Shown here: piece by piece, positions 1-64,000 of the stretch
How the letters are laid out: every line of letters begins with the position of its first letter
Position numbering within the stretch: position 1 is the first letter of the stretch
Source: an uncultured Erythrobacter sp.
GTDB lineage: Bacteria > Pseudomonadota > Alphaproteobacteria > Sphingomonadales > Sphingomonadaceae
Length of the DNA: 64,000 nucleotides
Direction of reading: 5' to 3'
NCBI RefSeq assembly: GCF_947492365.1
Contig: NZ_CANLMB010000002.1
Span: 62,001-126,000, forward strand
Translations under genes and position numbers: made by a program
The notes under the pieces: model-generated
Told to the model about the DNA's origin: nothing
Database searches by the model: none
Seen by the model: only the letters and a program-made list of their open reading frames with translations

Positions 1-102
1 GGGGGACTCTACACCGATGAGCTAGAAAAACGTGATGGCAGCTGGGTCTACACCAAGCGCGCTTTTCAAGTGATCGCCGAATACAACCCGCCCGCAGAAT
101 GA
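1..102 (+). CDS. SnoaL-like / NTF2-fold protein (3' end only)
   Basis: The window opens inside a gene and only the last 33 codons are visible, ending at TGA 100-102. The tail contains GLYTDEL, then DGSWVYTKRAFQV, the pattern found at the C-terminus of SnoaL_4-type NTF2-fold proteins, where a Gly-x-Tyr strand is followed by Asp-Gly-x-Trp and a final beta strand. These small alpha+beta barrels serve as cyclases, isomerases, dehydratases or hydroxylase small subunits. The neighbouring genes are catabolic oxidoreductases, so an isomerase or hydratase role is plausible but cannot be set from this fragment. The start lies outside the window. Confidence 0.6.
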   Translation, partial: GGLYTDELEKRDGSWVYTKRAFQVIAEYNPPAE

Positions 103-121
103 TTGACGGAGAAAAATACCC

Positions 122-463
122 ATGGCCAAAGTCGTAATCGCAGCGCAAATTGACCTCGACCCCGCCCAGCGCGAGGAAGCGCTGCGCAGCGCCAAGCCCC
201 ATATCGATGCCGCGCTCGCGCAGGACGGGTGCAACCACTACGAATGGAGCGCGGATGGCAACAATCCCGCCCGCGTCAATGTGTTCGAGGAATGGGAAAG
301 CGAGGAAGCGCTCGCCTACCACTTTGCCAATGATGCCTATGCGGGCATGCGCGACCATATCGGCACATTCGGCCTGAACGGCGCGGCCAGCAAGAAGTAT
401 CGCGTCGAAGCCGAAGCTCCGGTTTACAATGCCGAAGGTCAGGCAACCGAAAGCTTCGACTAG
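122..463 (+). CDS. Antibiotic biosynthesis monooxygenase (ABM)-fold protein
   Basis: The 113-residue protein has the one-domain ABM/dimeric ferredoxin-like layout: a first strand (KVVIAAQIDL), a helix beginning at the DPAQREEAL stretch, the NHYEWS strand, then NVFEEWES and a helix with YHFANDAY. The E-x-W and A-L-x-x-H pattern is characteristic. Family members include cofactor-free quinol monooxygenases and heme-degrading or chaperone-like dimers. The start codon lies 20 nt after the preceding stop with a GGAG-type ribosome site, so it is probably cotranscribed with the SnoaL-like gene. A role in oxidising a quinol-like intermediate, or in protecting against one, is inference only. Confidence 0.7.
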   Translation: MAKVVIAAQIDLDPAQREEALRSAKPHIDAALAQDGCNHYEWSADGNNPARVNVFEEWESEEALAYHFANDAYAGMRDHIGTFGLNGAASKKYRVEAEAPVYNAEGQATESFD

Positions 464-488
464 GGGCTTTTGCCCGCGCTTTTGACAG

Positions 489-1490
489 CTACAGTTTCAG
501 CATCTGTTTGCCGCGATTCTGTCCGGTAAACAGCCGCTGGAGCGTGTCGGGCGCATTCTCGAAGCCGTGCTGGATATCTTCCTGATATTTCAGGCGACCA
601 TCTTCGACGAAGCCCTCTAGCCGCTTGCGGATGCCGGGAAATTCACCCGCCCAGTCAAGCACGATGAAGCCTGCCATGCTTCCGCGCCGGAAGACGAGGT
701 TGAAATAGTTCTCCGGCCCAGCGGGCAGATTGCCCGTCTCGTAACGGCTGATCCCGCCGCAGATCACCACGCGTGCACCGGTGGCGATGCAGGCGAGCAT
801 GTCGTTGAGGATCGCGCCGCCGACATTGTCGTAGATCACGTCCACGCCCTTGGGGCACAGCTCGCGGATCTGCTGCTTCACATTGCCTGCCTTGTAGTCG
901 ATCGCGGCGTCATAGCCCGCTTCCTCGACCAGCCATTTGCACTTGTCCGGACCGCCAGCGATCCCGACCGCGCGGCATCCCGCGATCTTGGCGAGCTGGC
1001 CGACAATACTCCCCGTCGCGCCTGCCGCGCCTGATACCAGCACAGTGTCGCCCGCCACCGGCTTGCCCACTTTGAACAGCCCGCAATAGGCCGTCATGCC
1101 CGTGGTGCCCAAGACCGATAGAACGGCGGTGGGCGAAAGGTCGGTTTCGACCTTGGTCAGCTCCTTGCCGTCATGGACGACATATTCGCTCCAACCGGTG
1201 GAGCCGAAGACGAAGTCGCCCACCGCGAAACGTCCGCCATTGCTCTCGACCACTTCACAAATGCCGCTGCCGCGCATCACATCGCCGATATTCATCGGGG
1301 CGACGTAATCGGCGATATTCTCCATCCAGCCTTTCTGCGCAGGGTCAAAGCCGAGATAGCGTGTCGCCAGCACCATCTCACCCGGACCAGCGTCGGGCAG
1401 CTGGGTTTCGACCAGTTTGAAATCATCCTCGACAATGCCGCGCCCCCGCGGATGTCCGTTCAAAAGCCATTGGCGGGTGGTGGTGGGCAT
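489..1490 (-). CDS. NADP-dependent MDR oxidoreductase (CurA/YfmJ-like enone reductase)
   Basis: This 333-residue medium-chain dehydrogenase/reductase is the usual length for the zinc-free CurA / prostaglandin-reductase-like / leukotriene B4 dehydrogenase branch. The N-terminal GroES-like part is followed by GMTAY (about 131-135), which in this branch precedes the nucleotide domain, and by SGAAGATG (about 153-160), the Gly-rich NADPH loop. No structural-zinc Cys cluster is present. The start has a GAGGAG ribosome site 8 nt upstream. Such enzymes reduce the C=C bond of conjugated enones or alkenals. It is divergent from the molybdoenzyme gene and has a paralog at 3789-4802 on the other side of it. 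The substrate is unknown. Confidence 0.85.
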   Translation of the reverse strand: MPTTTRQWLLNGHPRGRGIVEDDFKLVETQLPDAGPGEMVLATRYLGFDPAQKGWMENIADYVAPMNIGDVMRGSGICEVVESNGGRFAVGDFVFGSTGWSEYVVHDGKELTKVETDLSPTAVLSVLGTTGMTAYCGLFKVGKPVAGDTVLVSGAAGATGSIVGQLAKIAGCRAVGIAGGPDKCKWLVEEAGYDAAIDYKAGNVKQQIRELCPKGVDVIYDNVGGAILNDMLACIATGARVVICGGISRYETGNLPAGPENYFNLVFRRGSMAGFIVLDWAGEFPGIRKRLEGFVEDGRLKYQEDIQHGFENAPDTLQRLFTGQNRGKQMLKL

Positions 1491-1607
1491 CGGAATTCTC
1501 CTCTTGTCGCGTCCCTAATGGGCATCTGCCGCCCGCGCCTCCACGCATAAAAGTGTCAGTCGCTGCGCTGTGTGCCTCTGGTATCCTCCTCAATGAGGAG
1601 AACACCT

Positions 1608-3758
1608 ATGGGCGTCGAGACACACAAGACATTCTGCCGTTTCTGCCATGCGAACTGCGCGATGGAAGTGGATGTCGAAGTCACTGATCAGGGGCGCAAA
1701 GTGGTGGAGGTGCGCGGCGATCCCGACGACCCGGCCTATGGCGGCTACACCTGCATGAAAGGGCGCGAACTGCCCGATTCGCACAATGCCGAGCACCGGC
1801 TACATCACAGCCTCGTGCGCGGCGAGGATGGCGAGTTTCGCGAGATGGCGATGGGTGAAACGCTTGAGCATGTGGCGTCCGAACTGCGCCGGATTATCGA
1901 CAAGCACGGCCCGCATTCGGTCGCGGTGTTCATGGGCTCGGGCGGCTTCCAGAACAGCTCCGCCATGGCCGCCTCGCTCAGCTTCGCGCAGGCCATTGGC
2001 AGCCGCAATTTCTACACTTCGGTTACGCTCGACCAGCCGGCCAAGGTCTTCACCACCATGCGTTATGGCAAATGGATGGCGGGGCCGAATACGTTTTCGG
2101 AGAGCGATGTCGCCTTCTTCATCGGCAACAATCCGATCGTCTCGCATTATGCGCCTGTGGGCGGGGTTCCGCCCTTCAGCCCTTCACGCCGCATCCGCGA
2201 CCGGCAGGCAGAAGGCATGAAGTTGATCGTCGCCGATCCGCGCGAAAGCGATGTGGCGCGGCTTGCCGATATCTATCTGCCAGTGAAGCCGGGCGAAGAC
2301 CCCGCGCTGCTCGCCGGGATGCTCAACGTCATTATCGAAGAGGGGCTTTACGACCGCAATTTCGTCTCAGCCCATGTCGACGGGTTTGACGCGCTTGCGG
2401 AGGCGGTGAAGCCGATGACGCCCGAAGTCGCGGCTGAGCGTGCGGGTGTCGAGGCCGACCAGCTCATCGCCGCCGCGCGGCTGTTTGCAGGCGGCTCAAA
2501 AGGTTGCGCTGTCACCGGCACTGGTCCTGAAATGGCTGGCAATGGGACGCTCACCGAATATCTGGTTGTCTGCCTCAACACGATCTGCGCGCGCTTCAAG
2601 CAAGAGGGCGAAAAAGCCGCGATTCCCGGTGTCTTCACCACACCGCAAGGCCCGCGCCGTGCGCAGGTCGCTCCGCCCGTGCCGATGTTCGGCGCCGAAG
2701 GCATGCCCACATCGCGCTTTCGCGGGCTGGGGCACCTCGGCTGGGAGATGCCATGCAACGTCCTCGCCGATGAAATCCTTACGCCCGGCGAAGGTCAGGT
2801 GCGCGCGCTGATCTCGGTCGGCGGCAATCCGGTTGTCGGCTTCCCCGACCAGGTGAAAATGGCCCGCGCGCTCGATGATCTCGACATGTTCGTCCAGATC
2901 GATCCGTGGATGAGCGCCAGTGCCAAGCGTGCCGATGTCGTGCTCGCCCCGTCACAGTGCCTTGAACGCGAGGACATCACCAACCTTTCCGAATGGTGGC
3001 ACGAAACGCCCTATGCGCGCTATGTCGAGGCGGTGGCGACCCCGCCGGGCGACGTGATCGACGAATATGAAATGTTCTGGACGCTAGCCAACCATCTGGG
3101 CGTAACCATGCAGCTTGCCGGTGGCCCGCTGCCGATGGATCGCAAACCGACGAAGGAAGAATTCCTCGACCTGATGACCGCCGGTTGCCTCGTTCCGCCC
3201 AGTCAGGTGCGCAAGGATGTGGCCAAGGCAGACGGCGATGCGGTGGTTTACGATCACCTCCATCCCGATGTGGAGCCGGTCGAGGAAAGCGAGTTTCACC
3301 GCTTCGACCTTGCCGTGGACGCAATGCCTGCAGAGATTACGCGCTATGCTGGCAACGCGCCGGTGCGCGAGGGTTTCGACTTCAAACTCATCAGCCGCCG
3401 CTCGAAAACGCGTTTCAACTCGATCGGGCATCCGCTCAAGAAGTTGCAGGAAAAGACCACCACCAACCCCGCCTATATCCATCCCGAGGATATTACCGCA
3501 CTCGGACTTGAGGAAGGCGGCATTGTCGCGATCACCTCTCCCCATGCGACCATTCACGGCGTCGTGAAAGCGAGCGACAAGGTCAGACGCGGCCTCGTGT
3601 CGATGGCGCATGCTTACGGCGATGTTGACGCGACCAAGGAGGACGTGCGCGAGCGGGGCTCATCAACCAACCGGCTGACCAGCGAGGTGGTCGATTACGA
3701 CCCGATCACCGGCCAAAGCCTGCAAAGCGCGATCCCTGTAAAACTGGTCGCGGCCTGA
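1608..3758 (+). CDS. Single-subunit molybdopterin-dependent oxidoreductase
   Basis: A 716-residue protein of the DMSO-reductase superfamily. I start it at ATG 1608, which has a GAGGAG site upstream; an in-frame GTG at 1572 adds 12 unlikely residues. A [4Fe-4S] motif is near the N-terminus: C10-x2-C13-x3-C17 with C49 as fourth ligand. The central domains carry typical bis-MGD segments such as FFIGNNPIV and VADPRESD, and the C-terminal domain includes the TNPAYIHPED and SMAHAYGD segments. No cysteine is visible where the Mo ligand of formate dehydrogenases or nitrate reductases is expected; the stretch reads TLDQPAK, so an Asp or other ligand is possible. No signal peptide and no partner subunits are adjacent, so it is probably cytoplasmic. 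The context suggests oxidation, hydroxylation or hydration in catabolism. Confidence 0.88.
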   Translation: MGVETHKTFCRFCHANCAMEVDVEVTDQGRKVVEVRGDPDDPAYGGYTCMKGRELPDSHNAEHRLHHSLVRGEDGEFREMAMGETLEHVASELRRIIDKHGPHSVAVFMGSGGFQNSSAMAASLSFAQAIGSRNFYTSVTLDQPAKVFTTMRYGKWMAGPNTFSESDVAFFIGNNPIVSHYAPVGGVPPFSPSRRIRDRQAEGMKLIVADPRESDVARLADIYLPVKPGEDPALLAGMLNVIIEEGLYDRNFVSAHVDGFDALAEAVKPMTPEVAAERAGVEADQLIAAARLFAGGSKGCAVTGTGPEMAGNGTLTEYLVVCLNTICARFKQEGEKAAIPGVFTTPQGPRRAQVAPPVPMFGAEGMPTSRFRGLGHLGWEMPCNVLADEILTPGEGQVRALISVGGNPVVGFPDQVKMARALDDLDMFVQIDPWMSASAKRADVVLAPSQCLEREDITNLSEWWHETPYARYVEAVATPPGDVIDEYEMFWTLANHLGVTMQLAGGPLPMDRKPTKEEFLDLMTAGCLVPPSQVRKDVAKADGDAVVYDHLHPDVEPVEESEFHRFDLAVDAMPAEITRYAGNAPVREGFDFKLISRRSKTRFNSIGHPLKKLQEKTTTNPAYIHPEDITALGLEEGGIVAITSPHATIHGVVKASDKVRRGLVSMAHAYGDVDATKEDVRERGSSTNRLTSEVVDYDPITGQSLQSAIPVKLVAA

Positions 3759-3788
3759 TGCCCATTCTCACAATGCGAAGGACTTTCC

Positions 3789-4802
3789 ATGCCCGATAAC
3801 CGGCGCTTCCTCCTCCAGCGTCGCCCCGATGGCGAGCCGGTTCCCGAAGACTTCGAGCTCGTCACCGAGCCGGCACCCGAGCTGGCCGAGGGGCAGTTCC
3901 TGATCCGCAACCACTACGCCTCGCTCGATCCGGCGATGCGCGGGTGGATGGACGCGGGCGGGAATTACATGCCCCCGGTGCCGCTGGGCACCGCGATGCG
4001 CGCCAGCACAATCGGCGTGGTCGAGGAAAGCCGCGCTGACGGGTTCGAGGAAGGCCAATGGGTCATGGGCCTCAACGCGCTGGAGGATTATTCGGTCGGC
4101 GAAGTGGGCGGGTTCACCCAGCCGATCGACCCGGACCTTGTGCCTAAGATCACCAATTACCTCTCGATCTTCGGCGCAGTCGGCATGACCGCCTATTTCG
4201 GCTTCCTCGAAGTGTGCGAGCCGAAAGAGGGTGAAACTGTGCTGGTTTCGGGAGCAGCGGGCGCGGTTGGCTCGCTCGTCGGGCAACTTGCCAAGATCCA
4301 CGGCTGCCGCGCAGTTGGCATTGCCGGCGGTCCGGAGAAATGTGCGCGTTTGACCGAGAAATACGGCTTCGACGCGGCCATCGACTATCGCGGGAAGGAC
4401 GAAGCCGCACTCACCAAAGCCATCGCCGAAGCTGCGCCGAACGGCGTGGACGTTATCTTCGAGAATGTCGGCGGGGCGATCCTCGATGCGGGGTTAATGA
4501 ACCTCAACCTGTACGCGCGCGTCGGGCTGTGCGGGCTTATCAGCGAATACAACACCGAGGCCGTCGGCGCGCGCAATCTGTGGAACCTCATTGTGACCCG
4601 CTCCTCGATCCGCGGCCTGCTGGTGATGGATTTCGTCGAGCGCTTCGGCGAAGGCGCGGCCAAGATGGGCGAATGGGCGGCTGCCGGAAAGCTCGCAATC
4701 GACGAGCATGTCGATGAGGGGCTGGAAGGCGCTTATGACAGCTTCATGCGCCTGTTTGCAGGAACCAATGACGGCAAGATGATCCTCAAGATCGCCGAAT
4801 GA
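3789..4802 (+). CDS. NADP-dependent MDR oxidoreductase (paralog of the 489-1490 gene)
   Basis: A 337-residue zinc-free MDR enzyme with the same architecture as the divergent gene at 489-1490: a GroES-like domain, VGMTAYFGF at about 131-139, and VSGAAGAVG at about 153-161 as the NADPH loop. The pair looks like an old duplication rather than a recent one, since the N-termini differ clearly. It lies 30 nt after the molybdoenzyme gene. Its stop overlaps the start of the ThuA gene by 4 nt, so it is probably translated as part of one operon. The expected reaction is reduction of an alpha,beta-unsaturated ketone or aldehyde; the physiological substrate is not deducible. Confidence 0.85.
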   Translation: MPDNRRFLLQRRPDGEPVPEDFELVTEPAPELAEGQFLIRNHYASLDPAMRGWMDAGGNYMPPVPLGTAMRASTIGVVEESRADGFEEGQWVMGLNALEDYSVGEVGGFTQPIDPDLVPKITNYLSIFGAVGMTAYFGFLEVCEPKEGETVLVSGAAGAVGSLVGQLAKIHGCRAVGIAGGPEKCARLTEKYGFDAAIDYRGKDEAALTKAIAEAAPNGVDVIFENVGGAILDAGLMNLNLYARVGLCGLISEYNTEAVGARNLWNLIVTRSSIRGLLVMDFVERFGEGAAKMGEWAAAGKLAIDEHVDEGLEGAYDSFMRLFAGTNDGKMILKIAE

Positions 4803-5575
4803 GCAAGTCGCTGCTCGTCCTTTCGGGAGGCCATCCTTACGAGGCCGAACCGTTCGAGCAGCTGATCCATTCGCTTGGCGATTGGGACGTCACGCATCTG
4901 GTCCATCCGGAAGCCGAAGAGGCGGTCGGCGAGGGCGCGGCCAAAGATGCCGACGCACTGCTGTTCTATGACATGGGCGGCTACATCTTTGCCGATGACT
5001 GGGTGACGTCACGCCCGCCATCCGAAGCCTATCGCCGCGCGATTATCGACCGCTTTGCCAGCGGGCGCGGGGCGGTGGCGATGCATCATGCGCTCGCCGG
5101 ATGGGCGGACTGGCCCGAGTGGCATGACATGCTGGGCGGGCGCTTTCTCTACACGCCCGGCAAAGTGCGCGGGGCACCCTCTCCCGACTCAGGTTATCGC
5201 CATGACGTCGACTATACCGCGCAGGTGGTTGCCGATCACCCCGTCACCGCCGGACTTCCCGCCGAGTTCCCCATGTGCGACGAGCTCTATCTCGCCCATG
5301 TGTTCGAGGATGACGTCACGCCGCTGATCCGCTCCAGCCACACCTTCACACGCGACAATTTCTACTCCGCCACGCTCGCCATTTCGGGCACGCTCTATTC
5401 GAACGAGGGCTGGGAGCATCCCGATGGCAGCAACCTCGTCGCGTGGCACAAGCAGGTTGGAGCCGCCCCGTTGGTCTATCTCCAGTTCGGCGATACACCC
5501 GAAACCTATGCCAACCCGCATATGCGCAAAGCGCTATCCAACGCCCTTCATTTCATTGCCGGAGAGACGCCATGA
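4799..5575 (+). CDS. ThuA-domain protein (copy 1)
   Basis: The 258-residue protein has the ThuA / class I glutamine-amidotransferase-like fold. It begins SLLVLSGGHPYE, continues with ALLFYDMGGY, then an AMHHALAGWADW block and GGRFLYTP. The late HPVTAGLP and DELYLAHV motifs are family hallmarks. ThuA proteins were first linked to trehalose/disaccharide utilisation and many have unknown activity. The start codon overlaps the preceding stop (ATGA), and its own stop overlaps the next start in the same way, so it is translationally coupled to the MDR and LEH-like genes. No signal peptide is seen. A second, divergent copy lies at 10884-11639. Confidence 0.85.
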   Translation: MSKSLLVLSGGHPYEAEPFEQLIHSLGDWDVTHLVHPEAEEAVGEGAAKDADALLFYDMGGYIFADDWVTSRPPSEAYRRAIIDRFASGRGAVAMHHALAGWADWPEWHDMLGGRFLYTPGKVRGAPSPDSGYRHDVDYTAQVVADHPVTAGLPAEFPMCDELYLAHVFEDDVTPLIRSSHTFTRDNFYSATLAISGTLYSNEGWEHPDGSNLVAWHKQVGAAPLVYLQFGDTPETYANPHMRKALSNALHFIAGETP

Positions 5576-5952
5576 CACCGATTGAAACGATAGAAGCCTT
5601 CATCGCCGCTTGGGACGAATATGATCTGGAGAAGATCTACTCCTTCATGGCCGACGATATCGAGTGGACCGATCTGCCGCTTTCGACCGTCAATGGGATC
5701 GACCAAGTGCGCGCCAAGATGGATAAGTTTCCCGGCGTCGAGGCCTGCGGTTTCGACACTCACCACATCGCCGCCAATGGCAATGTGGTGCTGACCGAGC
5801 GCACCGACTGGTTCGAGATGAAGGGCAGGAAGCGCGTGATCCGCGTGATGGGCACATTCGAGCTCAACGATGAAGGCAAGATTCAGCGCTGGCGCGATTA
5901 CTTCGACAGCGCCGAATTTGTGCGCGAGTTCGGCGATCTGGCCGAAGGGTAA
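5572..5952 (+). CDS. Limonene-1,2-epoxide-hydrolase-fold protein (NTF2-like)
   Basis: A 126-residue single-domain protein starting at ATG 5572, coupled to the ThuA stop by an ATGA overlap. It carries the arrangement of the limonene-1,2-epoxide hydrolase family: a WTDLPL segment in the position of the Tyr/Asn water-binding loop, an Arg-x-Asp pair in ERTDWF, and a second Asp in WRDYFD. In known LEH enzymes the Asp-Arg-Asp triad activates water to open an epoxide. All three triad positions appear to be present. It lies just before a P450, so hydrolysis of an epoxide made upstream is a reasonable inference, though the fold is also used by ketosteroid-isomerase-like proteins. Confidence 0.72.
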   Translation: MTPIETIEAFIAAWDEYDLEKIYSFMADDIEWTDLPLSTVNGIDQVRAKMDKFPGVEACGFDTHHIAANGNVVLTERTDWFEMKGRKRVIRVMGTFELNDEGKIQRWRDYFDSAEFVREFGDLAEG

Positions 5953-6058
5953 AGCGCTCTCGAAAGCGTTAGCGCCCTAACACATTCGCGCATCGCTTCG
6001 CGCCCACGGCTGCGGCTAGGCTTACACCCGTAATTTCCAAGGGATCGGAGCCCTCCAG

Positions 6059-7309
6059 ATGAACAAGCCCGAAGCGATCAAGGACACCAGCGTCTTCGCA
6101 CCCGAAACGCTGCTCGATCCGTTCGACTATTACCGCGCAATCCACGATGCCGGGATCACGATCGAGCATCTGCCCGAGATGAACACTTACGTCGTCTACA
6201 GCTACGACCTGTGCAACGAGGCGAACGGCAAACCCGAAGTGTTCTCGAACGACTTCACCGTATTGATGGGCGCCGAAGATGAGGAGATTCAGGAGATCCT
6301 CAAGGACGGCTGGGACAACCCGCCCACGCTCCTTACCGCCGATGCGCCGGTCCACACCCGCAATCGCAAGCTCGTCAATCTCGCATTCTCCGCCCCGCGC
6401 GTGAACGCGATCGAGGCCGATATGCGCGCCAAGTCGATCGAGTTGATCAAGACGTTGGAACAAAAGGGCGAGGCGGAATTTGTCGAGGAGTTTGCGATCC
6501 CGCTGCCGGTTGCGATGATCGCGCAGCAGATCGGGCTGGATAACGATCCCAAACAGGTCAAGGCATGGTCCGACGCTGCTGTCGACCGTTTCAGCCAGAT
6601 GGTCAGCCGCGAACGCCAGCTTGAATGCGCGCGCGCCTTTGTCGAATACCAGAAATATATGAAGGGCAAGATCGAGGATCGCCGCGCAAATGGCGGCGAT
6701 GATCTGCTCACCGATCTGGTCGAAGCGCGAGTCGAAGGGGAAACCCCGCTCACCGATGAAGAGATCATGTCGATCATGCAGCAATTCATGGTCGCGGGGA
6801 ACGAGACGACGACCTCGACAATCGCTGGCGGACTGCTCCAGTTGATCCGCAATCCCGACCAGATGGCCAAGGCCAAGGCTGCTGCCGGTGGGCGCGATCC
6901 CAAGCTGATCGGCAACCTCGTCGAAGAGGCGCTGCGATACGAAACGCCCACGGCGGGCATGTGGCGGATCGTCAAGGAAGACACCGAGCTGGGCGGCCAA
7001 GCCATTCCGGCGGGCGCGGTGGTGCAGCTGCGCTATGCCGCAGCCAATCGCGATCCGAAGAAGTTCGAGAATCCGGACAAGTTCGATATCGAACGCAAGA
7101 ATGCCCGCGCGCATCAGGCGTTTGGCAAGGGGCCGCATATGTGCGTCGGCAATATGCTCAGCCGCAAGGAAATGCTGGTCGCTTTTGACGAGCTGCTTGA
7201 ACGACTCGACAATTTCGAAGTTGCCGATGAGGACGGGATCAAGGTGCTTCCCAACATCCTGCTGCGCGGGGTGATCCGCCTGCCGATCACATTCTCCAAG
7301 GCAGGGTAA
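6059..7309 (+). CDS. Cytochrome P450
   Basis: A 416-residue soluble bacterial class I P450. The I-helix motif AGNETTT (about 246-252) contains the acid/Thr pair for O2 activation. The K-helix ExxR is E290-x-x-R293, and the heme loop FGKGPHMC (355-362) gives C362 as the thiolate ligand. There is no membrane anchor. It follows a 106-nt intergenic gap and has GGAG 8 nt before the ATG, so it may start its own transcript. The acyl-CoA dehydrogenase gene follows within 10 nt. No ferredoxin or ferredoxin reductase gene is in the window, so electron donors must come from elsewhere. It probably hydroxylates a hydrophobic terpenoid, steroid-like or alkyl substrate. Confidence 0.93.
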   Translation: MNKPEAIKDTSVFAPETLLDPFDYYRAIHDAGITIEHLPEMNTYVVYSYDLCNEANGKPEVFSNDFTVLMGAEDEEIQEILKDGWDNPPTLLTADAPVHTRNRKLVNLAFSAPRVNAIEADMRAKSIELIKTLEQKGEAEFVEEFAIPLPVAMIAQQIGLDNDPKQVKAWSDAAVDRFSQMVSRERQLECARAFVEYQKYMKGKIEDRRANGGDDLLTDLVEARVEGETPLTDEEIMSIMQQFMVAGNETTTSTIAGGLLQLIRNPDQMAKAKAAAGGRDPKLIGNLVEEALRYETPTAGMWRIVKEDTELGGQAIPAGAVVQLRYAAANRDPKKFENPDKFDIERKNARAHQAFGKGPHMCVGNMLSRKEMLVAFDELLERLDNFEVADEDGIKVLPNILLRGVIRLPITFSKAG

Positions 7310-7318
7310 GAGAGCGCC

Positions 7319-8407
7319 ATGAACTTCGATCTTTCCGAAGAGCAGGAACTGTTCCGCAGCTCGGTCGAGCGCTTTTGTGCGCCTATCGATGTCGAAGCGC
7401 GGCGCAGATTGCGCCTTTCGCCGACCGGATATGACCGCAACCGCTGGAGCCAGCTTGCCGAATTGGGCCTGATCGCGCTCGCCGCGCCTGAAGAGGCTGG
7501 CGGCATGGGCGGTTCGAATGTCGATCTGGCGCTGGTCGCAGAGGCTCTCGGCAAGGCCAATTCGCCTGACCCGCTGCTCGAGCACGGCGTGCTGCCTGCC
7601 CTGCTTTTGGCGCGCGGGGGAGCCGGCGACACGGTGGAATCGGTGCTGAGCGGCGAGAGCATCGTCAGCCTCGCATGGGCCGAACGCGCGCAACGCTATA
7701 ACCTCGCGCCTGCGCATATGAAGGCAGAGAGCACCGGCGAAGGCTTTGTGCTCACCGGCGAGAAAACATTCGTCATGGGCGCGCTGCTGGCTGACATGTT
7801 CATCGTCACCGCCGATCTGGGCGGCGAAACCGGGTGCTTCCTAGTCCCTGCCGATGCCGAAGGCGTCGAAACGCGCGCCTACCGACTTGCAGATGGCAGT
7901 ATTGCGGGTGAGCTGAAGCTGACGCAGGTCAGGCTCGATGCAGCCGCAAGGCTCGACCTCGACCACACCGCGCTCGAAGCCATTGTCGCCAATGCCCGCC
8001 TGCTCGCTGCCGCCGAAATGGTAGGTCTGGGCCAGCGCCTGCTCGACGACACGCTCCAATATGTGAAGGAACGCGAGCAGTTCGGCGTTGCCATCGGTTC
8101 GTTCCAGGCGCTCCAGCACCGTCTGGTCGACGCCTATGCCAAGGTCGAGCAATGCCGCTCGATGCTCTACCGTGCCGCGCTCGCCGACCCGTCGCACAGC
8201 GCAGAATGGCATCGCGCCACCGCCGGAGCGAAGGCTTTCATCGGCGAGAATGTCGATGCGGTCGCGCGCGAGGCAGTGCAGATGCATGGCGGCATGGGGG
8301 TCACCGACGAGCTTGGCATCGGCCATGCGATGAAGCGCGTGATGGTGCTCGCACGGCTGTTCGGCGACACCGACACCGTGCTCGGCGAATATGCAGCTGC
8401 GGCCTGA
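7319..8407 (+). CDS. Acyl-CoA dehydrogenase (smaller-subunit type)
   Basis: A 362-residue ACAD-family flavoprotein starting MNFDLSEEQELFR. The middle domain is divergent and the C-terminal helical domain carries REQFGVAIGSFQALQHR and VQMHGGMGVTDELG. The family oxidises acyl-CoA to 2-enoyl-CoA and passes electrons to ETF; etfBA is at 41,261-42,969. The short length and low conservation around the FAD loop resemble the partner-type subunits of heteromeric dehydrogenases described for steroid side-chain catabolism (ChsE-type FadE pairs). The longer ACAD at 11,642-12,850 would be the natural partner. It lies 9 nt after the P450, in one operon. Confidence 0.88.
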   Translation: MNFDLSEEQELFRSSVERFCAPIDVEARRRLRLSPTGYDRNRWSQLAELGLIALAAPEEAGGMGGSNVDLALVAEALGKANSPDPLLEHGVLPALLLARGGAGDTVESVLSGESIVSLAWAERAQRYNLAPAHMKAESTGEGFVLTGEKTFVMGALLADMFIVTADLGGETGCFLVPADAEGVETRAYRLADGSIAGELKLTQVRLDAAARLDLDHTALEAIVANARLLAAAEMVGLGQRLLDDTLQYVKEREQFGVAIGSFQALQHRLVDAYAKVEQCRSMLYRAALADPSHSAEWHRATAGAKAFIGENVDAVAREAVQMHGGMGVTDELGIGHAMKRVMVLARLFGDTDTVLGEYAAAA

Positions 8408-8418
8408 GGGGAACTGAG

Positions 8419-8841
8419 ATGGGACAGAAAATCGACCCCGCTCTTTGGAGCGACGATTCAAAGCCGCATTTGATGGGCGGCAGGCTGCCCTCGGGCGAGA
8501 TCGTCTTCCCGATGCCGCAAGGCGATGCGGCGAAAGATGTCGAGCCTTACAAGCTCTCGCGCACCGGCACGCTCTGGTCGTGGACCACGCAGGGATTTTT
8601 GCCAAAGGAGCCCTATGAAGGCCCCGGTTCCGGCCCCGGCGAAGGCCCGCCCGATTTCCAGCCATTCCTGCTCGGCTATGTCGAATTGCCCGGCGAGGTG
8701 ATTGTCGAAAGCCGGATCGTCGGAGCGCGGCTCGAAGACCTGTCGCTGGGTATGCCGATGGAGTTCTGCATCGTGCCGTTCAACACCGAACATGACACTT
8801 TCGCCTTCCGACCAGCCGCCGCGCAGGAGCAAGCCGCATGA
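8419..8841 (+). CDS. DUF35 / OB-fold protein, thiolase partner, zinc-ribbon cysteines absent
   Basis: A 140-residue protein starting at ATG 8419. It has the DUF35 order: a short N-terminal linker, then a segment where a rubredoxin-like zinc ribbon is expected (GGRLPSGEIVFPMPQG), then an OB-fold with GTLWSWTTQ, FLLGYVELPG and the closing strand. The Cys-x2-Cys pairs that hold zinc in most members are missing; the only cysteine is in EFCIVPF. DUF35 proteins bind thiolase-fold enzymes: for Ltp2 the DUF35 domain of ChsH2 is required for steroid side-chain retro-aldol cleavage. Its stop overlaps the thiolase-like start by 4 nt, which supports an obligate complex. Confidence 0.82.
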   Translation: MGQKIDPALWSDDSKPHLMGGRLPSGEIVFPMPQGDAAKDVEPYKLSRTGTLWSWTTQGFLPKEPYEGPGSGPGEGPPDFQPFLLGYVELPGEVIVESRIVGARLEDLSLGMPMEFCIVPFNTEHDTFAFRPAAAQEQAA

Positions 8842-10010
8842 GAGAACCAGTCTATATCATCGGCGCGGGCATCCACCCTTTTGGCCGGACTGACGAACGT
8901 TCGGGCCGCGAACAGGGCGTTTTCGCTGTGCGCCAGGCGCTTGCGGATGCAGGGCTCGACTGGGCCGATATGGAATGCGCCTATGGCGGCAGCGCGGCTG
9001 CGGGCAATGCCGATATCATGGTCAACGAGCTGGGCCTGACTTCGCTGCCCTTCACCAATGTCGCCAATGGCTGCGCGACCGGCGGCAGCGCGCTGGTTGC
9101 CGCACAGCAGGCAATTGCGAGCGGGATGTATGATCTCGCGCTCGCGGTCGGCTTCGACAAGCATCCGCGCGGGGCCTTCAACGCCAAGCCTGCCGATTAC
9201 GGCCTGCCCGAATGGTACGGCCAGACCGGCATGATGCTGACAACGCAATTCTTCGCGCTCAAGATCCAGCGCTATATGCAATTGCACGGGATCAGCCGGA
9301 CCACGCTGGGCCGTGTCGCGCAAAAGGCATTCCGCAACGGCGCCAAGACCCCGCATGCCTGGCGGCGCAGCGAGATTGATCTCGAAACGATCATGAACGC
9401 GCCGATGATCAACGATCCGCTGACAAAGTTCATGTTCTGCTCGCCCGCAGAAGGCGGCGTCGCGCTGATCCTGGCGAGCGAGAAGAAGGCGCGCGAGATG
9501 GGCGCGCTCGACAACAATGCCAGCGTGAAAATCTCCAACATCGCCGTGCGGACCCGTCCGCCTGACTCGTTCGAGGTGTTCCAAGCCGGTGTCAGCGTGA
9601 AGGAAGGCGGCAAGCCCACCGTGCTCGCTTCCAAAGCGGCATTCGAAGGCGCAGGGATCGGCCCTGACGAGATCGAAGTCGCGCAATTGCAGGACACCGA
9701 AAGCGGCGCGGAGATCATGCACATGGCCGAAAACGGTTTCTGCAAGGATGGCGAGCAGGAAGAATGGCTCGCCAATGGCTGGTCCGAGCAAGGCGGCAAA
9801 CTGCCGATCAACACCGATGGCGGGTGCCTCGCTTGCGGGGAGCCGATTGGCGCTTCGGGTCTCAGACAGGTTTACGAAAATGTCGAACAGCTGCGCGGGC
9901 GCGCGGGCGAACGGCAGGTGCCGGGCCGTGACGGTTCAGGGCCCAAGACCGGCTACAGCCACGTCTATGGCGCGCCGGGCCTTTCGGCAGTGGCAATTCT
10001 GGAGCGATAA
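8838..10010 (+). CDS. Thiolase-fold protein (SCP2/Ltp type; putative CoA aldolase or thiolase)
   Basis: A 390-residue thiolase-superfamily protein of the lipid-transfer/SCP2-thiolase branch. A Cys in the nucleophile position is present (NGCATGG, C79). The usual Gly-His-Pro general-base motif reads GEPIGASG instead, with Glu at residue 335, and the usual His-Asp-Cys-Phe region reads QLQDTESG. The changed His argues against ordinary Claisen thiolysis and fits the retro-aldolase idea known for Ltp2-type proteins. Translation is coupled to the DUF35 gene by an ATGA overlap, and the next SDR gene starts directly after its stop. The predicted role is release of a short acyl-CoA and a ketone from a branched side chain (inference). 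Confidence 0.82.
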   Translation: MREPVYIIGAGIHPFGRTDERSGREQGVFAVRQALADAGLDWADMECAYGGSAAAGNADIMVNELGLTSLPFTNVANGCATGGSALVAAQQAIASGMYDLALAVGFDKHPRGAFNAKPADYGLPEWYGQTGMMLTTQFFALKIQRYMQLHGISRTTLGRVAQKAFRNGAKTPHAWRRSEIDLETIMNAPMINDPLTKFMFCSPAEGGVALILASEKKAREMGALDNNASVKISNIAVRTRPPDSFEVFQAGVSVKEGGKPTVLASKAAFEGAGIGPDEIEVAQLQDTESGAEIMHMAENGFCKDGEQEEWLANGWSEQGGKLPINTDGGCLACGEPIGASGLRQVYENVEQLRGRAGERQVPGRDGSGPKTGYSHVYGAPGLSAVAILER

Positions 10011-10781
10011 ATGGGCAAGATGAGCAATAAAGTCGCGCTGGTCACAGGCGGCGCGGAAGGGATCGGAGCCAATGTTGGCCGGATGATCGTTGCAGAGGGC
10101 GGCAAGGTGCTGCTGTGCGACGTCCAGATCGACAAGGCGCAGGCGCTGGCCGAAGAGCTGGGCGAGAATGCAGCCGCGTTCGAACTCGACGTGCGCGATC
10201 TTGGCCAATGGCAAAAGGCGGTGCGCGCGGTTCACGAGCATTTCGGCAAATTGAACGTGCTGTGCAACATCGCAGGCATCTCCGAACCCGGCAACGTTGT
10301 CGATGTTGATCTCGACAGCTGGCGGCGCACCATCGAGATCAATCTCGAAGGGCCGTTCTATGGCTGCCGCGCCGCGATCCCCGCGATGGAAGCCAGCGGA
10401 GAGCCTTGCGCCATCGTCAATATCGGATCGATGATCGCAATCCGTCCGGCTGCCTTTGTCGCTGCCTATAGTGCTTCCAAAGCGGGTTTGGTTGGCCTTA
10501 CCCGTTCCATCGCGCTCGATTGCGCCGAACGCGGCCTGCCGATCCGCGCCAACATGGTCCATCCCGGCGCGATCCGCACGCCGATGTATGAGCGCTACAA
10601 ATTCTCAGGCATGGACGAGCCGGAGAATATTGAGCGCGACTTTGCCGCCACCCACCCGATGAACCGCATCGGCGAACCCGACGAAGTGGCCAAGGCAGTC
10701 GTCTTCCTCGCCAGCGACGAAGCAAGTTTCACCACCGGCTGCGACTTCACTGTTGACGGCGGCGGAAGCATCAGGAGCTGA
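10011..10781 (+). CDS. SDR-family oxidoreductase (3-ketoacyl/alcohol dehydrogenase type)
   Basis: A 256-residue classical short-chain dehydrogenase. TGGAEGIG forms the NAD(P) loop, NIAG follows strand 4, and the catalytic set Ser (IGSM), Tyr and Lys (YSASK) is intact. The C-terminus ends TVDGGGSIRS. The start codon immediately follows the thiolase stop, so it is part of the same operon. A hydroxyacyl-CoA or hydroxysteroid dehydrogenase role is plausible, but the cofactor and substrate cannot be told from sequence alone. The last 25 nt are duplicated about 98 bp downstream, which is described separately. Confidence 0.88.
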   Translation: MGKMSNKVALVTGGAEGIGANVGRMIVAEGGKVLLCDVQIDKAQALAEELGENAAAFELDVRDLGQWQKAVRAVHEHFGKLNVLCNIAGISEPGNVVDVDLDSWRRTIEINLEGPFYGCRAAIPAMEASGEPCAIVNIGSMIAIRPAAFVAAYSASKAGLVGLTRSIALDCAERGLPIRANMVHPGAIRTPMYERYKFSGMDEPENIERDFAATHPMNRIGEPDEVAKAVVFLASDEASFTTGCDFTVDGGGSIRS

Positions 10782-10877
10782 TTTTGACCAAGGTACATTC
10801 CCACTCGCGGACAACCCCGATGGGCGCAATCGCCGCCGCCGCTGGACACGTCGACGGCGGCGGAAGCATCAGGAGCT
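10755..10877 (+). repeat. 25-nt direct repeat pair flanking a 73-nt spacer
   Basis: The same 25 nt, starting GACGGCGGCGG and ending CAGGAGCT, occurs at 10755-10779 as the final codons of the SDR gene and again at 10853-10877. In both copies the reading encodes DGGGSIRS followed by a stop, but in different frames relative to the window. The second copy also supplies the AGGAG ribosome site, 8 nt before the ATG of the following ThuA gene. The most economical reading is a duplicated SDR 3' end left by loss of most of a second SDR gene, or by slippage. Confidence 0.85.
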
Positions 10878-10879
10878 AG
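10784..10879 (+). pseudogene. 31-codon mini-ORF, probable gene remnant with an SDR C-terminus
   Basis: From TTG 10784, with AGGAG 8 nt upstream in the first repeat copy, an open frame of 31 codons ends in VDGGGSIRS and TAG 10877-10879. An internal ATG is at 10820. The last nine residues are the same as the C-terminus of the preceding SDR. The N-terminal half (TKVHSHSRTTPMGAIAAAAGH) resembles nothing I recognise. It could be a scar of a deleted second SDR gene, where an unrelated start has been joined to the old 3' end, or simply intergenic sequence. A functional leader peptide for the ThuA gene is possible but unsupported. Confidence 0.4.
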
Positions 10880-10883
10880 GGCG

Positions 10884-11639
10884 ATGGCAGAACAACCGGC
10901 ACAACGCATTGACGCGCATTTCATCGCGGCGGGCAAGTATCACGATATCGACTATCCGCGCCTTGAAGTGCTCAAGCTGCTGGCCGAGCATCCGCATATC
11001 CGCACAACGGTTGGCTGCGACTATTCGGGGCTGGAGCGGCTCGACCAGTGCCGCTTCCTCATAACCTATACTTGCGACCTGATGCCGAGTGAGGAACAGG
11101 CCAAACAGCTGCGCAGCTGGCTCGAGGCGGGCGGCAAATGGCTCGCGCTCCACGGCACCAATTCGATCCTCGTCTTCACCGAAGACGGTCTGGTCGATGC
11201 GCCGGAAAACCGCCCCGACGTCTTCGACATGCTCGGCACCCAGTTCAAGGCGCACCCGCCGATCGGCCAGTTCGAAGTCGAGGTCGTCAACAAGGACCAC
11301 GAACTCACGCGCGGGATCGAGGATTTCGAGGTCGTAGACGAGCTCTATCTCTCCAAGACCACCGCCGAGATCGACACTTTGATGCAGACCACGTTCGAAG
11401 GCGAAGCCACCGGCTTTGTCGAGGGCCAGTGGGAGAAGACCGCCGTGCCGATCCTTTACACAAGAGACATCGGCAAGGGGCGGATCGTCTACAACACGCT
11501 GGGCCATTGCCGCGGGCACTATGACCTGCCCGGAATGCAGGATTTTTACCCGCACAAGGAAATGTGCGCGTGGAACTATGATGTGTATTACGACATGCTC
11601 CGCCGCAGCATCGGCTGGGCGATGAGAGAGGGTGAATAA
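10884..11639 (+). CDS. ThuA-domain protein (copy 2)
   Basis: A 251-residue ThuA-fold protein related to the copy at 4799-5575 but well diverged. It has DAHFIAAGKYHDIDY at the N-terminus, then the ALHGTNSIL block (nucleophile-elbow region of the amidotransferase-like fold), HPPIGQFEV, and VVDELYLS, which matches DELYLAHV of copy 1. It ends with NTLGHCRGHYDLPG. The ribosome site lies inside the second 25-nt repeat. The next ACAD gene follows after 2 nt. Two different ThuA proteins in one lipid-type catabolic operon is unusual. No sugar gene is nearby, so a function outside disaccharide metabolism is likely. Confidence 0.84.
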   Translation: MAEQPAQRIDAHFIAAGKYHDIDYPRLEVLKLLAEHPHIRTTVGCDYSGLERLDQCRFLITYTCDLMPSEEQAKQLRSWLEAGGKWLALHGTNSILVFTEDGLVDAPENRPDVFDMLGTQFKAHPPIGQFEVEVVNKDHELTRGIEDFEVVDELYLSKTTAEIDTLMQTTFEGEATGFVEGQWEKTAVPILYTRDIGKGRIVYNTLGHCRGHYDLPGMQDFYPHKEMCAWNYDVYYDMLRRSIGWAMREGE

Positions 11640-11641
11640 GT

Positions 11642-12850
11642 ATGGACATGACCTTCTCACCCGAAGACCTCGCCTTTCGCGAAGAGGTGCGCACATTTCT
11701 CGCCGAGAAACTGCCCGACCGGCTGCGCGACGGCGCGCGGCGCACACCTGGCGTGTTTGTCGAGCCTGACATCGGCCTCGAATGGCATCGCACGCTCAAT
11801 GAGCGCGGCTGGGTCGCGCCGCATTGGCCCAAGGAAGATGGCGGCACAGGCTGGACGCCGGTGCAGAAATTCATCTTTGAAAAGGAATGCGCGCTGGCGG
11901 GGGCGCCCGCGCTCTCGATCCTCGGCCTGCGCCTCGTCGGCCCGGTGATCTGCGCTTTCGGCACGCCTGAACAGAAAGAGCGATTCCTCCCGCGCATCCT
12001 CAATGCCGAGGATTACTGGTGTCAGGGTTATTCGGAGCCGGGATCAGGCTCCGATCTTGCCTCGCTCAAAACCGCCGCGCGGCGTGAGGGCGACGAATAT
12101 GTCGTCAACGGCTCCAAGATCTGGACCACCCACGCGCATCACGCCAACTGGATCTTCGCGCTCGTGCGCACCGACAATTCGGGCAAGAAGCAGGCGGGCA
12201 TCACCTTCCTGCTGCTGCCGATGGATCAGGACGGGATCGAAGTCAGCCCGATCCATTCGATGTCGGGCGATCACGAGGTCAATCAGGTCTTTTTCAGCGA
12301 CGCGCGCACGCCGGTTGAGAACCGTATCGGCGAAGAAGGCGCAGGCTGGACGATTGCCAAATTTCTGCTCGAAAACGAGCGCGGCGGATCGTGCTTTGCC
12401 CCGCGCCTGCTCCAGAGCATCGAGAAATTGCAGGAGCTGGCCCAAACGCAGCCTTCGGGTGTCAACGGCGCGATTGCGCATGATCCGCGCTTCCGCGACC
12501 GGCTGGCGCGCGCGCGGCTGGAGGCAGAAGCGCTCGAGTTCACCGAGCTGCGCATTCTCGCCGAACTGGCAAAGGGCCGCGCGCCCGGTCCGCAGACCTC
12601 GCTGGTGAAGATGCTGGGGTCGAATATCGGGCAGGAGATCGACACGCTCCGGCTCGAACTGCTCGGCACCGATGCGCTGCAATTGCCGCTCGAACGTCCG
12701 CTCTACGGCAACGAAGCGCCCGAACCGGTCGGCAGCGAAATGGCCCAGACCGCGATGGGCCGCTACCTCAACAACCGCGCCGCGACGATCTTTGGCGGGT
12801 CGGACGAGGTGCAGAAGAACATTATCGCAAAGACTGTTCTGGGTCTTTGA
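11642..12850 (+). CDS. Acyl-CoA dehydrogenase (larger-subunit type)
   Basis: A 402-residue ACAD with all canonical landmarks: MTFSPEDLAFREEVRTFL at the start, WPKEDGGTGW, the FAD/substrate loop YSEPGSGSDLAS, the strand VNGSKIWTTHAH, and the C-terminal FGGSDEVQKNIIAKTVLGL. The last motif is typical of FadE-type dehydrogenases of steroid and alicyclic pathways. Members of this group often form alpha2beta2 heterotetramers with a shorter ACAD, for which the gene at 7319-8407 is a candidate. It sits 2 nt after the ThuA gene in the same operon. Confidence 0.92.
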   Translation: MDMTFSPEDLAFREEVRTFLAEKLPDRLRDGARRTPGVFVEPDIGLEWHRTLNERGWVAPHWPKEDGGTGWTPVQKFIFEKECALAGAPALSILGLRLVGPVICAFGTPEQKERFLPRILNAEDYWCQGYSEPGSGSDLASLKTAARREGDEYVVNGSKIWTTHAHHANWIFALVRTDNSGKKQAGITFLLLPMDQDGIEVSPIHSMSGDHEVNQVFFSDARTPVENRIGEEGAGWTIAKFLLENERGGSCFAPRLLQSIEKLQELAQTQPSGVNGAIAHDPRFRDRLARARLEAEALEFTELRILAELAKGRAPGPQTSLVKMLGSNIGQEIDTLRLELLGTDALQLPLERPLYGNEAPEPVGSEMAQTAMGRYLNNRAATIFGGSDEVQKNIIAKTVLGL

Positions 12851-12892
12851 CCCAGAGCCGCCTGCGCTCCCCTCACATGAAAGACTAAACTC

Positions 12893-13795
12893 ATGGACGT
12901 TTCGAAACTGATGTTCCGCGAAGGGCTGATGGATGATCAGCGCATCCTCGTCACCGGCGGAGGCACCGGATTGGGCCGCGAAATGGCCGAGGGTTTCCTT
13001 AAGCTGGGCGCGACCGTCTACATTTGCGGGCGGCGTCAGAACAAGCTGGATGAGACAGCAGCGGAACTGATGGGTGAACACGGTGGTAAGGTCGTCGCCC
13101 ATGCCTGCGATATCCGCGACGCCGATGCGATCCATGCGATGGTCGACGCGATCTGGGCGGACGGAGGCGCGCTCACCGGGGTGGTCAACAACGCCGCCGG
13201 AAACTTCATCAGCCGCACTGAAGACCTGTCGGTCAACGGGTTCAACGCCATCGCCGATATCGTCATGCGCGGAACGTTCTACGTCACGCTCGACGTGGGC
13301 AAGCGGCTGATCGCGGAAGGCAAAAAGGCAAGCTTCCTCTCGATCCTCACCACCTGGGTCTGGTCGGGCAGCGCCTTTGTGGTGCCATCTGCCATGTCCA
13401 AAACCGCGATCAATGCCATGACGCAGAGCCTTGCGACCGAATGGGGCCGCTACGGCCTGCGTTTCAACGCGATTGCGCCGGGCCTCTTCCCGACCAAGGG
13501 GATGAGCGCGCGGCTGCATCCGGGCGGATCGGGAGGCAATTCGGGCAACAATCTCAATCCAATGGGCCGCGCGGGCGAGATGCACGAACTCGCCAATCTC
13601 GCCACCTTCCTGATGGGTCCGGGCGCGGAATATGTGAACGGCCAGACCATCGCGATCGACGGCGCAGGCTATCAGGCCAATGGCGGCACCTTCTACCCCA
13701 TGCTCGAAGGGCTGGGCGACGCCGAATGGGACCAGATGCGCGCCATGATCAAGGGTACGAACGAGAAGGACAAGGCGGACCGGGCTACCAGCTAG
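12893..13795 (+). CDS. 2,4-dienoyl-CoA-reductase-like SDR with replaced catalytic Tyr
   Basis: A 300-residue SDR whose segments VTGGGTGLGREMA, NNAAGNFIS, FVVPSAMSK and RFNAIAPG track the mitochondrial-type 2,4-dienoyl-CoA reductase (DECR1) branch. As in DECR1, the canonical YxxxK is changed to Ser-x3-Lys (S166, K170). In DECR1 a Tyr 11 residues before that Ser does the catalysis; here the equivalent residue is W155 (TTWVWSGS), so the proton donor is not obvious. Expected function is reduction of polyunsaturated or trans-enoyl-CoA intermediates. It starts 42 nt after the ACAD and appears to be the last enzyme gene of the operon. Confidence 0.82.
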   Translation: MDVSKLMFREGLMDDQRILVTGGGTGLGREMAEGFLKLGATVYICGRRQNKLDETAAELMGEHGGKVVAHACDIRDADAIHAMVDAIWADGGALTGVVNNAAGNFISRTEDLSVNGFNAIADIVMRGTFYVTLDVGKRLIAEGKKASFLSILTTWVWSGSAFVVPSAMSKTAINAMTQSLATEWGRYGLRFNAIAPGLFPTKGMSARLHPGGSGGNSGNNLNPMGRAGEMHELANLATFLMGPGAEYVNGQTIAIDGAGYQANGGTFYPMLEGLGDAEWDQMRAMIKGTNEKDKADRATS

Positions 13796-13821
13796 GCGAT
13801 TGAGGGAGGGTCACAAACAGT

Positions 13822-14298
13822 ATGGGTGACGAGCAGATCGTAATGATCGTAATGATCGCTTCGCCGGTCTTTTTTGTAGTTTGCTGGCTTTTTGCCGGGT
13901 GGATGATGCCGCGCTTTATGGGCTGGACGCGGCTGGAAGAGCTCTTCCCGGATCGACCCGAAGATCGCCGCATCGAACGCTTCGGGTTTCAGGCGCTCTA
14001 TCTGGCCAAACCCGGATCAACCTGGGCCGGAATGTCCTATCGCGGATGTGTCACGCTGGAGGCTTGCGAAACGGGACTGCGGGTGAGCATCTGGAAGCTG
14101 TTCCAGCCCTTTTCGCAGCCGATCTTCCTGCCCTGGGGCGATATCGAAGTGGTGACCAAGCGCGTCACAGGCTTCAAAATGTGCGGCCTGAAGGTCGGCC
14201 AGCCGCAACCCTTCACGCTCAGCATCATCGCGCGGATCGCGCGGCGCATAGAACTGGCAACCGGCGGACGCTTCAGCCTGCCAGATGATTTGAAATAA
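13822..14298 (+). CDS. Hypothetical membrane-anchored protein
   Basis: A 158-residue protein of unknown function. Residues about 5-30 form one strongly hydrophobic membrane segment (IVMIVMIASPVFFVVCWLFA). After a short basic/acidic linker, a soluble domain of beta-rich appearance runs to the end, with GMSYRGCVTLEACETGLRVS and PIFLPWGDIEVV resembling PH-like/DUF3093-type lipid-binding strands. The C-terminus is convergent with the acyl-CoA ligase gene, 5 nt apart. It follows the SDR stop by 26 nt, so it may be the final gene of the catabolic transcript. I do not recognise a named family. Confidence 0.65.
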   Translation: MGDEQIVMIVMIASPVFFVVCWLFAGWMMPRFMGWTRLEELFPDRPEDRRIERFGFQALYLAKPGSTWAGMSYRGCVTLEACETGLRVSIWKLFQPFSQPIFLPWGDIEVVTKRVTGFKMCGLKVGQPQPFTLSIIARIARRIELATGGRFSLPDDLK

Positions 14299-14303
14299 GG
14301 TGG

Positions 14304-15917
14304 CTATCCACCCACCTCATCCGCCAGTCTCTGCGCGGTTTTGTAGTCGGGCTTGCCATTGTTGAGCCTTAGCGAGCCATCGGTCAGCACATAGAGGCGC
14401 GGGATTTTGTAGCCTGCCAGCCCTTCGCGCGCATGAGCGTCGAGCGCTTCTTCGGACACTGCGCCCTCAGGCCGCACCACAGCCACGACTTTACGCCCGA
14501 AACGCGGATCGGGCAGACTTACCACGCGTACGTCTTTCACGCCCGGATGTTCGAGCAGCACCGCTTCGACCTCTTCGGGGAAGACCTTCTCGCCGCCGGT
14601 GTTGATGCACATGTTGTCGCGGCCGATGAACTCTAGTCCGCCATCCGCTCCCCAGCGCGCGCGGTCGCCGGTCATCAGCCAGCGCTTGCCGTCAATCACG
14701 GGGAAGGTCGCCGCGTTTTTCTCGTCCTCGCCGAGATAGCCCAGCGGCAGCGGCCCGGTGCGCGCGACAATGCCTACGCCGTCCGTGCCTTTCACGATCT
14801 CCTGCGAATTCTCGTCGAACAGCTTGGTTTCGCGGCCCGGAAGCGGTTGGAACTTGCCGCCGCCGGTCGATCCTTGCGCGGTGGTTATGACGATACCGGT
14901 GCCGCTGCTCTCCGACGACCCGAGCGCGTCAACCACGATCAGCGCGGGGTTGTGCGCGATCAGGCGTTTCTTGACATGTTCGGAGAAGACCGCGCCCGAC
15001 GATGTCACGCTGCGCAGGCTCGCCAGCACCTCTGCCCCGTCACCGCGCGCATCGAGCCGGTCGGCCAGCGGCAGCGCGAAGGCATCACCGACGATAAACA
15101 CCCCGCGCGCGCTGAGCCGCTTGATCTCGTCCAACGCAATATCCGCGTCGAACTTTTCATGCGGGAGCAGCGCCAGAGTGCCGCCTTTGAGCAGGTGGAT
15201 CATGCCGGTGAACTGCCCCGCCCCGTGCATGAGCGGGCTGAGCAGCAGCATGGGCGAAGCGCTGGCCGGATGAACGGGTGTGATCTTGGCGGCCTCTTCG
15301 ACCTGCGCCGCGAGCGATGTGGCAACGAAGGGCGGCTCGCCAAATCCGCGCTGCCACACCGAAACGCCAAAGGCCTGCCACGCCTCGACCATCGGCCACA
15401 TCACCGCTTTTGGCATTCCGGTCGTGCCGCCGGTCGCGGTGAGGAACAGCGCCTCTGGGTCGTCATGCGGCGCGAATCCGGCGGGCACGTCGTGGCGGCG
15501 CAGCGCCTCCCAGTCCGGACCGCCCACATCAACGGTCAGCGCGCCATCGGGCATCGCCGCCGCGCCGCTCGCTGCAAAGTCGCTTTCGGTGAAGAGCGCC
15601 TTCAAACCGAAACGCGCGAAAATGTCCTGCAATTCGCGCGCTTTGTAGTGGTAATTCACATTGACCGGCACCAGCCCCGCCTTGATGCAGCCGAAATAGG
15701 CGAGCACGTAATCGGGATTGTTGCGCAGCATCTGGCCGGCAATGTCGCCCGGCTGAAAACCGCGCTTCAGCAAGCCCGCTGCAATCGCATCGCTCTCGGC
15801 ATCCAGTTCGGCCCAGGTGACGATCCGGGCCCCGTGTACCAGCGCAGGCCGGTCCGGCTCGACACCGCCAGCAATCGCCTTGAGCGCCACGCCAAAATTC
15901 TCACCCTGCCATGCCAT
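14304..15917 (-). CDS. Acyl-CoA synthetase (AMP-forming, FadD type)
   Basis: A 537-residue adenylate-forming ligase. I start at ATG 15917, preceded by AAGGAG; a longer frame to 15995 has no ribosome site. The P-loop-like motif TATGGTTGMPKAV, the LTATGG core, the hinge MTGDRARWG, the A8 region GRDNMCINTGGEKVFP and the terminal LNNGKPDYK motif with its catalytic Lys are all visible. The enzyme activates a carboxylic acid to its CoA thioester via an acyl-adenylate. In this context it should feed the two acyl-CoA dehydrogenases. It is divergent from the LuxR-type regulator gene with a 131-nt gap, and convergent with the hypothetical membrane gene. Confidence 0.92.
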   Translation of the reverse strand: MAWQGENFGVALKAIAGGVEPDRPALVHGARIVTWAELDAESDAIAAGLLKRGFQPGDIAGQMLRNNPDYVLAYFGCIKAGLVPVNVNYHYKARELQDIFARFGLKALFTESDFAASGAAAMPDGALTVDVGGPDWEALRRHDVPAGFAPHDDPEALFLTATGGTTGMPKAVMWPMVEAWQAFGVSVWQRGFGEPPFVATSLAAQVEEAAKITPVHPASASPMLLLSPLMHGAGQFTGMIHLLKGGTLALLPHEKFDADIALDEIKRLSARGVFIVGDAFALPLADRLDARGDGAEVLASLRSVTSSGAVFSEHVKKRLIAHNPALIVVDALGSSESSGTGIVITTAQGSTGGGKFQPLPGRETKLFDENSQEIVKGTDGVGIVARTGPLPLGYLGEDEKNAATFPVIDGKRWLMTGDRARWGADGGLEFIGRDNMCINTGGEKVFPEEVEAVLLEHPGVKDVRVVSLPDPRFGRKVVAVVRPEGAVSEEALDAHAREGLAGYKIPRLYVLTDGSLRLNNGKPDYKTAQRLADEVGG

Positions 15918-16048
15918 CACGGTCTCCTTGCCCACCAGCCCTAGCCAGCACCAAGCGCCGTTGCCCCTGCGTAAAGTATGAGGCGATTGGGACAAATTGA
16001 TGTAGGCTGGCGACTCGGGACAGCACAGGGGAAGGGAGAGCCTAAGCC

Positions 16049-16858
16049 ATGGCCGCCAAAGTCGTAGAGCTACGCACGCCGAACGGAAAAGAAAGCCTCG
16101 AGCAATTGCTCGAACAGGTCACGATCACCTGTCCCGAGGATATCCACGACGCCGCCGTCAATCTCGCCCGCATCGCGCAGGAACGCGGCATGCAGGTCGC
16201 GGTGTGCGACGATATTTCGTCCAAGGAACCGATGATCGATGCCGAGGGGACGATCCTCAACGCTGACATTTTTCGCTGGCTCGATGATGGTGCGCGCTGG
16301 TGGGAAGATCACCGTCTTGCGCTCCATTCGCCGCTGCCGCGTGCGTGCCGGTATGAGAGCGAGCCGTTCTGGGTCAATCAGGAGGGCTTCAATCTCAAAT
16401 GGCCCAATTCCTATCTCGACGAACTGGACCTTACCGAGTTTCATAAGCGCAGCCTGTGCAAGGCGGCGATTGTGATCCCTGTGCATCTGCCCTTTGGCCA
16501 GATCAGCGCCAACAGCTTCATCTCGATGGACCGCGAGAAAGAGGATTTGTCGGAGGAATTTGCGCTCTACAGCTCGCTTTTCTCGCAGCTCGTGCGGCGT
16601 TTTGTCGCAGGCTATGTGCAAGCGATCCGAACCAAGCGCCGCATCCCGTCCGACTGCGTGTTGTCAAAGCGCGAGGTCGAGTGCCTGCGCTGGGCCGCGA
16701 TTGGCAAGACCGACAAGGAAATCAGCATGATCCTTGACCGCAGCCACGCCACGATCCGCTATCACATCCACCGCGCAGGCGAGAAACTCGACAGCGTCAA
16801 CCGCGCGCAGACGATCTTCAAGGCGGGTCAGCTTGGGTATCTGGGGGCCAATTCCTGA
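16049..16858 (+). CDS. LuxR-family transcriptional regulator (solo)
   Basis: A 269-residue regulator. The C-terminal GerE/LuxR helix-turn-helix spans about residues 208-265: LSKREVECLRWAAIGKTDKE is the scaffold helix, ISMILDRSHATIRYHIHRA the recognition unit. The N-terminal 200 residues have the general appearance of an autoinducer-binding-like domain, with RWWEDHRLALHSPL and ACRYESEPFWV, but the conserved Trp/Tyr/Asp set for acyl-homoserine lactone binding is not clearly complete. No luxI-type gene is in the window. Its location between the acyl-CoA ligase and VOC/Rieske genes suggests it senses a pathway compound (inference). Confidence 0.82.
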   Translation: MAAKVVELRTPNGKESLEQLLEQVTITCPEDIHDAAVNLARIAQERGMQVAVCDDISSKEPMIDAEGTILNADIFRWLDDGARWWEDHRLALHSPLPRACRYESEPFWVNQEGFNLKWPNSYLDELDLTEFHKRSLCKAAIVIPVHLPFGQISANSFISMDREKEDLSEEFALYSSLFSQLVRRFVAGYVQAIRTKRRIPSDCVLSKREVECLRWAAIGKTDKEISMILDRSHATIRYHIHRAGEKLDSVNRAQTIFKAGQLGYLGANS

Positions 16859-16884
16859 TTTTCGCTCCCACCTCCGTGGGATCG

Positions 16885-17104
16885 TCCTCGGTGCTGTTCC
16901 TTCGCTCGAAACAAGTTCGAGCTACGGGCACCTGCGGTCGCGCAGTCGCGCTCTGACTGCCGTGACCAGGGTTCGGAGCAAACTTGCTACCGTGTCGCGG
17001 AGCACGGCTGCGTAGCAGCCGCAAGCCCGACCGGGCGCCCGCAGCGGGTGCGGCTTGCCGCACGTCTAGCGAGGACGAAGGCGCGGAGGCGCCTTCGCAA
17101 ACAA
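16885..17104 (+). repeat. Intergenic repeat element R1
   Basis: This 288-nt convergent gap (16859-17146) between the LuxR and VOC genes contains no credible gene. It holds a modular repeat: TCCTCGGTGCTGTTCCT at 16885-16901, GCTACGGGCACCTGCGG at 16921-16937, a CGCGCAGTCGCGCT-containing segment at 16939-16969, and a 48-nt block at 17057-17104. That block is exactly repeated in inverted orientation at 25134-25181. It includes a hairpin with 8-bp arms GAAGGCGC/GCGCCTTC around GGAG (17077-17096). The position between convergent genes fits a transcription-end or REP-like element. Confidence 0.85.
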
Positions 17105-17146
17105 GCAACCCCCGCGGGTTCTTGGCGCAACCGTTGCGACCGCTCC

Positions 17147-17683
17147 CTAACCCAACTTCCTCAGCGGATCACTCCCGTCCCAGCCCTCGCCAGCGGCCTT
17201 GATCATCCCAAACAGGTCCGGGCCGTCCGGGTCTTGCTGGAGAATTTCGACCAAGGAGCCGGGGCCTTCTCCCGGATCGACATAAATGACTTTGGTCTTA
17301 CCCAGCGATCCCTCGATCACCACTTCAGCCCCCTGCTCGCCGCAGACGCGGTAAGCCTCCTCGATGTCGTCGACGAGGATGCAGACGTGGTGCAGGCCTC
17401 CCCCCACATCGGCATATTCGCCGCGATAGATCGAGGGGTGGTCATCACGCGGGCGGATCAGTTCGATCTGGATGTCGCCCCAATAGGCCAGCGCGAGGTC
17501 GAATACGGCATCGGTGGGCTCACCGCGATATTTCATGCCGTCGAGGTGAATGCTCTCCATCAGGAAGAACGGGCCGACGCCCATCACCTGCGTCCAGTGC
17601 GTCACCGCGGCGTCGAAATCATCCGGCACAAAGGCCAGCTGCATCAGCTCACCCAGCTGCGCGATCCCTTTACTACCTGCCAT
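17147..17683 (-). CDS. VOC-family (glyoxalase/dioxygenase-fold) protein
   Basis: A 178-residue protein with the vicinal-oxygen-chelate fold in two beta-alpha-beta modules. The opening QLAFVPDDFDAAVTHWTQV is the typical first strand and helix; FLMESIHLDGMKYRGEP follows. In the second module HHVCILVDDIEEAYRVC supplies the metal His, and GPGSLVEILQQD places the distal Glu. Members include methylmalonyl-CoA epimerases, lyases and extradiol dioxygenases; the 4-hydroxyphenylpyruvate/epimerase-like sequence style is the closest. A GAGAGGG site precedes ATG 17683. It is divergent from the Rieske oxygenase gene, so ring-product processing is plausible but unproven. Confidence 0.78.
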   Translation of the reverse strand: MAGSKGIAQLGELMQLAFVPDDFDAAVTHWTQVMGVGPFFLMESIHLDGMKYRGEPTDAVFDLALAYWGDIQIELIRPRDDHPSIYRGEYADVGGGLHHVCILVDDIEEAYRVCGEQGAEVVIEGSLGKTKVIYVDPGEGPGSLVEILQQDPDGPDLFGMIKAAGEGWDGSDPLRKLG

Positions 17684-17791
17684 TTCACCCTCTCCAATCC
17701 GCTAGTGTGACCTGACGGCAAACCTGTGTGATATTCTCCCCCACGCAAACTGCACAAAGTGCGAGTGAATTGGGATCCACGAGAGGCCACG

Positions 17792-19219
17792 ATGAACGAG
17801 ATCAAGGACGTTAGCAGAGACGATCGCTGCCCCGGCATCACCTATACCGACATGCTCAATGGCGACACGCGCACGCCGCCCGACTATCTGTTCGAGGAGA
17901 GCACCCGCGACATGGGCAACGACCCGCTGACGGTTGATGCCTATATCTCGGAGGACTGGGCGAAGCTCGAACGCGAGAAGATGTGGCCCAATGTCTGGCA
18001 GTTCGCCGCGCGCGAAGACGAAATGCCCGATCCCGGCGACACGGTCGTCTATGAGATCAACGACAAGAGTTTTCTGCTGATCCGCCAGAAGGATGGCGGC
18101 GTGCGCGCCTTCTACAATGCTTGCCTCCATCGCGGGCGCAAGCTGCGCACCGAATGCGGCCCCTCGGTTCAGCTGCGCTGCCCGTTCCACGGCTTCACCT
18201 GGCGCAATGATGGCAGCCTGAAGGAGATCCCCTCGCAATGGGATTTCAAACATCTCGAAGGCAAGGACATGGCCCTGCCCGAAGCCCGCGTTGAGCTGTG
18301 GCAGGGCTTTGTGATGATCACCGAGAACCACGATCTGCCCGACTTCAAGACGTGGCTGGGTCCGGCGGCGGAGCATTACGAGGCCTATGATTTCGAGAAC
18401 CGCTATACCGGCATGTGGATCCGCAAGAAATTCCCGGTGAACTGGAAGGCGACTGCCGAGGCGTTCATGGAAGCCTGGCACTCGATCACCACCCACCCGC
18501 AGCTTCTGCCATTCCTCGGCGATGCGAATTCGCGGTATGATCTGATCGGCGATCACTTCAACCGCGCGATTACGCCTTCGGGTGTCCTTTCCCCGCATAT
18601 GAAGGGCAAGGATTCCAACTATGTGCTGGAGAAGATGAACGAGTTTTCCGGCGGCGCGGATGCGGACACAAACCGCCGCTTTGCCGCAGGCGAGACGACC
18701 AGCGATGATTACGATCCCGCCGATCCGCTGGGTGCGCGCAAGATCCTCGCCGAAGCGGGGCGTCAGGGCTTCACCGAGCAATATGGCTATGATTATTCCG
18801 AGGCCTCGGACAGCGAGATCCTCGACAATTTCACCTACAATATCTTCCCCAATTTCGCTCCGTGGATCGGCTATCTGCCGACTTTGGTCTATCGCTGGTT
18901 CCCCGGCGAGACGGTCGATGAAAGCGTGATGGAAATCCGCCTGCTCTTCCCGACACCCAAAGGCGAAAAGCGCCCTCGCGCGGTTGATCCGGTCGATGTT
19001 CCCGATGGCGAGCCATTTGCCTGGGCGGCTGACGTCATGGGTCCTGCTCTCGCCAATGTGTTCGATCAGGACATGGCCAATCTTCCGCATGTGCAAACAG
19101 GTATGAAGGCGATGCGCGACGGGTTGATGGAACTAGGCACCTATCAGGACAGCCGCGTGCGCCATTTCCAGCAGACCATGCGCAAATATTTCGATGGCGA
19201 GCTGCCCAAGACGGCGTAA
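17792..19219 (+). CDS. Rieske non-heme iron oxygenase, alpha-subunit type
   Basis: A 475-residue aromatic-ring-hydroxylating oxygenase of the single-alpha type. The start is ATG 17792 with a GAGAGG site; the frame is open to 17759 but without support. The Rieske centre is C111-x-H113 ... C130-x2-H133 (CLHRGRKL, CPFHGF). The mononuclear iron ligands H230 and H235 sit in EAFMEAWHSITTHPQ. No beta subunit, ferredoxin or reductase gene is adjacent, which is usual for KshA/phthalate-family and carnitine-type oxygenases that draw electrons from unlinked reductases. The substrate is unknown. The SDR gene follows 9 nt downstream and could oxidise the hydroxylated product. Confidence 0.92.
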   Translation: MNEIKDVSRDDRCPGITYTDMLNGDTRTPPDYLFEESTRDMGNDPLTVDAYISEDWAKLEREKMWPNVWQFAAREDEMPDPGDTVVYEINDKSFLLIRQKDGGVRAFYNACLHRGRKLRTECGPSVQLRCPFHGFTWRNDGSLKEIPSQWDFKHLEGKDMALPEARVELWQGFVMITENHDLPDFKTWLGPAAEHYEAYDFENRYTGMWIRKKFPVNWKATAEAFMEAWHSITTHPQLLPFLGDANSRYDLIGDHFNRAITPSGVLSPHMKGKDSNYVLEKMNEFSGGADADTNRRFAAGETTSDDYDPADPLGARKILAEAGRQGFTEQYGYDYSEASDSEILDNFTYNIFPNFAPWIGYLPTLVYRWFPGETVDESVMEIRLLFPTPKGEKRPRAVDPVDVPDGEPFAWAADVMGPALANVFDQDMANLPHVQTGMKAMRDGLMELGTYQDSRVRHFQQTMRKYFDGELPKTA

Positions 19220-19228
19220 GCAATCCGC

Positions 19229-19981
19229 ATGACCATCACAGTCGATCTATCGGGGCGCAATGCGCTCATCACCGGCGCGTCTTCGGGCCTCGGTTCGCGT
19301 TTTGGCCGCATCCTCGCCGCCAATGGCGCGAATGTTGCGCTGGGCGCGCGGCGCAAGGAACGGCTCGACGCGCTGGCGTCCGAGATCGGCGCGAGCGCCG
19401 CTGCCGTCACCATGGATGTCGCGCGCGAGGCTGATGTGATCGCGGGCTTTGACGCTGCCGAAGAAGCCTTCGGTCCGGTCGATACTGTCATCGCCAATGC
19501 CGGCGTCGATGGTGCGGGCATGATGGCGAGCATGAGTGAGGACGAGATCGAGCACACGCTCAATGTGAACCTCAAAGGCGCGATCCTGACCGCGCGCGAA
19601 GGCGCAAGGCGCATGATCGCGGGCAAGGTGCCCAATGGCAGGATCGTAATGATTGCCTCGATCACCGCTTTCGAGCCCTCCCCCGGACTCGTCGCCTATT
19701 CGGCGAGCAAGGCAGGCGTAGTGCAGGCCGCGCGCAGCATGGCCCGCGAATGGGCGCGCTACGGCATTTGCGTGAACACAATCTCGCCCGGCTATATCCG
19801 CACCGCGATCAACGATGAATGGTTCGACACCGATGCCGGCAAGCGGCAGATGAAGAGCTTCCCCAAACGCCGCCTGATGGGCGAAGAGGGGCTCGACGGC
19901 GCGGTGCTGCTGCTGTGCTCGGACGCCGCGGAGTTCATCACCGGCAGCGATTTTGTGATGGATGACGGGCAGACGCTCTGA
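19229..19981 (+). CDS. SDR-family oxidoreductase
   Basis: A 250-residue classical SDR with TGASSGLG as the cofactor loop, NAGV after strand 4, and an intact catalytic set: Ser in MIASIT, then YSASK. ARRKER after the second strand suggests NADP(H) use. It is 9 nt downstream of the Rieske oxygenase gene and is probably cotranscribed with it. A dihydrodiol or hydroxy-ketone dehydrogenase function fits that pairing. The stop is followed by a strong promoter-like palindrome belonging to the next gene. Confidence 0.88.
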   Translation: MTITVDLSGRNALITGASSGLGSRFGRILAANGANVALGARRKERLDALASEIGASAAAVTMDVAREADVIAGFDAAEEAFGPVDTVIANAGVDGAGMMASMSEDEIEHTLNVNLKGAILTAREGARRMIAGKVPNGRIVMIASITAFEPSPGLVAYSASKAGVVQAARSMAREWARYGICVNTISPGYIRTAINDEWFDTDAGKRQMKSFPKRRLMGEEGLDGAVLLLCSDAAEFITGSDFVMDDGQTL

Positions 19982-19984
19982 CGA

Positions 19985-20018
19985 TTGACTGATTTGCTGT
20001 GTTATTATACTAACACAG
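19985..20018 (+). promoter_or_regulatory. Promoter with overlapping 8-bp palindrome; predicted leaderless transcript
   Basis: TTGACT (19985-19990) and TATACT (20006-20011) lie 15 bp apart, giving a sigma70-like promoter with a short spacer. A perfect inverted repeat CTGTGTTA/TAACACAG (19997-20004 and 20011-20018) with a 6-nt centre covers the -10 box and abuts ATG 20020. The expected start of transcription falls at about 20018, so the mRNA would begin at or next to the start codon. No ribosome site is present, which agrees with a leaderless message. The palindrome is well placed for a TetR- or PadR-like repressor. Confidence 0.6.
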
Positions 20019-20019
20019 C

Positions 20020-20451
20020 ATGAAACGCGCGCTCGCAATCGCAATTTGCCTTGTCTTCCTCGTCTCGGGCTTGATCCGCATCGGGGCAGGCATCCTGATG
20101 ATTGGGCAGGCCGAGGGGTGGTGGATCGCCGATGGTGAAGCGGTCGAGGCACTGGCCGATACACGCCGCTTCTTCGCCGAAGCCAAGGTCAATCTCGTCG
20201 GCTTCTCACCAACCGCCTATTTCGGCTACATCCTGTTTATGGGGCTGACGATCAGCCTGGGCGCAATCGGACAAATCTGGCGGAAGCACTGGGGCCTGAT
20301 CCTGATCTGGGTCTATGTCCTGAGCCACGGCGCGCTGTTCGTGAACTTCTGGACGGTCAATCCGAAGATCTTCGTCTGGGCCGGATCGGTTATGGCGACG
20401 TTGGTTCTGATCTGGGCAAATCGCAAGCCTGCTGAGGACAGCCAGCCCTAA
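20020..20451 (+). CDS. Small four-helix membrane protein (unknown function)
   Basis: A 143-residue integral membrane protein. Hydrophobic segments are visible at about residues 4-28 (AIAICLVFLVSGLIRIGAG), 63-82, 91-109 and 117-134. There is no signal-peptide cleavage site and no catalytic motif. The layout resembles DUF4345-type membrane proteins, but the match is not certain. It has no ribosome site; the palindromic promoter upstream suggests leaderless translation and control by a dedicated repressor. The 3' end overlaps the convergent NmrA-like gene by 4 nt. Confidence 0.62.
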   Translation: MKRALAIAICLVFLVSGLIRIGAGILMIGQAEGWWIADGEAVEALADTRRFFAEAKVNLVGFSPTAYFGYILFMGLTISLGAIGQIWRKHWGLILIWVYVLSHGALFVNFWTVNPKIFVWAGSVMATLVLIWANRKPAEDSQP

Positions 20452-21368
20452 CCCAGCCCCTCCATCCAGTCCTTGCCTCTCGCCCAGTCGAGATGCGAGG
20501 TGTGTTCCATGCCGAGCAGGTCCTTCGCGTGCTGCGGATCGACCACCAGCGGGGAGACTTCGGGCGCGTTGTAGAAGGCGTAGAACTTCGCCATCCCGTC
20601 ATAGATCGACAGCGGCTGAACCTCGCGCGATCCGGTGACGAGCTCGCTCATCCGCGCGGCGAATTCTTCGGGCAGCAGGCTTTGAAACCGCACCGGTCTG
20701 CCGATCGCTTCGGTGAGATTGGCTGCGACTTCATCACCGGTCAGCGCTTGCGGACCGCCTAGCGCAACGTGCTGCCCGTCGGCGGCGTCTGTCTGGAGCG
20801 CGCGGCGCATCGCCTGCGCAACATCCTCCAGACACACCCAATTGATCTTGAGCGTCGGACCCGCCGGATAGGCGAAGATGCCGTCGCGCATGATCAGCGG
20901 GCGGGTCCACATCCGGTATTGGTTGTCCATGAAAACGGTCGGCTCGATGAAGACGCAGGGGATGCCCGTCTCTTCCAGTGCGCGCTCGATATCGCGCCTG
21001 CCATCATGGGCCGACAGATCAAGATCGTGCGGCGCGACATAGCAGGCGGTGTTGAAAACGATCTTTTTCAGCCCTGCGCGCTTTGCCCCTTCGGCGATTT
21101 GCTGGCCGAAATGCGCGGCCCTTGCGCGGTCGAACTCGAAGGGCAGGTGGAAGGCGGCGGCGTCCTGTCCGGCAAAGGCGCTCGCCATTGTCTCGGCGTC
21201 ATTGATGTCGGCATGGACAGTTGGCAGGTCGGGGAAAGGCGTGTCCGCCATCGCATTCTCGCGCCGGACGCCGGCGGTGACTTCAAATCCTGCGCCGAGC
21301 AATTCGGCCACCAGCGGCTGCCCCTGATCGGCGGGCGCGCCCAGCACGCAGACTTTCTCGATACTCAT
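20448..21368 (-). CDS. NmrA-like / atypical SDR NAD(P)-binding protein
   Basis: About 306 residues from ATG 21368, where the family pattern begins (MSIEKVCVLGAPADQGQP). The frame continues upstream to 21419 without a better start. The first strand and Gly-rich loop are followed by TAGVRRENA, typical of NmrA/atypical-SDR proteins that bind NADP. HLPFEF and VFNTACYVAP match the strand 4 and 5 positions. The YxxxK pair of classical SDRs is absent. Members act as redox sensors or as reductases and isomerases of aromatic or isoprenoid compounds. It is convergent with the membrane protein gene. Confidence 0.75.
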   Translation of the reverse strand: MSIEKVCVLGAPADQGQPLVAELLGAGFEVTAGVRRENAMADTPFPDLPTVHADINDAETMASAFAGQDAAAFHLPFEFDRARAAHFGQQIAEGAKRAGLKKIVFNTACYVAPHDLDLSAHDGRRDIERALEETGIPCVFIEPTVFMDNQYRMWTRPLIMRDGIFAYPAGPTLKINWVCLEDVAQAMRRALQTDAADGQHVALGGPQALTGDEVAANLTEAIGRPVRFQSLLPEEFAARMSELVTGSREVQPLSIYDGMAKFYAFYNAPEVSPLVVDPQHAKDLLGMEHTSHLDWARGKDWMEGLG

Positions 21369-21622
21369 TTGACTGGCTGCCTTCCCTTTGGATTTTCCTA
21401 CATGGTGAGAGCCTGCCATATTCTGCGGCGGCTCTTTGAAATCGTGGTGCAGATCGTCCCGGCACGGGTGACGCGGATCGGCGGGCGCGGTGCAGGCCCG
21501 AGATGGCTAAGGTTACACTTCCGTCACTTGAAACTCGCTCTATATCCTTTGAATTCAGGGCTTTGGGCCAAGAGAGAAGTTTTGCAAAAACCGCACTTGC
21601 GCGGTCCATGTCGCGCGGTGTT
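21369..21622. other. 254-nt gene-free spacer
   Basis: Between the NmrA-like start and the stop of the NTF2-like gene there is no open frame with a credible ribosome site and family resemblance. The stretch around 21,500-21,600 is more AT-rich than its surroundings and should contain the promoter for the NmrA-like gene on the minus strand. I see no hairpin with a T-run to end the upstream E1/lipoyl/NTF2 transcript, so read-through into the NmrA-like gene is possible. Confidence 0.45.
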
Positions 21623-22009
21623 TCAGGCCCTCTCGGCAACTTGGGCGGCGTCGAAATAGTGGATCTTGAGCGACTTCATCTTCCCGTCTTCGAACTCGCC
21701 CATCTCGCACACCGTCTGGCTGAAGGCCTCGCTGCCATCCTTAGGCGTCATGGTCAGCGTCAGCACGGTGACGGCGTGGGTGTCTCCGCCGGTGATGTCG
21801 TGAATGTCGACCTTGGCCTCGGCCCAGGTGCCATACATCGCCGCCGCGCAGCGTTGCAGCGCGTCTTTGCCGCGCCACTCACCTGCGAAGGGGAGCGAGG
21901 CGGCCTCGTAGAGCACGAAGTCGTCGTGGAGCAGGCTTTCCACCTTGTCCCAGTCGCGCGCTCCGGCGGCGGCATAGACAGCAGCCTGGATGTCGCGCGG
22001 TGTGCTCAC
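21623..22009 (-). CDS. SnoaL/NTF2-like protein
   Basis: A 128-residue NTF2-fold protein starting at GTG 22009, preceded by GAGGGTGGG. A longer frame reaches 22072 but would overlap the lipoyl gene. It contains the first helix with VYAAAGARDWDKVESLL, then HDDFVLYE, ALQRCAAAMYGTW and a CEMGEFEDGKMKSLKIHYFD tail. The fold hosts ketosteroid isomerases, dehydratases, cyclases and epoxide hydrolases. No clear catalytic set can be assigned. It follows the lipoyl-domain gene by 10 nt on the minus strand, so it probably shares the E1 operon. Confidence 0.72.
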   Translation of the reverse strand: MSTPRDIQAAVYAAAGARDWDKVESLLHDDFVLYEAASLPFAGEWRGKDALQRCAAAMYGTWAEAKVDIHDITGGDTHAVTVLTLTMTPKDGSEAFSQTVCEMGEFEDGKMKSLKIHYFDAAQVAERA

Positions 22010-22019
22010 TTGCCCACCC

Positions 22020-22250
22020 TCACTCAATCGTGCCGATGACTTCGCCGACCTTGTATTTGACGCCCTCTTCACCGGTCGGACGGATCGTGCCCGAGGCCTG
22101 CGCCTCGATCTCGACCGTCGTCTTGTCGGTTTCGGCGGTGTAGATGATGTCGCCCTTGGTCACGGCCTCGCCATCGCCGAACATCCACTCGGCAAGGGTG
22201 ACTTCGGTGGCGCTCATGCCGAGCTTGGGGATGCGGATTTCCTCTGCCAT
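22020..22250 (-). CDS. Stand-alone lipoyl-domain protein
   Basis: A 76-residue protein consisting only of a lipoyl/biotinyl domain. RIPKLGM is the first strand, and ETDKTT places the lipoyl Lys at K43; GVKYKVGEVI closes the domain. In 2-oxoacid dehydrogenase complexes this domain is the N-terminal arm of the E2 acyltransferase, followed by an E1/E3-binding domain and a catalytic core; both are missing here. The stop is TGA/TAA-bounded and the next gene on the strand is unrelated, so this is not a frameshifted E2. The start is adjacent to the E1beta stop. It probably carries acyl or hydroxyalkyl groups for the linked E1. Confidence 0.88.
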   Translation of the reverse strand: MAEEIRIPKLGMSATEVTLAEWMFGDGEAVTKGDIIYTAETDKTTVEIEAQASGTIRPTGEEGVKYKVGEVIGTIE

Positions 22251-23237
22251 TTACGCCTTCCCCACAGCTGCCTTGATCTGGCCGACGATCTCATCCTTGG
22301 TCGGAATCCATGCCTGCTCCAGATGGGTGGCGAAGGGCACGGCGGAGAAGGTCCCGCCGATCCGGCGCACTGGGCCTTTGAGATTGTCCCAGCACTTCTC
22401 CTGAATGTTGGCAGCGATCTCTGCGCCCGTGCCAAAGGGACGAACCGCTTCGTGAAGCGTGAGCGCGCGTCCGGTCTTGTTGACCGATGCGAGCACGGTG
22501 GCCTCATCGTAAGGCGCGATGGTTCTGAGATCGACGACCTCGACGCTGATCCCTTCCTTCTCCAGCTCGCCCGCGACTTCGAGCGCGTCGAGCACGGTGC
22601 GGCCATAGGTGATGAGCGAGATGTCATTGCCTTCCCTCGCCACAGCAGCCTTGCCCAGCGGGACGCGGTAACCGGGGCCGGGGTCTTCGCTGGTAAGGCC
22701 GTAGCAAAGGATGTTCTCGATGAAGATCACCGGGTCATTCGCGTCGATGGCAGAGCGCATCAGCCCGCGCGCATCGGCGGCGTTCGACGGGGTGACGACA
22801 TGGATGCCGGCGACGTGGGCAAACCACGCCTCCAGCATGTCGGAGTGCTGTCCGCCGAAGCCGACACCCACGCCGGTCGTGGTGCGGATCACCAGCGGGC
22901 ACGGCGTCTGGCCGCCGCTCATAAAGCGCAGTTTGGCCGCGTGGTTGACAATCTGGTCCATGCACACGCCGACGAAGTTCATCAGCATGATCTCGGCAAT
23001 CGGACGCTGGCCCGCAAGCGCCGCACCCACAGCAGCGCCGATGATCGCGGTCTCGGAGATTGGCGTCGCACGGATGCGGTTCTCGCCATACTTCTCGGTC
23101 AAGCCGGAAGTGATCTTGAAGACGCCCCCGCCCTGTTTCGCCGCGACATCCTCGCCGAGGCAGAACACGCCGTCATCTTCGGCCATCGCCTCGTCAATCG
23201 CGAGGTTGAGGGCCTGGGTCATGGTGATCTCGGCCAT
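22251..23237 (-). CDS. 2-oxoacid dehydrogenase-type E1 beta subunit
   Basis: A 328-residue transketolase-like E1beta protein (pyrimidine-binding and C-terminal domains). LNLAIDEAMAEDDGVFCLGEDV is the classic beginning, with the TPP-activating Glu in LGED; RIRATPISETAIIGAAVG and MSGGQTPCPLVIRTT follow. The C-terminal domain contains VEVVDLRTIAPYD. With E1alpha it forms a thiamine-dependent alpha2beta2 decarboxylase or C-C lyase, as in pyruvate, branched-chain or acetoin dehydrogenases. It overlaps the E1alpha stop by 1 nt and is contiguous with the lipoyl gene. The substrate cannot be told; acetoin or another alpha-hydroxyketone is an option. Confidence 0.92.
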   Translation of the reverse strand: MAEITMTQALNLAIDEAMAEDDGVFCLGEDVAAKQGGGVFKITSGLTEKYGENRIRATPISETAIIGAAVGAALAGQRPIAEIMLMNFVGVCMDQIVNHAAKLRFMSGGQTPCPLVIRTTTGVGVGFGGQHSDMLEAWFAHVAGIHVVTPSNAADARGLMRSAIDANDPVIFIENILCYGLTSEDPGPGYRVPLGKAAVAREGNDISLITYGRTVLDALEVAGELEKEGISVEVVDLRTIAPYDEATVLASVNKTGRALTLHEAVRPFGTGAEIAANIQEKCWDNLKGPVRRIGGTFSAVPFATHLEQAWIPTKDEIVGQIKAAVGKA

Positions 23238-24205
23238 TACGCAGTCTCCTCAAGCACGTCTTTGTAGATCTCGTCCGTATCCGGCAGCGGCGCATCGAGC
23301 GCGTGCTGGACAGCCCCTTCGATCTCGGCGTCGATATCCGCCACGATCTTGTCGAGCTCCTCTTCGGTGAACTGGCGGTCCAGCATCACCTGGCGCAGTT
23401 TGGGCAGAGGATCCTCGGCAGCCATTTCGGCAAGATGCTCTGGCGGCATGTAAGAGAAGTCGGAGCCGAAGAAGTGGCCCATCATGCGGTAGCACATGGC
23501 CTCAACCAGAACCGGTCCCTTGCCGCTGCGTGCGTGTTCAACCGCTTCTTCCATCGCCGGATAGACCGCGTTCACATCGTTGCCATCGACCTTGACGCCC
23601 TTCATCCCGTAACCCGCCGCGCGGGACGAGATATCGGGGCTGTCAGTGTGGTCGGCATAGGCGGTGTGTTCGCCGTAGCGGTTGTTCTGGCACAGGAAGA
23701 CCACGGGCAGCTTGTAAAGCTGGGCCATGTTCATCGCTTCGTGAAAGCCGCCAATATTGGCGGCGCCGTCGCCGAAGCTCACCAGCGTCACGCGCCCATC
23801 GCCGTTGTTCTGGCTTGCCATGGCAAGGCCGTTGGCGATCGGCAGGCCGCTGCCAACCACGCCGGTTGTCACCATGATCCCCGTTTCGGGATCGGTGATG
23901 TGCATCGTCCCGCCCTTGCCCTTGCAAGTGCCGGTCGCCTTGCCGAGGCATTCGCCCCACCATTTCTCGATCGGGATGCCCTTGGCGGTCTGCTCGCCCT
24001 GCCCGCGATAGGTGCACACGACGTAATCGTCATCTTCGAGCGCCGCCATCGCGGCGGCAGAGACAAGCTCCTGCCCGCGCACGCAGTAATACATGACGGC
24101 AACCTTGCCCTGCATGAGAAGCTCTCGGAACTTCTCATCGGTACGGTTCACCTTCATCGTGCGGGTGTAAATATCAAGCAGCTTGTCGCGGTCTATCTCG
24201 GCCAT
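23237..24205 (-). CDS. 2-oxoacid dehydrogenase-type E1 alpha subunit
   Basis: A 322-residue TPP-binding E1alpha protein. GDGAANIGGFHEAMN is the diphosphate/Mg motif, followed by LPVVFLCQNN; GKGGTMH and GIVGAG-like VVGSGLPIANG are also present. Length and absence of long phosphorylation loops fit the acetoin dehydrogenase/PDH E1alpha group of bacteria. It is the first gene of the E1alpha-E1beta-lipoyl set, 32 nt after the SDR at 24238-25002, so all are likely one operon. Neither the E2 core nor the E3 dihydrolipoamide dehydrogenase is present nearby, so at least E3 must come from the housekeeping complex. Confidence 0.92.
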   Translation of the reverse strand: MAEIDRDKLLDIYTRTMKVNRTDEKFRELLMQGKVAVMYYCVRGQELVSAAAMAALEDDDYVVCTYRGQGEQTAKGIPIEKWWGECLGKATGTCKGKGGTMHITDPETGIMVTTGVVGSGLPIANGLAMASQNNGDGRVTLVSFGDGAANIGGFHEAMNMAQLYKLPVVFLCQNNRYGEHTAYADHTDSPDISSRAAGYGMKGVKVDGNDVNAVYPAMEEAVEHARSGKGPVLVEAMCYRMMGHFFGSDFSYMPPEHLAEMAAEDPLPKLRQVMLDRQFTEEELDKIVADIDAEIEGAVQHALDAPLPDTDEIYKDVLEETA

Positions 24206-24237
24206 AGGGTCGGGTCTTCCTCTTGAGGGGGGTAAGC

Positions 24238-25002
24238 TTAGAACTGCACGCGCTGCGTGAATCCGCCGTCGATCACGACATTCGATCCGGTCATATACGG
24301 AACCGCCGGACTGGCGACGAAGACGATCGCATTGGCGACTTCGGTGTCATTGCCAAAGCGGCCCATCGGCATCTTGGCGAGCGTGCCCTGGAACAGTTCG
24401 GGCATTGCACCTTCGATCACTTCCCAGTTGCCGCCGGGATAGTAGATCGCGCCGGGCGACACGCAGTTCACGCGGATGCCTTGCGGGGCGAGCGCCTGGG
24501 AAAGCTGCGAGCCATAGGTGATCAGCGCAGCCTTGAGTGCGTTGAAGGCCTGCGGTGCGATGAAGGTCTCAAGCGCCGCGGTCGAGCTCATGAAGACAAT
24601 CGAGCCGCTGTCCGAATTGGCGAGATGCGGGGTGAGTGCCTCGACCCCGTTGACCGCGCCCATAATGTCGAAATCGAGCGCGTTCTGCCAGTCGCCTGTC
24701 CCTCCGGTGCCGGACGACGAGGCAGTGTGAATGAAGATATCGCATCCGCCCAGCTCGCCAGCAGCTTTCTCAAGCCATGCTTTATACGCATCGCCGCCAT
24801 CGTTCATGTCGAAGACCTCGGCGAAGACCTTGCCCGGTCCGGCGGCGTCGATGGCGGCTTTGGCAGCCTCGATCTTGTCTTCCTTGCGGCTGAAAAAGGC
24901 GACATCCGCGCCTTCGGCTGCAAACAGTTTGAGCGATGCCAGGCCCAAGCCGTGCGCCCCGCCATTCATAATGACTTTCTTGCCCTTTAGTCCGAGATCC
25001 AT
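24238..25002 (-). CDS. SDR-family protein with Phe in place of the catalytic Tyr
   Basis: A 254-residue SDR-fold protein starting at ATG 25002 with GGAG upstream; an ATG at 25017 lacks a site. NGGAHGLG replaces the usual TGxxxGxG, SRKEDK follows strand 2, and the C-terminal VIDGGFTQ is typical. The catalytic YxxxK is FxxxK (F153-x3-K157 in AFNALK), and TTC is clear in the nucleotide sequence. Without the Tyr hydroxyl normal hydride-transfer catalysis should fail, so the protein may be a non-redox SDR, use a different acid, or have a structural role. It leads the operon with the E1 genes. Confidence 0.85.
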   Translation of the reverse strand: MDLGLKGKKVIMNGGAHGLGLASLKLFAAEGADVAFFSRKEDKIEAAKAAIDAAGPGKVFAEVFDMNDGGDAYKAWLEKAAGELGGCDIFIHTASSSGTGGTGDWQNALDFDIMGAVNGVEALTPHLANSDSGSIVFMSSTAALETFIAPQAFNALKAALITYGSQLSQALAPQGIRVNCVSPGAIYYPGGNWEVIEGAMPELFQGTLAKMPMGRFGNDTEVANAIVFVASPAVPYMTGSNVVIDGGFTQRVQF

Positions 25003-25133
25003 AGCCGCGCTCTCCATTTCGTGTTCTGCGTGATGGAGAGGGGATAAGGCGAGGCGGGCCTCGGCGCACTCGTCAAAAGTGTGGGTGGTGGGGAGGTAGA
25101 GGCTGCGAAGGCAGGGCCAGGGTTCCGTGTTGT

Positions 25134-25267
25134 TTGTTTGCGAAGGCGCCTCCGCGCCTTCGTCCTCGCTAGACGTGCGGCGAGCCGCTAGCCGCGGCTC
25201 GAACTATTCCCGGCCATACTGGCTTGGTCACGGCACTTGGTCACGGCAGTCAAAGCGCGACTGCGCG
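25134..25267 (-). repeat. Intergenic repeat element R2 (inverted relative to R1)
   Basis: In the gap between the SDR (start 25002) and the tRNA-Thr gene, 25134-25181 is an exact inverted copy of the 48-nt block at 17057-17104, hairpin included (25142-25161). The second shared module, containing the complement of CGCGCAGTCGCGCT, is at 25236-25267. A 13-nt unit, CTTGGTCACGGCA, is present twice in tandem at 25223-25248, where R1 has a single degenerate copy. No gene is seen in 25018-25351. The location 3' of the minus-strand tRNA gene suggests it may end that transcript. Confidence 0.85.
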
Positions 25268-25351
25268 CCCGCAGCGACGCGCCCGAAGGGCGTGAGAGCG
25301 AGGATAGCCAAAGGAGCGGATGCGACTGCCGGCGCTTGAGGCCAACAAAAA

Positions 25352-25426
25352 TGGTGCCGCGAGAGAGAATTGAACTCTCGGCCTCACCCTTACCAAGGGT
25401 GCGCTCTACCACTGAGCTACCGCGGC
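25352..25426 (-). tRNA. tRNA-Thr (anticodon GGT)
   Basis: Read on the minus strand, a complete 75-nt cloverleaf runs from G at 25426 to an encoded CCA ending at 25352. The acceptor GCCGCGG pairs with TCGCGGC through six Watson-Crick pairs and one G-U. The D arm has GCTCAGTGGTAGAGC. The anticodon stem CACCC/GGGTG encloses loop TTGGTAA, giving anticodon GGT, which reads ACC and ACU. The T arm is GAGAG/CTCTC with TTCAATT. The discriminator is A. It is preceded by a clear promoter at 25445-25473. Confidence 0.96.
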
Positions 25427-25444
25427 ATCCGTTCAAGACGCGCG

Positions 25445-25473
25445 CCTATCGTTGCGAGCGGCGCTAATGTCAA
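25445..25473 (-). promoter_or_regulatory. sigma70-type promoter of tRNA-Thr
   Basis: On the minus strand a perfect TTGACA (25473-25468) is followed after exactly 17 nt by GATAGG (25450-25445). The predicted start at about 25438 would give a 5' leader of roughly 12 nt before the tRNA. The GC-rich stretch right after the -10 box resembles stringent-control discriminators of stable RNA genes. Confidence 0.7.
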
Positions 25474-25516
25474 GCGATGCTTGAAGGCTGGCGCAGATAT
25501 CGGCAAGGCGTTTCAT

Positions 25517-25663
25517 ATGAGTGAAGGAACCGGCAACAAAATGTCGCGCGAAGAGCGAATGGCGGCGAAACTGCGCGAAAACCTGCGGCGCAGGAAGGCG
25601 CAGACCCGCGAAATGCGCGAATCGGGGTCTCAAGCGCTTCCCAAATCGGGCGAGCCAAGCTAA
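25517..25663 (+). CDS. Small basic protein conserved in style (unknown)
   Basis: A 48-residue highly charged protein starting at ATG 25517. It contains [21 protein letters not shown], predicted to be one amphipathic helix, then a short tail. There is no hydrophobic core, signal or metal site. Proteins of this type with an [15 protein letters not shown] pattern occur widely in sphingomonads near gpm/pur genes as I recall, but no function is known to me. It lies 56 nt before gpmA on the same strand and might be cotranscribed. A role in RNA binding is possible given the charge. Confidence 0.6.
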
Positions 25664-25719
25664 CCCGCAGCGCTCTTAGTTCGGCGTCCCGGACCGCCCG
25701 CTCCCACCACGGAGAAAAA

Positions 25720-26406
25720 ATGCCTAAACTGATCCTCGTCCGCCACGGCCAGAGCCAGTGGAACCTCGAAAACCGCTTCACCGGCTGGTGGGACGTCGAT
25801 CTCACCGAAAAAGGCGTGGAAGAGGCGAAGGCTGCGGGCGCTTTGATGCTCGAAAAGGGCGTTTTGCCGACAACCTGCTTCACCTCTTTCCAGACCCGCG
25901 CGATCAAGACGCTCAATCTGGCGCTCGAAGAGATGAACCGCTTGTGGTTGCCGGTCACGAAGGATTGGCGCCTGAACGAGCGGCATTATGGAGGTCTCAC
26001 CGGCCTCAACAAGCAGGAAACGCGCGACAGGCATGGCGATGAACAGGTCCATATCTGGCGTCGCAGCTTTGACACGCCGCCGCCGCCGATGGAGGCGGGC
26101 AGCGAGTATGATCCGGGTGCCGATCCGCGCTATGACGGGATTGACGTTCCCAATACCGAAAGCCTGAAACTGACGATCGAGCGGGTGCTCCCCTATTGGC
26201 ATAGCGACATCCTGCCGGTTCTCGCAAGCGGCGAGACGGTGATCATCTCTGCCCATGGCAACTCGCTGCGCGCGCTGGTAAAACACCTCTCGCAAATCTC
26301 GGATGAGGACATAACGGGGCTGGAGATTCCCACGGGGCAGCCGATCATCTATGACTTTGACGACAACATGGTGCCGGGCGAACGGTACTATCTTAGAGAC
26401 AGTTAA
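25720..26406 (+). CDS. gpmA: 2,3-bisphosphoglycerate-dependent phosphoglycerate mutase
   Basis: A 228-residue protein matching the cofactor-dependent phosphoglycerate mutase family. [18 protein letters not shown] holds the phosphohistidine in RHG and the conserved substrate loop. [13 protein letters not shown] carries the catalytic Glu region, and [14 protein letters not shown] the second His. It interconverts 3- and 2-phosphoglycerate in glycolysis and gluconeogenesis in the cytoplasm. GGAG is spaced well before the ATG. The purE gene follows 9 nt downstream, so the genes form one run with purEK, folA and ribF. Confidence 0.96.
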
Positions 26407-26415
26407 GGGGCACCA

Positions 26416-26898
26416 ATGGGAGGAAAAGTCGCCATCGTCATGGGCAGCCAGTCTGACTGGCCAACCATGAAGCTTGCCAGCGCTATACTCGACGAGCTGG
26501 AAGTCGAGCATGAGGCGCGGATCGTCTCTGCCCACCGCACGCCTGACCGGATGAGCGCCTTTGCCAAGGGCGCAGAGGGCGAAGGCTTTGATGTGATCAT
26601 TGCAGGCGCAGGCGGGGCGGCGCATCTGCCCGGCATGATCGCCGCAATGACTCACCTTCCCGTATTGGGCGTTCCAGTTCAGTCCAAGGCGCTTTCGGGC
26701 TGGGACAGCCTGCTTTCCATCGTGCAGATGCCCGCGGGCATTCCTGTCGGAACTCTCGCAATTGGCGAAGCGGGGGCGAAGAATGCTGCGCTCATGGCAG
26801 CAGCTATCCTGGCTCTGGGTGACGAGGATCTTTCCGAACGCCTGCAAGACTGGCGCGCCGCGCGCAGCGGCGATGTGGCAGAGGTACCGGCAGGCTGA
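26416..26898 (+). CDS. purE: N5-carboxyaminoimidazole ribonucleotide mutase
   Basis: A 160-residue class I PurE. The [14 protein letters not shown] start and SAHRTPDRM segment bind the nucleotide phosphate; [17 protein letters not shown] and [22 protein letters not shown] are strongly conserved. It moves the carboxyl group of N5-CAIR to give CAIR in purine synthesis and works with PurK. Its TGA shares one base with the ATG of purK (TGATG), which implies translational coupling. Confidence 0.97.
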
Positions 26899-27992
26899 TG
26901 AATGACACCGCCCCCCTAACCCCCGGCTCGACCATAGGCATTCTCGGCGGCGGTCAGCTTGGCCGGATGCTGGCGATGGCAGCGGTGCAGCTGGGCTATC
27001 GCTGCATCGGCTACGCGCCTGCCGGGGACAATGTGGCAGCCGATGTCTGCACCGACTTTTTCGAGAATGGCTGGGGCGATAAGGCCGCGCTCGCTGCCTT
27101 TGCCAGCCAGTGCGATGTGGTGACGTGGGAGTTTGAAAACGTCCCTCTGTCAGCAGTTGAGGCGATCCCTGCCGACCTTCTCGCTCCTGATCCCAGGGCG
27201 CTCGAAGTGGCGCAGGACCGGCTCAGCGAAAAACGCTTCGTCGAAGAGCTTGGTGCGCGATGCGCCCCCTATGCCCGCGTTGACAGCGAAGACGATTTCG
27301 CTCGCGCAATCGACCGCGTCGGCACTCCGGGCATTCTGAAGACCGCGCGCGATGGCTATGACGGCAAGGGTCAATGGCGCATCGCTTCTGCGCATGAGGC
27401 CGAAGGGGTTCGTTTTCCGGGGCGTCCGTGCATCTATGAAGGCATGGTTGAGTTTGAGACCGAGTTCTCAGTGATCCTTGTGCGAGGCCGCGAGGGCACC
27501 GTCCACTTCTGGGATTCGAGCGCCAACACGCATGAGGGCGGCATGCTCGTCCAGTCGCTGCTGCCCGCTGGTCCCTTGGTCGAAGCGCAGGTCGAAAAAG
27601 CGCGCGACATTGCCCGCCAGACTGCCAATGCGCTGGGCTATATCGGTGTGCTGACGCTTGAGTTCTTCGCCACCAAATCCGGACCGGTGTTTAACGAGAT
27701 GGCGCCGCGCGTCCACAATTCGGGCCATTGGACCATCGAAGGCGCGGCGACGAGCCAGTTCGAGAACCACATCCGGGCGGTTTGCGGCCTGCCTCTGGGC
27801 GGCACCGAAACCCGCTTTGCCAGCATCGATATGCGCAACATTGTCGGTGAAGACGCGCTCACCGCGCACACCATCCTGTCCGAACCGGGCGAGCCGCATT
27901 TGCACCTCTACGGCAAACGCGAAGCGCGCGATGGCCGCAAGATGGGCCATGTCACGCGGGTTTCGCACGGGGTTTCGCACGAGAAGCCGTGA
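26898..27992 (+). CDS. purK: 5-(carboxyamino)imidazole ribonucleotide synthase
   Basis: A 364-residue ATP-grasp enzyme. GILGGGQLGRMLAMAA is the N-terminal nucleotide-fold signature; DVVTWEFENV, LKTARDGYDGKGQW and VFNEMAPRVHNSGHWT are characteristic of PurK. It carboxylates AIR with bicarbonate and ATP to give N5-CAIR for PurE. It overlaps purE by one base and the next gene, folA, by 4 nt (GTGA), so these three should be translated together. Confidence 0.97.
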   Translation: MNDTAPLTPGSTIGILGGGQLGRMLAMAAVQLGYRCIGYAPAGDNVAADVCTDFFENGWGDKAALAAFASQCDVVTWEFENVPLSAVEAIPADLLAPDPRALEVAQDRLSEKRFVEELGARCAPYARVDSEDDFARAIDRVGTPGILKTARDGYDGKGQWRIASAHEAEGVRFPGRPCIYEGMVEFETEFSVILVRGREGTVHFWDSSANTHEGGMLVQSLLPAGPLVEAQVEKARDIARQTANALGYIGVLTLEFFATKSGPVFNEMAPRVHNSGHWTIEGAATSQFENHIRAVCGLPLGGTETRFASIDMRNIVGEDALTAHTILSEPGEPHLHLYGKREARDGRKMGHVTRVSHGVSHEKP

Positions 27993-28510
27993 CGCACGAA
28001 ATCACTCTGATCTATGCGCGCGCCGCCAATGGCGCGATCGGGCATGAGGGTAAACTGCCATGGCACCTGCCTGCCGACCTCAAGCGGTTCAAAGCGCTGA
28101 CCCTTGGCAAGCCGATGGTGATGGGCCGCAAGACCTTTGAAAGCCTGCCCGGCCTGCTCCCCGGCAGGCGGCACATCGTCCTGACGCGGCGCGAAAGCTG
28201 GCAAAGCGACGGTGCCGAAGTAGCCCGATCCGTCGACGAGGCGCTCGTGATGGCGCGTGACGGAAACACGAGCGGCGAGATCATGGTGGTGGGCGGCGCG
28301 GCGATCTACGATGTCTTCCGCCCACTCGCCAGCCGCATTGAAGTGACCGAGATCCATCAGGAATTCGCAGGCGACACATTCATGAAGCCGATTGGCGCCG
28401 ATTGGGAAGTGACAGCACGCGAAGATTATCCCGCTGACGGGGAGCGCCCGGCCTATTCCTTCATCACCTATCACCGCCGCGATGAAGGCTGCGAAGGAAG
28501 CGAAGAATGA
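27989..28510 (+). CDS. folA: Dihydrofolate reductase
   Basis: A 173-residue DHFR starting at GTG 27989, coupled to the purK stop. ARAANGAIGHEGKLPWHLPADLKRFK contains the substrate-binding loop, MGRKTFESLPG the NADPH site, and VVGGAAIYDVF the conserved Gly-Gly turn. It reduces dihydrofolate to tetrahydrofolate, supplying one-carbon units for the purine steps encoded by its neighbours and for thymidylate. The dipeptidase gene starts 4 nt before its stop. Confidence 0.95.
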   Translation: MTHEITLIYARAANGAIGHEGKLPWHLPADLKRFKALTLGKPMVMGRKTFESLPGLLPGRRHIVLTRRESWQSDGAEVARSVDEALVMARDGNTSGEIMVVGGAAIYDVFRPLASRIEVTEIHQEFAGDTFMKPIGADWEVTAREDYPADGERPAYSFITYHRRDEGCEGSEE

Positions 28511-29718
28511 TCCGTAAGGCTTTGCTCGCAGTTCTCGCGCTGCTTTTGATCGCAGCAGCGGCGTTCTTCATCTTTGCCCCCGCTTATGTCGAGCGCGGCG
28601 CCAATGTCGTCGATGGCAAGCCGCTGCCCGAAATCTCGCAAGAAGCGCGCGACCTCCACGCCACTTTGACCATTGTCGATCTTCATTCCGATACACTCTT
28701 GTGGAATCGCGATATGCTCGATCGCAGCGATTACGGGCATATGGATTTGCCCCGCCTGCAGGACGGCAATGTGGCGCTGCAGATCTTTTCGAGCGTGACC
28801 AAATCGCCGCAGAACCAGAATTACGATTCCAACCCGTCCGACACCGACCAGCTTACCGCGCTGGTGGTGGGCCAGTTGCAACCGCTGCGAACATGGAATT
28901 CGCTGCTCGAACGCACGCTCTATCACGCCGAAAAGCTGGATCGCGCGGTTGCGCAGTCACCGGCTGGGCTGATCAAGGTTGAAGCTGCTTCTGATCTGGC
29001 GCGGCTGCTCGAACTTCGCGGCGCGGCGCAAGACAAGCCAGTGGGCGCGATTTTCAGCGCCGAAGGCCTTCATAGCCTCGAAGGCGACATCGCAAGTCTT
29101 CAGCGCGTCTATGATGCGGGTATGCGCATGGCGGGAATTACCCATTTCTTCGACAATGAACTCGCCGGGTCGATGCATGGCGAGGCAAAGGGCGGGCTGA
29201 CAGATTTCGGGCGCGACGTGATCCGCCAGATGGAGGAAATGGGCATGATCGTCGATATCGCCCATTGCAGCCGCCAATGCGTGACCGAGATTCTCGCCTT
29301 GGCGCGGCGCCCCGTAGTGTCGAGCCATGGCGGCGTTCAGGCCACCTGCGCTGTGAACCGCAATCTGTCTGATGAACATATTCGCGGGGTCGCAGCGACC
29401 GGCGGGATCATCGGCATCGGCTATTGGGAGGGCGCGGTGTGCGACACCTCCCCTCGCGCAATTGCCCGCGCAATGAAACATGTGCGCGATCTCGTCGGGG
29501 TCGAGCAAGTCGCGTTGGGGAGCGACTATGACGGCTCGGTCACCGTCCGATTCGACACGGCGGGGCTGGTCCATGTGACGCAGGCATTGCTGGATGAAGG
29601 CTTCACCGAGGACGAAATCCGCGCGGTCATGGGGGGCAATGCGATCCGCGTTATCCGCGAGGGGCTTGTCCCGCTCGCCGACTTGCCTGTGCCTGCCGAA
29701 GAAGGCGCGCCTGGCTGA
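28507..29718 (+). CDS. M19 membrane dipeptidase (renal dipeptidase family)
   Basis: A 403-residue zinc peptidase. The N-terminal hydrophobic stretch ALLAVLALLLIAAAAFFIFAP is a signal anchor. VDLHSDTLLWNRD provides the first metal ligands (His-x-Asp), SAEGLHSLEG the bridging Glu, MIVDIAHCSRQC and SSHGGVQATC the other His ligands, and GSDYDGS the final Asp. The family cleaves dipeptides, including D-containing or L-Xaa-D/L pairs, in the cell envelope. ATGA overlaps link it to folA upstream and to ribF downstream. Confidence 0.92.
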   Translation: MIRKALLAVLALLLIAAAAFFIFAPAYVERGANVVDGKPLPEISQEARDLHATLTIVDLHSDTLLWNRDMLDRSDYGHMDLPRLQDGNVALQIFSSVTKSPQNQNYDSNPSDTDQLTALVVGQLQPLRTWNSLLERTLYHAEKLDRAVAQSPAGLIKVEAASDLARLLELRGAAQDKPVGAIFSAEGLHSLEGDIASLQRVYDAGMRMAGITHFFDNELAGSMHGEAKGGLTDFGRDVIRQMEEMGMIVDIAHCSRQCVTEILALARRPVVSSHGGVQATCAVNRNLSDEHIRGVAATGGIIGIGYWEGAVCDTSPRAIARAMKHVRDLVGVEQVALGSDYDGSVTVRFDTAGLVHVTQALLDEGFTEDEIRAVMGGNAIRVIREGLVPLADLPVPAEEGAPG

Positions 29719-30641
29719 TGCGCTGGCTCGATCACCGTGACGACATCACTGAGGCATTACGCGGTGCGGTAATCGCGCTGGGCAATTTTGACGGATTCCA
29801 TCGCGGCCATCAGGCCGTCGCTGGCGAAGCGATCAATTGGGCACATGCCGAGGGTCGTCCCTCAATCATCGCCACGTTCGACCCGCATCCGGTGCGGTTT
29901 TTCAAACCCGACGTTCCACCTTTTAGCCTCACCACACTCGAACAGCGGCAGGAGCTTTACCTTGCCGCCGGTGCAACCGCGATGCTCGTGTTCCACTTCG
30001 ATGGCGAGCTGGCGGGTACGAGTGCTCAGGACTTTATCGAAAAGATCCTGATCGAGCGCTTCGGTGCCTATGGCGTTGTCACCGGCGCGGACTTCACGTT
30101 CGGCCAGGGCGCGAAGGGCAATGTCGAATTGCTCCGCGGTTTTGGGGGCGCTTGCGGCCTCAAATCGCGCGTGGTTGAGGCGGTCGAAAGTGGCGGTGTC
30201 ATCTCCTCCAGCCGCATCCGCGAAGCCCTGCGCGAAGGCGACCCGCAGCTGGCCAGCGAACTGCTCACCCGCCCCTTCGCCATTCGCGGGATTGTCGAAC
30301 ATGGCGACAAGAACGGGCGAAAGCTCGGTTATCCGACAGCCAATGTCTCGATCGAAAGCTATCTGCGCCCCAAATACGGCGTTTACGCGGTGACCGGCAA
30401 AGTGCTGGCGACCGGCGAGGAGTTGAAAGGCGCGGCCAATATCGGCATCCGCCCACAATTCACCCCGCCCAAAGAGCTGCTTGAACCCTATTTCTTCGAC
30501 TTCTCCGGCGATCTTTACGGGCAGGAAATCGAAGTCGCCTTCCACCACTTCCTGCGCGGCGAGGCGAAGTTTGACAGCCTCGATGCTCTGATGGAGCAGA
30601 TGGAGCGCGATTGCGAAGAGGCCAAACGGCTGCTTTCATGA
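29718..30641 (+). CDS. ribF: Bifunctional riboflavin kinase / FAD synthetase
   Basis: A 307-residue protein with an N-terminal nucleotidylyltransferase domain (LGNFDGFHRGHQAV; TFDPHPVRFF) that adenylates FMN. The C-terminal flavokinase domain has the GYPTANV motif and the YGVYAV segment. The product converts riboflavin to FMN and FAD, the cofactor needed by the two ACADs, ETF and other flavoproteins in the window. The GDPD gene starts 4 nt before its stop. Confidence 0.96.
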   Translation: MRWLDHRDDITEALRGAVIALGNFDGFHRGHQAVAGEAINWAHAEGRPSIIATFDPHPVRFFKPDVPPFSLTTLEQRQELYLAAGATAMLVFHFDGELAGTSAQDFIEKILIERFGAYGVVTGADFTFGQGAKGNVELLRGFGGACGLKSRVVEAVESGGVISSSRIREALREGDPQLASELLTRPFAIRGIVEHGDKNGRKLGYPTANVSIESYLRPKYGVYAVTGKVLATGEELKGAANIGIRPQFTPPKELLEPYFFDFSGDLYGQEIEVAFHHFLRGEAKFDSLDALMEQMERDCEEAKRLLS

Positions 30642-31690
30642 GGACAATAGTAAAGTGGTTGGGGCTTGGCATTGCGCTGGCCGTGCTCATCCTGTCGGTC
30701 ACCAATGCCAGTTGGTTAGCCGCCGACCCGAAGGGCGCGCCAAAGATCATCGCGCATCGCGGGATCTCGCAGGATTTCGACCGCGCGGGCGTTACGCGCC
30801 ACACCTGCACTGCGACCCGGATCGAGGAGCCGTTTCACACCTATCTCGAAAACACGCGCGCGGGCATCTTGCGCGCGGACAAGATGGGCGCGTGGTACGT
30901 CGAGGTTGATGTAGCGCCCACTGCCGATGGCGAAGTGGTGCTGTTCCATGACTGGACGCTCGATTGCCGCACGGACGGCTCTGGCCCGGTTCGCGATGCC
31001 ACCTTGGCCGAGCTTCAGGCGCTCGATATTGGATATGGCTACACCGCTGATGGCGGCGCGACCTACCCATTGCGCGGAACCGGAATCGGCAAGATGCCGA
31101 CGCTGGAAGAGGTTGTACGCGCGCTGCCGATCCATGCGAAGCTGATGATCAACTTCAAGTCTGATGATCCCGCAGAAGCCAATCTGGTTGCAGATATCCT
31201 AGCCCGGGCTGGCCGCGATCCGGAGGCGAAAGGAGATGCCTTTTACGGGGCGCCCACAGTGACCGCGCGCGTCCGCGAACTCTATCCGGAAAGCTGGGCG
31301 TGGAGCCCGGCCGAAGCGCGCCAATGTTCGCAGGACTATGTCACCTATGGCTGGAGCGGTTACTTGCCGGAAAGCTGCCGGGGCAAGACAATGGTCATCC
31401 CGCTCAACGCGCAATGGATGTTCTGGGGCTGGCCAAACCGCCTGATCGCGCGAATGGAGGCCTATGGCGGCGAGATTATCGTGACCGGACCCTATGAAAG
31501 AGGCGAGCCGAATACCGGCCTCACCCTGCCCGAACAATTCACCGAAATTCCCGATTCCTTCAACGGTTATGTCTGGGTCGAGGACACGTTCAACCTAGCG
31601 CCGGCATTGCACTCTAGCGCCGATGACCGCAATCAGGCGGAGATCGATGCAGGCCAAGCGGCACTCGAAAGGCGCAGGGAGGATCAATAA
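30638..31690 (+). CDS. Glycerophosphodiester phosphodiesterase-family protein (membrane anchored)
   Basis: A 350-residue protein starting at ATG 30638, overlapping ribF by 4 nt. A single N-terminal hydrophobic segment (LGLGIALAVLILSVTNASWL) should export or anchor it. The GDPD TIM-barrel signatures are present: IIAHRG with the catalytic His, VEVDVAPTADGEVVLFHDWTLD with the metal acids and second His, and a terminal WVEDT strand. An 18-residue stretch after HRG is Cys-containing (TCTATR). It likely hydrolyses deacylated phospholipids in the periplasm. It is the last gene before ileS. Confidence 0.86.
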   Translation: MRTIVKWLGLGIALAVLILSVTNASWLAADPKGAPKIIAHRGISQDFDRAGVTRHTCTATRIEEPFHTYLENTRAGILRADKMGAWYVEVDVAPTADGEVVLFHDWTLDCRTDGSGPVRDATLAELQALDIGYGYTADGGATYPLRGTGIGKMPTLEEVVRALPIHAKLMINFKSDDPAEANLVADILARAGRDPEAKGDAFYGAPTVTARVRELYPESWAWSPAEARQCSQDYVTYGWSGYLPESCRGKTMVIPLNAQWMFWGWPNRLIARMEAYGGEIIVTGPYERGEPNTGLTLPEQFTEIPDSFNGYVWVEDTFNLAPALHSSADDRNQAEIDAGQAALERRREDQ

Positions 31691-31731
31691 GGGTTCCCCG
31701 CGCGCGCGAGATGTCCTAACGGGCACGCCTT

Positions 31732-34700
31732 ATGTCTGACGAAAAGCGCGACTACAGAGACACGGTCTTCCTGCCCAAGACCGATTTTCCCATGAAAGCC
31801 GGCCTTCCCGCGAAGGAACCGGGCATTGAGGCGCGCTGGCGCGAGATTGATCTGTATCGCAAATTGCGCGAGGCGCGCGCCGGGCGTGAGAAGTTCATCC
31901 TCCACGATGGCCCGCCCTACGCCAATGGCGACATGCATATCGGCCATGCGCTCAACCATATCTTGAAAGACATGGTGTGCCGCACCCAAAACCTGCTCGG
32001 CAAAGACGCGCCTTATGTGCCCGGCTGGGACTGCCACGGCCTTCCGATCGAATGGAAGGTCGAGGAGAAATACCGCAAGAAGAAGCTCGACAAGAACGAG
32101 GTTCCGGCCAAGGAATTCCGCGCCGAATGCCGCGCCTATGCGCAGCACTGGGTCGACACCCAGCGCGAGCAGCTCAAGCGGCTGGGCATTTTGGGCGACT
32201 GGGACAATCCCTATCTCACGATGGATTTTCAGGCCGAGGGCACGATTGTCGCGGAACTGATGAAGTTCGTGGAAGCGGGCAATCTCTATCGCGGATCGAA
32301 GCCGATCATGTGGTCGCCGGTCGAGGAAACCGCTTTGGCCGAGGCCGAGGTTGAATATGAAGACCTGACGGACTCGCCGCAGATCGACGTGGCGTTTGAG
32401 ATCACCGAGAGCGCGGTTCCTGAATTGGTCGGCGCGCATGCGGTGATCTGGACGACGACCCCTTGGACGATCCCGGTCAATCAGGCTTTGGCCTATGGGG
32501 CGGATGTTGAATATGCGCACTTCACTTTGATCGCTGACATTTGCGGCGGGCAAGAAGGCAAGAATGGCGGCGAGATCGCCGGAATGGTGAAAGAAGCTTC
32601 GAACCGCCTGCACGACGCCGAGCTTCCGTTCGACTGCAAACGGGTCGTGATCGCCAAAGACCTTGTGTCAGCGTTCCTGACGCGCCTGAATGCACTGGCT
32701 GCTAGAGTCGACGTAAGTGACCTCGGCGCTGACAAGGCTGAGTTTCGAATCACTGGTGAGCAAATGGGCCAAGGTCGCTCAGCTCCATTCGAACGCATTG
32801 TCGAGACAGTCAAAGGCTCCGACCTAGCCGGCACCAAAGCCCGCCACCCGATGCACCATCTCGGCGGATTCTACGCGACTCCGCGCCCCTTCCTCGAAGG
32901 TGATTTCGTCACCACCGAGAGCGGCACCGGCCTCGTCCATATGTCGCCCGATCATGGCGAGGACGATTTCGACCTGTGCAAATCGGCAGGTATCAATCCC
33001 GTCTTCGCGGTGATGGATGACGGGCGTTACCGCGATGACTGGCTGTGGCTCGGTGCCGACGACATGGGTGAAGACGGCAAACAACGCCGTCGCTCGGTCA
33101 TCAACAAGCCCTTCAACGCGCCCGACGGGCCGATCTGTTCAGACCTGCGCAAAGCGGGCGCTTTGCTCTCGGCCTCCGCCGATTACGAGCATTCCTACCC
33201 GCACTCATGGCGCTCCAAAGCCAAGGTCATCTATCGCTGCACTCCGCAATGGTTCGTACCGATGGACACCGAGCTAGACGGTGGCGGATCACTCCGCAGC
33301 CGCGCCATGTCCGAGATCGAGCGCGTGCGCTTTGTCCCAGAGAAGGGCCGCAACCGCATCGGATCAATGGTCGAAGGGCGCCCCGACTGGGTGCTCAGCC
33401 GCCAGCGGGCATGGGGTGTGCCGATCACGCTCTTCGTCCGCCCCGACGGCACCTATCTCCAAGACGCCGCCGTAAACGCCCGCATCGTCGAGGCAGTCAT
33501 GGCCGAAGGCGTCGATGCATGGGAAGAGGCGCGCAAAGCGGAATTCCTCGGCCCCGATCACAACCCCGACGACTACGAGATGGTCACCGACATTCTCGAC
33601 GTCTGGTTCGATAGCGGCTGCACCCACTCCTTCGTCCTTGAAAGCGGACGCTGGCCGGACCTGCAATGGCCCGCCAACCTCTATCTCGAAGGCAGCGACC
33701 AGCATCGCGGCTGGTTCCAGTCCTCGCTGCTGCAAAGCTCCGCCACGCGCGGGCGCGCGCCCTATGACGAAGTGCTGACCCACGGCTTCACCATGGATGC
33801 CAAGGGGCGCAAACAGTCCAAATCGCTCGGCAACACCACCGATCCGGTCAAGATGATGGAGCAGACCGGCGCGGATATCATCCGCCTGTGGGCGCTTAGC
33901 GTGGACTTCACCGAAGACCACCGGATCGGCGATGAAATCATCAAGGGTGTGGGCGACCAGTATCGCCGCCTGCGCAACACGTTCCGCTATCTGCTCGGCG
34001 CGCTCGACGGGTTTATCGGCGATATGAGCGATGGCGGTAAGATTCCTGAGCTTGAACTCTATGTCCTCTCACTGCTGAGCGAGCTGGATGGCAAGCTGCG
34101 GCAGGCGGTGAACGATTACGACTTCAACACCTACACGCGCCTGCTGGTCGATTTCTGCAACGAGGATCTCTCTGCGTTCTTCTTCGATATCCGCAAGGAC
34201 GTGCTCTATTGCGACGGGGCGGATAGCACCGCCCGCAACGCCTATCGCACCGTGCTCGACCTGCTGTTCCACGCGCTGGTCCGCTACGCCGCGCCGGTGC
34301 TGGTCTTTACCGCCGAAGAAGTGTGGAAGACCCGCTATCCCGAAGACGATGAGCCTGACGAAAACGGAGATGTCGGCAGCGTCCACTTGCTCGAATGGCC
34401 GAGCGTGCCCGCTGTGCCTGCCGACCGCACCAAGTGGGAAGCTTTGCGCGCGCTGCGTGAGCGCGTCACCGAAGCGATCGAGCCGCTGCGCCGCGACAAG
34501 GTGATCCGCTCCAGCAACGAAGCGGTTGTTACCGTGCCTGCAAGCGCAGTGCCTGAGGGCGTAACCGACGAACAACTCGCCGAATTGTTCATCACCGGGA
34601 CAGTGACGCGTGGGCAAGGCGACGAGGTGACCGTCACCAAGTCCTCCGATGCCAAATGCGGCCGCTGCTGGCGCCTGCTTCCCGACGTGGCCGAAGACGG

Positions 34701-34752
34701 CGAACTGTGCGGGCGCTGCGACAGCGTTGTCAGCGAGATAGATGCAGCATGA
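31732..34752 (+). CDS. ileS: Isoleucyl-tRNA synthetase
   Basis: A 1006-residue class Ia synthetase. HDGPPYANGDMHIGHALN contains the HIGH motif and KGRKQSKSLGN the KMSKS equivalent; a C-terminal CGRCWRLLP plus CGRCDSV gives the zinc cysteines. The N-terminal VEW, PWTIPVNQ and editing-domain strands are standard. About 60 additional residues lie in the editing (CP1) region, roughly 264-345, compared with the length usual there, including a Lys/Asp-rich stretch. It attaches Ile to tRNA-Ile in the cytoplasm. lspA overlaps its stop by 4 nt. Confidence 0.97.
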   Translation: MSDEKRDYRDTVFLPKTDFPMKAGLPAKEPGIEARWREIDLYRKLREARAGREKFILHDGPPYANGDMHIGHALNHILKDMVCRTQNLLGKDAPYVPGWDCHGLPIEWKVEEKYRKKKLDKNEVPAKEFRAECRAYAQHWVDTQREQLKRLGILGDWDNPYLTMDFQAEGTIVAELMKFVEAGNLYRGSKPIMWSPVEETALAEAEVEYEDLTDSPQIDVAFEITESAVPELVGAHAVIWTTTPWTIPVNQALAYGADVEYAHFTLIADICGGQEGKNGGEIAGMVKEASNRLHDAELPFDCKRVVIAKDLVSAFLTRLNALAARVDVSDLGADKAEFRITGEQMGQGRSAPFERIVETVKGSDLAGTKARHPMHHLGGFYATPRPFLEGDFVTTESGTGLVHMSPDHGEDDFDLCKSAGINPVFAVMDDGRYRDDWLWLGADDMGEDGKQRRRSVINKPFNAPDGPICSDLRKAGALLSASADYEHSYPHSWRSKAKVIYRCTPQWFVPMDTELDGGGSLRSRAMSEIERVRFVPEKGRNRIGSMVEGRPDWVLSRQRAWGVPITLFVRPDGTYLQDAAVNARIVEAVMAEGVDAWEEARKAEFLGPDHNPDDYEMVTDILDVWFDSGCTHSFVLESGRWPDLQWPANLYLEGSDQHRGWFQSSLLQSSATRGRAPYDEVLTHGFTMDAKGRKQSKSLGNTTDPVKMMEQTGADIIRLWALSVDFTEDHRIGDEIIKGVGDQYRRLRNTFRYLLGALDGFIGDMSDGGKIPELELYVLSLLSELDGKLRQAVNDYDFNTYTRLLVDFCNEDLSAFFFDIRKDVLYCDGADSTARNAYRTVLDLLFHALVRYAAPVLVFTAEEVWKTRYPEDDEPDENGDVGSVHLLEWPSVPAVPADRTKWEALRALRERVTEAIEPLRRDKVIRSSNEAVVTVPASAVPEGVTDEQLAELFITGTVTRGQGDEVTVTKSSDAKCGRCWRLLPDVAEDGELCGRCDSVVSEIDAA

Positions 34753-35294
34753 GCGATCTTTTCACCCGTAACCGCCTGATCGGACTTGGCTTTGCCGCTT
34801 TTCTGTTCGCCATCGATCAGTGGGTGAAGTCCTATATTGTCGGCCCGCTCAATTTGCGAGCTGTGCGCAATATCGAACTGCTACCCTTCTTCGACCTCTC
34901 CTATGTCGAGAATCGCGGCATATCACTCGGCATGCTGCAAGCGACCAATATGGAGATGCGCTGGCTGCTGGTGGGCCTCACTGCGTTGATTGCTCTTGTC
35001 GTCCTGATCTGGATGATGCGTGAGAAGTTGCTGGGAGATATCCTCGGCCTATCGATGATACTCGGCGGCGCGCTTGGCAATATCGTCGACCGCTACTCAT
35101 TTGGCTACGTCATCGACTATGCCGATTTCCATATCGGGACTTTCCGTCCCTTCCTCGTTTTCAACATTGCCGATGCTGCTATCACCATCGGTGTCGTCAT
35201 CATCCTTGCGCGTAGCTTCTTCGTGCGCGACAAGGGCGATGACACAGACACGGATGGCCAGAATGACGATAGCGCCGTCCCTGCGGAGAATTGA
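34749..35294 (+). CDS. lspA: Lipoprotein signal peptidase
   Basis: A 181-residue inner-membrane aspartic peptidase with four hydrophobic helices. The catalytic pair is visible: GGALGNIVDRY and FNIADAAI each carry one Asp. It starts at ATG 34749 within the end of ileS, the classic ileS-lspA arrangement. The C-terminus has an acidic, disordered tail (DDTDTDGQNDDS). It processes diacylglyceryl-modified prolipoproteins such as the two lipoproteins encoded next to it. Confidence 0.95.
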   Translation: MSDLFTRNRLIGLGFAAFLFAIDQWVKSYIVGPLNLRAVRNIELLPFFDLSYVENRGISLGMLQATNMEMRWLLVGLTALIALVVLIWMMREKLLGDILGLSMILGGALGNIVDRYSFGYVIDYADFHIGTFRPFLVFNIADAAITIGVVIILARSFFVRDKGDDTDTDGQNDDSAVPAEN

Positions 35295-35296
35295 AT

Positions 35297-35707
35297 ATGC
35301 GTAACCTCAAATCCGTCATCCTGCTCGCCTCCGGCTGTGCCATGCTAGCCGCTTGCGGTGGTAGCGGTATCTTCAACCGCGACCGTCCGGATGAGTTTGC
35401 GGTGCAACGTCAGGCTCCGCTGGTGGTTCCGCCCGACTTCACGCTGACCCCGCCCGCACCAGGTGCGCCGCGTCCGGCAGAAGGCACCGCGTCTGAGCAG
35501 GCGCTGGAAGCTCTGTTTGGCGGTCCGGCCCCGCGCAGCGAGATTGAAACCAGCGCGCTTGATCGTGCAGGCAGCGCGGCTCCGGGCATTCGCTCGCAAA
35601 TCGGCGATCCGGGCACCAACACTGTCGCCAAGGGTCGCGTAACGCGCGACATCATCGCCGCGCCTGAGGGTGACGGACCAAACGCGCAGACGTTGATTCC
35701 TTCTTGA
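35297..35707 (+). CDS. DUF3035 lipoprotein (BamF-type)
   Basis: A 136-residue secreted lipoprotein. I prefer ATG 35297, eight nt after GGAG, over a TTG at 35291. The N-terminal helix ends in a lipobox with Cys (MLAAC, then GGSGIF). The mature part is Pro/Ala-rich, with PDEFAV, PPDFTLTPP and a short conserved C-terminal region. DUF3035 proteins occur as extra subunits (BamF) of the outer-membrane assembly machinery in alphaproteobacteria. The gene lies directly after lspA, the enzyme that processes such lipoproteins. Confidence 0.85.
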   Translation: MRNLKSVILLASGCAMLAACGGSGIFNRDRPDEFAVQRQAPLVVPPDFTLTPPAPGAPRPAEGTASEQALEALFGGPAPRSEIETSALDRAGSAAPGIRSQIGDPGTNTVAKGRVTRDIIAAPEGDGPNAQTLIPS

Positions 35708-35712
35708 TTTGT

Positions 35713-35788
35713 GTGCGCCCCTCCGGGCGCACTCCTCGGCGCTGTTCCTCCGCTGCGCTACGGGCACCTGCGGACGCGCAGTCGCGCT
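35713..35788 (+). repeat. Intergenic repeat element R3
   Basis: Between the convergent BamF-like and CBS-protein genes lies a third member of the repeat family. It begins with a hairpin, GTGCGCCC-CTCC-GGGCGCAC (35713-35732), then TCCTCGGCGCTGTTCCT, GCTACGGGCACCTGCGG and CGCGCAGTCGCGCT, which match R1 almost base for base. The 48-nt block of R1 and R2 is absent. A T-run does not follow the hairpin, so Rho-independent termination is unsure, but its location between convergent stops matches R1. Confidence 0.75.
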
Positions 35789-35827
35789 TGTGGTCGCTAC
35801 GCGACCGTATGCAACGCCAGACGGGGG

Positions 35828-37141
35828 CTAGTCTTCGGCTGGCTCTTCTTCGAGCTTTCGGACGAGAATCTTGTCGATCCGGCGATTGTCCATGTCCGCG
35901 ATCATGAATTCCCAGCCTTGATCGGTGAAGCTCTCGCCTTCGAGCGGGAGCTTTTTCATGACTGACAGCGCATAACCCGCCGCTGTGCCGAATTCGCGGT
36001 CCTCGCCATATTCGAGGCCCAGCCTGTCCGCGAGACCGTCTGCCGAGAGCGCGCCTGACACCAGCAGGCTTCCGTCGCTGCAATCGATAATCTGAGGCGA
36101 ATCGCCCTGATCCTGATCGCTGGCGAAATTGCCCGCGATGGCCGTGAGCAAGTCGACCGGAGTGACGACCCCTTCGAAGTGGCCATATTCGTCATGCACC
36201 ACCGCCATCGCGATATCGGCCGATTGCAGCACGCGCAGAGCGTCCATTGCGTCAAGCTGGTCTGGTACGACCTCGGCCTTGCGCATCATCGCGCGGATCG
36301 AAACCGCCTCGCCCGCGACCAATGCAGCAAGCACTTCGCGCACTTTGACGATGCCGAGAATTGCATCGGGAGAACCTTCGGCCACCGGCAAAAGCGAGTG
36401 GGGACTGCCCTCGATCGCGGCTTTGATCTGCGCCTCGTCTGCATCGGCGTCGATCCAATCGAGTTCGGTGCGCGGGGTCATCATCTCGCGCACCGGCCGC
36501 TCTGCCAGACGGACAACGCCGGTCAGGATCTGATGCTGGTCATGCTCGATCACACCCGACCGGGTCGCATCGGCGAAGATCATCTGTAATTCCTGCGCGG
36601 TAAGCGAGGCCTGACCCTTCTGACGGATGCCGAACAGTGCAATGATAAGTGCGGAAGATTTGTCGAGTACCCAGACGAGCGGCGCAGCAACGCGCGCCAG
36701 CACGTCCATCGGACGAGCCATCACCAGCGAGATCGGCACCGCTGTTCGCAAAGCAAGCTGCTTGGGCACAAGTTCGCCAATAACCAGGCTGAAATACGTG
36801 GTGAGCGCGATAACCACGGCAAAACCCGCCTCATCTGCAACCTCGATTGGCACTCCCAACAAGACCAAACGTTCACCAACCGGCCCACCAAGGCTAGCTC
36901 CCGAATAGGCGCCGGCAATGATGCCGATCAGAGTGATCCCGATCTGGACCGTAGAGAGAAATTTGCCGGGCTCCGCCGCAAGCCGCAGTGCGATCTTCGC
37001 TGCCTTGGAACCGCTTTCGCGGTGCGCCTTGAGCGAACTGGTCTTGGCCGAAACAATCGCAAGCTCGGACATGGCGAAGACGCCATTGAGCACGATCAGG
37101 CAGGCTATGATAAAAAGGTCGGGCCAGGGAAAAGGTGTCAC
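35828..37141 (-). CDS. CNNM/CorC-type hemolysin-family membrane protein with CBS pair
   Basis: About 437 residues. N-terminal DUF21/CNNM domain with three to four hydrophobic helices (LFIIACLIVLNGVFAMSELA at the start), followed by two CBS domains (with PVAEGSPDAILGIV and VVHDEYGHFEGVVTPVDLL) and a C-terminal CorC/HlyC domain. These proteins act in Mg/Co efflux or in heavy-metal tolerance in the inner membrane. The start is GTG 37141 or TTG 37147; neither has a good ribosome site. The gene is divergent from the OmpA-like gene with a 190-nt gap. Confidence 0.88.
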   Translation of the reverse strand: MTPFPWPDLFIIACLIVLNGVFAMSELAIVSAKTSSLKAHRESGSKAAKIALRLAAEPGKFLSTVQIGITLIGIIAGAYSGASLGGPVGERLVLLGVPIEVADEAGFAVVIALTTYFSLVIGELVPKQLALRTAVPISLVMARPMDVLARVAAPLVWVLDKSSALIIALFGIRQKGQASLTAQELQMIFADATRSGVIEHDQHQILTGVVRLAERPVREMMTPRTELDWIDADADEAQIKAAIEGSPHSLLPVAEGSPDAILGIVKVREVLAALVAGEAVSIRAMMRKAEVVPDQLDAMDALRVLQSADIAMAVVHDEYGHFEGVVTPVDLLTAIAGNFASDQDQGDSPQIIDCSDGSLLVSGALSADGLADRLGLEYGEDREFGTAAGYALSVMKKLPLEGESFTDQGWEFMIADMDNRRIDKILVRKLEEEPAED

Positions 37142-37336
37142 GCCCAACGCGCTAGCACAATTGGCGCCGCTTGCCAGCTATCGTGCTTTGGGTTTTGCTA
37201 CGCGGCTCTGCTACGTTACACAAAGTTACCGATCATTCATCGCGCCGCAAATGGCCATGGTTCAGGGGGGTTCGGAACCCAAGCCGATTTTGTCGCTTGG
37301 TAAGATGTGAAAAAATTCCAATCGGAGGAAACAATA

Positions 37337-38032
37337 ATGAAAACATCACGCATTCTTCTCTCGGGTACCGCTGCTCTCGCCATGCTTGGCACCAGCGCCT
37401 GCGTCACCGACCCCAATACCGGCGAACGCAAGGTATCGCGCACGGCAATCGGTGCGGGACTTGGCGGTACGCTTGGCTATCTGCTCGGCGGCGCGATCGG
37501 CGGTAACACCGCACGCATTATCGGCGCAGGGATCGGCGGTTCAGCTGGCGCAGTCGTCGGCAAGCAATTTGATGACCAGATCCGCGAGCTTGACGAAGAG
37601 CTCGAGGGAACTGGCGTTGATGTCGAGGAAGTGGGCGATCAGGACGCGATCCTTGTGCGCCTGCCTGACGGAGTGACATTTGCGCGCGGATCAGCCGACA
37701 TCAATCCCGGCTTCTACGAATCGCTCAATTCTGTTGCCGACAGCCTGATCCGCTATCCCAACAGCCTGATCGACGTCTACGGCTTTACCGATACAACCGG
37801 CTCGGACGCTCTCAATCAGCGTCTGTCAGAGCAGCGGGCGCGGTCCGTTGCTGACTATCTCGCGGCGCGCGGTGTAGCGCGGGCGCGTCTCGAAACGCGT
37901 GGCTATGGCGAAAGCTATGACTACCTGCGGGTCAAGACCGCCGACGGTGTGGACGAGCCGCTGAACCGCCGGGTCGAAATCAAGATTATTCCGATCAGTC
38001 AGGACGACGTAAACGCTGCGCGCGCTCAATAA
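37337..38032 (+). CDS. OmpA-family lipoprotein with glycine-zipper segment
   Basis: A 231-residue envelope protein starting at ATG 37337 after GGAGG. The signal peptide ends near Cys (TSAC). Residues about 42-76 are a glycine-zipper segment (GAGLGGTLGYLLGGAIGG), typical of YiaD-type proteins. The C-terminal OmpA/peptidoglycan domain contains DVYGFTDTTGSDALNQRLSEQRARSV and the RGYGE and NRRVEIKI motifs. It should tether outer membrane or inner membrane to murein. A hairpin terminator follows the stop. Confidence 0.92.
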   Translation: MKTSRILLSGTAALAMLGTSACVTDPNTGERKVSRTAIGAGLGGTLGYLLGGAIGGNTARIIGAGIGGSAGAVVGKQFDDQIRELDEELEGTGVDVEEVGDQDAILVRLPDGVTFARGSADINPGFYESLNSVADSLIRYPNSLIDVYGFTDTTGSDALNQRLSEQRARSVADYLAARGVARARLETRGYGESYDYLRVKTADGVDEPLNRRVEIKIIPISQDDVNAARAQ

Positions 38033-38058
38033 CGGGAATTTGAGACCTGAAATGGAGA

Positions 38059-38085
38059 GGGCGGTCCCTTGCGGGCCGCCCTTTT
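38059..38085 (+). terminator. Rho-independent terminator after the OmpA-like gene
   Basis: GGGCGG-T-CCC / GGG-CCGCCC with loop TTGC (38059-38081) forms a nine-pair stem with one bulged T, followed by TTTT. It lies 26 nt after the OmpA-like stop. It is read in the + direction and touches the 3' end of the convergent cysQ-type gene. Confidence 0.8.
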
Positions 38086-38870
38086 CATTTGTTGAGCTTG
38101 AGCCGCTCCGCCCGCTCTGCCAGCCGGGCCACCGCGGCGCCGTGAATTTGCGGAGAGGTCACCAGCACGCCGAAATCGCGCGGATCGTGCTTGTTGTAAG
38201 CGAGCGGATTGCCGAAGGCGTCGGAGACTTCTGCGCCAGCCTCGCGCGCTATCAGCGTGGCGGCGGCGATATCCCATTCAAAGCCCCAACGCAGAGTCGC
38301 AACAAGGTCTGCTCGATTATCGGCCACCATCGCGATTCGCAGCGCGATCGAGTTGGGTTTTTCTACCACGACGAGGTCCGAATCAGCGTCGGGCAGCTGG
38401 TCAACCGGCACCCTCGCTCCTGAAAATTCTTGGCGCGAACTGGCGGCCAGCTTGCGGTCATTGAGCGTCGAGCCTTTTCCCGCAACCGAGAACCACTCTT
38501 CGTCGCGCGCTGGCGCTGAAAGCATGCCGATCAAGGGTCGCCCGCCGCTGATGAGTGCGACCGAAACCGCCCAGCCTTTGCGCCCGCGCACAAAGTCGCG
38601 CGTTCCGTCGATAGGGTCGACCAGCCAGATCAGGTCGCTCTTGGTGCGCTCCTTGTCATCGGCGGTTTCTTCGGAAAGCCATGCGGCGGCGGGCAGCAAG
38701 CGGCCCAGCTCGCGCTTCAAGAACACGTCGACAGCAAGATCAGCCTCGCTAACGGGGTTGCCGGGCGTCTTGTCCCAGCTTTCCAGCGCGTGGCCATCAC
38801 CCGGCCAACGCGCATGGGCAATTCGTCCGGCTTCGCGAACGATCTCTTGAAAGCGGTCCTGATCTATCAT
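38085..38870 (-). CDS. 3'(2'),5'-bisphosphate nucleotidase / inositol monophosphatase family (CysQ-like)
   Basis: A 261-residue Mg-dependent phosphatase. LSEETADD provides the first metal acids, VDPIDGTRDFVRG is the central metal motif, and WDIAAATLIAREAGAE the C-terminal motif. The layout matches CysQ/IMPase-type enzymes that remove the 3' phosphate from PAP or dephosphorylate inositol phosphates. Its precise substrate is not settled by sequence. It is convergent with the OmpA-like gene, and divergent from sucC with a 127-nt gap. Confidence 0.85.
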   Translation of the reverse strand: MIDQDRFQEIVREAGRIAHARWPGDGHALESWDKTPGNPVSEADLAVDVFLKRELGRLLPAAAWLSEETADDKERTKSDLIWLVDPIDGTRDFVRGRKGWAVSVALISGGRPLIGMLSAPARDEEWFSVAGKGSTLNDRKLAASSRQEFSGARVPVDQLPDADSDLVVVEKPNSIALRIAMVADNRADLVATLRWGFEWDIAAATLIAREAGAEVSDAFGNPLAYNKHDPRDFGVLVTSPQIHGAAVARLAERAERLKLNK

Positions 38871-38997
38871 TTTTGTGCAATCCTGCGATGCATCCCCCTG
38901 TAGCGAGTTTCGACACTTTTCAAGTGCGCCGATCCGTGCTTAGGCCCGCTGCGAACACTTCTCCCCCTAGATTGCACGCACAAGGGATCACGCTGAC

Positions 38998-40208
<1,211 letters not shown>

Positions 40209-40212
<4 letters not shown>

Positions 40213-41108
40213 CGCGTCGGAAGTGGTTCTGGACGCAACGGCTGGTCGTTCTCATTCATGAATGTCAGCCAGTTGCCCCAGATCACATGTGATCGCTGGT
40301 CGTTTAGTGCAATCTGGCAGCCCACCACGTGGGCAGTTCCTGCAGTCCCTCCGTCTGACCAGTTCTCCAAAACGGCAGCGCATTCGCTTGATGCATAGGC
40401 TTCAAAGTCGATCTCGCTTTGCCTGATGGCTGAGGTAATTGCAGGATATTCTGAATAGCGTTCCAGCGCCGCTGCCAAGTAGTCAGCTCTCCGTGCCGCT
40501 GATTGCTCGAATCGCTCTTCTGCGCATTCATTGACAGTTTGATCGTCTGTGCAAATGCTCGTGCTCGGGTAGTGCGACTGCATCTTGGCGAACTCAAAAA
40601 GCAGCTCACTTCCCGAGCTCATCCTTACGGCTGCGACCAGCCCTTTGCCCGGAGCTTCGGGGTCAGCGCAGCGCAGTGTCAGCGCGTGGAAATACGCGGC
40701 GCACTGTTCAATCGCGACCAGGCGGAAGGTGAGCATGCCGTCCTTTTCTTCCCAGCCCGTAAGGTCAGCGTTGAAGTGCTTGAGCCGCAGGACGAGCGTG
40801 CCGTCCTCTTCCATCAGATAGAGGTGCTCGGTGAACTGGATTTCGCCTTCAGCGGTTTGCTGAACGAACGTGCCAACCATTGTCGGCCCGGTTGGCGGAA
40901 GCCAGCTTTCCATCGCGGGAGCGCCGCCAATTCCCTCGCCTGACCACTGGCCGACCAACCAGTCCATCTGTTCGAGCGTCGCCGGGGGCGATTCGAATCC
41001 TTCCGCGCCAAGCACAGTCTCGGACCGCTCTTCCAGCGCCATTGCCGGTGCACAAAGCCCGTAAACGCTCATCACCAGAACTGCATACAAAGCGGATCGC
41101 TGCATCAT
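40209..41108 (-). CDS. Exported DUF6265 / LprI-like (DUF1311) two-domain protein
   Basis: About 299 residues with a signal peptide ending near PAMALEE. The first half has a DUF6265-type calycin-like domain: [25 protein letters not shown] and [16 protein letters not shown]. The second half has the lysozyme-inhibitor-LprI (DUF1311) pattern of Cys and acidic/Ala helices: [15 protein letters not shown], then a Cys-containing pair in [11 protein letters not shown]. Start ATG 41108 or the second ATG 41105 are equally possible, both after GGGAG. Function is unknown; an envelope inhibitor of host or competitor muramidases is a hypothesis. Confidence 0.68.
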
Positions 41109-41198
41109 CACTCTCCCTTGTACTAAAGATGATGGACGAGACCGCCCGATCTTGGCAAGGCAACGCTTGGAATATGGATAGGAAGCGGTCGGCCGAAC

Positions 41199-41216
41199 TT
41201 GACGTTTACGTAAACG
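41199..41216 (+). promoter_or_regulatory. Putative promoter/operator of etfBA with 14-bp palindrome
   Basis: TTGACG (41199-41204) overlaps a perfect 14-bp palindrome CGTTTACGTAAACG (41203-41216), 44 nt before the etfB ATG. Palindromes of this type (TTTACGTAAA core) are known operators of acyl-CoA- and branched-chain-responsive regulators such as LiuR and the FadR/PsrA groups, whose regulons often include etfBA. The regulator gene is not in the window. Confidence 0.55.
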
Positions 41217-41260
41217 CTAGTTAGGTGGGCCGCCATGAGTTACGACAGGAAGGAAGCCGC

Positions 41261-42007
41261 ATGAAAATCCTCGTCCCCGTCAAGCGGGTGATCGACTACA
41301 ACGTCAAGCCGCGCGTCAAAGCCGACGGCACCGGCGTCGATCTTGCCAATGTCAAAATGAGCATGAACCCGTTTGACGAGATTGCGGTCGAAGAAGCGAT
41401 CCGTATCAAGGAAGCGGGCAAAGCCGAAGAGATCATCGCCGTCTCGGTCGGCCCGGCAAAGGCGCAGGAAACCCTGCGCACCGCACTCGCCATGGGCGCC
41501 GACCGCGCGATCCTTGTCGAAAGTGACGAAGAGGTCGAGCCGCTGGCCGTAGCCAAGATCCTCAAGGCGATTGCCGATGAGGAACAGCCCGGTCTCGTCC
41601 TGCTCGGCAAGCAGTCGATCAGCGACGATAGCAACCAGACCGGCCAGATGCTCGCTGCTCTGATGGGCCGTCCGCAAGGCACCTTTGCCAATACGGTCGA
41701 AGTTGATGGCGATGCGATCATCGTCAAGCGCGAGATTGATGGCGGTCTTGAAACGGTCAAGCTTACCATACCGGCCATCGTCACCACTGACCTGCGCCTT
41801 AACGAGCCGCGCTACGCTTCGCTGCCCAACATCATGAAGGCGAAGAAGAAGCCGCTCGACACAAAGACGCCTGCGGATTTCGGTGTCGATATCGCCCCGC
41901 GCCTCACCACCACCAATGTTAGCGAGCCGCCGGTTCGTCAGGCCGGTGAAAAGGTCGAGGATGTCGCCGCGCTCGTCGCCAAGATCAAGGATCTGGGGAT
42001 CGCGTAA
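41261..42007 (+). CDS. etfB: Electron transfer flavoprotein beta subunit
   Basis: A 248-residue protein starting at ATG 41261 after [39 protein letters not shown] and the AMP-binding region ([23 protein letters not shown]) are diagnostic. With EtfA it accepts electrons from acyl-CoA dehydrogenases, such as the two in this window, and passes them to ETF-ubiquinone oxidoreductase. etfA follows 29 nt downstream. Confidence 0.97.
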
Positions 42008-42036
42008 GCGGCCCGGCAGGATAAGGAACAACTCAC

Positions 42037-42969
42037 ATGAACACTCTGGTTCTGGTCGAACACGACAACAACACACTCGGCGATGCAACTCTTGCGGTGG
42101 TCACTGCTGCGGGCAAGCTGGGTGACGTCACGGCGCTGGTCGTGGGTCACAATTGCGGCGCGGTTGCGGACGCCGCCGCCAAGATCGCAGGCGTCTCCAA
42201 AGTGCTGAAAGCGGACGATGCCGCTTATGCCGAAGGTCTCGCTGAAAACGTCGCACCGCTGGTTGCTGGCCTGATGGACAGCCACGATGCGCTGCTCGCA
42301 CCGGCGACCACTTCGGGCAAGAACATCGCGCCGCGCGTTGCTGCGCTGCTCGACGTAATGCAGATTTCCGACATTCTCTCGGTAGAGGGTCCCAAGACCT
42401 TCACCCGTCCGATCTATGCCGGCAATGCCATTGCGACGGTCGAATCTTCCGATCCCAAGCTCGTAATCACCGTACGCGGCACCGCATTTGAAAAGGCGGC
42501 GACTGAAGGCGGCTCGGCAGCAATCGAAGACGCAAGCGGTCCGGGCGATGCGGGCCTCTCCAGCTTCGTCAGCCGCGAAGTCGCCGATGGCGGCGACCGC
42601 CCCGAACTGACCGCTGCAAAGATCATCGTTTCGGGTGGCCGCGCGCTGAAAGACGCAGAGACATTCGAGCAATATATCAACCCGCTCGCTGACAAGCTCG
42701 GCGCAGCAATCGGCGCATCGCGCGCTGCGGTTGATGCAGGCTATGTGCCGAACGACTATCAGGTCGGTCAGACCGGCAAGATTGTTGCACCGGAAGTCTA
42801 TATCGCAATCGGCATCTCCGGCGCGATCCAGCACCTTGCGGGCATGAAAGACTCCAAAGTCATCATCGCGATCAACAAGGACGAGGATGCGCCGATCTTC
42901 CAGGTCGCCGATATCGGCCTAGTCGCGGACCTCTTCAACGCCGTTCCGGAACTGACCGGGGCGCTGTAG
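42037..42969 (+). CDS. etfA: Electron transfer flavoprotein alpha subunit
   Basis: A 310-residue subunit. [18 protein letters not shown] is the beginning, and the FAD-binding C-terminal block [50 protein letters not shown] is fully conserved. The last part ([22 protein letters not shown]) is standard. It binds FAD and transfers electrons from acyl-CoA dehydrogenases to the quinone pool. A strong hairpin terminator lies 31 nt after the stop. Confidence 0.97.
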
Positions 42970-43000
42970 CACCCTTTCGAAAAACTCAAGCTTGTCAAAG

Positions 43001-43037
43001 ACCTCCGCCGCGCTAACCTGCGCAGCGGAGGTTTTTT
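43001..43037 (+). terminator. Strong terminator of etfA whose 3' arm holds the next ribosome site
   Basis: ACCTCCGC (43001-43008) pairs with GCGGAGGT (43025-43032), with an inner GCGC/GCGC extension around loop TAACCT and one C-A mismatch, then six T (43032-43037). The 3' arm contains GGAGG, seven nt before ATG 43039 of the next gene. In read-through RNA the site would be hidden in the hairpin. The downstream gene therefore probably has its own promoter inside this short region or low translation. Confidence 0.85.
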
Positions 43038-43038
43038 G

Positions 43039-43947
43039 ATGCGCAGAACAATTTACCCCGCCTTGCTCGCCGCTGCTTTAGTCGCAGCTCCGGCAGCAGC
43101 AGATGAAGGCGATTACCCCAACGACCTTGCGGCAAACGATGATGCAATCGTGCTTCAGCCAATCTCGCCGTGGAACATTGATTTTGGGGAAAATCGCTGC
43201 AGGCTCACACGGGTCTTTGGCTCGGCTGAGGACCAGCATCTGCTCTATTTTGAGCAAGCCGCGCCGGGTAGCAACTTCGGCATGACCCTTGCCGGTTCGC
43301 AAGTCCGGCCGTTCACCAATGCCCGGCGCCTCTACATCGGAATGGAGCGCGATGAAACGATGCGGCTGCGTGAACGGTTCGCGCGCGGCGACGTCGCCGG
43401 GGTTGGCCCTGCCGTGATCCTGACCAGCATTGGAATCAGCAGCGGGGGGCCAGAAGATACACCACAAGACGCACTCCGATCTGCCGGAATCGATCTTGCC
43501 GAAGCGGAAACTGCCGACCGAATTGTGCTCCAACGGTCAGGCAGAGTGCTGTCGTTCGAAACCGGCAATATGATGCCACCGTTCCAGGCGCTTAACACAT
43601 GCACCAAGGATTTGCTCCGCGATTGGGGCCTCGATCCGGAGCAACACGCCGCCTATTATCCTCCTCGTTGGAGCAATCAGCGCACGCTCGCTCGGCGATT
43701 GCAGCAGCAATATCCAAGCGATGCTCTACGCGCAGGAGAGCAAGGGATCTTCCGCCTAAGGGTCATCGTGGAAGCCGACGGCACAGTGTCCGACTGCCAT
43801 TTGGAGGAGTCGACCGAGATGGACCGGCTTGAATCGCCAGCCTGCCGTGAAATGCGCCGCGCACGCTTCGAACCAGCGAGAGATGTCGAGGGCAATCCAA
43901 TGCGGTCATTCTACGCCACCACCATCAGCTATTCGCTAGGCGGTTAG
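43039..43947 (+). CDS. Exported protein with TonB-like C-terminal domain (copy 1)
   Basis: A 302-residue secreted protein starting at ATG 43039. The signal peptide is [17 protein letters not shown]. Then comes a domain of unknown fold ([31 protein letters not shown]), conserved with the next gene. The C-terminal region has a TonB-C/energy-transducer pattern: [20 protein letters not shown], then [14 protein letters not shown]. The two proteins are tandem paralogs with similar layout. Function unknown; periplasmic binding of murein or transport partners is conceivable. Confidence 0.78.
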
Positions 43948-43981
43948 AGAACTGACTGTGTATTTCAGAAGCAAAAATCTT

Positions 43982-44866
43982 ATGAACCGAATTTCAATCC
44001 TAGCTATTCTTGGCATCGCTGGATTGGCTGCGAGCTCGCCTGCGCCTGCCCACGCCGAAGACGGTCTGACCCTCGAACCCTCCTCCGACTGGCGCTTGCG
44101 CGAATATGAAGACCGTTGCCGCGTCAGCCGCAGCTTTGGCGAGGGCGAGGATCGCACGACGCTCTGGATCGAGCAGGGCGGGCAGGAGCCGAACTACAAT
44201 GTCACTCTGATCGGCAGACCTCTGCGCCACCCTTATGGTGGGGGCGTCCACATTCAGTTCGGCGAGCAGCCAGAGGCTATTCGCAGCTATATCTCGGCTG
44301 AATCGAGCAGAGGTAGACCGGTTCTGATGATGTACGGCGTAATGCTCGCGCCGTTAGACCCTGAACTGGAGCGTGGCGAAGATATCGCACCGACCGATCT
44401 CGCATTTGACCATGAGCTGGCCGAATCGATCGAAACGCTCCGCATGCGCACGTCGATCGTTGAACCATTAAGGCTGGAATTGGGGCCAATGGGCGAGCCG
44501 TTGGCTTTCCTCAATCAATGCGGCTTGAAGATTTCGGCGCTTTTGTCCGAGGCAGGCCGCGCCTTGACGGGTGAGGCAACCCCGCCGATCCCAATTGAAT
44601 CTGCGCGGGACTGGATTAGGGATGGCGACTACCCGAACTATCTTATCGCCGCGCAGATGCAGGGGAGGCTTACCGTCCGCCTGACCGTTAACGCCGCGGG
44701 TCGGCCCAGCTCGTGCTTTGTAACGCAATCAAATAAGCCGCAATTGTTCGACGACGCCGTCTGCCTCAATCTGATGAAGCGAGCCGAGTTCGAACCGGCA
44801 CGCAATGCGGCGGGCGAGCCGGTGGCGTCCTACTACTTCACCAATGTGACCTTCAGGATGCGCTGA
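43982..44866 (+). CDS. Exported protein with TonB-like C-terminal domain (copy 2)
   Basis: A 294-residue secreted protein. I use ATG 43982 because MNRISILAILGIAGLAASS begins a proper signal peptide; a GTG at 43958 adds eight residues. It shares the order of its tandem paralog: WRLREYEDRCRVSRSFGEGE, then LWIEQGGQEPNYNV, and a C-terminal GRLTVRLTVNAAGRPSSCFV followed by CLNLMKRAEFEPARN. Conserved cysteines match those in copy 1. Neither start has a good ribosome site. Both probably act in the periplasm. Confidence 0.76.
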   Translation: MNRISILAILGIAGLAASSPAPAHAEDGLTLEPSSDWRLREYEDRCRVSRSFGEGEDRTTLWIEQGGQEPNYNVTLIGRPLRHPYGGGVHIQFGEQPEAIRSYISAESSRGRPVLMMYGVMLAPLDPELERGEDIAPTDLAFDHELAESIETLRMRTSIVEPLRLELGPMGEPLAFLNQCGLKISALLSEAGRALTGEATPPIPIESARDWIRDGDYPNYLIAAQMQGRLTVRLTVNAAGRPSSCFVTQSNKPQLFDDAVCLNLMKRAEFEPARNAAGEPVASYYFTNVTFRMR

Positions 44867-44871
44867 TCCGC

Positions 44872-45357
44872 TTAGCCGTCGGGGTGCGCGGGGAGTTGCG
44901 CGATCTCCTGGCGCAACGCATGCGCTCCGCCTCGCTTGCCCGGAATTTTCGCGCGCATGCCGGAGCGTGTCGAGGCTAGCCGCGCTGCACTTTGTGTGGC
45001 CTCCTCGATCCTCCCAGAAATTAGCGCCGATGCGCAGAGCGAACATTCCTTTTGCGCGGTGTGTGACCGGTCCTGCGCCACCACTTGCGACAACAGTCGA
45101 AACAGCCGGAACCGCTCCTCCTCGAAGCGTGCCTTGCTCATGCTGGCCTCAAGCATCGAGTAATAGAGTTCATCGCGCGGGGCCCTCTCCGAACCGCTTT
45201 GGCGCCAAAGCGAGCGGCCGGTGAGGACGTTCCCGCCTGAACCGATCTCCAATGTGCAGGCGGTCGTCGCGGTTACCAGTGCACCGTTGATGACCGCCTG
45301 CCCGCCTTGGGACAGGTTGATCCTCTGTGGTTCAGGGGCATGATCGCGCGCTTTCAT
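44872..45357 (-). CDS. FlbT-like protein
   Basis: A 161-residue protein whose N-terminal half follows the FlbT pattern: RINLSQGGQAVINGALV, a basic/hydrophobic middle, GRSLWRQSGSERAPRDELYYSMLEASM, and a helical C-terminal half. FlbT is a post-transcriptional repressor of flagellin in alphaproteobacteria, usually beside flaF and flagellin genes. None are in this window. The last 40 residues are Arg/Ala-rich. It could be a solitary FlbT homolog with another RNA-regulatory role. Start ATG 45357 has no ribosome site. Confidence 0.6.
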   Translation of the reverse strand: MKARDHAPEPQRINLSQGGQAVINGALVTATTACTLEIGSGGNVLTGRSLWRQSGSERAPRDELYYSMLEASMSKARFEEERFRLFRLLSQVVAQDRSHTAQKECSLCASALISGRIEEATQSAARLASTRSGMRAKIPGKRGGAHALRQEIAQLPAHPDG

Positions 45358-45432
45358 GGCAATGGGTATAGCGCATGATGCACCCAGAAAGCCCCTTGGT
45401 TCACTACGGACCCGTAACCTTACGGCGTCGCG

Positions 45433-46803
45433 CTATAGGAAACTGGTAATGAAATGGAGCGTCATTCCGACCAACCCGCCTACCAGTGTGCCGTTGATCC
45501 GGATGAATTGCAGATCGCGGCCAACGGCGCTCTCGATCCGGCCTGTGACAGTGGTCGCATCCCAGCGCTTCACCGTTTCTGAAACCAGCGTCACAATTTC
45601 GGAGCCATAACGGCTCGCCACGCCGACAGCGGTGCGGCGGGCAAAACGGTTGATCTGCAGCTGCAAACGCTCGTCTTTCTTGAGCGCCTCACCCAGATCG
45701 GCAAGCAAGCTGCGCATCTCTTCGCCCAGCCCGCTTTCTGCATCGCGCGCTCTGCGGATGAGAGATTGGCGAATGCGTTCCCACACGCCCATCCACCACT
45801 CGCTGACTGCCGGGTTCTCCATCAGATCGCGCTTCATTTCTTCCACCCGTTCGCGGGTTGCGGGATCGGTCTGGAGGTCAGTCGCAAGCTTGCGCAGCCC
45901 TTCTTCGACCTTGCCGCGCAGCGGATGTTCGGGATCAATCAGCACTTCGGCCAGCAATTTGTAGAGACCGTCGAGCACATTGCCCGAGATCGTCTTGTCG
46001 AGCCCAGCCCAGCGCAGCACGCCCGCAACACGTGTATGGATGATGTCGCGGACGGTTTCCTCATTGTCCTCAAGCGTCAGACCGGCCCAGCGGATAAACC
46101 CGTCGATCAAAGGCGTATGGCGTTGATCGGCCATCGTGCTTTCGAGCATTCTTCCGGCGAGCGGAGATACGTCGATCTTAGCCAATTGCGAACCAAGCCC
46201 CGCGCGCATCTGGTTGCCTAGCCGGTCAGGATCGAGCGATTCGAGCACTTCGGCGAGCAGCTCTGCCGCGCCCCCGGTGAGACGCGAACGCGTGTCAGAG
46301 GCCGATTGTTGCGGACTAGCGGCCAGAAAGTCGCCCACAGCCTTTGCCACATTCATGCCCGACATCCGCCGTGCGACGACAGCGGGAGTGAGGAAGTTCT
46401 CGCGCAGGAATTGCGCCATCGTATCCGCGATCCGGTCCTTGTTCATCGGGATGATGGCGGTGTGCGGGATCGGAATGCCCAGCGGATGCCGGAACAGGGC
46501 GGTCACCGCGAACCAATCGGCCAGTCCCCCGACCATCGCCGCTTCGGCAAAGGCATTGACGTAACCCCAGGCAGGGTGATCACCGAGCAGGCCATGTGTG
46601 GTGAAGAACAACACCGCCATCGCCGCCAGCAGACCGGTCGCGGTCCAGCGCATTCTGCGTGCACGGTCCGGGCTCAGCGGCTCGCCGCCGAACCTAAGCG
46701 GAACCGTTGCCGCTGGCGGGTTTGGAGATTTGTCAGTCACAGCGTCTATCTGCCGCAATCGGCCCGCGCCGTCACTATCGGAAGGCGCGGTGCCAATCGG
46801 CAT
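45433..46803 (-). CDS. DUF445 membrane protein
   Basis: A 456-residue protein of the DUF445 (YjiN-like) family. I use ATG 46803, after the RND stop; the frame is open to 46950 inside the RND gene. GLLAAMAVLFFTTHGLLG is an N-terminal membrane helix, then AFAEAAMVGGLADWFAVTALFRHPLGIPIPHTAIIP is the family signature. A long helical/coiled region follows, and GTLVGGLVGMTLHFI is the terminal helix. Function is unknown; it lies 10 nt downstream of the RND permease stop. Confidence 0.87.
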   Translation of the reverse strand: MPIGTAPSDSDGAGRLRQIDAVTDKSPNPPAATVPLRFGGEPLSPDRARRMRWTATGLLAAMAVLFFTTHGLLGDHPAWGYVNAFAEAAMVGGLADWFAVTALFRHPLGIPIPHTAIIPMNKDRIADTMAQFLRENFLTPAVVARRMSGMNVAKAVGDFLAASPQQSASDTRSRLTGGAAELLAEVLESLDPDRLGNQMRAGLGSQLAKIDVSPLAGRMLESTMADQRHTPLIDGFIRWAGLTLEDNEETVRDIIHTRVAGVLRWAGLDKTISGNVLDGLYKLLAEVLIDPEHPLRGKVEEGLRKLATDLQTDPATRERVEEMKRDLMENPAVSEWWMGVWERIRQSLIRRARDAESGLGEEMRSLLADLGEALKKDERLQLQINRFARRTAVGVASRYGSEIVTLVSETVKRWDATTVTGRIESAVGRDLQFIRINGTLVGGLVGMTLHFITSFL

Positions 46804-46813
46804 TGCAGAGATC

Positions 46814-49800
46814 TTATTCTGCAGGCTCAGCCCCCGGAGGCAGACGGGTTGCGGGAATAGCAGGACCTGCAATTCCTGTGCCGCCATGCCCCGGATAGGG
46901 CGTATCGGGGCCGGATTCGGGCGCAGGCGGCACGGGATTGCCGTCGTCACCCGGCTTGTAGGTCAGCAGCTTGCTGCGCAGCCAGGGACCGACGCGGCGT
47001 TCGAACCCGTCGGCGAGGCTGAAGCCTGCCGGAACGATGATCAGCGTGAGCAGGGTCGACATGATCAGCCCTCCAATCACCACGATGCCCATCGGCTGAC
47101 GCCAGGCGCCATCGCCCGAGAGCGAGATAGACGTCGGGATCATGCCTGCCGTCATCGCCACAGTGGTCATCACAATCGGCTGAGCACGTTTGTGCCCGGC
47201 TTCCATAATCGCATGGAGCTTGCGTGTGCCCTTGGCCATTTCCTCGATCGCGAAGTCGATGAGAAGGATCGAGTTCTTCGAGACAATGCCCAGCAGCAGC
47301 AGGATACCGATATAGACCGGCATGGTCTGCGGCATGCCGACCAGCCACAGCAGCAGAATGCCGCCAAGCGGCGCCAGCAGCAGCGAGGTCATGTTGACCA
47401 GTGGGCTCATCAGGCGCTTGTAGAGCAGCACCAGCACGGCGAAGACGAGGAAGAAGCCGGCAATGATCGCGATCATCAGGTTCTGCATCATCTCCTGCTG
47501 CCATTCGTCTTCACCCACGACATCGCGGATGACGCCGGTCGGCAGGTCTTGCAGGATCGGGAGCTGATCGACCGCAGCCTGCGCTTCGCCCTTGACCACG
47601 CCATTGGCAAGGTCCGCGCCGACCAGAACGCGGCGGTTCTGGTTGTAGCGCTGGATCGCGGTGGGGCCTGAACCGAACGTGATGTCAGCCACGCGGCCCA
47701 GCGGCACCGTCCCGCCATTGAGCGTTTGAACCGGCAGGTTCTCAATCGTGGTCAATTGCGAACGCGCATCCTCTGACAGCTTCACGCGGATCGGGATTTG
47801 GCGGTCGGAGAGCGAGAATTTCGCAGCATTCTGCTCGATCTCGCCAAGGGTCGCGATGCGTATCGTTTGCGATAGCGCAATTGTGCTCACACCCAGTTCG
47901 GCCGCGATCTCTTCACGCGGGGTGATGATGATTTCGGGCCGATTGAGGTCAGCGCTAACACGCGGAGCGACCAGCGTATCAATCGTGCGCATTTGCTCGA
48001 CAAGCGTTGCGGCGGTCTGTTCTAGCACCGCCGGATCCGACCCCGCCAGCATCACCGTCAGATCGCGGCCAGAGCCAAAGCCGCCGCTCTGCGATTCAAA
48101 CCGGACACGCGCATCAGGAATGTCCTGAAGCAGCGGGGCGACTTCGCGTTCGAATTCGATCGAAGTGCGCTCGCGATCCTCTTTGAGCGTAATGTAGATA
48201 TTTGCATTGCCGATCCGCACCCGCTCGAGCATCAGCTCGACTTCGGGCTGCTGCTCGAGAATATCCACCACTTGCTCGGTCACACGTTCGGTTGAGGCGA
48301 GCGTCGTGCCGGGGACCATCTCGATATCAACCGTGGAGTTGGCATCGTCGATAGAAGGCTGGAACTGGCCCGGAATCTGAGCGAAAAGCAGGATCGTCAC
48401 CAAGAACGAGAACCAGCCAACGCCGAGCATCCAGATGCGATGATCGTAAAAGCGCGCGGTCAGGTACTTCATCCCTTGCGAGAAGCTGTTTGCACCGCTT
48501 GCAGTCAGTTCGATGATCTTGAACAGCAGCCAGCCAGCTACAAAAGCGGCGATTGACACCAGCACGACCATCACAATCTCGAACAGCTTCGAAACAAGGA
48601 AATAAGTCCAAGTGTTGATGTCTTCCGACGCCGCTGCTGCGATCTGCTTGGTGACATCAAACCCACCGATCAGTCCGAAGGTTCCGAACATTCCCATGGC
48701 TGTCGCGGCAAGCAGCAACAGTACAACCAGCAGCAGGCCAAAGGAATACAAGACCCGCGAACGCGGGCTCGTCAGGCCTTCGCGCTTCGAATACATGCCG
48801 CCGCGATCCAGCGTCCAGGCAAGCACCTTCATATAGCGGTCCATCCACGGGCCTTCGCCGTGCTTGGCGTGGCCGTCCGCTTTCAGGAAATAGGCCGCCA
48901 TCAGCGGCGTGATCATTCGCGCGACGGCTAGAGACATCAGCACCGCGACCACCACCGTGAGGCCGAAGTTCTGGAAGAACTGCCCCGAAATGCCCGGCAT
49001 CAGGCCGACTGGCAGGAACACCGCGACGATGCAGAAACTGGTGGCGACCACCGGCAGGCCGATCTCGTCCGCCGCGTCGATTGAAGCCTGATAGGCGGTT
49101 TTGCCCATCCGCATATGCCGCACGATATTCTCGATCTCCACGATCGCGTCATCGACCAGCACGCCCGCCACCAGCGCGAGCGCGAGCAGCGAAAGGAAGT
49201 TCAGATTGAACCCCATCAGATCCATGAAGAAAAAGGTCGGGATCGCGGAAAGGGGGATTGCGACCGAGGATATAAAAGTCGCGCGCCAATCGCGCAGGAA
49301 CAGGAACACCACGACCACAGCCAGCAATGCGCCTTCGATCAGCGCCGCCATCGAGCTTGTGTACTGGCTTTCGGTATAGACCACGGTGTTGAACAATGGG
49401 ATGAAGCGCACCCCTTCATTCTCGGCTTCGATCCGAGTGATCTCTTCCTTGGCCTGATCGAATACGGTGACGTCAGACGCTCCGCGCGCGCGGCTCATAT
49501 AGAAGTTCACAACCTCCCGGTCGCCAACCTCACTGATCGAGGTGCGCTCGGAAAAACCGTCGCGCACGGTTGCGATGTCGGCAAGGCGGATGGTCCGCCC
49601 GCCGCCCAGCTGGATCTGGCGCTGCGAAAGGTCGTAAGCGGTCTCGTTATTGCCCAGCACACGCAGCGATTGCCGCGTCCCGCCCACTTCGGCGAGACCG
49701 CCTGCCGCGTCGATATTCGACTGGCGCAGCACGCTGTTGATCTGCGAGGCGGTGACACCCATTGACTGCATCTTGGCTGGGTCGAGAATGACCTCGATCT

Positions 49801-50356
49801 CGCGGCTCACCCCGCCCCAGCGGCCCACTTCAGCCATGCCTGAAATGTTGTTGAGCCGCTTGGCCACGACATCGTCGATAAACCAGCTCAATTGCTCGAT
49901 GGTCATGTCATCGGCCTGAACCGCGTAGATACCGAGGAAACCGCCTGCGATCTCGGCCTTGGAGATGCGCGGTTCCAGAATACCGTCAGGCAGATTGCCG
50001 CGGACCGAATCAAGCGCGTTCTTGACCTCGATCACCGCATCATCAGGATCGGTGCCGATCTCGAATTCAACGAAGGTGTTCGAAGACCCCTCGCTCGCGG
50101 TCGAATTGACCGACTTCACCCCGTTGATCGAGGCAAGCGAACTCTCGACAACCTGCGTGATCTGGTTCTCGATTTCGGTCGGCGCCGCGCCCGGCTGCGA
50201 GATCCGAACCTGGACGCCGGGAAATTCGACATCTGGATTGTTCGTGATGTCCATGAAACGGAAGCTGACAAGACCAGCGATCAGAAGCGCGGTGAACAGC
50301 ACCAGCGGAATCACCGGATTGCGGATCGACCAGGCGGAGATGTTGCGAAAGTTCAT
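46814..50356 (-). CDS. RND-family efflux permease with additional membrane segments
   Basis: An 1180-residue HAE1-type RND pump, some 140 residues longer than usual. Standard parts are the N-terminal ISAWSIRNPVIPLVLF, the TM3/4 Asp pair (VDDAIVEIENI), and periplasmic docking segments. Between the standard TM6 and TM7, residues about 535-640 hold two further hydrophobic stretches (FGLLLVVLLLLAATAMGMF; IVMVVLVSIAAFVAGWLLF). The C-terminal TMs and a Pro-rich tail follow. With the adaptor at 50448-51641 it should export amphiphiles; the outer-membrane channel is not encoded here. Confidence 0.93.
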   Translation of the reverse strand: MNFRNISAWSIRNPVIPLVLFTALLIAGLVSFRFMDITNNPDVEFPGVQVRISQPGAAPTEIENQITQVVESSLASINGVKSVNSTASEGSSNTFVEFEIGTDPDDAVIEVKNALDSVRGNLPDGILEPRISKAEIAGGFLGIYAVQADDMTIEQLSWFIDDVVAKRLNNISGMAEVGRWGGVSREIEVILDPAKMQSMGVTASQINSVLRQSNIDAAGGLAEVGGTRQSLRVLGNNETAYDLSQRQIQLGGGRTIRLADIATVRDGFSERTSISEVGDREVVNFYMSRARGASDVTVFDQAKEEITRIEAENEGVRFIPLFNTVVYTESQYTSSMAALIEGALLAVVVVFLFLRDWRATFISSVAIPLSAIPTFFFMDLMGFNLNFLSLLALALVAGVLVDDAIVEIENIVRHMRMGKTAYQASIDAADEIGLPVVATSFCIVAVFLPVGLMPGISGQFFQNFGLTVVVAVLMSLAVARMITPLMAAYFLKADGHAKHGEGPWMDRYMKVLAWTLDRGGMYSKREGLTSPRSRVLYSFGLLLVVLLLLAATAMGMFGTFGLIGGFDVTKQIAAAASEDINTWTYFLVSKLFEIVMVVLVSIAAFVAGWLLFKIIELTASGANSFSQGMKYLTARFYDHRIWMLGVGWFSFLVTILLFAQIPGQFQPSIDDANSTVDIEMVPGTTLASTERVTEQVVDILEQQPEVELMLERVRIGNANIYITLKEDRERTSIEFEREVAPLLQDIPDARVRFESQSGGFGSGRDLTVMLAGSDPAVLEQTAATLVEQMRTIDTLVAPRVSADLNRPEIIITPREEIAAELGVSTIALSQTIRIATLGEIEQNAAKFSLSDRQIPIRVKLSEDARSQLTTIENLPVQTLNGGTVPLGRVADITFGSGPTAIQRYNQNRRVLVGADLANGVVKGEAQAAVDQLPILQDLPTGVIRDVVGEDEWQQEMMQNLMIAIIAGFFLVFAVLVLLYKRLMSPLVNMTSLLLAPLGGILLLWLVGMPQTMPVYIGILLLLGIVSKNSILLIDFAIEEMAKGTRKLHAIMEAGHKRAQPIVMTTVAMTAGMIPTSISLSGDGAWRQPMGIVVIGGLIMSTLLTLIIVPAGFSLADGFERRVGPWLRSKLLTYKPGDDGNPVPPAPESGPDTPYPGHGGTGIAGPAIPATRLPPGAEPAE

Positions 50357-50447
50357 GTGCCTACTGCCTGTTTTGCTTCAATGCGCCGCGCCAATGCGCG
50401 ACCCGTAGTCTTTCAGTTACGCGCGCCGGATGCGCGCGGATTTGCGT

Positions 50448-51641
50448 TCAATCTTCCTGGCGGCGCGGATTGACCTTTTCACCAGGATTGAGGAAGCCGC
50501 CCGCGCTCAGCACGATCATTTCGGTGCCCACGAGCCCTCCGGTAATTGCGATTCCCTGCGGCGTAACAGCGCCCGTGGTGACAGCGGTACGGACCGCCTC
50601 GTTCTCACCATTGATTACATAGACAAAGCTGCCCTCGGAGTCGGCCAGAACCGCGCTTTCGGGGAGTACGGTGGCTTCGTATGAGCCGCTTTCGATGCGC
50701 GCAGTGGCAAAGCCGCCTGGGCGCAGTTCGGGCGCATAGGGAAGCGCGATCCGTGCGGTGCCCTGCCGACTCTGAGCATCAATCGTGGGCGAAAGTTGCC
50801 AGACCTGCCCGGTAAAGCTCTTGTCCGATCCGGTAGGAACGACGCTGGCCGAAACGCCTTGCGAAAGGCCGGCAAGCTGCGTTTCGCCAAGCTGGGCGAG
50901 CAGTTCCATCTCACCGCCACGCGCGATTGAGAACAGCGGTGGCGATCCGCCGCCAACCGTCTGACCCGGCTCGACATTGCGTTCAAGGACATAGCCCGAA
51001 GCTGGCGCGACGATGCTGAGACGCGCGGTCCGGGCACGCAATTCTGCCAGCTGAGCTTCGGCAACGCTCACGCGAGCAACGGCCGAATCGCGCGTTGCCG
51101 TCAGCCGGTCAACATCGGCCTGTGAGACGAAACCGCGCTCCACCAGCTGCAAGGAACGGTCGAGATTGGCCTGGGCCAGTTGGGCGTCGGCTTTTGCCAC
51201 TTCGATCTGGGCTGCTTGCGCTTCTGCCTGCCGGGCCTGAACCGAACGGTCGATCACAGCGAGCACCTGCCCCTGTCCGACCCAGTCACCAGCGTCAACT
51301 CGAACCGAAACCACACGCCCGCCTTCGCCAACAACGCCAACCGGCATCGGCCGACGCGCAGCGAGCGTGCCCGGTGCTTCGATTACACCGCTGACAGTTG
51401 TCTTGCCCGGAGTGATGACCGTGATGACAGGTGCCTGCGTGTTATCATCGCCAGCCGCAACCGGATCACCGGCAGAGAGCGCGAAATAGGCCGCGATGGC
51501 GAGCAGGAGCGCAAACAAACCCCCGCCAGCGATCAGCAAGATCTTGGGCAGCGAAGAGCTGCGATTCAAACCATGCCGTGCAGCAATATCACCACGCAGA
51601 TCGTCCTGTGCCTCGGCAGTGATGGTAGTCTCGAAATTCAT
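50448..51641 (-). CDS. RND efflux periplasmic adaptor (MFP)
   Basis: A 397-residue membrane-fusion protein starting at ATG 51641 (GGGA site); the frame extends to 51704. A cytoplasmic segment precedes the anchor helix ILLIAGGGLFALLLAIAAYF. The lipoyl/barrel-sandwich halves (VVGEGGRVVSVRVDAGDWV and APASGYVLERNVEPGQTV) flank a long coiled-coil hairpin (about 175 to 235) rich in AQLAQA repeats. It links the permease and an outer-membrane channel. It is upstream of the permease gene on the same strand, 91 nt apart. Confidence 0.93.
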   Translation of the reverse strand: MNFETTITAEAQDDLRGDIAARHGLNRSSSLPKILLIAGGGLFALLLAIAAYFALSAGDPVAAGDDNTQAPVITVITPGKTTVSGVIEAPGTLAARRPMPVGVVGEGGRVVSVRVDAGDWVGQGQVLAVIDRSVQARQAEAQAAQIEVAKADAQLAQANLDRSLQLVERGFVSQADVDRLTATRDSAVARVSVAEAQLAELRARTARLSIVAPASGYVLERNVEPGQTVGGGSPPLFSIARGGEMELLAQLGETQLAGLSQGVSASVVPTGSDKSFTGQVWQLSPTIDAQSRQGTARIALPYAPELRPGGFATARIESGSYEATVLPESAVLADSEGSFVYVINGENEAVRTAVTTGAVTPQGIAITGGLVGTEMIVLSAGGFLNPGEKVNPRRQED

Positions 51642-51900
51642 TACAGTTCCCTTTTGCGGGCGGCATATCTGGGTCTGACCCAACTGGCCGTTATGATCGA
51701 CCAAGTGTATTATAGATATAAGTCACCCTTCGCAATCCCTATAAGCAAGCACGCAAATCGGGGCAATCCGCGGTTCGACTGATGACTTTGAGCCTAGACG
51801 AAGGGAGATTCGGCCCCCTTGGAGCCCAGACGCAAAGACGGCGCGAACTTCCCGTTATGGAAGCCGCGCCGCCTGTATGCCTGAAACGGAAATCCGGTTC

Positions 51901-52170
51901 TTAGCGAACACGTCCCCGCTGGATCAGATTGACGATGCCGAGCAGGACTACCGCTCCGACAACCGCTACACCCAGTCCGGTAAGCGAAAACTCCTGCACA
52001 CTGCCGGTGATACCGAGCAGCGGACCGGCAATCATATTGCCTACGATCGAGCCGACGCAGCCCACAACGATGTTCCAGAAAATGCCCATCGAGGCGTCGC
52101 GGTTCATAACCATGCTTGCCAGCCAACCGGCGACACCGCCAACGACCAATGCGATAATCCAACCGACCAT
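51901..52170 (-). CDS. GlsB/YeaQ/YmgE-family stress membrane protein
   Basis: An 89-residue protein starting at ATG 52170 after GGGAG. It is built of three hydrophobic segments (GWIIALVVGGVAGWLASMVM, GIFWNIVVGCVGSIVGNMIAG, and GLGVAVVGAVVLLGIVNLI) with the family pattern GGVAGWLA and GSIVGNMIAG. These transglycosylase-associated proteins are induced by envelope or general stress and have no known catalytic activity. The gene stands alone between the adaptor and sciP. Confidence 0.88.
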   Translation of the reverse strand: MVGWIIALVVGGVAGWLASMVMNRDASMGIFWNIVVGCVGSIVGNMIAGPLLGITGSVQEFSLTGLGVAVVGAVVLLGIVNLIQRGRVR

Positions 52171-52369
52171 ATTCTTTTCTCCCTCATTTACAGCAGGTTG
52201 CGCCCTCAAAACGGAGCGCATGTGCCACTGCCCACGGCTTTATAGGCCGCGGTGGGAGAGGTCTAGCGGGTTTGGGGTGCAAACGCCAAGTCGAACAGCA
52301 AATTCAATCGCAGTTGTTCGGGTCTGGGGCTGTCTTTGTGAGCAAATTGGAAAGCGCGTATGCGCGAAT

Positions 52370-52669
52370 CTAGTACTTCAGCTGGCGCTCGTAGAGGTCG
52401 CGGTAATGCTGGATACGAGTCACACGCAGGCCCTGCATGCCCGAGCGATCAACTGCGCGCTGCCACGAAGCGAACTCTTCGAGAGTAAGCCCGTAACGCT
52501 CAAGCACTTCGTCAATCGTCAGCAAGCCGCCATTGACAGCTGCAACAACCTCCGCCTTGCGGCGAACGACCCAGCGTTTGGTGCTGGGCGAAGGCAGGTC
52601 GTCGATCGTCAGCGGCTCGCCGAGCGGGCCGATCACCTGTGCGGGGCGGATGTCCTGGTTCTCAATCAT
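52370..52669 (-). CDS. sciP: CtrA inhibitor SciP (DUF1153)
   Basis: A 99-residue helix-turn-helix protein starting at ATG 52669. VIGPLGEPLTIDDLP, then TKRWVVRRKAEVVAAVNGGLLTIDE and RYGLTLEEFASWQRAV, match SciP of Caulobacter closely. SciP binds DNA at CtrA-regulated promoters and represses CtrA-dependent transcription in G1, which is a hallmark of alphaproteobacterial cell-cycle control. The start overlaps the stop of the upstream gene (ATGA), so they are translationally coupled. Confidence 0.95.
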   Translation of the reverse strand: MIENQDIRPAQVIGPLGEPLTIDDLPSPSTKRWVVRRKAEVVAAVNGGLLTIDEVLERYGLTLEEFASWQRAVDRSGMQGLRVTRIQHYRDLYERQLKY

Positions 52670-53154
52670 CAATCTTCTCTACCGTCGCCTGTCACTTCAT
52701 TGTCCCGGTTGCGGGGCTTGGGGGGTGCTTGTGGGGGTTCAAGCCCTTGCTGCTCCCGGGTTATGTGCGGCGAGCCTTTGCAGTGCTCTAAAGCAACAGG
52801 GTTAACGTCCCGTTCCTCTTCCTCGCGGGTTCTGAAATAGCGCGCCGCCGCATCGGCAAAGCTGCCACCGGCTGCCTCGATATTGCCGCGCGAGTCGCGC
52901 CGCAAAACCAGGCGCAAATCGCGCGCAGCGTTGAGGCGTGCTGTCAGCTCATTCCATTCGATCAGGCGCAGCGCGCCGCCGCCACCAGCACCGCCGCCGC
53001 TTGCCGGAACCTCCGGAGCGGTGTCGATGCTGCCAACCAGCAGACCTCCATCAAGCGCATCGCCGCCACCGAACTGACCGGCGATTCGATCTGCGAATCG
53101 GCCTTCGATCGGGGCGCTTTGCGCATGGGGAACAGGCTTTGCCTTTTCGAACAT
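52669..53154 (-). CDS. Hypothetical protein coupled to sciP
   Basis: A 161-residue cytoplasmic protein of unknown function. It has a Gly/Ala-rich low-complexity section (ASGGGAGGGGALRL) followed by a compact folded stretch with IEWNELTARLNAARDLRLVLRRD and GGSFADAAARYFRT, and a charged Pro-rich tail. No catalytic motif is visible. The stop overlaps the sciP start by 4 nt, so it may work with the cell-cycle regulator. ATG 53154 lacks a strong ribosome site. Confidence 0.62.
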   Translation of the reverse strand: MFEKAKPVPHAQSAPIEGRFADRIAGQFGGGDALDGGLLVGSIDTAPEVPASGGGAGGGGALRLIEWNELTARLNAARDLRLVLRRDSRGNIEAAGGSFADAAARYFRTREEEERDVNPVALEHCKGSPHITREQQGLEPPQAPPKPRNRDNEVTGDGRED

Positions 53155-53319
53155 GAGCCTGCTTATAGAGTCGGGTTCTCAAGATGAGGTAAAACCGCTC
53201 TTTACCAGTGCTTAGGACAATTGCTGGGCCATTTGGCAACCGGATCGGGGCGAATTGCGAAGCGGTCAGGCGCGCGGGGTGGCGGTTTGCCGGGCTCTTG
53301 CCTATATGGCGGCGCGATC

Positions 53320-54516
53320 ATGAACACCCCTTCTGCCCTAGACCCCGCGCTTGCCGAGCGGCCCGATTTCGGGCTCGACGCAGCGGCTTTGTTCGACTTG
53401 CCGCGTGATGCGAGCGAGTGCCGCATCGTTGTTGCAATGAGCGGCGGGGTCGATTCGTCAGTGGTCGCTGCATTGGCAGCAGAAACGGGCGCCGAGGTGA
53501 TCGGGATCACTTTGCAGCTCTACGACTATGGCGCAGCAACTGGCCGCAAAGGCGCGTGCTGCGCTGGCGACGACATTGCCGATGCGCGCGCTGTCTCTGA
53601 CCGGCTGGGGATCGCGCATTACGTCTTCGACCATGAAAGCGCGTTTCGCGAAGAAGTGGTCGAGCAGTTTGCCGACGAGTATCTCGCGGGTCGCACCCCG
53701 GTCCCCTGCATCCGCTGCAATATGGGCCCCAAGTTTACCGACCTGTTCCGCATGGCGCGCGAGCTGGGCGCGGACTGTCTCGCGACCGGGCACTATGTAA
53801 GGCGGGTCGAAGTGGCAGAGGGTGAAGGTCCGGGGCCGCACCTCTACCGCGCTGTCGATCCCACGCGTGACCAGTCCTACTTCCTCTATGCGACAACGCG
53901 CGAGCAGCTCGACTATATCCGCTTTCCCCTTGGCGGCTTGCCCAAAACGAAAGTGCGCGAGCTCGCCGAAGCCGCTGGCCTGCGCAATGCGATGAAGCCT
54001 GACAGTCAGGACATCTGCTTTGTGCCCGACGGCAATTATGCCGGCATCGTCAAAAAGCTGCGCCCCGAAGGCGGCGTGCCGGGCGCGATCGTTCACGCGG
54101 CCTCGGGCGAGGTTTTGGGCGAGCACAAGGGCATCGTCCATTACACGGTCGGCCAGCGCAAAGGCCTCGATATCGGCGGCCAGCCTGAACCACTCTATGT
54201 CATCAGCCTCGATGCAGCGACACGCGAAGTCCGCGTTGGCCCCAAGCGTATGCTTGCGGTCGAAAGCGCTGAAGTGATCGAGACGAATGTCATCGGCACA
54301 GTCCCCGAAGGCGCTGCGCTAACTGCCAAGGTTCGCAGCCTGTCCAAGCCGGTTCCGGTCACGCTGGACGGCCCGCTGGGTGATGGTGCGACCACGACAC
54401 TCCGCTTCGAGACTCCTGAATTCGGCGTCGCACCAGGTCAGGCAGCAGTGATCTACGCCGGAGAGCGTGTGATCGGCGGCGGGTGGATCGACTCGACGAC
54501 TTCGGTTGCGTCTTAG
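53320..54516 (+). CDS. mnmA: tRNA-specific 2-thiouridylase
   Basis: A 398-residue protein starting at ATG 53320; the frame is open upstream to 53221 without a site. SGGVDSS (41-47) is the PP-loop, [11 protein letters not shown] a conserved stretch, PVPCIRCN holds the first catalytic Cys and DSQDICF the second. It thiolates U34 of tRNA-Lys/Glu/Gln using ATP and persulfide. The C-terminal beta barrel ends GGGWI. It overlaps a convergent small gene by 4 nt. Confidence 0.95.
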
Positions 54517-54860
54517 CCCTGCCACTCCTCCAGCACGCAGCCATAGCCTTCACGATAGGTCGCGGTTGACGCGGTGACGAGCGGGAAGCTGGCGGTGACG
54601 CTTTGCGCTTCGACATCATCGGAGAGCGAGACCAGTTCCATGCCCGCCAGCTTGTCCTTCTCGCAATCCTCAAGACTCCGGCCAGCGACAAAGCGGCATG
54701 AACACCCGACCCGCGCAGCGTAGGATGTGCCGACTTCGGCATAGCCTGCGATGGGAGCACGGTTGAACCACACAGCCGCTGCGATGGCGATGACTGCCAG
54801 AACCAGCAGCCAGAGAGTGACTCGCCCTGCGAGTGAGCGCTTCGAAGCTCGATTTGCCAT
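54513..54860 (-). CDS. Small membrane-anchored protein with Cys-rich loop (unknown)
   Basis: A 115-residue protein with an N-terminal membrane helix ([17 protein letters not shown]) and an outside part with four cysteines (GCSCRF, DCEKD, GCVLEEW). The Cys-x-Cys could be oxidised in the periplasm. It is divergent from the hydrolase gene at 54896 by 35 nt, and its product could be a companion of the hydrolase: a similar fixed gene pair is common in Erythrobacter-like genomes in my recollection, without known function. It overlaps the mnmA stop by 4 nt. Confidence 0.6.
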
Positions 54861-54895
54861 TGCTTTGTTGTGACCTGTGTTGAATTGAGTGCGCG

Positions 54896-56044
54896 ATGTT
54901 TGTCCGTTCCCGCACCTCTATCGCCGCAAGCGCGCTCCTGCCAGCCCTTGCCTTTGCAACTGTGTCCTGCGGCGGGCCAGCCGTTCCTCCTATGGAGCCG
55001 CTGACCGAAGAGGCGCTCGCTGCGATTTCGGAAGATGCGGGTGCGCCCAAGGATCAGCTGGCGCGCGCGGTGGATGATCTCTTCGCGCTCGAAGGGCTCG
55101 GCGAGACGCGCGCCGTCGTGGTCTTCGCCGATGGCAAGGTCGCAGCCGAGCGTTACGCGCCGGGATATGATGCCGAGACGCGGCATGTCAGCTGGTCGAT
55201 GGCCAAGACCGTAACCGCGACGCTGATCGGGATGCTGGTTGCGGACGGCCTGCTGAGCGTCGATGAGCCTGCGCCGGTTCCGATGTGGCAACGCAGCGGC
55301 GATCCGCGTGCGGACATCACTTTGCGCCACCTGCTGCAGATGCGATCCGGCCTGCGCCACACCGAGGCAGGCGATCCGCCCTACGATTCGAGCGAGGTGC
55401 GCATGCTCTTCCTCGACGGGCGCGACGATATGGCGCGCTGGGCGAAGGAGCAGCCGCTTGAGGCAGAGCCGGGCGAGCGCTTCGAGTATTCCTCCAACAC
55501 CACCGTCATCCTTGCCGACATCGCCGCGCGCGCGTTGACGGATAGCGAGGATCCCGAGGCACGGCGCAAGGCGGTGGCCGACTACCTCGAAGAACGCCTG
55601 TTCGCACCGCTCGCCATGACGTCGATCGTGCCCGAATTCGACGCGTCGGGCACGATGATCGGGGGCAGTCTGATGCACGCGACCGCGCTCGACTATGCCC
55701 GCTTTGGCGAGTTCATGCGCCAAGGCGGCCGCGCGCCGGGCGGCGAGCAATTGGTCCCGCGCCGCTGGATCGAGGCGATGACCACGCCCAGCCCAGTGTC
55801 CGAACATTACGGCTACCAGACTTGGCTCAACCGGCCCGAGCCTGATCTGGAACGCGGCCATCCGCTCTTCCCCGACCGCGCGCCTGCGAGCATGTTCGCG
55901 CTGATCGGGCATATGGGCCAATATGTGATCGTCTCTCCCGACCAGCGCGTGACAGTGGTTCGCCTCGGCCATTCAAACCGTGAAGAACGCCCGCCGATGT
56001 TGCAGCAGGTCGCGGACGTGCTCGCGCTCTATCCTCAGAGGTAG
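54896..56044 (+). CDS. Beta-lactamase-fold serine hydrolase
   Basis: A 382-residue class C beta-lactamase/esterase-family protein. A signal peptide (SIAASALLPALAFATVSCGG) ends in a lipobox-like Cys. The catalytic SxxK is SMAK (in SWSMAKTVTA), and YSSN is the second motif, as in 6-aminohexanoate hydrolase (NylB)-type members. HMGQY is near the position of the third motif. The mature domain probably acts on esters, amides or peptidoglycan fragments in the envelope. It is divergent from the Cys-rich membrane protein gene. Confidence 0.85.
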   Translation: MFVRSRTSIAASALLPALAFATVSCGGPAVPPMEPLTEEALAAISEDAGAPKDQLARAVDDLFALEGLGETRAVVVFADGKVAAERYAPGYDAETRHVSWSMAKTVTATLIGMLVADGLLSVDEPAPVPMWQRSGDPRADITLRHLLQMRSGLRHTEAGDPPYDSSEVRMLFLDGRDDMARWAKEQPLEAEPGERFEYSSNTTVILADIAARALTDSEDPEARRKAVADYLEERLFAPLAMTSIVPEFDASGTMIGGSLMHATALDYARFGEFMRQGGRAPGGEQLVPRRWIEAMTTPSPVSEHYGYQTWLNRPEPDLERGHPLFPDRAPASMFALIGHMGQYVIVSPDQRVTVVRLGHSNREERPPMLQQVADVLALYPQR

Positions 56045-56859
56045 AACGAGCCTTCCACCACGGTCACGCAAGGCCCGCCTAGCCACGCGCGCCCATTCTC
56101 TCCGGCTCCATCAAGCCTTAGCGTGAGGTCGCCCCCGCGCTCGCTCGCCTGATGCGCACGAAGGTTGTTGCGGCCAAGGCGATCAACCCAGAACGGGGTC
56201 AGCAGCGAATGGGCCGAGCCTGTCACGCTGTCCTCATCAACTCCGCCGCCGGGCACGAAGACGCGGCTGACGCAATCGTAGCCCGATCCGGCGTCGCCGG
56301 GCGCGGTGGCGATGAACTGGTCATTCCCCATGGCTCCCAGTTCGCGGATCTGCGGCTCAAGCGCGCGCACTTCGGCTTCGGTTTCGTAGAGGAAGATGTG
56401 GTAGCGGATGTCCTTGCCCTGCGGCCGATAGATCGCCGCCGGATTGCCGCCCATCAGCGCCGCCGCTTCCTCGCTGGTGCCAGGCGCAGTCACCGTTGCG
56501 GGCAGGCCGACTTCGTAGCCATCGCCGTCTTTGCGCACTTCGAGGATGCCGGACTTGCGCGTCCTGAACGTGACCGCTTCTCCGCCATCGCGGGTGAGCA
56601 ACACATGCCCCGCCGCCAGCGTCGCATGGCCGCACAAGGCGATCTCGTAAGTCGGGGTGCACCAGCGCAGCTCCCAGTCTGATTCGCCCGTCTCATCACG
56701 CACGACAAAGGCAGTTTCGGCGAACAGGTTCTCTCCGCCGATCCGCACCAGCACATCGTCAGGCAGCCATTTGTCGAGCACCATCACCGCCGCCTGATTG
56801 CCGCCAAAGGGCTGCGCGCTGAAGGCATCGACATGCCAATAGGGGATCGATTGGGGCAT
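56035..56859 (-). CDS. PhzF-family isomerase
   Basis: A 274-residue protein with the two-lobed diaminopimelate-epimerase-like fold of PhzF. HVDAFSAQPFGGNQAAVMVL is the family start; GENLFAETAFV places the catalytic Glu; ALCGHATLAAGHVL and GVDEDSVTGSAHSLL are the conserved Gly/Cys region and phosphate-type loop. PhzF enzymes isomerise phenazine precursors, but most homologs have unknown substrates. It overlaps the 3' end of the convergent hydrolase gene by 10 nt and follows pdxH by 12 nt. Confidence 0.92.
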   Translation of the reverse strand: MPQSIPYWHVDAFSAQPFGGNQAAVMVLDKWLPDDVLVRIGGENLFAETAFVVRDETGESDWELRWCTPTYEIALCGHATLAAGHVLLTRDGGEAVTFRTRKSGILEVRKDGDGYEVGLPATVTAPGTSEEAAALMGGNPAAIYRPQGKDIRYHIFLYETEAEVRALEPQIRELGAMGNDQFIATAPGDAGSGYDCVSRVFVPGGGVDEDSVTGSAHSLLTPFWVDRLGRNNLRAHQASERGGDLTLRLDGAGENGRAWLGGPCVTVVEGSFYL

Positions 56860-56871
56860 CTGGAAAGTCCT

Positions 56872-57528
56872 TTACGGGTAGAGCAGACTGTCGCTCCAGC
56901 CGGAGCCGTCTGCGGATCGGATGAACAGGCGGCGATCATGTAGCCGGTTTGGGCGATCCATCCAGAATTCGATTCTTTGCGGAGCTAAAGTGAAGCCTGT
57001 CCAATGCGGCGGACGCGGGACTTCGCCTGCCTCCTCATGCTCGATGCGCAAGGCTTCGACGCGGTCGATATAGGTCTGGCGGTCGGGCAGCTCGCGCGAC
57101 TGGTCGCTGGCCGCGGAACCGACCTGACTGACATAAGCGCGCGAGTGGAAGTAGGTATCGGCGCGCTCTGGCGAGACCTCTTTGAGCGGCCCCTCGATCC
57201 GGATCTGGCGGCGCTGGCTCTTCCAGTGGAACAGCAGGGCTGCGTGCATGTTGGAGCGGATCTGCTCACCCTTGCGGCTTTGCGCGTTGGTGAAGAAGGT
57301 GAAGCCGCCCTCCTCGCCTTCATCCACGCCATGCCCTTTCAGCAGCACCATCCGCACCGAAGGCCTGCCATCAGCCGTTGCGGTCGCCAGCGCCATCGCA
57401 TTGCTATCGTTGGGCTCGCTCTCCCGCGCCTGCGCAAACCACTCGTCAAACAGCTCATAGGGATCCGCGCCAGAGGGGATCGCGCTGTCGGCCAATTGGG
57501 CGTTGTCGAGGGTCTTCGAGTCGCTCAT
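56872..57528 (-). CDS. pdxH: Pyridoxamine 5'-phosphate oxidase
   Basis: A 218-residue FMN-dependent oxidase. PYELFDEWFAQARESE and SVRMVLLKGHGVDEGGFTFFTN form the N-terminal FMN-binding signature; CSxS-like SRKGEQI, FHSRAYVSQVGSAASDQSREL and the terminal WMDRPNRLHDR are diagnostic. It oxidises PNP and PMP to PLP. Upstream, a 211-nt region with two dyads separates it from the divergent DnaJ-family gene. Confidence 0.95.
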   Translation of the reverse strand: MSDSKTLDNAQLADSAIPSGADPYELFDEWFAQARESEPNDSNAMALATATADGRPSVRMVLLKGHGVDEGEEGGFTFFTNAQSRKGEQIRSNMHAALLFHWKSQRRQIRIEGPLKEVSPERADTYFHSRAYVSQVGSAASDQSRELPDRQTYIDRVEALRIEHEEAGEVPRPPHWTGFTLAPQRIEFWMDRPNRLHDRRLFIRSADGSGWSDSLLYP

Positions 57529-57562
57529 GCGCAGGCTCCGGTAGTCATGATACGTTGAAACA

Positions 57563-57620
57563 TGGACCGCATGTTACACGGTCCAGAGCAAATAGTTTGC
57601 GCACCCAATTCTTGCGCAAA
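57563..57620. promoter_or_regulatory. Two palindromes in the pdxH-dnaJ divergent region
   Basis: TGGACCG/CGGTCCA (57563-57569 and 57579-57585) and TTTGCGCA/TGCGCAAA (57596-57603 and 57613-57620) are perfect inverted repeats. Each has a 9-nt spacer and their centres are 34 bp apart. They lie 35-92 nt upstream of pdxH on the minus strand. The regulators are unknown. Confidence 0.5.
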
Positions 57621-57739
57621 TTGCGTGCTGCGAAAGGGAGTGCCTTGGCCATCCCACCCAACTAAGCGTTTGCATCGGAGTAGGAAAGCGCGCAAGCGAT
57701 CTTGCACCTCTTAACCGTCTCACCTAGCTAACACACACC

Positions 57740-58750
57740 ATGGCTGATCCTTACCGCACTCTTGGCGTTGCGCGCACATCTTCTGAAAAGGAGATTAAGA
57801 GCGCCTATCGCAAACTCGCCAAGGAGCTGCATCCCGATAAGAACAAGGACAATCCCAAAGCGGCGGAGAAGTTCTCCGACGCGACCAAGGCCTATGATCT
57901 GCTGTCCGACAAGGACAAGCGCGCGCAGTTCGATCGCGGCGAGATTGACGGTGAGGGCAATCCGCTCAATCCGTTCGCAGGCATGGGCGGCGGGCGCGGA
58001 TTCGGGCGCGGCTATAGCGGCGGTGCCCGGCCGGGAGCAGGCGGTGCCGGCGGCTTCCGCGATCAGGAATTTAACGGTTTCGGCACCGATGATCTGGATC
58101 TGGGCGATCTGTTCGAAGGTCTGTTCGGCGGCCGCGCGCGCACGCAGGAACCTCCCCGCCGCAGCGGCATGGGCGGGTTCGGCACGCGCCCACCTCCACC
58201 TCCAAAGAAACGCGGCGCGGATATCCAGTACCGGCTCGCCGTGCCATTCGTCGACGCCGCGGCGGGGCGCGACCAGCGGATCACGCTGGCCGATGGCAAA
58301 GCGATCAATCTGAAGCTGCCCGCCGGTGTCGAGGACGGCACCCAGATGCGGCTGAAGAATAAGGGCCATGATGGTCCGGGCGGCAAGGGCGACGGGATCG
58401 TTCTGGTCGAAGTCGGCCCGCACCCCTTCTTTCGCCGTGAAGGCGACAATATCCGCATGGACCTGCCGATCACGCTCAACGAAGCGGTCAATGGCGGCAA
58501 GGTGAAGTGCCCGACCGTCGATGGCCCTGTGATGCTGACGCTCAAACCCGGTGCCAATGGCGGCACGGTCATGCGCCTGACAGGCAAGGGCTGGACCCGA
58601 AAATCGGGCAAGGCCAAGGACGGTAATCCGGCGCGCGGCGATCAGCTTGTCACGCTCGAAATCCAGATGCCCGAAGACCTCGATGGGCTGAAAGAGCAGC
58701 TGGGCGACTGGGAAGATCCGGCCAGCCCTCGCGACAAATTCGGTCTTTAG
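57740..58750 (+). CDS. DnaJ C-terminal-domain co-chaperone (CbpA-like, zinc finger absent)
   Basis: A 336-residue J-domain protein. The J domain [23 protein letters not shown] and HPDKNKD contains the HPD motif that stimulates DnaK. A Gly/Phe-rich linker (about 70-150) follows, and the C-terminal substrate-binding barrel includes [16 protein letters not shown] and [11 protein letters not shown]-like stretch. The Cys-rich zinc finger of classical DnaJ is absent, so it is a type II/CbpA-like protein. It probably delivers clients to DnaK under stress. Confidence 0.92.
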
Positions 58751-58770
58751 CAGCGGGGTCGCTGGGCGCA

Positions 58771-59805
58771 TTGGTAAAGGGCACAAACCCGCACACGGCC
58801 TATCACGGGGTTGCGATCCGCTCGCTTTCTCCCGAAGCCCGCCGCCTGCGCGCGCTCGATCAGCCCGCCTATTTCTTCCGCAACCATGAAGACGCGCCGC
58901 CGCAGCCCGGATTGTTCGGCTTTGCCGCGCATTATCTGGGGCCGGGCACGCGCATTTTCGAAGTCGTGCGGCGCACAATTGTCGGCACCTATCATGATGG
59001 CTTCATCCATGCCGGCAATCTTGCCTATCTGGCGATGCTGGCCTTCTTCCCCTTTTTCATCCTCGGCGCGGCTTTGTTTGAGCTGCTGGGCGGGCGTGAT
59101 CGGGCACTGGAATTGGTCACCACAGTGCTGATCGCGATGCCGCCTACGGTCAGCCGCGCGCTCGGTCCGGTTGCGGAGGAGATCATCTATGCCCGCGATG
59201 GCTGGCTCTTGTGGTTCGGCGCGGGCGTTGCCTTGTGGACGGTCTCCAGCCTGATCGAGACGATCCGCGATATCCTGCGCCGCGCCTATGGCACCCAGCC
59301 GATCCACGCATTCTGGAAGTACCGCCTGTTCTCAGCCGGATTGATCCTTGGCGCAGTCGTACTGCTGATGGTCTCGCTGTTTGCGCAGGTCGCGCTTGGC
59401 ACCGCGCAGGTGGTGATCCTCTCGGCCTTCCCGCAATTGTCGGGCGTGCTCGACACTTTGCGGCTGTCGCAGATCGTGCCCGCGCTTGGCCTTGTCGGCT
59501 CGCTCTATCTGTTGTTCTACACGCTGACGCCCGAAGAATACCGGGTGAAGGCCTATCCCAAATGGCCCGGTGCGCTCTTTACTGCGCTGTGGTGGCTGAG
59601 TGTGACGAGCGCGATGCCGGTCATCCTGCAACGCTTCTTCACCTACAACCTCACCTATGGCAGCATGGCGGGAATTATCATCGCGCTGTTCTTTTTCTGG
59701 CTCGTCGGGCTTGGCCTCGTTATCGGAGCTGAATTGAATGCAGCGCTTGCCGAGCCGGAGAAGCTGGCGCGGACGCGGGACTTGAACGAGGAGACGGATA
59801 CATGA
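58771..59805 (+). CDS. YihY/BrkB-family membrane protein
   Basis: About 344 residues from TTG 58771, 20 nt after the DnaJ stop. No ATG is available before the first helix. The BrkB/YihY pattern is clear: DGFIHAGNLAYLAMLAFFPFFILGAALFEL, WLLWFGAGVALWTVSSLIETIRDIL, RLFSAGLILGAVVLLMVSL, and TYGSMAGIIIALFFFWLVGLGLVIGAELNA. It has six helices. The family has been mislabelled as ribonuclease BN. FabI overlaps its stop by 4 nt. Confidence 0.9.
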   Translation: MVKGTNPHTAYHGVAIRSLSPEARRLRALDQPAYFFRNHEDAPPQPGLFGFAAHYLGPGTRIFEVVRRTIVGTYHDGFIHAGNLAYLAMLAFFPFFILGAALFELLGGRDRALELVTTVLIAMPPTVSRALGPVAEEIIYARDGWLLWFGAGVALWTVSSLIETIRDILRRAYGTQPIHAFWKYRLFSAGLILGAVVLLMVSLFAQVALGTAQVVILSAFPQLSGVLDTLRLSQIVPALGLVGSLYLLFYTLTPEEYRVKAYPKWPGALFTALWWLSVTSAMPVILQRFFTYNLTYGSMAGIIIALFFFWLVGLGLVIGAELNAALAEPEKLARTRDLNEETDT

Positions 59806-60638
59806 CGCAGCAGATGCCGGGACTTATGGAAGGCAAGCGCGGACTGATCATGGGGCTCGCCAATGACAAATCGCTCGCCTGGGGGATTGCCAAGCAGCTG
59901 GCCGATCACGGGGCTGAGCTGGCATTTTCCTATCAGGGCGATGCGCTGGCCAAGCGGGTAAAACCGCTCGCCGAGCAGCTTGGCAGCGACTTTGTGGTCG
60001 AATGCGACGTGTCGGACATGGACTCGCTGGATGGCACCTTCGCCGCGATCAAGGAACGCTGGGGCACGCTCGATTTTGTGGTCCACGCGATCGGCTTTTC
60101 GGACAAGAACGAGCTGCGCGGCAAATATCTCGACACCAGCCTCGACAATTTCCTGATGACGATGAACATCTCGGTCTATTCGCTGGCCGCTGTCGCCAAG
60201 CGGGCGGCCGAGCTGATGCCGCCGGTCCAGGAAGACGGCAGCGGTGGCGGATCGATCCTGACGCTGACCTATTATGGCGCGGAAAAGGTCATGCCGCATT
60301 ACAACGTGATGGGTGTGGCCAAGGCGGCGCTCGAAACATCGGTGCGCTACCTCGCCAATGATCTGGGACCGGACGGCATCCGCGTGAATGCGATCAGCGC
60401 CGGTCCGATCAAGACGCTGGCCGCCAGCGGGATCGGCGATTTCCGCTACATCCTCAAATGGAACGAACTCAACTCACCGCTCCGCCGGACGGTGACGATT
60501 GACGATGTGGGCGGATCGGGGCTCTATTTCCTCTCTGGCCTGTCATCGGGTGTCACGGGCGAGGTCCACCATGTCGATGCCGGTTATCACACGGTCGGCA
60601 TGAAGCAGATCGACGCACCCGACATCTCGCTGGTTTAA
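59802..60638 (+). CDS. fabI: Enoyl-[acyl-carrier-protein] reductase (NADH)
   Basis: A 278-residue FabI. IMGLANDKSLAWGIAKQL is the family loop, then FSYQGDAL. The catalytic pair is the Tyr of TYYGAEKV and Y-x6-K in YNVMGVAK. The end of the reductase, VNAISAGPIKTLAASGI, is diagnostic. It reduces trans-2-enoyl-ACP in fatty acid synthesis and is the triclosan target. It starts within the BrkB gene stop (ATGA). Confidence 0.96.
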   Translation: MTQQMPGLMEGKRGLIMGLANDKSLAWGIAKQLADHGAELAFSYQGDALAKRVKPLAEQLGSDFVVECDVSDMDSLDGTFAAIKERWGTLDFVVHAIGFSDKNELRGKYLDTSLDNFLMTMNISVYSLAAVAKRAAELMPPVQEDGSGGGSILTLTYYGAEKVMPHYNVMGVAKAALETSVRYLANDLGPDGIRVNAISAGPIKTLAASGIGDFRYILKWNELNSPLRRTVTIDDVGGSGLYFLSGLSSGVTGEVHHVDAGYHTVGMKQIDAPDISLV

Positions 60639-60648
60639 GCTCGCTTCG

Positions 60649-61587
60649 ATGCGAATTCTGGTCACCGGCGCAAGCGGCTTTCTGGGCCGCGCGATCCTGC
60701 GCGCCGGGGCTGATGCCGGTCACACGATGGTGGCTGCGAGCCGGAATGGTGAGGCGGTTGACGGGGCTTCGGAGGCGCTTGCGACCGGCGACCTTGTTGA
60801 AAGCGCCGCCTCGCTTGACCTGTCAGGCGTGGATGCGGTCATCAATTGCGCGGCGCGGGTGCATGTCCTGAAGCGCGAAGATGCAGCGCGGGCCAAGGCG
60901 CAATATGACGCAATGAACGCAGCTATGCCGGTGGGACTTGCCCGCAATGCGCAGGCTGCGGGAGTGAGGCGCTTCATCCAGATCAGCTCGGTCGCAGCCA
61001 TTGCGAGCGCAAGCGCAGCGGGCGAAGTGCTGGACGATGCGAGCCTGTCTGCACCCACCACCCCCTATGGCCAGTCAAAGCTCGCCGCGGATCTGGCCTT
61101 GGCCAAACTTGCGCAAGACGGTTTCGCGGTCATCTCGCTGCGCCCGCCAGCAATCTACGGGCCCGGTGTCGGTGCGTGGTTTGCGATGCTCGCGCGCGCC
61201 GCAAAGGCAGGAATGCCGCTGCCGGTGGGTGCGATTCGCAACCTCAGGAGCTTTGCCTATGTCGAGAATGTTGCCAATGCAGCGGTGACGGCGGCCGCCG
61301 CATCGGAGGAATTGCTCCAAAGCGGATCATTTATCGTCTCCGACAGCCTCCCCATCTCCACCGCGCAGCTCTATTCAAAGCTCCTCGCGATTGCCGGTCA
61401 CAGGGACCGTGTGTGGCGCTGGCCCGAAGCTTTGATCCGGCCCGCTGCGCGCCTTGTGCTGGGATCGAGAGCGCAGAGCCTGCTGGGCAATGCGGCATTC
61501 GATGGTAGCCGGTTTGCGCAAGCGTTTGACTGGCAGCCACGCTGGAACATGGACGACGCGCTGCGCCTCACCCTGCAAGGGGACTAA
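60649..61587 (+). CDS. NAD-dependent epimerase/dehydratase (extended SDR)
   Basis: A 312-residue extended SDR with TGASGFLG as the dinucleotide loop, CAARVHVLK after strand 4, ISSVAAIA, and YGQSK for the catalytic YxxxK. PPAIYGPGVG is typical of UDP-hexose epimerases such as those beside initiating glycosyltransferases. It lies 10 nt after fabI but appears to begin the surface-polysaccharide locus. Probable role: 4-epimerisation or reduction of a UDP-sugar for O-antigen or exopolysaccharide. Confidence 0.85.
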   Translation: MRILVTGASGFLGRAILRAGADAGHTMVAASRNGEAVDGASEALATGDLVESAASLDLSGVDAVINCAARVHVLKREDAARAKAQYDAMNAAMPVGLARNAQAAGVRRFIQISSVAAIASASAAGEVLDDASLSAPTTPYGQSKLAADLALAKLAQDGFAVISLRPPAIYGPGVGAWFAMLARAAKAGMPLPVGAIRNLRSFAYVENVANAAVTAAAASEELLQSGSFIVSDSLPISTAQLYSKLLAIAGHRDRVWRWPEALIRPAARLVLGSRAQSLLGNAAFDGSRFAQAFDWQPRWNMDDALRLTLQGD

Positions 61588-61624
61588 AGGCTCCGACGGC
61601 GCTAGAGGCGGTGGAGCGCGGAAA

Positions 61625-62185
61625 ATGAAGCGGATTCTCGACATTGCAGTGAGCGCCGCGGCCCTGCTCGTCCTTGCCCCTGTCATGCTGGTGGTTGCGC
61701 TGGTGGTGCGACTGGATTCGAAGGGACCGGCGCTGTTCTGGTCGCAGCGTTTCGGGCGCGACGGCAAATTGTTCTGGATGCCGAAGTTCAGGACCATGCG
61801 CACAGACGCTCCGCAATTGCCCACTCACCTGCTCCCCAACTCAGTAGATTTACTTACCCGCAGCGGGCCTTTTCTTCGGAAAAGCAGTCTGGATGAATTG
61901 CCTCAACTTTGGAGCGTTCTGGTCGGTCACATGAGCCTGGTCGGACCCCGCCCCGCTTTGTTCAATCAGGGCGATCTCATTGAAATGCGTAGCAAAAATG
62001 GGTCGTCCGTACTGCTTCCGGGTATCACCGGATGGGCGCAAATCAACGGGCGCGACGCTTTGACACTATCTCAGAAAGTTGCTCTAGATGCTGAATATTC
62101 ACGGCGTCAGAGTATGGTGTTCGACATGAGAATACTAATTCTGACTGTAGTTAAAGTATTCCGCGCAGAATCTATCACGCATTAG
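61625..62185 (+). CDS. Small phosphoglycosyl transferase (PglC-like initiating enzyme)
   Basis: A 186-residue monotopic membrane protein. A hydrophobic re-entrant helix (AAALLVLAPVMLVVALVV) is followed by KFRTMRT (54-60), D90-E91 (the catalytic dyad in LDELPQL), GPRP (107-110) and PGITGWAQINGRD. It transfers a phospho-sugar from a UDP-sugar to undecaprenyl phosphate, starting assembly of a surface glycan. From about 61,840 to the stop the DNA is clearly more AT-rich than the first part, with rare codons. Confidence 0.9.
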   Translation: MKRILDIAVSAAALLVLAPVMLVVALVVRLDSKGPALFWSQRFGRDGKLFWMPKFRTMRTDAPQLPTHLLPNSVDLLTRSGPFLRKSSLDELPQLWSVLVGHMSLVGPRPALFNQGDLIEMRSKNGSSVLLPGITGWAQINGRDALTLSQKVALDAEYSRRQSMVFDMRILILTVVKVFRAESITH

Positions 62186-62236
62186 CGTCTTAATTCTGTC
62201 TGCGGGGTGATCGCATGACTTGAATTAGGGCGTTTA

Positions 62237-64000
62237 ATGCTTGGGTCCAATCTTTCCGATATTGCGGAAAGGCGTGTCGCCGCGTTGCTGAACGCAGGGA
62301 TAGACATTGCCTCGCGCAGCATGAACTGGCCCCGCCCGGCCAAACGGCTGGCGGTGATGGCGCTGGATGCGATGCTGTGCGCGATTGCGGTGTGGATCGC
62401 ATTCTCGCTGCGGATCGGAGACTTGCAGGCACCCAACAAGGCGCTGCTCACTTTTACCGGAGCGATGCTGTGCCTGTGGTATCCGATTGCGCTGCTGCGC
62501 GGCGTTTACAGCGCGATCTTCCGCTTTTCCGGCCGCGGGGCAATCATCGGCCTTACTCTGGCGGTCAGCCTGCTGACGGTGCCGATGGCGGTGCTGTTCA
62601 TGGCCATCCCGCAAGACGGCGTGCCGCGCACAATGGCGATCCTCGGGCCGATTGTGTTCTTCCTGCTGGTCGCTCTGTCGCGGATCGTCGGACGCTATGT
62701 GCTGGTCGATCTGTTTAACGCCCGCAGCGCCGGTGACATGCGCAAACATGTGGTGATCTACGGTGCGGGAGCGACCGGACAGATGCTGGCGAGCGCGCTC
62801 GGGGTGGAATCGGGCATGCGGGTGATCGGCTTCATCGACGATGACCGGGCAAAGTGGGGGCGGCTGCTCGATGGCAGGCGCGTCTATCGCAGCGCGCAAG
62901 TGGCCGACCTGGCGCGGCGGCGCGGGGTGACGGACATCGTACTGGCGATGTCGGAAATCAGCTTTTCACGGCGCAAGCAGATTATCGCCGCGCTCGAGCC
63001 GCTGTCAGTCAATGTCCAGACTTTGCCACCGATGCGCGATCTGATGGCGGGCCGGATCAGCGCCGATGCACTGCGCCCGATAGAGGTTGAGGACCTGTTG
63101 GGGCGCCCTGTGGTGCCCCAACATGGTGATCTTCTCGCGCGGCAGGTGCGCGGCAAGCTGGTGATGGTTACCGGCGCAGGCGGCTCTATTGGCAGCGAGA
63201 TTTGCCGCCAGATCCTCGCCCAGCGCCCCGCCGGTCTGGTCATGGTAGAGGCCAATGAATTCGCGCTGTTCCAGATCGAGCGCGAGCTGGACGCCGCTTT
63301 GGTGAAGGCGGGTGAAGCGGCAAGGCCCGCTCTCTATGCCCGCCTAGCCGATGTCTCGAACCCAGCGGCGGTCGCGCGGCTGTTTGCCGAATTTTCTCCG
63401 CAAACGATCTTCCACGCCGCCGCCTACAAACATGTCCCCTTGGTCGAGGACAATGTGGTCGAGGCAGTGCGCAACAATGTGATGGGCGCGCGGCTGATGG
63501 CGCGCGGCGCGCTGGGCTGCGGCAGCGAGCGCTTCGTCCTTATCAGCACCGACAAAGCCGTCCGCCCGCCCAATGTGATGGGCGCAAGCAAGCGGATGTG
63601 CGAGATCATCTTGCAGGATCTCGCGCGGCGTTCCGGGCGCAGCCTGCAGGCCAAGACCGTGTTCTCGATGGTGCGCTTTGGCAATGTGCTGGGGTCGAGC
63701 GGGTCGGTCGTCCCGATCTTCCGCCGCCAGATCGAAGCGGGCGGCCCGATCACTGTCACCCACCGGGAAGTCACGCGCTACTTCATGACCATCTTCGAGG
63801 CTGCGCAGCTGGTGATTCAGGCCGGCGCGATGGCGCGCGGGGGTGAGGTGTTCCTGCTCGATATGGGCGAGCCGGTGAAGATCTGGGATCTGGCGCGCAG
63901 CATGGTCCGCCTCGCCGGTTTGAGCGTGCGCGATGCGGATAATCCGGCAGGCGATATCGAGATTGTCGAACATGGCCTGCGTCCGGGCGAGAAGCTCTAT
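62237..64000 (+). CDS. FlaA1/CapD/WbpM-like nucleotide-sugar dehydratase, 3' truncated by window
   Basis: 588 codons are visible and the end is outside the window. Four N-terminal membrane helices (to about residue 150) are followed by a CoA-binding-like domain (VVIYGAGATGQM; GFIDDDRAKWG). The extended-SDR catalytic domain begins at about 312 with TGAGGSIGSE. FHAAAYKHVPLVEDN, STDKAVRPPNVMGASKR and FSMVRFGNVLGSSGSVVP match WbpM/CapD; Met stands where YxxxK has Tyr, as in WbpM. It likely is a UDP-GlcNAc 4,6-dehydratase for surface glycan synthesis. The start codon has a weak site in an AT-rich leader. Confidence 0.93.
   Translation, partial: MLGSNLSDIAERRVAALLNAGIDIASRSMNWPRPAKRLAVMALDAMLCAIAVWIAFSLRIGDLQAPNKALLTFTGAMLCLWYPIALLRGVYSAIFRFSGRGAIIGLTLAVSLLTVPMAVLFMAIPQDGVPRTMAILGPIVFFLLVALSRIVGRYVLVDLFNARSAGDMRKHVVIYGAGATGQMLASALGVESGMRVIGFIDDDRAKWGRLLDGRRVYRSAQVADLARRRGVTDIVLAMSEISFSRRKQIIAALEPLSVNVQTLPPMRDLMAGRISADALRPIEVEDLLGRPVVPQHGDLLARQVRGKLVMVTGAGGSIGSEICRQILAQRPAGLVMVEANEFALFQIERELDAALVKAGEAARPALYARLADVSNPAAVARLFAEFSPQTIFHAAAYKHVPLVEDNVVEAVRNNVMGARLMARGALGCGSERFVLISTDKAVRPPNVMGASKRMCEIILQDLARRSGRSLQAKTVFSMVRFGNVLGSSGSVVPIFRRQIEAGGPITVTHREVTRYFMTIFEAAQLVIQAGAMARGGEVFLLDMGEPVKIWDLARSMVRLAGLSVRDADNPAGDIEIVEHGLRPGEKLY

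Follow-up and report, generated by a model that had tools for sequence, protein, structure and literature searches.

The window, a 64,000-nucleotide stretch of an Erythrobacter contig, carries at positions 8419–10010 two overlapping genes on the forward (+) strand, as do all features described here. The upstream open reading frame (8419–8841, 140 aa) encodes a DUF35-like, OB-fold partner protein and the downstream one (8838–10010) a 390-aa thiolase-fold enzyme; the ATGA at 8838–8841 is common to both, and the overlapping DUF35-like and thiolase-like genes described in the first-pass annotation are correctly placed. Residues 45–117 of the partner (8551–8769) match the OB-fold profile PF01796 (OB_ChsH2_C) with 43.7 bits against a cut-off of 27.1, and nothing else in the 3.16-Mb genome matches PF01796 at E ≤0.001. 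The 390-aa protein matches the Pfam families Thiolase_C_1, Thiolase_N and Thiolase_C over their cut-offs, confirming a thiolase fold, and none of the best 25 of 28 NCBIfam models reaches its cut-off. From their adjacency and overlap, the two gene products are predicted to form a complex; the spacing is like that of the window pair (gap 0) in 103 of the 143 related loci with an adjacent partner.

Neighbouring genes were counted in 53 genome-contig loci, each 17 kb or longer; a homolog with 45% identity or more counted wherever it lay in the fetched stretch, and position was checked for the SDR only. The DUF35 gene is present in 53/53 loci and the SDR oxidoreductase (10011–10781) in 52/53, directly downstream of the thiolase-like gene in all 52. 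A second ThuA-like gene occurs in 48/53 loci, and the following occur in 47/53 each: the cytochrome P450 (6059–7309), two acyl-CoA dehydrogenases whose nearest families, both below cut-off, are pimD_small (7319–8407) and pimC_large (11642–12850), a molybdopterin oxidoreductase and a curcumin-reductase-like enzyme.

Active site of the thiolase-like protein and its clade

In the 390-aa protein, C79 (9072–9074) aligns with the thiolase nucleophile Cys, and E335 (codon 9840–9842) aligns with the His of the Gly-His-Pro (GHP) motif, which is replaced by G334-E335-P336 (9837–9845); both readings of the first-pass annotation are borne out. A third change, which it had not listed, is the replacement of HDCF/HDAF by Q285-D286-T287-E288 (9690–9701). 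The resulting code, C79 / Q285-D286-T287 / G334-E335-P336, was found in 148 loci of Sphingomonadales, Rhodococcus, one Streptomyces and a Mycobacterium branderi plasmid. These loci include overlapping fetches of one gene (e.g., L001/L144, L073/L173 and L176/L180) and yield 122 distinct sequences with 47–100% identity to the window protein; residue counts use the distinct sequences and zinc counts use loci. C79, D107, K108 and H109 (9162–9164, within GFDKHPRGAF) are invariant in 122/122 sequences, Q285, D286 and T287 are unchanged in 121/121 and G334, E335 and P336 in 120/120 of those reaching the respective positions. E288 becomes Asp in two sequences, giving QDTE or QDTD, and H375 of SHVYGAPG (9960–9962) is less strict, since it is Gln in 3/119.

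This clade has therefore lost the acid/base and oxyanion residues of classical thiolases, and outside it identity to the window protein drops. The large protein has its closest homologs in Erythrobacter. In the plasmid collection, 19 of the best 40 of 229 records (E 1e-30) have at least 47% identity and the next at most 37%, and in an order-level genome sample identity steps from 63% to 38%. The non-clade homologs compared, at 38% identity or less, carry other motifs, and the motif combination of the clade is absent from the 27 other homologs aligned. In that alignment SCP2 thiolases read C...HDCF...GHP and BbsB reads C...HDAF...GHP, and Glu stands at the GHP His in 1/27 non-clade homologs, the long-branch row L098 (GEA). 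TcLtp2, CtSal and IpfD have Gly for Cys together with Y-D-H-F, Y-D-C-Y and Y-D-A-F, respectively, and the non-clade rows L089 and L099 have Ser for Cys and retain HDAF and GHP. Set beside a functional SCP2 or other thiolase, the window enzyme thus has the nucleophile Cys and has neither HDCF/HDAF (or NEAF) nor GHP; set beside Ltp2, Sal and IpfD, its clade keeps C79 where those have Gly and has Q285 at the Tyr of YDxF/Y.

Because the replacement residues are invariant at 47–100% identity and across two phyla, the altered site is not a product of chance, and this clade-wide invariance, together with the drop in identity outside the clade, makes it a stable clade trait and not the mark of a decayed gene. 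The 390-aa protein is also conserved about as well as its enzymatic neighbours. Judged by its sequence, the enzyme is an uncharacterised branch of the thiolase family in which the Cys is kept and the usual His residues are replaced by Gln and Glu. Among the matches listed in a search of open-licence papers by title or abstract, none on this clade was found.

Placement among thiolases and aldolases

The first-pass annotation had suggested a retro-aldolase of a new subclass, by analogy with Ltp2-type aldolases, and had proposed placement against Ltp2 and SCP2 thiolases, which we carried out as trees. In the first tree (40 rows) the window clade forms a single group (100/100), and another group, likewise at 100/100, comprises the aldolase-like rows (Ltp2, Sal, IpfD, 4u4e and relatives); in the second tree, for which nine rows were added, others dropped, the motif columns masked and a careful search used, both groups recur at 100/99. 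The window clade groups with BbsB and SCP2 thiolase type 1 in the first tree (95/97) and in the second (99/95), and Gly replaces the nucleophile Cys in 8/8 aldolase-group rows aligned. Holding the clade with the aldolases was not rejected by a first AU test on a smaller, quick tree from which the long rows Mbran_THL_A and L098 were left out (p=0.34), but was rejected by a second on the larger, motif-masked set (p=0.026); sampling, method and columns were not the same in the two tests. The distinct subclass and the disappearance of the thiolase residues are supported; kinship to Ltp2-type aldolases is not, the aldolases forming a separate, Gly-bearing group in both trees, although the two AU tests disagree.

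The label 'thiolase' in both trees covers every row outside the clade and the aldolases, including L089 and L099 and, in the second tree, L166, which is without the Cys. In the second tree no single row lies nearer to the clade than L089 (86/69), and L099 lies beside BbsB; because both have Ser, nucleophile loss has also occurred on the clade's side of the tree. Two archaeal Cys thiolases lie beside the aldolases in the second tree (92/95). Placement of the clade with BbsB and SCP2 type 1 is likely, not proven.

A sequence search of solved chains gave SCP2 thiolase type 1 as the best match (E 8.2e-45), then BbsB (E 1.2e-42), with Ltp2 far weaker (E 1.9e-23). The AF2 model of the DUF35-like partner has a pLDDT of 87.8 and that of the 390-aa protein a pLDDT of 72.2 and a pTM of 0.82, with active-site loops below 50, among them 76–80, 189–204 and 328–337. 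Because the 390-aa model is poor at the active site, its VIA scores speak for the fold only and no distances were used. They rank SCP2-type and DUF35-paired Cys thiolases, namely 6esq_A (Z 43.5, rmsd 2.3, 352 aligned), 6hsp_B (Z 43.2, 2.4, 350) and 7pxp_C (Z 41.9, 2.6, 351), above the aldolases Ltp2 6ok1_C (Z 37.1, 2.8, 348) and Sal 9myr_A (Z 35.6, 3.1, 348). The acyltransferase subunit PhlC (5mg5_C) scores Z 40.0 (2.5, 345). For the DUF35 model the best match is BbsA 7pxp_E (Z 12.8, rmsd 2.9, 118 aligned), compared with Z 10.7 (3.5, 117) for ChsH2 and Z 10.3 (3.6, 119) for Shy. The modelled structures agree with placement beside BbsB and SCP2 type 1, at fold level only.

Among known systems, the benzoylsuccinyl-CoA thiolase BbsAB (7pxp/7pyt, PDB entries that name BbsB a thiolase) resembles the pair in combining a DUF35 partner with a nucleophile Cys. 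BbsA is the best structural match of the DUF35 subunit and BbsB is among the best for the large one; BbsB also has HDAF, without the second Cys, and a His at the H109 position. Unlike the window enzyme, to which it is about 28% identical, BbsB keeps both His residues, in HDAF and GHP. We know of no DUF35 partner for SCP2 thiolase type 1. That enzyme (6hsj/6hrv) has the highest PDB sequence score and shares the nucleophile Cys, but its HDCF and GHP are intact. The steroid aldolases Ltp2-ChsH2(DUF35) and Sal-Shy(DUF35) (6ok1, 9myr) have a DUF35-bound thiolase fold with both oxyanion His residues replaced, as in the window, but they carry Gly for Cys and Tyr at the HDCF His, occupy a separate tree branch and have DUF35 fused to a MaoC hydratase. 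IpfDE of the ibuprofen upper pathway (pIBU218) likewise joins a thiolase fold to a separate DUF35-like gene, and its IpfE is without a C4 ribbon, but IpfD has Gly for Cys and YDAF and groups with Ltp2 and Sal. A DUF35-coupled thiolase-fold enzyme is a known kind, and the predicted Cys/Gln/Glu site is new.

The DUF35-like partner and its zinc ribbon

DUF35 homologs of the BbsA kind bind zinc by four Cys, according to PMC12329534. The partner in the window has a degenerate ribbon (8470–8532, residues ~18–38) in which GGR-LPSGEIVFPMPQGDAA aligns, in register, with the R. opacus zinc-ribbon stretch GGRCGDCGTVTFPVQDTCPRC. It has no ligand Cys in either a C4 or a C3H1 arrangement, it contains one Cys overall, and a search at E 0.001 reported no PF12172 (zinc-ribbon) match in it. 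The absence of Cys pairs remarked on in the first-pass annotation is thus real for this protein and for most sphingomonad partners, but it does not extend to the clade as a whole. Both CxxC pairs are absent in 136/143 clade loci with an adjacent partner, where the partner domains have at most three Cys each, and present in 7/143. Five of the latter are actinobacterial (L141, L142, L145, L146 and L147, from R. opacus with two near-identical loci, R. qingshengii, Rhodococcus USK13 and Streptomyces), the L146 partner being counted as zinc on the presence of its two CxxC pairs, and the others, L176 and L180, are one Sphingomonadales partner gene that keeps the C4 ribbon.

Five of the 148 loci have no adjacent partner: L023, L064 and L076, which lie at or near a contig edge, L182, beside which no DUF35 partner was found, and L143 of M. 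branderi, where a zinc-less DUF35 lies ~2 kb from the thiolase-like gene. A quick tree built from the thiolase-like proteins gathers the zinc-less rows into one group (SH-aLRT 90), and a single zinc loss accounts for the 40 scored rows, with M. branderi (L143) and L182 left out. The distant M. branderi DUF35, if taken as the partner, would represent a second zinc loss.

The retention of C4 in the actinobacterial partners and in one Sphingomonadales partner indicates that zinc loss is secondary, and the distribution of zinc across partners implies that the active-site change and the zinc loss were separate events, the active site having changed first. Zinc loss also recurs elsewhere, C4 being absent in IpfE, in the M. 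branderi DUF35 and in the partner of the BbsB-like L177. In a Sphingomonadales sample of 29 loci among the matches listed, with 3 more loci lacking a DUF35 match, a loose and hence approximate regex test over the whole open frame recovered the zinc pattern in 15/18 non-clade DUF35 proteins and found it absent in 3. We considered zinc loss as a marker of the chemistry and rejected it, as it came later than the active-site change; zinc loss tells little about chemistry.

Pathway context and candidate reactions

The presence nearby of a P450, a limonene-epoxide-hydrolase-like protein, a Rieske oxygenase and pimeloyl-CoA-dehydrogenase-like enzymes hints at an alicyclic or isoprenoid acid as substrate, and at nothing narrower. 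Related loci differ in their surroundings. In R. qingshengii an enoyl-CoA hydratase lies directly upstream of the pair, and the Streptomyces locus has a 76% match to it. Plasmids of Novosphingobium, Croceicoccus and Sphingobium carry, in this sequence, genes for DUF35, the thiolase-like protein, an acyl-CoA dehydrogenase, E1 alpha, E1 beta and E2, with the three E1/E2 genes matched at 66% or more in 8/20 loci examined and at 36–48% in a ninth, L194. In R. opacus (L142) an Ltp2-like pair with a zinc partner (6ok1 match, E 2.2e-91) adjoins the clade pair, and the two enzymes therefore probably act at different points of related pathways.

Another candidate, the known bile-salt side-chain cluster of sphingomonads, was compared and rejected on gene content: bsd I of C. 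tardaugens is listed with a monooxygenase, Scd4AB, SclA, a MaoC hydratase and a hydrolase, and in the main text that describes it neither 'thiolase' nor 'DUF35' occurs.

The pair probably cuts C-C bonds during the breakdown of some bulky molecule, a chemistry and a substrate that we infer. As our tentative first choice, to which we give somewhat less than an even chance, it would be a DUF35-dependent Cys/Glu enzyme of thiolase fold that cleaves the C-C bond of a β-ketoacyl-CoA through an acyl-Cys. C79 would attack the β-keto carbon, the alkoxide being held by a backbone oxyanion hole at C79 and the C-terminal glycine loop. Q285, in place of a His of SCP2 thiolases, can still donate a hydrogen bond and would hold the leaving acyl-CoA enolate; E335, in place of the GHP His, is the natural acid/base candidate and would protonate it. 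CoA would then remove the acyl group from C79 to give two acyl-CoAs. The DUF35 subunit would sit at the dimer edge and shape the pocket, with packing replacing zinc in the window lineage. The reaction would close a β-oxidation-like round acting on a bulky acyl-CoA, which would itself be the product of the neighbouring ligase, P450/Rieske oxygenase, two acyl-CoA dehydrogenases and SDR; of these, the downstream SDR could make the β-keto group.

Acyl-Cys chemistry takes first place because every clade sequence retains the nucleophile, down to 47% identity, against Gly in the eight aldolase-group rows. The tree position with BbsB and SCP2 type 1 and the VIA ranking of Cys thiolases above aldolases count in the same direction, as do the SDR directly downstream in 52/53 loci and the enoyl-CoA hydratase of R. 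qingshengii with its Streptomyces match. For a thiolase that works without the second Cys, BbsB, with HDAF and a His at the H109 position, is a precedent. The nucleophile of OleA is a Cys. For E335 there is precedent in the same enzyme, in which Glu is the general base within the thiolase superfamily (PMC7064751). Other observations count against acyl-Cys cleavage. Oxyanion histidines are tied to enolate stabilisation in thiolases (PMC3406046), and here both are replaced, by Q285 and E335, with Thr at the second Cys; a charged Glu would repel the enolate unless protonated. The Ser-bearing rows L089 and L099, the archaeal Cys thiolases beside the aldolases and the first AU test also weigh on this side, as does the absence of the classical enoyl-CoA hydratase and 3-hydroxyacyl-CoA dehydrogenase families among the 22 window genes scanned. 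Those 22 genes include no classical aldehyde dehydrogenase either.

A retro-aldolase of a new subclass is a rather unlikely alternative. Here E335, perhaps with Q285 or H109, would deprotonate a β-hydroxyl, the C-C bond would break and a pocket acid (T287, E288 or C79) would protonate the acyl-CoA enolate, C79 thus donating a proton instead of serving as nucleophile. Ltp2 and Sal are altered at the same residues, HDCF having become YDHF/YDCY and GHP having been replaced by others (PMC12329534). The R. opacus arrangement would also fit, as the clade may work in pathways similar to those of its Ltp2-like neighbour, and the first AU test allowed the kinship. The clade, however, never lost the Cys that is Gly in all eight aldolase-group rows, has no Tyr at the HDCF His position and was separated from the aldolases by the AU test on the larger tree. 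DUF35 domains are bound by Ltp2 and Sal, and a DUF35-like gene lies beside IpfD, but such a partner is no pointer to an aldolase, because BbsB, PhlC and the acetoacetyl-CoA thiolase of archaea are likewise accompanied by one.

We consider it unlikely that the enzyme is a PhlC-like Cys acyltransferase or another C-C hydrolase, in which C79 would accept the acyl group of a ketone or acyl-CoA and hand it on to water or to an acceptor other than CoA, E335 being the base that activates the acceptor. In the ketosynthase CerJ an acidic residue at the equivalent place goes with ester formation. The clade keeps its nucleophile without the enolate-holding His pair. PhlABC, like the window pair, combines DUF35 and Cys-nucleophile thiolase-fold subunits; it breaks and makes aryl-acyl C-C bonds, and Cys88 of the DUF35-associated PhlC is essential and was found acetylated (PMC6392133). 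The VIA score of PhlC, Z 40.0, also counts for this reading. Against such a reaction, the neighbourhood is catabolic, with many acyl-CoA enzymes, and PhlC, unlike the window enzyme, retains the thiolase His347 and works with an HMGCS-like third subunit, of which no counterpart occurs among the 21 other window genes scanned. A non-catalytic structural or regulatory role, which might be suggested by the missing His and Cys of HDCF and the missing His of GHP, is very improbable, as the replacement residues are invariant over two phyla and conservation is about equal to that of the enzymatic neighbours.

The pair may define a new catalytic subclass of the thiolase superfamily, a possibility that we put just short of evenly balanced: a Cys nucleophile with Gln and Glu for the two His residues and without the second Cys, coupled to DUF35, present in Alphaproteobacteria and Actinomycetota, and used to cleave C-C bonds while a bulky acid of isoprenoid-like or alicyclic type is degraded. 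Aldolases, acyltransferases and condensing enzymes have all arisen on the thiolase fold through a few residue exchanges, and in the window clade the nucleophile is retained while everything around it is swapped. The series of partners, with zinc in Rhodococcus, Streptomyces and one sphingomonad and without it in most sphingomonads, lets the role of the DUF35 zinc be asked. The clade is common in cultured sphingomonads and so directly testable, and it would show which residues set the choice between a retro-Claisen and a retro-aldol reaction.

Zinc-ribbon loss and changed active sites

The lack of a C4 zinc ribbon (two CxxC pairs) in the window's DUF35 partner recurs in the product of ipfE, a gene on the minus strand of plasmid pIBU218 (L150:13229-13627) that encodes the DUF35-like protein paired with the ibuprofen retro-aldolase. 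The ribbon is also missing from the DUF35 partner of a BbsB-like protein at locus L177 (genome G348), which is another independent zinc loss.

Active-site substitutions occur in further thiolase-like proteins. A distant, long-branched one at L098 (G119) reads GEA instead of GHP, with Glu for the His, and ADNT instead of HDCF, and its locus also encodes a DUF35-like open frame; L098 is perhaps a second independent case. Two others, at L089 (G114) and L099 (G147), have Ser at the position of the nucleophilic Cys while retaining HDAF and GHP, and in one tree no single row lies closer to the window clade than L089 (86/69). Within the clade itself, the match to the member at L182 (G405) begins only at residue 26, no DUF35 gene was found beside this gene, and it is possibly decaying.

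Two DUF35 pairs in Rhodococcus opacus

On R. opacus plasmid pRop44186_a (L142:8719-13137), an Ltp2-like protein and a zinc-ribbon DUF35 protein adjoin a window-type pair, such that a single cluster holds two different DUF35 pairs. This Ltp2-like protein has a YDCF motif and matches the Ltp2-ChsH2 structure 6ok1 with an E value of 2.2e-91. L147 is similarly arranged.

Genes accompanying the pair

At L140, L148, L149, L184-L188 and L190-L192 the pair is accompanied by acetoin-dehydrogenase-like genes for E1 alpha, E1 beta and E2, whose products would form an acyloin- or 2-oxo-acid-cleaving complex; on the three annotated plasmids they come directly after the genes for the DUF35 protein, the thiolase-like protein and the acyl-CoA dehydrogenase. 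The window has E1 alpha/beta at 22251-24205, on the opposite strand to the pair.

The molybdopterin oxidoreductase of the window cluster (formate dehydrogenase/nitrate reductase-like, 1572-3758) has a homolog in 47 of the 53 loci of at least 17 kb. Two ThuA-like (PF06283) proteins are encoded at 4799-5575 and 10884-11639, and many clade loci outside the window likewise have ThuA-like genes. Immediately ahead of the P450 gene, a gene at 5572-5952 encodes a small protein that carries the limonene-1,2-epoxide hydrolase domain PF07858, and the two genes together hint at epoxide chemistry.
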